Shown piece by piece: positions 1 through 21,564 of a stretch of 21,564 nucleotides of DNA. A model generated the notes under the pieces. The model was not told the origin of the DNA and made no database searches. It saw nothing but the letters and a program-made list of their open reading frames with translations. Source of the DNA: a virus. A program made the translations under genes and the position numbers. The stretch spans positions 1 through 21,564 of IMG/VR virus record IMGVR_UViG_3300035698_018032, one strand, 5' to 3'. Every line of letters starts with the position of its first letter. Position 1 is the first letter of the stretch.

Positions 1-3
1 CAT
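1..3 (-). other. Possible start codon of a further gene
   Basis: The three bases at the left edge read ATG on the minus strand, with AGGAAG 4-5 bases before it, 8 bases after the stop of the last fibre gene. It is likely the start of the next gene of the operon; its product lies outside the window. Confidence 0.45.
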
Positions 4-11
4 GGGTCTTC

Positions 12-2099
12 CTATTCTGGGAATGCATAATATTCAAGATCGCACATCAACGAATCGCCAAGACCAATCGATGCATTTGTCAGACAGCTTCCAGTTCCGT
101 GCACATGTATGTCGCTTACGCTATGTGATCTGGGAGAAATGAAGGCATTGAACATGTTCCTCGTTCCTGCTGGAGATACCGTGTGCATCCCCATATTTAC
201 TGACTGCTGGAATGCTAACCCGCTTTGGTAAGGGAGCATAAGCTGAAGTTTCTGGGCTCCGATCCCTGACAGGTGACACGTCTCCAGGTTCATGTGATAT
301 GACACGAGTCCAGAACGATTTATGTGGTACTGTGCTCGGTTCTTCGCAAACTTTGGCTCTTTCCCTGAATCGTTCAGGAAATACGTGCGAGACGCCGCAC
401 CGTTCATTCCCGATTCCATATCAAACGCTGTCTCTTCGTTGAATCTTCCAATCCCATCCGAATCAGATAGCTCCGTCACGGTCCAGTCATCCGAGCTGTT
501 CATCGTCATCTTGAACGATCCGATGCATACGCATGGGTTGGAGTGGTAATCAGACACATCCACAGACTCGATACTCCAGAAAGACCCTTGTGTACTGGCT
601 GATCCAGACGATGGAGTCCCAATTCTCGCTGCCTCTGGGCAAGTGGTAGCCCTTGGATCTTTCGAAATCATGAAAGCAATCGAGGTCTCCGCATCGTTAG
701 GCACTGCATACAGGAAGAATGGAATATCTCTAATCCATGCGACCCATTTCTTGTTCCCAAACAGGTTTCCAGCTATCTCGGAATCACCGTTGCTGTCTGT
801 GAAACTTTGGTCTGCTGTGACATCGATGGTCTTGAGGCACCCAGAATAATTAGCATCGGCGACTGTGATCCTACCGACATTCATTGAGCTGAGAGCTGTC
901 CCATCCTGACTGGTGACCTTGAATGTTCCAGTCCTCACTTCGTAATTTATTCCCAGATTGGCGACTCCCGGCTGAGAAATTACGGCAGAATTCTTTAGAG
1001 CAACGAATCCATCATCATCAACGGTAAATTCCGTAGTGTCGAAGGAGGCCACTCCCGCGTCGTTCGTATTTCCTGGAGAAGCTGCCACTGCTGTCGCAAC
1101 CTGGACTCCTAACGAGATGGTGTTCGGAGATCTGCTGACGACTGAGATTGCTGACTCACCAGTATTTGCGATTGCTGACGCCTCAAAAACGAGACCGCCA
1201 GTCGCATTCGGAACGACTGGATTCACGCCCATCCCAGCTACCGAATCAACCGTTATTCCCCGGAACGAAAGCCCAGCCCCTGACAATGTCACGTATCCAT
1301 TCGAATCGACCTCAAATTGTGTGTCGTCGAACGATACGAGTCCTGAATCGAACTTGTCTTTTGGAGCCCCTGTTCTTGCCGTACCCACCTGCACTTCAAT
1401 ATTCAGAGCGTTTGCTGCTCGGGAGTGAGTAGCTACAGGAGCGTCCAGGTTGGTAGCGTTGCCCACCGTATTTCCAATCAGGGAAATTACCCCAACCGTG
1501 GGGACTACAAGATCTGCACCTGGTTTCGTGATGAAATCAGCGTCAATCGAGTTGATCGATGCCCCCTTCCCACCTGTAAGGGAAACGTATCCATTCCTAT
1601 CCACGATGAAATCAGCGTCGCTGAAAGAACATATCCCAGAATCCATATTATGTGCTGGTGGTCCTGTACGCTCTGTCGCCACCTGAACTTCGATGTTGAA
1701 CGAGTTCTCCGCCCTGCTGTGCGTTTCAATTGGCACAGTATGGTTTGCTACCGCCGTACCCAGGATATCAACGTAACCGCCCCCGTCTGGGACAACTGGC
1801 TGCAACCCAGGAAATGTCACTGAATCGACAGTGGACCTCAGGAAAGGTGATGACGAAGAGGTCGCTTCGAACCTCACCCAATCAGCATCTCCATTGGATT
1901 TGAACTTGATAAGCTGCCATACCTCGCCCTCATATCCGGTGCTCGGATTATTGCCCACTCGCCAATTGGTGAGCAGGCAATAATTCCTATCCAGAGATAT
2001 GGGACGTCGCTTCGCCTCTACGCAGGGTACGAGGTTGAACCTAGGTCCAGAGTACCGATCGTTTTGCAAACTTTCTGGAGGAATCCCAGTTTTTTTCAT
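12..2099 (-). CDS. Large repeat-containing tail fibre or spike
   Basis: 695 residues, ATG at 2099 overlapping the upstream stop; no good ribosome binding site, so translation is probably coupled. Residues 1-85 (IPPESLQNDRYSGPRFNLVP, RNYCLLTNWRVGNN, GEVWQLIKFKSNGDADWVRF) may be the attachment domain. Residues about 88-370 are three repeats of about 96 residues, each with an (I/V)DS(V/I)xAD or VDSVxxxG opening, a PVVP or LVVP strand, an HSRA or SRSP strand, (I/V)EVQVxTxRTG-like strand and a (D/E)FxVDxxG(Y/F)V(S/T/A)L end. The C-terminal 325 residues are non-repeated beta sequence (WVAWIRDIPFFLYAVPNDAE; MNGAASRTYFLNDSG; MNLETCHLSGIGAQKLQLML; DIHVHGTGSC) and probably carry receptor binding. No hydrolase active site was recognised, so depolymerase activity is not claimed. 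Confidence 0.65.
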   Translation of the reverse strand: MKKTGIPPESLQNDRYSGPRFNLVPCVEAKRRPISLDRNYCLLTNWRVGNNPSTGYEGEVWQLIKFKSNGDADWVRFEATSSSSPFLRSTVDSVTFPGLQPVVPDGGGYVDILGTAVANHTVPIETHSRAENSFNIEVQVATERTGPPAHNMDSGICSFSDADFIVDRNGYVSLTGGKGASINSIDADFITKPGADLVVPTVGVISLIGNTVGNATNLDAPVATHSRAANALNIEVQVGTARTGAPKDKFDSGLVSFDDTQFEVDSNGYVTLSGAGLSFRGITVDSVAGMGVNPVVPNATGGLVFEASAIANTGESAISVVSRSPNTISLGVQVATAVAASPGNTNDAGVASFDTTEFTVDDDGFVALKNSAVISQPGVANLGINYEVRTGTFKVTSQDGTALSSMNVGRITVADANYSGCLKTIDVTADQSFTDSNGDSEIAGNLFGNKKWVAWIRDIPFFLYAVPNDAETSIAFMISKDPRATTCPEAARIGTPSSGSASTQGSFWSIESVDVSDYHSNPCVCIGSFKMTMNSSDDWTVTELSDSDGIGRFNEETAFDMESGMNGAASRTYFLNDSGKEPKFAKNRAQYHINRSGLVSYHMNLETCHLSGIGAQKLQLMLPYQSGLAFQQSVNMGMHTVSPAGTRNMFNAFISPRSHSVSDIHVHGTGSCLTNASIGLGDSLMCDLEYYAFPE
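990..1838 (-). repeat. Three ~290-bp coding repeats in the 695-aa fibre gene
   Basis: The HSRA/HSRA/VSRS positions at residues 127, 225 and 321 give a period of 96-98 residues. Units one and two are closest; unit three is more diverged. They are much more diverged than the repeats of the 822-aa fibre. Confidence 0.75.
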
Positions 2100-2332
2100 T
2101 AATCAGGTCTTTTGAAGCTGGTCATGGCTATATTTTTACGGCATTCGTCGTTGCTGTCGATCTCTTCACAGAATTTATCATATGCTGACAGGAGCTGTGA
2201 GCGTCGAGCACGCATCTCATCGAGCTTTTTCGAGTCGTTCATAAGTAACGCATCCACGATATCCTCTAGTGGATACTCCTTAGTAAGGGATAGAACGTCC
2301 TTGATCGACCTTTTAGTTCCGTCAGAGTACAC
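2099..2332 (-). CDS. Small helical protein, GTG start
   Basis: 77 residues. The start is a GTG at 2332 with GGGGA 5-6 bases before it; no ATG fits. The sequence starts with a short beta-like part (MYSDGTKRSIKDVLSLTKEY) and goes on as helix (PLEDIVDALLMNDSKKLDEM; RRSQLLSAYDKFCEEIDSND), ending in a basic tail. I do not recognise a family. It lies between the coiled-coil gene and the last fibre gene and overlaps the latter's start (TAATG), so it is probably made in proportion with that fibre. A fibre assembly or attachment role is possible. Confidence 0.5.
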   Translation of the reverse strand: MYSDGTKRSIKDVLSLTKEYPLEDIVDALLMNDSKKLDEMRARRSQLLSAYDKFCEEIDSNDECRKNIAMTSFKRPD

Positions 2333-2343
2333 TATGATCCCCG

Positions 2344-2718
2344 TTATATGATTATCTTTTCGAGTATCGCTTCTGAGGCTTTTCTCTCCCTGAGGACCAG
2401 ATCTTTTTCTTTTTTTTCCTCTTCGTTCAAGCCATACCTATTTTCTATGTATTTAAGCTTGTCAAGCCTGTCAACGATTTCATCGTTGATACGCTGTTGC
2501 TTTTTTATCTTCTCTTCATGGGGCGCGTGTATGTTTTCTTTCCACCGCTCGTATTCTGGCTGCAGATCTTTCTTGGCCTGCTCCAGCTCCCTGATCGTCA
2601 TCTTCTCACGCCCCCTTGGACACGGCACATCATCTTGCAGCTCTAGGCAATGCCATGGATACCCTTCTGGGAGTCGTTTCCTGTTGTCTGCTGGAGCTCT
2701 CTGGACTGCTAAGTACAT
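2344..2718 (-). CDS. Small coiled-coil protein between fibre genes
   Basis: 124 residues, ATG at 2718, two bases after the stop of the fibre gene; the ribosome binding site is weak (AGG 8 bases before), so translation may depend on coupling. Residues 1-40 are Pro/Arg-rich with two Cys (PWHCLELQDDVPCPRGREK). Residues about 41-124 are strongly charged helix, likely a coiled coil (IRELEQAKKDLQPEYERWKE; KIKKQQRINDEIVDRLDKLK; LNEEEKKEKDLVLRERKA). A run of eight A on the coding strand (2417-2410) encodes the EKK part. Small helical proteins in fibre clusters can be assembly chaperones or virion parts, but nothing here proves either. Confidence 0.55.
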   Translation of the reverse strand: MYLAVQRAPADNRKRLPEGYPWHCLELQDDVPCPRGREKMTIRELEQAKKDLQPEYERWKENIHAPHEEKIKKQQRINDEIVDRLDKLKYIENRYGLNEEEKKEKDLVLRERKASEAILEKIII

Positions 2719-2720
2719 AT

Positions 2721-3914
2721 TTATGGCCTGGTTGCGACTACGTTTAGATATATGTAGTCCATGTGTATTTGTGATGTCGTTATGCTAGTTGCTACATAAT
2801 GAATATACATGTCTACGCTGGATGCTGGGATGTTGGTTGTTTGTACCACCTGGGAGACGTCGTCTATGAAATATTCAACACTGGTGCCAGCAGCATTCGT
2901 CACGATGGCAAATTTATGCCATCCTGTCGTGTCGTCAATCAACGTTGAAAATGCCGTTTCAGATGATGCAGCTTCATTTACACATTCCCAAACGTCGGTT
3001 CCGTAGAGGTACCTGAAATATAGCCCATTTGCAGGAGACACATTTACTGTATCTCCCCATCCCATTTGAATTTGGTCACCTGACGCTGCTACGGCCGCCC
3101 AATTTATCATTACTTCAAACGTGGCTGCCCCACCTGTGGTTCGGTACCAATTTGAATAAAAATGATTATTCGCAATCGCCACTACGCCTGGATGTCCTAT
3201 TTCTCCTAGGGACGTATCTCCCTGTCCACTTCCTGCCCATCCCCATCCTTGAGTAAGACCTTGGGAAACAGCCACAAAATCTGTATAAGCCGAAGTAGTG
3301 GGAGCTCCAGTCGGAAACCCCCCTCCACCTGCTGCGTCCTGGAAGGTAGGCAGGGCAGCTGCACCATTAGATGTAAGTACCTGAGCAGATGTCCCGACAC
3401 CAGATATACTCTGCTGAGCTGCTGTGGTTGTCGTGCCCCCACAGAGTACCGCGTATGCTGTGTGGGTTGTCCTTCCAGTTCCACCGCCAGCGACGACCGC
3501 TGTCCCATAAGCAGGATTGGATGACCCTCCAGTGCTCACCAAAGGAACACCTGCTGTACCAGACGGTGCCACCGAGGTGACTGCATTGGATGCTCCGGCG
3601 ATTACCGTCCCGTACTGCGTTACAGCGTTCGCTGTGACTGCTGAAGTACCGTTCCCTGTCAGCACTCCGGTCAGTGTAGTGGCTCCTGTACCCCCACCAG
3701 CGACGACTGCCGTACCATAGGCTGGATTGGATGAAGAACCCGCGCTAACCAAAGGAACGCCTGATGTGGCAGATGGTTCCACGCTTGTGACGCCATTCGA
3801 GGTAGTGGCAATCACCGTTCCGTACTGCGTCACGGTGCTGCCGGTAAAAGCTCCTGCTCCATCGGCCGTGATGATTCCGGTAGCTGTCAGATTTATGCTG
3901 TTCTGTATTGCCAT
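2721..3914 (-). CDS. Tail fibre with repeats and LamG-like C-terminus
   Basis: 397 residues, ATG at 3914 with AAGGA 8 bases before it, inside the end of the HNH gene. Residues 29-98 and 99-168 are two 70-residue repeats: TQYGTVIA, then (S/A)SNxVTSVxPS, GVPLVS, SSNPAYGTAVVAGGGTG and a Thr-rich end. The second diverges at its end (CGGTTTTAAQQS). Residues 172-190 (VGTSAQVLTSNGAAALPTF) are a common fibre linker. Residues about 205-397 look like a LamG/concanavalin-like beta-sandwich: AIANNHFYSNWYRTTGGAAT, FEVMINWAA, GLYFRYLYGTDVWECVNEAA, WHKFAIVTNAAGTSVEYFID. Such domains often bind sugars, so the tip may recognise a surface glycan. This is inferred from pattern alone. Confidence 0.68.
   Translation of the reverse strand: MAIQNSINLTATGIITADGAGAFTGSTVTQYGTVIATTSNGVTSVEPSATSGVPLVSAGSSSNPAYGTAVVAGGGTGATTLTGVLTGNGTSAVTANAVTQYGTVIAGASNAVTSVAPSGTAGVPLVSTGGSSNPAYGTAVVAGGGTGRTTHTAYAVLCGGTTTTAAQQSISGVGTSAQVLTSNGAAALPTFQDAAGGGGFPTGAPTTSAYTDFVAVSQGLTQGWGWAGSGQGDTSLGEIGHPGVVAIANNHFYSNWYRTTGGAATFEVMINWAAVAASGDQIQMGWGDTVNVSPANGLYFRYLYGTDVWECVNEAASSETAFSTLIDDTTGWHKFAIVTNAAGTSVEYFIDDVSQVVQTTNIPASSVDMYIHYVATSITTSQIHMDYIYLNVVATRP
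3411..3830 (-). repeat. Two 210-bp coding repeats in the 397-aa fibre gene
   Basis: The two units encode 70 residues each and share TQYGTVIA, GVPLVS and SSNPAYGTAVVAGGGTG. A degenerate copy of the same unit is present in the 338-aa fibre on the other side of the HNH gene. Confidence 0.8.
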
Positions 3915-3918
3915 TATT

Positions 3919-4377
3919 TCATTTCCTTGAACGAAGCTTTTCGTTTCGACATAGCTTGCACATTCTGGTCCTGTATTTTCCTTGGGGAGTGAAATCTTCG
4001 ATATCTTTCATTATGCCGCAAACCTTGCATTCTCTATTCTCTGGCTCTAGGTATTCAACACCCTTATTCCAAGGACGCTTGCCTTTGCGTGCTTCGCTCA
4101 TTGCTTTCCGATGAGATTCGCTCATCTTCTTGCCTTTCCACCATGACAATGGATTAACTGCAAATGTTTCTTTTGCATGACATGACCGACACAGGGTTTG
4201 TCCGTTTTTCAAACAGAACCTATGGTCCTCATGGTCTTTCCAAGGCAATATGTGATGTGCATGAAGGTCCTCCGTTGACCCACATTCTGTACACCTTCCA
4301 TCGTCTCTGGATATGACATCCTCACTCCAATCCCTGCATGCTTTGCATCTTCTGCTTTTTCCACCCAATCTAGACAT
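3919..4377 (-). CDS. HNH homing-type endonuclease
   Basis: 152 residues from the ATG at 4377, which has GAGGTG a few bases before it; an in-frame GTG two codons earlier overlaps that site and is less likely. The HNH nuclease core has C29-x-x-C32, the LHAHHILPW motif (His41/His42), Asn58 and C63-R-S-C66-H67, with the Cys pairs expected to bind structural zinc. Residues 80-106 (WKGKKMSESHRKAMSEARKG and the following RPWNKG) look like a NUMOD3-type DNA-binding motif known from phage homing endonucleases. Further CxxC pairs (C11/C14; C117/C120 with C140/C143) suggest extra zinc ribbons. Free-standing genes of this kind nick or cut related DNA and spread by recombination into it. It lies between two fibre genes and looks AT-richer than they do, which suggests a separate origin. 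Confidence 0.85.
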   Translation of the reverse strand: MSRLGGKSRRCKACRDWSEDVISRDDGRCTECGSTEDLHAHHILPWKDHEDHRFCLKNGQTLCRSCHAKETFAVNPLSWWKGKKMSESHRKAMSEARKGKRPWNKGVEYLEPENRECKVCGIMKDIEDFTPQGKYRTRMCKLCRNEKLRSRK

Positions 4378-4386
4378 ACTCACCTC

Positions 4387-4401
4387 ATATTTGGCAAATA
4401 T
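4387..4401. repeat. 15-base palindrome before the HNH gene
   Basis: ATATTTG and CAAATAT flank one central base. It lies in the 40-base gap between the 338-aa fibre and the HNH gene, directly before the HNH ribosome binding site GAGGTG. It could be an operator, a hairpin near the translation start, or a trace of the insertion of the HNH gene. Confidence 0.55.
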
Positions 4402-4417
4402 ACCAGGTTATTAGCTT

Positions 4418-5434
4418 CTACGCAATGGTCCAGTTTCCTGTCGACGAAAGGACACACCAAGCCGTATTTGCCACCACACAAACCAGCGTAAGAGAGCCAA
4501 ACTGGTCGACTGCTGTGAGCGATCCGCCTACACCCACCGTCGTTGTCGAAGCCGTGAAGTTGATGTATTCCCCGGCATTCTGTGCGACAACGGGAAGACC
4601 AGCTCCGATGTTGGTCAATTCGATAAGTTCCCCTACAGCAGCCGTGGTAGGAAGTGTGTAGGTGATGGTCGTGCCACGATTACCGATATACCCATTCGAT
4701 ACAGCCAGTGCCTGTGTGGCTGCAGTGACCACAGTCCATGTAGTCAAAAACGAAGATGCCTGGTAGCTCGGATTGACACCTGCACCATTTGAGGTGAGCA
4801 CAAAACCAGCTGTACCTACCGCTACGGTATCTAGAGCATTTGAAGCTCCACCTACCACCGTTTCATACTGAGGTACGAGGCTAGCTGTGATTGGTGAGCT
4901 TCCGTTTCCACTCAGGACACCAGTGAGAGACCCTGTGGATTCCAGAAGACCAGCAGCTCCTACCGTGACGATACCATACTGCGTAAGGGTAGCAGAAGGA
5001 AATGAGATCTCTCCTGCGCTTGTCACTTCCAACAAGCTCGTCCCTGAGGATGGATCAACGTTAGCCGCTGCATCCGTGGTGAGCTTGAAGGTCTGGCTAT
5101 CGTCGTTGTCTACTCCCCATGAGTAGGCTCTTGCTGATCCAATCGACCACTCGTCGTAGATATCACCTGCTGATGTTCCCCCGATGAGCTGAGAAATCTT
5201 GGATGAAGATCCTGCGGTATTGTCGTTGTTCTGAAGAAGGATGAACTTGGTGCTGCCAGCGAACGTTGCTGTCGCATCAAGGTTTCCATCGTCATCGATG
5301 ATGATTCCCGAGTTCTGGATAATATATCCAGTCGTCCCATCGTAGCGAGCAATGGCATTATCTGTGGAAGGCGGCGTTCCCGACACGGTACCTATCGGAC
5401 CGCCACCAGCTGACCCCTTGAAAAATTGACTCAT
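4418..5434 (-). CDS. Tail fibre, modular, with shared fibre repeat
   Basis: 338 residues, ATG at 5434 in a 4-base overlap with the previous stop. Residues 1-50 (GTVSGTPPSTDNAIARYDGT and IIQNSGIIIDDDGN) are a common phage-fibre opening. Residues about 55-150 (KISQLIGGTSAGDIYDEWSI, AYSWGVDNDDSQTFKLTTDA) match a module I know from other fibres. Residues about 150-225 carry TQYGIVTVGAAG, LTGVLSGNGSSPITA, and QYETVVGGASNALDTVAVGT, the same repeat type as in the 397-aa fibre. The C-terminal 115 residues (WTVVTAATQALAVSNGYIGN, ITYTLPTTAAVGELIEL, SLTLVCVVANTAWCVLSSTG) form a common C-terminal beta domain, probably the receptor-binding or trimerising end. The gene is followed by a 40-base gap and the HNH gene. 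Confidence 0.68.
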   Translation of the reverse strand: MSQFFKGSAGGGPIGTVSGTPPSTDNAIARYDGTTGYIIQNSGIIIDDDGNLDATATFAGSTKFILLQNNDNTAGSSSKISQLIGGTSAGDIYDEWSIGSARAYSWGVDNDDSQTFKLTTDAAANVDPSSGTSLLEVTSAGEISFPSATLTQYGIVTVGAAGLLESTGSLTGVLSGNGSSPITASLVPQYETVVGGASNALDTVAVGTAGFVLTSNGAGVNPSYQASSFLTTWTVVTAATQALAVSNGYIGNRGTTITYTLPTTAAVGELIELTNIGAGLPVVAQNAGEYINFTASTTTVGVGGSLTAVDQFGSLTLVCVVANTAWCVLSSTGNWTIA

Positions 5435-5766
5435 GAGGATCTCTTTATGCTATAGCCTGTTTCATAAAGTGTGCCAGCGCTAGCAGTACCCTTAACGTAA
5501 AGTTCTCTACCTTTAGGCCATGCAGCTCTGTCGCCCTCTTTATTTGCCTGAACATCGAGAACAAAAGTCCCACCTGCAGGGATTATATCTTGATCGTTCA
5601 CCCCATCCCAGCTGATCGTGACATCTTGCAGACTGCCGTTGTACATCTTGTAGATTGCGAGATCGAAATCGAATCCACCAGCAGCGACGACTGCGTATGT
5701 TCCCGTCAGACTAGCACAGCTGAAGGTATGCATCGTCACTGGTTCAAGTCTATTCGTAGCTGCCAT
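5431..5766 (-). CDS. Small beta-rich fibre-region protein
   Basis: 111 residues from the ATG at 5766. A TTG four codons earlier is in frame, but the ATG has GGAG 6 bases before it and the TTG overlaps that site. The sequence (LTGTYAVVAAGGFDFDLAIYKMYN, in pieces; then QDVTISWDGVNDQDIIPAGG and TFVLDVQANKEGDRAAW) resembles short beta-sandwich proteins often found beside phage fibre genes, with a YNGS strand, a DG turn, an IPAGG turn and a final YVKGTASAGTLYETGY strand. No function is known for them; a small fibre cap, adaptor or receptor-binding part is possible. It overlaps the next start by ATGA. Confidence 0.62.
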   Translation of the reverse strand: MAATNRLEPVTMHTFSCASLTGTYAVVAAGGFDFDLAIYKMYNGSLQDVTISWDGVNDQDIIPAGGTFVLDVQANKEGDRAAWPKGRELYVKGTASAGTLYETGYSIKRSS

Positions 5767-5794
5767 TTTTAACTCCAAGCATTGGTTAGATTAA

Positions 5795-5814
5795 GCCCCT
5801 CCCGAAGGAGGGGC
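5795..5814 (-). terminator. UUCG-loop hairpin after the 822-aa fibre gene
   Basis: On the minus strand GCCCCTCC and GGAGGGGC form a perfect 8-bp stem around a TTCG tetraloop, 6 bases after the fibre stop codon. UUCG closed by C-G is an unusually stable RNA loop. The following TTAATCTAACC is a poor T tract, so this may be an inefficient terminator or an mRNA stabiliser. The next gene starts 29 bases on. Confidence 0.55.
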
Positions 5815-5820
5815 AGGATG

Positions 5821-8289
5821 TTACGCTTGGAATCCACACTTGAAGCTCTGAAGTCCGACTTCGGCTGTGAGGCCTGTGTCCTGCAGGAAGTGAATGTATG
5901 GCATCACTACGTCACCTGTGTCAAAGGTGTATGCTAACGGTGCCGCTGCAACACTACCACCGATTTCAGCAGTCACCACGCCGGCTGCACTAACCAAAAT
6001 CTTAAGTGTCTGAGCAGAAGCGTCTCCACCCCATGCATCTGTTGAACTTTGGAGGGTTACACCACCAGTGTTCAGCTGACTCGCCAACGTTACTGCAGTT
6101 GCTGAAGTAGCGTTGTTCATCCCCATCGCATAGAAATCGGTGTAGGCGGTGTAGTCGGCATTATTTGCCTCTACCTTGCGGAAACCGAGGATCATAGGCT
6201 CACAACCAGCTAGGGTTGTTAGGTAAATCGTCGCTTCAAGGAAGAAGGCAGCCGATGTACCGATGGTATATGCATGCTTGGCGTTAGCTCTGGCTCCGAA
6301 GTTGTATTCGGCACCCTCGTTATCCGTCTGATCGAGAGCAAGGTTCAGGCCGTTTGCACTCATCCTTGGGGCAATGATCGTCTGTCCAGCGCCTAGGATA
6401 AACTGCTCCATCATGCAACCGTCCTGCAGGGCCATGATGTTAATGTCACCAGTAGCACCTGTGGGAGCTGCTCCAGTAGTCAGATTGCTCTGAAGTAGAG
6501 GAGACTGAGTGACGGTCAGGTCGGTACCAGAGCTGAATAGGAATTCAGCGTTGATCTCCTTCACCGTACCGTTTACTGCAATGCGTCCTGTACCAGCGTT
6601 GAGGCTGAGACTTCCAGCTGCAGTCGTAGTACCGATGGTGATTACATCTGCTGTCGCTGCTGCACCGATGTTGATGGTCTTGATGCCTGTGCCGCCACCA
6701 GCAATCTCAACCGTTCGGGCTCCTGTACCTGAAGCGATCGTTACTGTACCGGTGTTAACACCAGTCGAGCTGATATCGTACGTAGAGGCTACGTCACCCT
6801 CGAGGGTGAAGTTACCCGTACCAACCTTGAGATCCAGACTAGCAGCTGCAGTGACCGTACCGATCGTCACAACATTCCCAATGGCTCCAGTACCGAGGTT
6901 TACAGTCTTAACTCCCGTCGCGCCTGTTGCCAAGTTGAGAGTCTGAGCTCCTGTGCCTCCAGAGATTGTGATCGTCCCTGTGTTGGCCCCTGTAGCTGAG
7001 ATACCGTACGTAGAGGCTACGTTACCCTCTAGCGTGAAGTTACCTGTGCCACAAAGCAAGCTGAGAGACGCTGCAGCACTGACTGTACCGATCGTCAATA
7101 TATTACCAATGGCGCCAGCACCGATGTTGATGGTCTTGGCTCCTGTGCCGCCTCCACCCAGATTGATAGTCCGAGCACCGGTTCCGCCAGCGATATCAAC
7201 TTGACCTGTGTTCACTCCAACGTTGGAGATAGCATACGTAGTGGCAGTTCCACCCTCGAGAGTGAAGTTACCCGTACCACAAGCGAGATCCAGGCTTCCT
7301 GCACCTGTTGCATCACCGATCGAGATCAGATCAGCAGATGCTGCTGCTCCGATGTTGATCGTCTTGGCTCCAGTACCACCGCCAGCAATCTCAACCGTTC
7401 GGGCCCCTGTGCCTGAAGCGATCGTTACCGTACCAGTGTTGACACCAGTCGAGCTGATGGCGTACGTAGAGGCTACGTCACCCTCTAGGGTGAAATTACC
7501 CGTACCAACTAAGAGATCAAGGCTAGCAGCTCCTGTGACCGAACCGATGGTGATTGTATGTGCTGCTGCAGAGTCGCCGATTCCGATGTCTCTCGCAACC
7601 GTTCCAACACCAAGATTAACATCATCACCCGAGTTGTCAGAACCAAGGTTCAGAGCTGTACCGGCTGTTTCGATTGTCGCAGATGCGCTAGCAGTCAGTA
7701 GACCGGTGAACGTTAGGCCAACGAATGTGAGCGCTCCGTTGGAATCGATGGAAGCGACTTCAGCATCATCAGAGTCCGTGAAGGACACCTTGTTAGCTGC
7801 TGCGTTGTCTCCCATCTTCATAATCAAGTCTTGCCCAGTCGCAGCGTCGATATTAATGACGTTTGCTGCTGCCGGGGTGATCTGAATGCCTGCCGCGCTT
7901 GTGTAGATAGGAGAGTCGACCGATGTCGCTAGGGTGATCGCTGCGTCCAAGTTGGCCGTAACGGTGCTACCATCTCCATCAGTAGTGATGTTGGTGCCGC
8001 CTGCAATCGTGATGTTTCCACCTGATGGACTAAGCGCACCTCCACTGTCTCCTGTAAGAGTATCCACATCGGATGCCCCTGGTGATGCGAGTGCCCATGT
8101 TGCACTTCCGGCTGCCACATTCGTCAAGATGTACGAAGTGTCTGCCGTTCGGTTAACCCACATCGTACCAATCGGATAACGCCTGTCAGACGTAACTGGT
8201 GCACGAAGCGAGATGATATTCTTTGGACGGTTTACCGGATTGACACCCTGGTACTCGTCGGGCGCTTGCCCATTTCTGTCTATGCTCAT
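5821..8289 (-). CDS. Repeat-rich tail fibre with lectin-like C-terminus
   Basis: 822 residues, ATG at 8289 with AGGAG 10 bases before it. Residues about 20-70 (RPKNIISLRAPVTSDRRYPI, GTMWVNRTADTSYILTNVAA, GSATWA) form an N-terminal domain that recurs in many phage fibre-like proteins and probably anchors it. Residues 75-255 are Gly/Thr/Ser/Asn-rich beta sequence. Residues 256-559 are four tandem 76-residue repeats, each with a GTGNFTLEG start, a TYxIS strand, GTGA(R/Q)T and a TG(A/V/I)KT(I/V)N(I/L)G strand; a fifth begins at 560 and breaks off. From about 585 a non-repeated domain with a concanavalin-like look (AAFFLEATIYLTTLAGCEPM; AQTLKILVSAAGVVTAEIGG) probably binds the receptor. Such collagen-free beta repeats usually trimerise. 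The protein is likely a tail fibre or appendage; receptor unknown. Confidence 0.65.
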   Translation of the reverse strand: MSIDRNGQAPDEYQGVNPVNRPKNIISLRAPVTSDRRYPIGTMWVNRTADTSYILTNVAAGSATWALASPGASDVDTLTGDSGGALSPSGGNITIAGGTNITTDGDGSTVTANLDAAITLATSVDSPIYTSAAGIQITPAAANVINIDAATGQDLIMKMGDNAAANKVSFTDSDDAEVASIDSNGALTFVGLTFTGLLTASASATIETAGTALNLGSDNSGDDVNLGVGTVARDIGIGDSAAAHTITIGSVTGAASLDLLVGTGNFTLEGDVASTYAISSTGVNTGTVTIASGTGARTVEIAGGGTGAKTINIGAAASADLISIGDATGAGSLDLACGTGNFTLEGGTATTYAISNVGVNTGQVDIAGGTGARTINLGGGGTGAKTINIGAGAIGNILTIGTVSAAASLSLLCGTGNFTLEGNVASTYGISATGANTGTITISGGTGAQTLNLATGATGVKTVNLGTGAIGNVVTIGTVTAAASLDLKVGTGNFTLEGDVASTYDISSTGVNTGTVTIASGTGARTVEIAGGGTGIKTINIGAAATADVITIGTTTAAGSLSLNAGTGRIAVNGTVKEINAEFLFSSGTDLTVTQSPLLQSNLTTGAAPTGATGDINIMALQDGCMMEQFILGAGQTIIAPRMSANGLNLALDQTDNEGAEYNFGARANAKHAYTIGTSAAFFLEATIYLTTLAGCEPMILGFRKVEANNADYTAYTDFYAMGMNNATSATAVTLASQLNTGGVTLQSSTDAWGGDASAQTLKILVSAAGVVTAEIGGSVAAAPLAYTFDTGDVVMPYIHFLQDTGLTAEVGLQSFKCGFQA
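6613..7524 (-). repeat. Four tandem 228-bp coding repeats in the 822-aa fibre gene
   Basis: The repeats encode 76 residues each and the period is exact: the 15-base palindrome ACGTAGAGGCTACGT recurs at 6780, 7008 and 7464, 228 and 456 bases apart. Units 1 and 4 (residues 256-331 and 484-559) are nearly identical in protein and differ mainly by silent changes, although they are not adjacent. Confidence 0.85.
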
Positions 8290-8360
8290 CGGAAAATACT
8301 CCTACGATGGTTAATTCTGGCACCCTTATGATACCAAATTTTTGCAATCGAATCCATGTA
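8290..8360 (-). other. 71-base gap before the 822-aa fibre gene
   Basis: The gap separates the ejection block from the fibre block. The minus strand has an AT-rich part with TATCAT (a 5 of 6 match to a -10 box) but only a poor TGGATT at the -35 distance. AGGAG lies 10 bases before the fibre ATG. A weak internal promoter is possible but not shown. Confidence 0.3.
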
Positions 8361-10580
8361 TCAGTTGGCTTGTTCTTGCCCCTGACCTGGAAGTGAAAAG
8401 TCGAAATCTTTAAACATTTCGTTTGCTTCGTCTTCGCCGTCATACTCGACTACTTCAGAAAGATCCGTCATAACCTCTTTGATCATAGGAATAATAGACT
8501 GAAGACTCTTCATGAACTGAGTTTTATTGCTCTGGTTGCCCGCTTTCGCAAGACGTGCCGACTCCTTCAGGAAGTTCTCGTTAGTCAGAAGCTTGCTCAT
8601 TGCCCACGGAGCACCTAGGATACCAGTCCCTGCAGCCATCACATGGGGGTCACCCATGGCTGCTCCTGTGATAATCGACGAAATGGGAGCATAGCCCGAT
8701 GCCATAGAGAATCCAACATCTGCCGTCTTCGATGGGTTAGCAAACTCAGCGAATCCCTTGCTGATCCCAGACGAAATCTTCTGCAGGTTTTGGAAGCTGG
8801 CATAGTTTTTATCACCCATCAGCTCCCTGTAGATTTCCTGCTTCTTGGGATCGGCTAGCACGGAGCCTGCTGCTTGGTATCGAACATCTCCGGTCGACGC
8901 GTTGATGACCTTCTTGCCGATCAGATCCTCGAGCTTGAACCTCTTCATGGCCTTGAAGACTTCTTTCCCTTCTGGAGTCTCAGACAACGCACTGCCGACC
9001 GCTTTGATCCCGCTCTTCGTGCCCATATGGTTCAGGATGAACTCGGGCTTCTGGTTGGTCAGAGCGTTATCGACGATGTTGTTTCTGAATCTCTGAGCCA
9101 GGTCGGCAAACCCTTCCTTCGCTTGCTTGTGCTGTTTGTACCACTCGCGCGCCTCGGGAGATGAATTTCCATAGTCCTGCAGAAGATCGGAGACCTTTTT
9201 CTTCGCCTGAAGGAGGAGCTTCTTGCTTCCGCCTTGTTTTTCAAAGTTGATGAGATCGTTCAGGGATCTCTCTGTTGCCACCAGGCTTTCGACTGGAATA
9301 TTCTGAGCTTCGGCAACGATCGGCTTCCCGTCTGCACCAAGAATGGACGATGCCTTTTTCTCTACAGCCTCAAGGTTCTTGAGAAGCTCCTTGAATTCTC
9401 CCTTCGTAGCAGACTCCTCTGCAGATGGAAGGAGAGACTTCTCGATCTCCTTAGCCATCTTCTCGGAGATTTTTCGGATCCCGTTGTCGGCGATAGCTGC
9501 TCCCTTTGGAAGAGCCTCACGACTTTGCGTGTACAGAGAACGAACCTTTTCCTGGGCTACATTCCTTGCGCCTACCAAAGCATCTTGACCTGCGACACCT
9601 GCTTCGAACTTCTCAGCAAAGTCTGTGATGCTGATGCGATCGAGGTTCCTCTTGTAGGAATCTACGAATTCCTTGTTCGTCTTGTTGAACATGTCTTTGT
9701 ATGGTTGTCTTCCCAGGAAGGACTTCGACACCATCTTTTCCACGTTGCGAGCTACACTTGAATCTGTCACTGCTGACAAAGGAAGCGTAACACCCTCCGC
9801 CTCAGCGGCTTTAACAACATCTGAAATAGCTGAGTTAGACTTAACCTTGAGTCCAGGTACATGAGCAGCGGCTCGTACTGGCTCTCGGACAAGATTCTTC
9901 AGTCCACCTTCTCGGATCTGCTGAAGCGCATTCCCCGCTTTGACTGCTCCAGCCTGCGATAACAGTGAGGTAGCAAGACCCACTCCAAGCTGTCCAAGAG
10001 GACCTACACCTTGCTCCTCAGCTTCCTGGGATCCAACACCACCAAGGAATGCTCCAATGGCTCCAGGGATCTTCAGACCTTGTGAAGCTTTCCCCACAGG
10101 AATAGCTGCACCCGCCAGGAACTCAGCTCCACGCTCGACTTTCCTCTCTCCTGCAGTCCCGGGCTTAAGATGACCTCCTGTCAGCTGATCGAGATATCCC
10201 TTGAACTCTGTCGCTCCAGGAACACGCTTTCTGTCCTCTCCGAATCTTCCAGACAGCTTAGCTTCTCTTTCCTTGCGAGCAGCAGCTGATTTCTCAGGGC
10301 TTCCGCTTTCCAAACGACCAAACGTATTATCGAATGTCCAGTCAGCAGCGGATTCAATCAGTGAGTAGACATCACCTGGCAACCCGAGCAAAAAGCTGGA
10401 ACCCCCTCGAAGGGCTGGTCCTACGTAGGGGATGGTAGAGAGCTCTCCTGGACTATCCTGTGATGACGGTGTGAAATCGAACTTACCAGCAGCCATTGGA
10501 TCTTCTAGATTCGTGCTCTCAAGCTCATCTTCATACGGAGCGGTGTTGCTATCTGAAGGAGTAAAGTCGAAGTTATTCAT
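8361..10580 (-). CDS. Large internal/ejection protein with FDF motifs
   Basis: 739 residues, ATG at 10580 in a 4-base overlap with the previous stop. Residues 4-9 and 34-39 are both FDFTPS, and residues 726-732 near the C-terminus are FDFSLPG. Residues about 45-75 (TIPYVGPALRGGSSFLLGLP) and 150-210 (AGAAIPVGKASQGL, GAIGAFLGGVGSQEA, LGVGLATSLLSQAG) are hydrophobic and Gly/Ala-rich. The centre, about 260-560, is long charged helix rich in Lys, Glu and Ala. Residues about 615-665 are again Gly/Ala-rich and hydrophobic (ISSIITGAAMGDPH, MAAGTGILGAPWAMSKLL). This make-up suits an ejection protein that crosses the host membrane. I saw no transglycosylase or peptidase motif, so an enzymatic domain like that of T7 gp16 is not supported. 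Confidence 0.55.
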   Translation of the reverse strand: MNNFDFTPSDSNTAPYEDELESTNLEDPMAAGKFDFTPSSQDSPGELSTIPYVGPALRGGSSFLLGLPGDVYSLIESAADWTFDNTFGRLESGSPEKSAAARKEREAKLSGRFGEDRKRVPGATEFKGYLDQLTGGHLKPGTAGERKVERGAEFLAGAAIPVGKASQGLKIPGAIGAFLGGVGSQEAEEQGVGPLGQLGVGLATSLLSQAGAVKAGNALQQIREGGLKNLVREPVRAAAHVPGLKVKSNSAISDVVKAAEAEGVTLPLSAVTDSSVARNVEKMVSKSFLGRQPYKDMFNKTNKEFVDSYKRNLDRISITDFAEKFEAGVAGQDALVGARNVAQEKVRSLYTQSREALPKGAAIADNGIRKISEKMAKEIEKSLLPSAEESATKGEFKELLKNLEAVEKKASSILGADGKPIVAEAQNIPVESLVATERSLNDLINFEKQGGSKKLLLQAKKKVSDLLQDYGNSSPEAREWYKQHKQAKEGFADLAQRFRNNIVDNALTNQKPEFILNHMGTKSGIKAVGSALSETPEGKEVFKAMKRFKLEDLIGKKVINASTGDVRYQAAGSVLADPKKQEIYRELMGDKNYASFQNLQKISSGISKGFAEFANPSKTADVGFSMASGYAPISSIITGAAMGDPHVMAAGTGILGAPWAMSKLLTNENFLKESARLAKAGNQSNKTQFMKSLQSIIPMIKEVMTDLSEVVEYDGEDEANEMFKDFDFSLPGQGQEQAN

Positions 10581-11656
10581 CGTCCAATCACCACCCCGCC
10601 CGCGTCCTGCCAGGCTTTTGCTTGTCCATTTGGAATGAATCCATATTGTCCATTAGGATTCAGAACAGCTATTTTTCCTTTTGGAGGTGGATCTTCCTTT
10701 AGCTTAGACGCATAGGCTTTCTTACGCCACTTGCCCACTTGATCATCCATATAGGAGTCCATCTTGTCCGACACTCTGGCCTGAAGATCAGGTGGAACCC
10801 TTCCGCCATTTTCCTTCACGATCTGATTCGCTATTTTAGCCTCCTCAAGATTCGCATTTTCCCTAATCTCAACCATGCCAAGAAGTGCTTCGTTAGCTGC
10901 TTTGCTCTGGCTCAGGTTAGGAAACATATCTTGGAAGAACTTGAATTCGAATTCTGTGATTCTCCCGCCGATGAGCTCCTTGATCCCTTCCATAAATTGC
11001 TTCGATCGAGCTCTGAATTCGACAGCTTTAGGATCACGCACCCACTCTCCAAAAATATCGGCTGCTTTGTTCCTAGCGTTCAGGCCTGATATCTCCTGAT
11101 TATTCAGATCTTTGGCAATTCTGACTTCGGTCAGCTGCTTTCGAGCTTTTTCCCCAGCACCTTGAACTTTAGAATAAAATTCATTAGACGACTTAGCCTG
11201 AAGCTTCTCGCTCTCTTTTTCAAAAACAGGCTGTTGAGCTTCGGCATTGACCAAGGCTCTACGCGTCGTAGGGCTAAGACCCTGCCAATCCTCAGCTGTC
11301 AGCGGCTCTCCTGCCGCACGCTTCTCTAGGATAGCTCCCTCTGCCATCTGCTGATCCTGCTCGACTAGGGCCTGATCCTCTTTGAACTGCTGCTGCTGCT
11401 GTCTCTGCTCGAGAAGGGCAAGAGCCTCGAATCCCTTAAGAGCTTGCTGCTTCTTCTCAGGGCTGATGTTCAATCCCTGGACAGCTTGAGCTTTCTCTTG
11501 AGGAGACGAATCAGGTGACAGACGAGCGAGAGCATTTTTCATCTCTTTGTTTTCCAGAGCTTGCTGAAATCCAGGAACGAACGTTGATCCAAACGCCTGA
11601 CCGAACTCTTCACCAGCTCCCCTCTGCTGTGGGAGTATTCCAATTGGCAATGGCAT
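10577..11656 (-). CDS. Gln-rich helical internal/ejection protein (medium)
   Basis: 359 residues from the ATG at 11656. The frame continues 22 codons upstream into the previous gene, but this ATG has GGAGG 5 bases before it and lies one base after the previous stop. The N-terminus (PIGILPQQRGAGEEFGQAFG) is followed by long Gln/Glu/Lys-rich helices with a poly-Gln tract (LEQRQQQQQFKED), then NEFYSKVQGAGEKARKQLTE and a helical region to residue about 325. The last 35 residues (GKIAVLNPNGQYGFIPNGQA, then AWQDAGGVVIG) look like a small beta unit. No signal peptide or enzyme motif is visible. With its neighbours it probably forms an ejection complex stored in the capsid. The 4-base ATGA overlap with the next gene supports coupled synthesis. 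Confidence 0.55.
   Translation of the reverse strand: MPLPIGILPQQRGAGEEFGQAFGSTFVPGFQQALENKEMKNALARLSPDSSPQEKAQAVQGLNISPEKKQQALKGFEALALLEQRQQQQQFKEDQALVEQDQQMAEGAILEKRAAGEPLTAEDWQGLSPTTRRALVNAEAQQPVFEKESEKLQAKSSNEFYSKVQGAGEKARKQLTEVRIAKDLNNQEISGLNARNKAADIFGEWVRDPKAVEFRARSKQFMEGIKELIGGRITEFEFKFFQDMFPNLSQSKAANEALLGMVEIRENANLEEAKIANQIVKENGGRVPPDLQARVSDKMDSYMDDQVGKWRKKAYASKLKEDPPPKGKIAVLNPNGQYGFIPNGQAKAWQDAGGVVIGR
11387..11401 (-). repeat. (CAG)5 microsatellite encoding poly-Gln
   Basis: Five CTG units on the plus strand, read as CAG on the coding strand, encode five of the Gln residues of the 359-aa protein. In-frame slippage would change tract length without breaking the gene. Confidence 0.7.
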
Positions 11657-11657
11657 C

Positions 11658-12227
11658 TTAACCTCCGAATAGTCTGCTGAACGCTGATCCTGCCCCTGCT
11701 CCCAGAGAACCCCCCAGAGCACCTAATGCCCCTCCGTAACCTGGGTTATACATCGTCTGATGGGTAGGCTGCATTCCCATTCCGAGCAATCCTTGCAGCT
11801 GAGACATGGCACCACCTTTCAGATTTGCCCGAAGACCAGCGAGCGTAGTGCTAAGATCTGACCCTGCCTGTCCGAGTGTCTGGTTCAATGCTGATGAGCT
11901 TCCAGCGTTGAGTCCAGCAAACCTTTCAGCGATCATCGGAACTGTCTCCTGCTCGAACTGCTGCTTGTACGGTGCCTCGAAGTCAGCATATGACTGAGGA
12001 TCGTCAGAGAGGATCCCCTGAAGATAGTCCATCCCTGATCCTGTGGGACCTTGCAGTCCACCCAAAATCTGCTGAATTTGTTCCATCTGCTGAGGATTCA
12101 TAACAGGAACTTGATCGTAGCTAGGCTTCTGGCCTGTGAAAAAGTTTCCTCCCCGGGCCTGTGACTGCATTCCTGATGCTCCCCCCCCTAGCAGTCCCAT
12201 AAGCGCTGAAATAATCATTGGACTCAT
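11658..12227 (-). CDS. Gly-rich probable internal/ejection protein (small)
   Basis: 189 residues, ATG at 12227 with AAGGAGA 6 bases before it. The N-terminus (IISALMGLLGGGASG) and C-terminus (YGGALGALGGSLGAGAGSAF) are Gly/Ala/Leu-rich and could insert in a membrane. The middle is Gln-rich and helical (MNPQQMEQIQQILGGLQG; PYKQQFEQETVPMIAERFAG). Small glycine-rich proteins of this kind, followed by two larger helical proteins, recall the ejection sets of P22 (gp7, gp20, gp16) and T7 (gp14-16), which leave the capsid with the DNA and build a channel through the host envelope. This role is inferred from composition and order. A run of eight G on the coding strand lies near codons 13-15. The stop is one base before the next start. 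Confidence 0.55.
   Translation of the reverse strand: MSPMIISALMGLLGGGASGMQSQARGGNFFTGQKPSYDQVPVMNPQQMEQIQQILGGLQGPTGSGMDYLQGILSDDPQSYADFEAPYKQQFEQETVPMIAERFAGLNAGSSSALNQTLGQAGSDLSTTLAGLRANLKGGAMSQLQGLLGMGMQPTHQTMYNPGYGGALGALGGSLGAGAGSAFSRLFGG
12181..12188 (-). repeat. Run of eight G at the start of the 189-aa gene
   Basis: The coding strand has GGGGGGGG within the codons for Gly-Gly-Gly at residues 14-16. A slip of one base would truncate the protein early. It may be chance in a glycine-rich gene. Confidence 0.6.
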
Positions 12228-12252
12228 TTCGATCTCCTTGTCTTTCTATTCA

Positions 12253-12774
12253 TCATACCACATTCTCCACCCATTCTAACACAACATACGAAGTTGTGTA
12301 TCCTGTGTAATCCGCTGTCGTTATGACGTTTACGTTCGTCGCATCAACATTTATCTCGATATTATTTCCTGCCGTATCGACAAAAGGAAGAGGAATGAAC
12401 GAGGTGCTGGGATCCGTGGCTGTCCCGTAGATCCTGGTGAAGACAGTGTTTGCGGTAACGTTTATTCCGTGCGCAACACTGGTCGTGCCAGCATTGGGGA
12501 GGGCACCAAAATCAATCACAGTGCGAGATCCATAACGAAACTTGTTGGGATCTCCTGGAGTGAACCAGAGCTGACCTGTTACGGTGGAGGAGATATTCTC
12601 GCCGGCTGCGTTCAGTGAGGCATCTTGATACTGAGCAATCTCTCTGGCGTTTGTCGCCTGAGCGTTCTTGATGAAGTAGTCCGTCAAGATCAGCTGAGCC
12701 TCTTCCCAGTCATCAGGAATGATGATGTTAGGAGGTACGTACGGCCCGATGGACTGTGGAGGGTTAAAGCTCAA
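12253..12774 (-). CDS. Tail-region protein with TTG start
   Basis: 173 residues. The start is a TTG that overlaps the TGA of the nozzle-like gene (TTGA); GGGAGA lies about 9 bases before it. The N-terminus (MSFNPPQSIGPYVPPNIIIP) and the helix with DDWEEAQLILTDYFIKNAQA and NAREIAQYQD match a group of uncharacterised phage tail-region proteins that I recognise by pattern only. The middle describes a strand pair (GQLWFTPGDPNKFRYGSRTVID), and the end is beta-rich (TSVAHGINVTANTVFTRIYG, YVVLEWVENVV). Its length and coupling to the nozzle-like gene suggest a virion component that binds near the tail or anchors fibres. No enzymatic motif is visible. Confidence 0.6.
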   Translation of the reverse strand: MSFNPPQSIGPYVPPNIIIPDDWEEAQLILTDYFIKNAQATNAREIAQYQDASLNAAGENISSTVTGQLWFTPGDPNKFRYGSRTVIDFGALPNAGTTSVAHGINVTANTVFTRIYGTATDPSTSFIPLPFVDTAGNNIEINVDATNVNVITTADYTGYTTSYVVLEWVENVV

Positions 12775-15548
12775 TTAATCAATCTCCCTGCTGAGTCTGA
12801 CCAGATTATGATGGAATCTACGAGGACTTCGCTATTCGTAATGGCCGGTGTGAAAAGTTGGCGCTCCGTAAGAGAGAGGTCATACTCGAAAAACTGTGCG
12901 TCGACGCCGCAGTAGAACCTGTGCCAGCATTTGCTCTGACTTGGTGCATCGAACAGCTCAACTTCGGTCGAGAATACGTTGTTGAAGAACTCATCGTCAG
13001 TGTTGTTCACGGGCTCTGAGTCATTGTAGTCCACGTACACATTGCATGACACCTCTCCAGCTGAGGTGACGTCAGTCAGGAAATCGATGTACCCAAGGTG
13101 TGTCTTCTGTCCTACGTCCAATAGGTTGAACTTCTTAGACCTAGCAGAGAATCCCATGACTCGAGTCAGTGTTCCTGCGCCCATGTAGGTACGCACCTGC
13201 GCTACAGCTGGGATCACGTCCGCATCCAGATTCTGAATCTCACCTCCAGCTGACCATGCTGAAAATCCCGAGGAGTCGATGTTGATCGTCAAATTGTTGG
13301 GGTTAGCTGAATCGACCGCTACGATGATCCCATTCAGTCCGCTCATTTGCGTCATTCCTACAGAGATGTGGTCGATGTAGAAATGCTGCCCCGCTCCGAA
13401 GGTATGGCCCGGTGCTGTTACGACAGCTTTATCCGCCTGTGTGATGCCTGTGATAGCCGTTCTTGGCTTCTCAAAGAGGTCTAGGTTGTCCGCATCTACG
13501 CGTTCCACGGAGAACACTCGGTCGTTGAGCTCTAGACCACCAGTACCGATGATTCCTGATACCTTCACATACTCACTTGTCGAGCTAGGATCGGTGATCG
13601 TAGACGTAAGGTTGTGATCGGGGACGGTTAGTCTCGCAGATCCTGTCCCGCCAGTGACTGCCGTAATATGAAGGCTCGGGGAGTTAGAAACCTTCTGCTC
13701 TAGGTTGAGTACGAAACCCTGCTGATTTCCTGCGATCGTATTTGGATACTGAGACTGCAATTTGGCGGTAACCCAGGCGAAATTTGATTCGCTCCAGGTT
13801 TGGCCTGCGAGAGCGTCCCATGTGATGTCATTGAATCTCTGATATTCGCCAAATGTTGTGAAGCTGTCGGTGAAGATGGACCAGGTTAGATTCTGATAAT
13901 TAAACACCAAGACCCTATCAGGGAAGGTGGATTGGGTTGCGGCGTCAGGGAAGGTCCAGTACACCAGCTGCTCATAGAAATTACGCGTGCCGTGTACCCG
14001 AAGAGCTCCATCTGACTGATTGTTGTGGATGTTGAACACCTCGTCAGGGATGTTCTGATCAATCCGATCAACGTTGTTTCCGTTGCAGGAATTTATCGAC
14101 TTGTCTCCGACCGACAAGACACCCTGGTCGAACGCCACCATGGAGAATGTAGATTCGCATCCAAGCTCCGTGTTGATCCGCTCCCATGTGAAGGGAAGGA
14201 TCTCGTTACCAGTGTAGCGTAGTGCCCACGTCGATCGTTCGAATCCTACAATCAGTACGTCTCTCACAAACTGAGCAGAGATGATGTGCTCGTTCGTAGG
14301 GGCGTCGACATATCCACCGCGTCCTTTGACATCCGAGAGCCATTCGACAGTTGCGGTTGGGGCCACTCCTGCATTCACAGATGAGAAAGGTGCTCCATTC
14401 TGGGACCATCGGCACCTCTGTGGAAACTGCAAGCTGCCAAGAAGCGTCGCACCCTCATAGGTGTTCAAGGCTACCATTCGGCCTTTGTACGGAATCAGCA
14501 TAAGGCACTGATGCATCTCATCTGTACCGGATGTGGTCGGAAGAAAGTCGTGCCAGTCGATGCCGTCGTATATTCGAATTGGATCTCCCCCAGCACCAGA
14601 GAAGTTTGTCACCCAGAAATACTGATTGTTATCCGCTGACTGCCAGTAGTTTACACCCCAGAAGAAATTACTGTTAGATCCAGTCCATGTCGTCGGAGTG
14701 ACTGAAGCAAGCTCTTGGAACTGATTGGCCGTGTTGTCGAAGTTGTAGGCGTATATCGTATCAAACCCTATCGTTTGCTCGGCGTTGATATCGGAGAGTT
14801 CTCGGGTTGGGAGCCCCATAACGGGAAGACAGGGATAATAACCGTAAGCAGCCTCGACTGCGATGAGGTTGGCGGGCGTCGAACCAGCGAGAAACGTGAA
14901 ATTAACTTCGCCTGTGTCGTAATTGAGGAAGGTTCCATCTGCTGAGCCCCCTGATGCATACGATGTGAATAAAGTTGTATCAAGACTTACCGTGACGTCG
15001 ACACCCGCAGTGATAGCCGATACCGTGACTACCGTTTCGTTGATCTCCAGCATCCCTACGACACTTTCTATGAACAGCTTATTTCCTACTCCGAAGTTGT
15101 GCCCAGCCATGGCGATGACAGCAGATGCAGCTTGGGTAATTCCGGTGATTGTCACTGCAGGCTCGATGTCGTACACAGTCCCAGAGGTTCGAGTGAAATG
15201 TGCAGTCCCATCATCCGTGAATACGGTGTCGTTTCCCCCACCTTGATCAAATGTTATTTCAACCGAACTTTTGGCGAGTCCAGCGTCAGGCTCGAGAGCT
15301 CGTAATCCTGTGAGAATGTCTGCAACGTTGTAGTCGTTGGTACCATCAGCTGCCGCCAGGGCCTGAGCTGAGGGAACCCTCTTCAATCTTCCCAGGAGAT
15401 CATACCCTATGCGACGACGGAGGCGTCCTCTCCACTGATAGATATTCTCAAGCTCTTGATATGCATCATCAGAAAGCACGAATGCGTCCCGATCTTTCAC
15501 AAGACCCTTATCCTGGTAGGTAATCGTCGTAGGTGTGAATTTTCCCAT
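12771..15548 (-). CDS. Tail nozzle / DNA-stabilisation-like protein with FCCH-like modules
   Basis: 925 residues from the ATG at 15548. The frame runs nine codons further up, but the ATG at 15548 overlaps the upstream stop (TAATG) and has GGAGAG 8 bases before it. The N-terminus (YQDKGLVKDRDAFVLSDDAY then a Trp-Arg-Gly-rich basic patch WRGRLRRRIGYDLLGRLKR) is typical of large short-tail phage proteins. Residues about 132-204 are an FCCH-like module. Residues about 240-620 have repeated W/F/Y-rich beta blades (FFWGVNYWQSADNNQYFWVT, WALRYTGNEILPFTWERI, LVYWTFPDAA, NLTWSIFTDSF), as in the propeller-like nozzle proteins T7 gp12 and P22 gp10. Two more FCCH-like modules follow at about 620-775, then a C-terminal beta domain. 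A nozzle that closes the tail and holds packaged DNA is the likely role; homology was not tested. Confidence 0.58.
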   Translation of the reverse strand: MGKFTPTTITYQDKGLVKDRDAFVLSDDAYQELENIYQWRGRLRRRIGYDLLGRLKRVPSAQALAAADGTNDYNVADILTGLRALEPDAGLAKSSVEITFDQGGGNDTVFTDDGTAHFTRTSGTVYDIEPAVTITGITQAASAVIAMAGHNFGVGNKLFIESVVGMLEINETVVTVSAITAGVDVTVSLDTTLFTSYASGGSADGTFLNYDTGEVNFTFLAGSTPANLIAVEAAYGYYPCLPVMGLPTRELSDINAEQTIGFDTIYAYNFDNTANQFQELASVTPTTWTGSNSNFFWGVNYWQSADNNQYFWVTNFSGAGGDPIRIYDGIDWHDFLPTTSGTDEMHQCLMLIPYKGRMVALNTYEGATLLGSLQFPQRCRWSQNGAPFSSVNAGVAPTATVEWLSDVKGRGGYVDAPTNEHIISAQFVRDVLIVGFERSTWALRYTGNEILPFTWERINTELGCESTFSMVAFDQGVLSVGDKSINSCNGNNVDRIDQNIPDEVFNIHNNQSDGALRVHGTRNFYEQLVYWTFPDAATQSTFPDRVLVFNYQNLTWSIFTDSFTTFGEYQRFNDITWDALAGQTWSESNFAWVTAKLQSQYPNTIAGNQQGFVLNLEQKVSNSPSLHITAVTGGTGSARLTVPDHNLTSTITDPSSTSEYVKVSGIIGTGGLELNDRVFSVERVDADNLDLFEKPRTAITGITQADKAVVTAPGHTFGAGQHFYIDHISVGMTQMSGLNGIIVAVDSANPNNLTINIDSSGFSAWSAGGEIQNLDADVIPAVAQVRTYMGAGTLTRVMGFSARSKKFNLLDVGQKTHLGYIDFLTDVTSAGEVSCNVYVDYNDSEPVNNTDDEFFNNVFSTEVELFDAPSQSKCWHRFYCGVDAQFFEYDLSLTERQLFTPAITNSEVLVDSIIIWSDSAGRLIN

Positions 15549-16177
15549 TATTGAACTCTCCAGCAGATTACACACCCTCTAGTGAGGTTAGTCACTAGAG
15601 TGTTGTTCTGGTTCTTGAAATCAATTGAGATGCTCGTTGTTTTAACAACACTTGAATAGGTACCTGTATTGGTAACCTGTGCTATTACTGGGTTAGATGA
15701 GGAATCAAATCCACTTGCACTCCAGAAATAGTTGTTGTCTGGAAGAGCATTTGTGAATGTGATTACGTATCTACCGGTCCCACCTGGTCGAGCGATGCTT
15801 GCTACATTGAGGGCAGATCCCTGGACAGCAGCAGCAGCATTGAAATTGACTGAAACCACAGGAAGGAGTCCTGTGAAAATGCTCCCATCCTTCGTGATTT
15901 GGTATGATGATCCGTTCAATTCTGGCCTGGCGTAGAGCTCTGGATTGCCGGAATCGTCCTTGGCATAAATCAGGTACTCGTCCCCTTTCGATTCAGGGTC
16001 GTCGGCCTGCTCTACGAAGGTCACGAACTTGTGCTTGCCCTTGTCAGCTCCAGCGTCATCAAACGCCACGTGGTTCACTGCAAACTGGGTGTTGAGCTCC
16101 GTAAAGTTGGTCAGCAGATCACCCTGACTGACTGAAAGGTCATCGTTTGGCTGAGGTGAATCTGGATTGAATGTCAT
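15548..16177 (-). CDS. Tail-region protein, second of a tandem paralogous pair
   Basis: 209 residues, start overlapping the stop of the 257-aa gene (TAATG). It is the shorter paralogue: residues 1-103 align well with the first half of the 257-aa protein (shared SQxD, NF, HK, EQxxDP, KDxSG, LYxR and QIT positions) and residues about 110-209 form a similar C-terminal beta domain (YVITFTNALPDNNYFWSASG and SSVVKTTSISIDFKNQNN). The C-terminal domain resembles the phage beta domains that describe a solved response over a measured strand pair, but I cannot name it. Retention of both copies, end to end, suggests two related structural parts rather than redundancy. The stop overlaps the next start (TAATG). 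Confidence 0.65.
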   Translation of the reverse strand: MTFNPDSPQPNDDLSVSQGDLLTNFTELNTQFAVNHVAFDDAGADKGKHKFVTFVEQADDPESKGDEYLIYAKDDSGNPELYARPELNGSSYQITKDGSIFTGLLPVVSVNFNAAAAVQGSALNVASIARPGGTGRYVITFTNALPDNNYFWSASGFDSSSNPVIAQVTNTGTYSSVVKTTSISIDFKNQNNTLVTNLTRGCVICWRVQ

Positions 16178-16950
16178 TAGGCCACCGTATATGCTTGAAA
16201 GATTATTCTTTGGAGTCTGCCTTTGATCGGTGAAATCGGAGTCACTGTCTGAGTGTCTGAGGGTATGTTGAATCCGACAAGCCTGAATGAGCTTGCTGTG
16301 ACGGTGCTTGCGTATGTAGCTGAGTTGTAAGGCTGAATTTGGACTACCTTGTTGCTGCTCGAGGTACTTGTTCTCAAGTTATTGAAACTCTGCACTATCC
16401 ACATGTAGTCGGCTGTTGGTAACGCCGTCGTATAGGCGAGTGTCCAGTCAGCTTTCACGTTTTGGTTATTCACCAACGCAACATTGGGTGTGACCGACGC
16501 AACATTCATAGACATGGGAGCTTTTATCGTATTCCCATCTGCATCCAGCTCTTCCCTCTCAAGGATGTTGCCCTGGAAGTCAAAGACAACGAATGCCCTA
16601 AGCACCAGCCCTCCAACGATGATTCCTTTGCCTTCCGTGATCTGATTGACGTCCCCGTCAGATTCTTCCCTGTAGTATAGATCACTGGAACCGCTGTTAT
16701 CCTTCGAGTAGAGTCCGATCTCGTTGGCTAGAGTCGTGGGATCTGAAGATTGCTCGATCAGAGTCGTCTTTTTGTGGCCGCCACGCTCGTCGTCTTCTGG
16801 ATTATTCAGGGGGATGTGATCGCCGACATTGGCATTTTCGGTTGGCGACTTGCCCCAGACGTCGTAGGTTGTCTTGAAATTACCGATCATATCTCTTTGA
16901 GACTGACTGATGAAATCAGTGCCTTGGGGAATCGAGGGTTTGAAAACCAT
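16177..16950 (-). CDS. Tail-region protein, first of a tandem paralogous pair
   Basis: 257 residues. The ATG shares its first base with the stop of the adaptor gene (TAATG) and has a strong GGAGG inside that gene. The N-terminal half matches the following 209-aa protein step by step: MVFKPSIPQGTDFISQSQRD with MTFNPDSPQPNDDLSVSQGD, GGHKKTTLIEQSSDP with GKHKFVTFVEQADDP, YSKDNSGSSDLYYR with YAKDDSGNPELYAR, and QITEGKGI with QITKDGSI. The C-terminal half also keeps the order NVAS, a beta strand, ALP-x-x-(D/N)-Y-x-W and SATYAS or TGTYSS. This copy is longer, with an insertion around 105-140. The fold seems beta-rich. Likely a tail or neck component; the exact job is unknown. Confidence 0.65.
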   Translation of the reverse strand: MVFKPSIPQGTDFISQSQRDMIGNFKTTYDVWGKSPTENANVGDHIPLNNPEDDERGGHKKTTLIEQSSDPTTLANEIGLYSKDNSGSSDLYYREESDGDVNQITEGKGIIVGGLVLRAFVVFDFQGNILEREELDADGNTIKAPMSMNVASVTPNVALVNNQNVKADWTLAYTTALPTADYMWIVQSFNNLRTSTSSSNKVVQIQPYNSATYASTVTASSFRLVGFNIPSDTQTVTPISPIKGRLQRIIFQAYTVA

Positions 16951-17930
16951 TATCGTCCTCCGAATCCGCCACCGAATGAGGAGTATCCGGTCTGCTGTGT
17001 GTAGATTGTTGCCGTTCGCTCAGGAGCCTGCTGGGTAGCAGTCCTGTACAGTACCAGATTCTCCTGGTGCTTGAAAAAGGGCATGATATTCTGGATGGCA
17101 TCCATGTCCTGTCTGTCTTGCAGAACCTTGATCGCTGATCCATAGGCTATGTACTGCCACCACTGCTTCACGTCAGGTGTGTTTGAGCTGCTGTGATCGG
17201 AAGCGCTTAGGAGCTGCGTTGGTGTCTGGTACACCTCTATCGCTACACGGTACACCTTATCAGGAACAGGCCTCAAGACGAAATAGTCATCGAAGAACAG
17301 GATCGCATTTGGTCTGCTCGCCTGGTAGGGAGATGTCCTCGCTAAGACGTTCTCTGTGCTTGCTATGGCCGCCGTGAAGGTAATCGTGGATACACCTGTC
17401 ACGTAGTTGATGCTGCCTGTCAGGGCCAGTTCTGTGACGTTGTCGATCCAGGTTCCTGAACTGCTCGTTGGAGAGTCTGGCACATCCCGCGCTGACATCG
17501 TCGATCCGTCAGTAGCCACTGCAGATACGGTGACCTGCCTCTTGAGCACAGGGATAGCAGAAATCGTGAATGCATAGGGACCAGCGCCACCGTCTCCGGC
17601 GACTGCAGTCTGCTGGGTGCTGATTCTTGGGTAAATCTTGAAGAATTCGTCCTGAGACTGAGAGTAGAATGACTCATATCCGTCTATGTAGACAGGGGGG
17701 AGGACGGCCTGGTACTTGTCTGTGTCGAATGGGTACTGGTCTTCGTTCGCTACCGTGAAAAACTCCAAGTTGGAATGGAGGTTCCAAATCTTCAGAGCTG
17801 CCGGGAAATCTTGCTCGTAAAAAACATCGATGTATTCTTCTAGGTCTGCATCGCTCAGCTGATTTATCGACGGACTGGCAGTGAGTCTCCGTACCTTCTT
17901 TTTGATCTGCGCTAGCGTGCTCAAACTCAT
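16950..17930 (-). CDS. Head-tail adaptor, P22 gp4 / T7 gp11-like
   Basis: 326 residues. The N-terminal part (LAQIKKKVRRLTASPSINQL, then DADLEEYIDVFYEQDFPAAL and IWNLHSNLEFFT) is a helical stretch typical of phage adaptor proteins that dock on the portal and extend the neck. A beta-rich segment at about 105-205 lies between it and the C-terminal helical part (VYRVAIEVYQTPTQLL, DVKQWWQYIAYGSAIKVLQD, MPFFKHQENLVLYR). Helices split by a beta insertion match the T7 gp11/P22 gp4 layout. The protein ends in a Gly-rich tail (SSFGGGFGGR). The start at 17930 lies 3 bases after the stop of the previous gene, with GGGGTAAG before it. Its place between head and nozzle-like genes agrees with an adaptor. 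The family call rests on pattern recognition, not alignment. Confidence 0.62.
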   Translation of the reverse strand: MSLSTLAQIKKKVRRLTASPSINQLSDADLEEYIDVFYEQDFPAALKIWNLHSNLEFFTVANEDQYPFDTDKYQAVLPPVYIDGYESFYSQSQDEFFKIYPRISTQQTAVAGDGGAGPYAFTISAIPVLKRQVTVSAVATDGSTMSARDVPDSPTSSSGTWIDNVTELALTGSINYVTGVSTITFTAAIASTENVLARTSPYQASRPNAILFFDDYFVLRPVPDKVYRVAIEVYQTPTQLLSASDHSSSNTPDVKQWWQYIAYGSAIKVLQDRQDMDAIQNIMPFFKHQENLVLYRTATQQAPERTATIYTQQTGYSSFGGGFGGR

Positions 17931-17933
17931 CTC

Positions 17934-18278
17934 TTACCCCGTTAAGCTTGTGTTGTTATCTGTAATCCCCGTAATGGGAGTTACTTGTGCTTGCGTGAAT
18001 GAAGGATCACTTGCTGTGGTATACGGCACTGCTGGCTCGACAAACGCACTTAGGGCACTGGTATCAAGATCAACGGTGAACTGATCATCTGCTGGGACGG
18101 CGACCACTGTCGCTTTGGCATACTCAACCGTCATCCCGTATATTTCAGGCACTAACAAGCGAACCACCTGAGCTACGGAATATCCGTGGTCTTCGGTCGT
18201 TGTCACCACTGCCTGTGCAGCATTGGTAACTGCCGAAATCAACCTTCGTCTAGGCTGGAAATTCGACAGGATTGCCAT
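17934..18278 (-). CDS. Small neck-region protein, one FCCH-like beta module
   Basis: 114 residues, ATG at 18278 sharing its A with the TGA of the gene upstream. Almost the whole protein is one beta module: residues about 12-85 carry LISAVTNAAQAVVTTTEDHG, a Y-S-V-A-Q-V-V-R turn, IYGMTVEYAKATVVAV and FTVDLDTSALSAFV. The same pattern occurs twice in the 320-aa protein and about three times in the 925-aa protein. The C-terminal tail (VTPITGITDNNTSLTG) looks like the first strand of a further, incomplete module. Lying between the head genes and the adaptor, it may decorate the head or join head to tail. That is inference; the family resemblance is what I see. Confidence 0.6.
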   Translation of the reverse strand: MAILSNFQPRRRLISAVTNAAQAVVTTTEDHGYSVAQVVRLLVPEIYGMTVEYAKATVVAVPADDQFTVDLDTSALSAFVEPAVPYTTASDPSFTQAQVTPITGITDNNTSLTG

Positions 18279-18793
18279 CAGACCACCGCAAATGTTGTAG
18301 ATTCAAAGTTCATTCGCGATTGCTTCTTGCCTAGTCGGTCTATCGTAGGGTTGCCGTCAGGTCCAAGAACGAGTGAATGAACGGGAAAGCTGCAGTTTTG
18401 GTTCAAGTGTCTAGCGACTGCCAAAGGCACTTCGTAGGTCTCACCATCAAACATGGTGTATATCTTCGTCTGGTCCCACTTGTACTTTCGGAAGGAAAAC
18501 TTCACGTTTCCACCAATCGGCTCTAGGCATCGGAACACGCCCTTGACCATCCGGCTCTCTTCCTTCCACATATTGTAGACCTTGTCATCGTCGGATGAAT
18601 CGCACCGCAGGCTATCCTTCACTTCCTTCTGCTTCTTCCATTCCTTGAACTCCTGAATGTCCTTGTCGGAGAATTCGAAGGATTGGGCCTTCTTTTCGGC
18701 TACTTTTTTCTCTGGTGAACTTTTCGCCGTATCGATAGCTGGAGCCTCTGATTTTTGGGATTCTGCCGGTGCTTCGTCTTTAGTGTACGCCAT
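18278..18793 (-). CDS. Unknown head-region protein with charged N-terminus
   Basis: 171 residues, ATG at 18793 with AAGGA 6 bases before it. Residues 1-60 are Lys/Glu/Ala/Ser-rich and probably disordered, followed by a helix (SDKDIQEFKEWKKQKEVKDS). Residues about 75-171 look like a small folded domain with YNMWKEESRMVKGVFRC, VKFSFRKYKWD, the strand pair IYTMFDGETYEVPLAVARHL and LVLGPDGNPTIDR. There are only two or three Cys and no recognisable catalytic motif or membrane segment. I have seen similar short proteins near the capsid gene in other phages but know no function. Position between capsid and adaptor suggests a head-completion or minor head protein. The stop codon overlaps the next start (TGATG). 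Confidence 0.6.
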   Translation of the reverse strand: MAYTKDEAPAESQKSEAPAIDTAKSSPEKKVAEKKAQSFEFSDKDIQEFKEWKKQKEVKDSLRCDSSDDDKVYNMWKEESRMVKGVFRCLEPIGGNVKFSFRKYKWDQTKIYTMFDGETYEVPLAVARHLNQNCSFPVHSLVLGPDGNPTIDRLGKKQSRMNFESTTFAVV

Positions 18794-18816
18794 TCTAGGT
18801 CCTTTGTGTTGGAAAT

Positions 18817-18840
18817 GGGGAGGACACGATTGCCCCCCCC
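18817..18840 (-). terminator. G-rich hairpin between the 320-aa and 171-aa genes
   Basis: In the 54-base gap, the minus strand has a run of eight G (18840-18833) that can pair with CCTCCCC (18823-18817) through seven pairs, one of them G-U, around a loop of about 10 bases. The following ATTTCC is a poor T tract. It may limit read-through, protect the mRNA 3' end, or mean little. Confidence 0.28.
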
Positions 18841-18847
18841 ACTAAAT

Positions 18848-19810
18848 TTACTCAGCTAGCGTGTATCCGCTAGACAGTGCTTCCCAGTACATCACATCAG
18901 AGGCGCTTCCGCCAGGACCATCGGCCCCACCACCAAGTTCCATGACGATCTGTGCTGTGTTGTCCATGGCTCCAGAAAGAACACTTGCAATCTCACCAAC
19001 AGGAACGATGTGCGCCGGTGTAACACCAGCAGCAGCGACCGCAGAAGTTGGGAATGCAAACGCAGTGAACCCAGACGCATCAATGTCAAGACTGACAGTG
19101 TTGTTCGCTGTGCTTACCGCTGTGATCTCACCGATGAGGTCATTCGCTTCGACCATTCCGAAATCGGAAGAGACCTTAACACGAATTTGCTCACCGACCG
19201 CCATTCCATGCGTAACGGCAAGAGTAACAACCATCGGATTGGCTGCTGTGATAGCAGTAATTCGATTAGCCTGTGGGCTATAGATTGGGTTGTTAGGTAC
19301 CTTGCGCACGAATCCAGCGGTCGAATCAGCTGCATACGCTGTCATGGCTGCGTAGCCAAGATCAAAGTTATTAGCGGTAACTGCCGTGACTGTGTAATCA
19401 TATCCAGCAATCTGGAGGCAGGCAGTGGTTCCGTAGATACGGACCCTGTCGTTAACACTATAACCGTGAGCTGTAACCGTTACTCGGTTAAGAGAAACGT
19501 CTACAAAAGTGCTGGCCATAGCTTGCTGTGCACCCAGTACCTGACTGGATTGGTCAACTCGGGTGAATCCACCAGAGGTGATGACTTCCAGGTCCAGTCC
19601 ATTAGCAGCGTTCTGCTTGGTAAACATGAATCCAGCACCGGCAGCAAGGCCGCGCTGCCACTCAAATTTACACCCTCGCCCAGTTGCCTGAGTAGTAGCG
19701 CTTTGCGTATAGTTCCAAACACGAAATACATCGAAGTCAGAACGCAGAGCGATATTCTTAGCAGCTCCATCACTAGTGAAAGAACCTGAGGCAATCAGTT
19801 GGTCAGCCAT
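18848..19810 (-). CDS. Virion-associated protein with two FCCH-like beta modules
   Basis: 320 residues from the ATG at 19810; the frame extends upstream into the capsid gene, but the ATG at 19810 has a perfect GGAGG 6 bases before it. Residues 1-100 form a beta-rich domain (FTSDGAAKNIALRSDFDVFR onwards). Residues about 104-168 and 183-256 are two copies of a module with the pattern I-T-x-(I/V)-T ... (A/V)-H-G-(Y/M)-x-V-(N/G)-(D/E)-x-(V/I)-R, then a loop and a V-T-A-V-(T/S)-x-A-N-N strand. This pattern resembles the domain that databases label ubiquitin-activating E1 FCCH in many phage proteins; ubiquitin chemistry is not implied. Position directly after the capsid gene suggests a head decoration, stabilising or other abundant virion protein. 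This role is inferred. A C-rich hairpin and a 54-base gap follow. Confidence 0.6.
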   Translation of the reverse strand: MADQLIASGSFTSDGAAKNIALRSDFDVFRVWNYTQSATTQATGRGCKFEWQRGLAAGAGFMFTKQNAANGLDLEVITSGGFTRVDQSSQVLGAQQAMASTFVDVSLNRVTVTAHGYSVNDRVRIYGTTACLQIAGYDYTVTAVTANNFDLGYAAMTAYAADSTAGFVRKVPNNPIYSPQANRITAITAANPMVVTLAVTHGMAVGEQIRVKVSSDFGMVEANDLIGEITAVSTANNTVSLDIDASGFTAFAFPTSAVAAAGVTPAHIVPVGEIASVLSGAMDNTAQIVMELGGGADGPGGSASDVMYWEALSSGYTLAE

Positions 19811-19820
19811 ATTTTCCTCC

Positions 19821-20771
19821 TTATAGTGACAGCGTGCATCGCAGGTTGATGATCCACGCATCGTTCGTGATGCGAGGTACTTCGGCAAATTTGTAGCCAA
19901 CCGATGCATTCAGAGCCAGCGGCCCGTCGTAGATCGGTGGTCGGTAGATGAACTGAGCCGAGTAGCCGTCCTGCTCGATGCAGGCGTATGCTTCCATACC
20001 GGCAACGAAGCAGTTGTAGACTGTAGCTCCATTCAGGGAGGCGTTCGCATCGCTAGAACCGATTGAGCTCAAGAGCCAACGGGTGTTAGAAATGGAACCC
20101 CACTCAGGACGTAGGACTTTGTCTTGGTTTGGATACTGAGACTTGGAAATGAATCCAGTCACACGCTCCAAATCACCGATCAATGACGTGTTAGCCATTA
20201 CGAAATAGCTGTCACGAATTGGCGCGGTACCAAACTTGTCCTCGCCTTCGATGCTATCCGAAATCGTGTACGCATCAGAAGATGCCAAAGTCTTGATGAC
20301 TTCGTCAACGTCGGAGCGTGCGAGCTCGGTAGGATTATCGCCATTAGTTCCGCCAACACTGTTGATGAAGGAAGCTGTAGCCGCAAGCATGTTGCGAGTA
20401 AGCTCATCCTCAGTCTGTCTGAGCGAAACGCCAAGACGCTTTGTAGTCTCATTTAGAACTGGATCTTGAGACTGTAAAGTAACTTGTTCGTTAAGATTTA
20501 CAAAACTCCCGTAGAAGTCCATCTTCGCATCAATGTCAATCGCTGTCATTTGCTGCGCAGCTGGATAAATACCGCTATTTCCCAGAGGCACAGTGGCTGT
20601 GGCAAGAGGGTTGTAGCGGCGCATCCTCAGAGTAGTTCCACCATTCCTAGGCATGTTTTTCAGCATGGCAGGAATCTTGTGGATAAGATTTGGAACGGCT
20701 ACCGAGAGCAATTTGTAGCTGAAGCTCTGCTGTACCGGCGCCGGAAGAACTGACGAAGTCGTTATCGCCAT
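19821..20771 (-). CDS. Major capsid protein, N4-gp56 family
   Basis: A 316-residue protein that I recognise as the N4-gp56-like major capsid family, HK97-type shell proteins of about this length found in many phages. Supporting features are the N-terminal region with PNLIHKIPAMLKNMP and GGTTLRMRRYNPL, the helical DELTRNMLAATASFINSV segment, the region describing the sample sites FGTAPIRDSYFVMANTSLI, and the C-terminal stretch ending GYKFAEVPRITNDAWIINLR. The protein would form the icosahedral shell assembled on the scaffold encoded upstream. The ATG at 20771 has an AAGGAG 7 bases before it. Its own leader and strong ribosome binding site fit the high expression a capsid protein needs. The next gene follows after only 10 bases. 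Confidence 0.88.
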   Translation of the reverse strand: MAITTSSVLPAPVQQSFSYKLLSVAVPNLIHKIPAMLKNMPRNGGTTLRMRRYNPLATATVPLGNSGIYPAAQQMTAIDIDAKMDFYGSFVNLNEQVTLQSQDPVLNETTKRLGVSLRQTEDELTRNMLAATASFINSVGGTNGDNPTELARSDVDEVIKTLASSDAYTISDSIEGEDKFGTAPIRDSYFVMANTSLIGDLERVTGFISKSQYPNQDKVLRPEWGSISNTRWLLSSIGSSDANASLNGATVYNCFVAGMEAYACIEQDGYSAQFIYRPPIYDGPLALNASVGYKFAEVPRITNDAWIINLRCTLSL

Positions 20772-20948
20772 AATTCACTCCTTTTCGATTAATGAAAACG
20801 TTCTGTGTAATCGAGATGACGAGTCTTAGTACGTCGACGAGATAGCGAATCTCTAGTACGCTAGGAGTGAAGTTGGCGAGACTTCGATACGCCCATCATC
20901 ATAATAAACAATTTACATCATTTTATGACAGTCCTGATTGGGAAAATC
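20772..20948 (-). promoter_or_regulatory. Leader of the major capsid gene
   Basis: This is the largest non-coding gap in the window. In transcription order it holds an AT-rich stretch (about 20930-20893), three imperfect 17-18-bp repeats (20891-20817) and a strong ribosome binding site, AAGGAG, 7 bases before the capsid ATG. The AT-rich stretch has a -10-like TATTAT (20906-20901), but no good -35 lies at the right distance. A host sigma-70 promoter is therefore only a possibility; a phage-type promoter or an activator-dependent promoter would fit as well. Confidence 0.4.
20817..20891 (-). repeat. Three imperfect 17-18-bp direct repeats in the capsid leader
   Basis: Read on the minus strand the copies are CGTATCGAAGTCTCGCCA (20891-20874), CGTACTAGAGATTCGCTA (20860-20843) and CGTACTAAGACTCGTCA (20833-20817). 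They share CGTA at the 5' end, an AGA/AAG core, TCG and a final CA or TA. Their 5' ends are 31 and 27 bases apart, close to three helical turns. They are non-coding and lie only before the capsid gene. Repeated sites at this spacing suggest binding of a regulator or a structured leader, but no function is shown. Confidence 0.5.
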
Positions 20949-20964
20949 GGGGTATGTCTACCCC
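20949..20964 (-). terminator. Terminator-like hairpin after the scaffold gene
   Basis: On the minus strand a perfect 6-bp stem (GGGGTA / TACCCC) with a GACA loop begins right after the scaffold stop codon and is followed by GATTTTCCC. The T run has only four bases, so this may be a weak terminator, an attenuator or an mRNA-end stabiliser. It would let the capsid gene be expressed at a different level from the genes upstream. Confidence 0.45.
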
Positions 20965-21564
20965 CTAACCCCTACGAGCACAATCGTTCATTTCAGCAAG
21001 CAACTGCTTCTTCAGCGCAGGTGTGAGCCCCTGCTCAAAAGATCCTGCCTTCGACAGAGGAGATGTTCCTCCGCTTGAGCTCAGCGACTTCGGCTGATTG
21101 GCATTTTGCTGGATCCGCTGCTTGCTCGCAGTGGTATCCGCCACTTTTGGTACAAATGCCTTAATGTACTTATATGCAGCGATTGCCTTTGCTTCTTCAT
21201 TACCGATCATGCTCAGCGCCTGTGCGACATCGGGCTCAAGATCCTGTAGCTGCTTCACATTTGCCTCAGTGACCACCGAATCAAAATCCTGAAACCTGGC
21301 TTTGATGCGATTTGGCATCTCATCCTTGAGACGCTTGGCCTCAGCTTCCGCCCACTTCTTTTCGAAGCGAGAGTCAGCAATTCTAGTGGCTAGCTTCTCT
21401 GTCTGATCGATGGTCGACCAGTCAGATTTGTCTATGCCAAAGAACTCGTCAGGCTCAGGTGCAGGCTGAGGAGCAGCCTCTCCCCTCTTCAGGAGTTCCT
21501 GCTGCAAGGCCATCATCATCTGACGGTCTTGGTCTCTATCTTTCTGCAACTGATCGTTTGTTTC
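20965..21564 (-). CDS. Scaffold-like head assembly protein, 3' part
   Basis: The reading frame is open to the right edge of the window, so the N-terminus is missing; 199 residues are visible. The frame has a TTG inside it near 21549, but nothing marks that as a true start. The visible part is hydrophilic and mostly helical: a charged, Gln/Met-rich helix, a Pro-Ala linker (APQPAPEPDEFFG), long Lys/Glu/Ala-rich helices, a Ser/Gly-rich linker and a short basic C-terminal helix (LTPALKKQLLAEMNDCARRG). Known phage scaffold proteins have this make-up, with a C-terminal basic helix that contacts the coat protein. The gene lies directly before the major capsid gene, the usual place for a scaffold. 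The role is inferred from composition and position only; no catalytic motif is visible. It ends with TAG just before a hairpin. Confidence 0.6.
   Translation of the reverse strand, partial: ETNDQLQKDRDQDRQMMMALQQELLKRGEAAPQPAPEPDEFFGIDKSDWSTIDQTEKLATRIADSRFEKKWAEAEAKRLKDEMPNRIKARFQDFDSVVTEANVKQLQDLEPDVAQALSMIGNEEAKAIAAYKYIKAFVPKVADTTASKQRIQQNANQPKSLSSSGGTSPLSKAGSFEQGLTPALKKQLLAEMNDCARRG

Follow-up and report, generated by a model that had tools for sequence, protein, structure and literature searches.

The FCCH domain (PF16190, E1_FCCH) is a domain of ubiquitin-activating E1 enzymes. The nozzle protein gp17 of SU10 is a propeller with add-on domains described as Ig-like, and its residues W839, W847 and W857 lie in the loop that docks the (short) tail fibre (PMC9509320). 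The nozzle cores of Pa223 and P22 are without FCCH-type modules. In gp41, which forms the tail tube of phage T1, residues 16-94 lie outside the tube and were called Ig-like by the authors (PMC11945409). The occurrence of one domain across phage proteins of different functional classes has been reported as domain mosaicism (PMC10684548); the main text of that paper makes no mention of FCCH, and a search of the available literature for FCCH in phage virions found no paper.

The window analysed here is a whole 21.6 kb (21,564 nt) record of an uncultured, short-tailed virus. Its virion genes form a minus-strand series in the order N4-gp56 capsid, 320-aa, 171-aa, 114-aa, probable adaptor, two fibre-like proteins and 925-aa protein (Table 1), and related contigs repeat this order. 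The names 'head' and 'neck' for the 320-aa and 114-aa proteins are putative, with gene order as their sole basis. The fibre-like 257-aa and 209-aa proteins (15548-16950, minus strand) each retrieved relatives of the other and have the look of a tandem paralogue pair; in some relatives there is one fibre-like gene, not two.

Table 1. Features of the gene series and of the modules A-F in the window.
Feature	Coordinates	Strand	Evidence
Major capsid protein, N4-gp56 family	19821..20771	-	TIGR04387, 2e-43, above cut-off
320-aa protein, directly after capsid gene, tandem modules A and B	18848..19810	-	model pLDDT 85.8
Module A, 320-aa protein residues about 92-172	19295..19537	-	leave-one-out 7e-8; UBA6 FCCH superposition
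Module B, 320-aa protein residues 183-256	19043..19264	-	leave-one-out 1e-12; strand order as in A and F
114-aa protein, essentially one module and the subsequent strand	17934..18278	-	alignment with 320-aa protein
Module C, 114-aa protein residues 12-85	18024..18245	-	leave-one-out 2e-13; family profile against PDB E1 FCCH 7e-6
Probable head-tail adaptor, without module	16950..17930	-	SU10_adaptor PF24175, 4e-4, below curated cut-off
925-aa tail nozzle protein, beta-propeller	12771..15548	-	structural Z and sequence profile matches
Module D, nozzle residues 132-204, nested within another small beta domain	14937..15155	-	leave-one-out 4e-11; PF16190
Three-tryptophan loop W577, W585, W592, just before E	13773..13820	-	invariant in 48 nozzles
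Module E, nozzle residues 625-695, kept in most nozzles	13464..13676	-	class profile at least 96.5% to others
Module F, nozzle residues 697-774, adjoining E, only in some relatives	13227..13460	-	leave-one-out 4e-13

The preliminary description had placed six segments of one small beta module in the 320-aa, 114-aa and 925-aa proteins. All six were confirmed at these places, with boundaries within a few residues. Segment E had been placed 2 bases off frame and was corrected (Table 1), and in the structural model copy A starts at about residue 91 (base 19540), earlier than the proposed base 19501. To search the profile back, leave-one-out HMMs were each built from the other five segments and run on the 21 window proteins. 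The five copies A, B, C, D and F were recovered, and copy E was missed with the window segments alone (0.9). With a profile built without A- and E-class sequences, copy A scored 27.3 bits, the top score of 10,500 shuffled proteins being 10.4, and copy E scored 0.0 bits. The profile of E-class sequences from nozzle orthologues aligned with every other class profile across some 60 columns, with probabilities of 96.5-98.8%, and pairwise comparison of the orthologue profiles of all positions gave 96.5-99.8% throughout. Copy E therefore belongs to the module family, a membership established only via the nozzle orthologues, the copy itself being too diverged for detection alone. An iterated profile over related loci matched all six copies (A 3e-16, E 2e-7) with 0 matches among 2,688 shuffled proteins; this result is in part circular for copies A and E, because both may have been drawn in. 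The remaining window proteins yielded no seventh copy. The six segments are divergent, homologous copies of one small FCCH-type beta-barrel.

The likeness to FCCH, also proposed at first sight of the sequence, was borne out by a PF16190 match, by the scores of E1 enzymes against the phage profile and by the superposition of module A on UBA6. The 925-aa protein matched PF16190 with 31.8 bits, above the curated cut-off of 29.5; the 320-aa and 114-aa proteins of the window stay below the cut-off, and among relatives of the 320-aa protein, 27 of 60 matched at E 0.01 or better. With the phage module profile, human UBA6 reached 51 bits and human UBA1 46 bits, scores as high as those of certain copies in the window. 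The residue pattern first noted in the segments is thus a general signature of the FCCH fold. Against PDB structures of the FCCH domain from animal E1 enzymes, the family profile of the 320-aa protein gave 0.0017 and that of the nozzle 0.008 (114-aa family in Table 1). The model of module A superimposed on the UBA6 FCCH (residues 212-292) with Z 11.8 and an rmsd of 1.5 A over 77 residues; within the 320-aa protein, the structural comparison extended mainly over residues 89-175. Module A is the sole copy superimposed, and B, E and F were assigned to the FCCH fold by strand order in the models only. In the AlphaFold nozzle model no fold was resolved for module D (pLDDT about 30-48).

The phage module thus resembles the FCCH of E1 enzymes in both sequence profile and fold, and the likeness extends to the G-M and N-G positions. 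It differs in its setting: the phage carriers are virion proteins with no adenylation or cysteine domain around the module, and a ubiquitin role is not implied. Pfam and NCBIfam scans of the three carrier proteins found neither the adenylation nor the catalytic cysteine domain of E1, and the proteins are not classed as ubiquitin-activating enzymes. The result explains why domain labels of ubiquitin enzymes appear on unrelated virion genes in such phages.

Residues 16-94 of T1 gp41 also superimposed on module A (Z 10.4). The T1 domain, the one solved virion case considered here, has the same fold, is inserted close to the N-terminal end of its carrier and faces outward; the carrier is, however, a siphophage tube protein, and the domain was named Ig-like. 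A further fold likeness was found to the barrels of two endosialidases, that of phi92 (Z 8.5) and NF (Z 7.4). The endosialidase beta-barrel domain is reported to bind sugars. By analogy, the modules could bind sugars of the host envelope and help adsorption, and one relative of the 114-aa protein matched End_beta_barrel (PF12195) at 0.016; the window proteins gave no match to this family. Tail tubular proteins of one Vibrio phage are reported to bind a host receptor (PMC7241545), which would fit such a role. However, Z values of 7-8.5 may reflect a common arrangement, no binding residues were identified, and the residues common to the copies reflect the fold itself. Sugar binding is considered rather unlikely.

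The 925-aa protein has the beta-propeller core of podovirus nozzles (P22 gp10, T7 gp12, SU10 gp17) and belongs to the P22 gp10/SU10 type. Its model matched Pa223 with Z 28.1 (483 residues, 3.2 A), SU10 with Z 25.3 and P22 gp10 with Z 22.1, the propeller taking up the structural matches listed, and its sequence profile matched the nozzles of SU10, Pa223 and VP1 at up to 3e-19. Its three loop tryptophans align with W839, W847 and W857 of SU10 gp17, and judged from this alignment a trimeric tail fibre probably docks at the loop. A nozzle and a likely fibre dock are thereby identified for an uncultured phage group. The propeller, the add-on domains and the three-tryptophan loop, a probable dock in the 925-aa protein, are common to SU10 gp17 and the 925-aa protein; FCCH identity of the SU10 add-on domains is not implied here. 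Among isolated phages, Vibrio phage MZH0603, Pelagibacter phage HTVC034P and podovirus ctype202 have a nozzle or tail tubular B-type protein that carries the FCCH module, in one to three copies. In the examined regions of these three phages there were no module-bearing 320-aa or 114-aa genes, and a sequence search of the isolated-phage collection with the two genes gave no match outside the module itself.

The distribution of the module was investigated in a census of about 175 related loci with relaxed and strict thresholds. At the relaxed threshold, two modules were detected in all 121 members of the 320-aa family; under the strict threshold this fell to 111. In two relatives, two genes of the 320-aa type lie in tandem (L075:7498-9555 and L136:1303-3284). 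Among 98 nozzles at the relaxed threshold, one module was found in 64, two in 12, three in 12 and none in 10. The usual single copy of the nozzle is at position E, and D and F occur in some relatives only. The conserved positions are therefore the 320-aa pair and nozzle E, and the optional ones are nozzle D and F.

The site of the D-type module also varied. In near relatives of the window it lies within another small beta domain; in six loci (L008, L005, L040, L108, L049 and L039) it lies ahead of that domain, in L027 it is further downstream in the nozzle, and nozzles of L045, L051 and L022 have an empty site. The beta domain split by module D (15156-15250 and 14841-14936, minus strand) carries the motif GT(I/F)xNYxTGxV and is present in the nozzles of aligned relatives.

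In a tree of the copies, grouping followed position and not genome, with few columns and many open forks. A single clade of the window's six copies was rejected (p-AU 1e-7), as was one of its three nozzle copies (p-AU 0.002). A single clade of D copies was not rejected (p-AU 0.90), and separate origins of D are argued from the differing nozzle sites because the tree alone does not reject one clade. These results bear on the suggestion that the module marks domain shuffling within the operon. Its first part stands: spread by duplication and insertion into virion proteins is supported, with copies across three nearby genes and with empty sites. One domain is thus found across proteins of different functional classes, as in the reported mosaicism. 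Recent exchange, in which modules would hop among the genes of one operon and keep copies of the same genome alike, does not stand. It would account for several copies in adjacent genes and for D-type modules at different nozzle sites between relatives, but the two rejected clades and the clustering of same-position copies across genomes make it scarcely credible. The shuffling is old.

The 114-aa protein was compared with the 320-aa protein. It aligned to residues 174-277, past the limits of the module (hhalign 99.7%, 107 columns). On this alignment, the 114-aa protein is a stand-alone paralogue of the second module of the 320-aa protein with its subsequent strand. Each of the 91 members of the 114-aa family has one module; at least one of them (L025:1-366) is the truncated end of a 320-aa gene. 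Distinct contigs on which the 320-aa, adaptor and nozzle genes all occur numbered 83, and 24 of them had no 114-aa gene, which is no prevalence figure because the 114-aa family itself had served as the query for many of the loci. The contigs missing it usually have no space for one; L008 has a 900-base gap. Presence of the gene showed no linkage to nozzle copy D (Fisher p 0.28; 83 contigs, kinship ignored).

The module had also been proposed as a common docking unit, by which head, neck and tail proteins would join each other or one partner via the same barrel. The module is common to three adjacent virion genes whose order is conserved across the group, and the 320-aa protein has two modules in every case, two points in favour of docking. 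However, the residues common to the copies are the general FCCH signature found in human UBA1 and UBA6 as well, and this signature, the absence of the 114-aa gene from some contigs and its lack of linkage to D speak against a common partner. The copies have also diverged independently at each position, and they come and go independently. The docking proposal was not upheld and is regarded as quite improbable.

Taken with the history of the copies, the modules are homologous FCCH barrels that spread by duplication and insertion and have position-specific histories, and they probably serve as self-contained surface decorations without an assumed common partner. By analogy with the outer domain of the T1 tail tube, an outward-facing add-on barrel would be the likeliest role. 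As a self-contained domain, the barrel would fit a loop of a carrier without disturbing that carrier. It may project outward from the particle surface and so decorate head and tail, where it would add bulk, stability or weak contacts with the host surface. Module D lies in the variable N-terminal part of the nozzle, which by chain order would be the region of the Ig-like nozzle-tip domains of SU10, and E and F come after the probable fibre-dock loop.

Several results weigh on the surface-decoration reading. The 320-aa family retains both modules throughout, so that they may have a structural function and not simply a decorative one. The role is weighed down by the lack of a resolved fold for module D in the model, and the argument for position-specific copies by the small tree, with its few columns and open forks, and by the single origin of D that was not rejected. 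A broader scheme, in which one barrel is a general virion building block and the capsid-adjacent pair, the budded-off protein and the one to three nozzle copies make up one coordinated outer layer extending from the head to the tip of the tail, has a low probability. Related loci with and without D, F and the 114-aa gene provide a natural series for probing the function of an add-on barrel.

Two further observations were made. Two Lokiarchaeota MAGs include, possibly by binning error, contigs that carry relatives of the module gene cluster (L178 and L179), and a host assignment is not implied. A 154-aa ORF at 3919-4383 (minus strand) has Cys/His pairs and by eye is HNH endonuclease-like, with long repetitive fibre-like ORFs around it.
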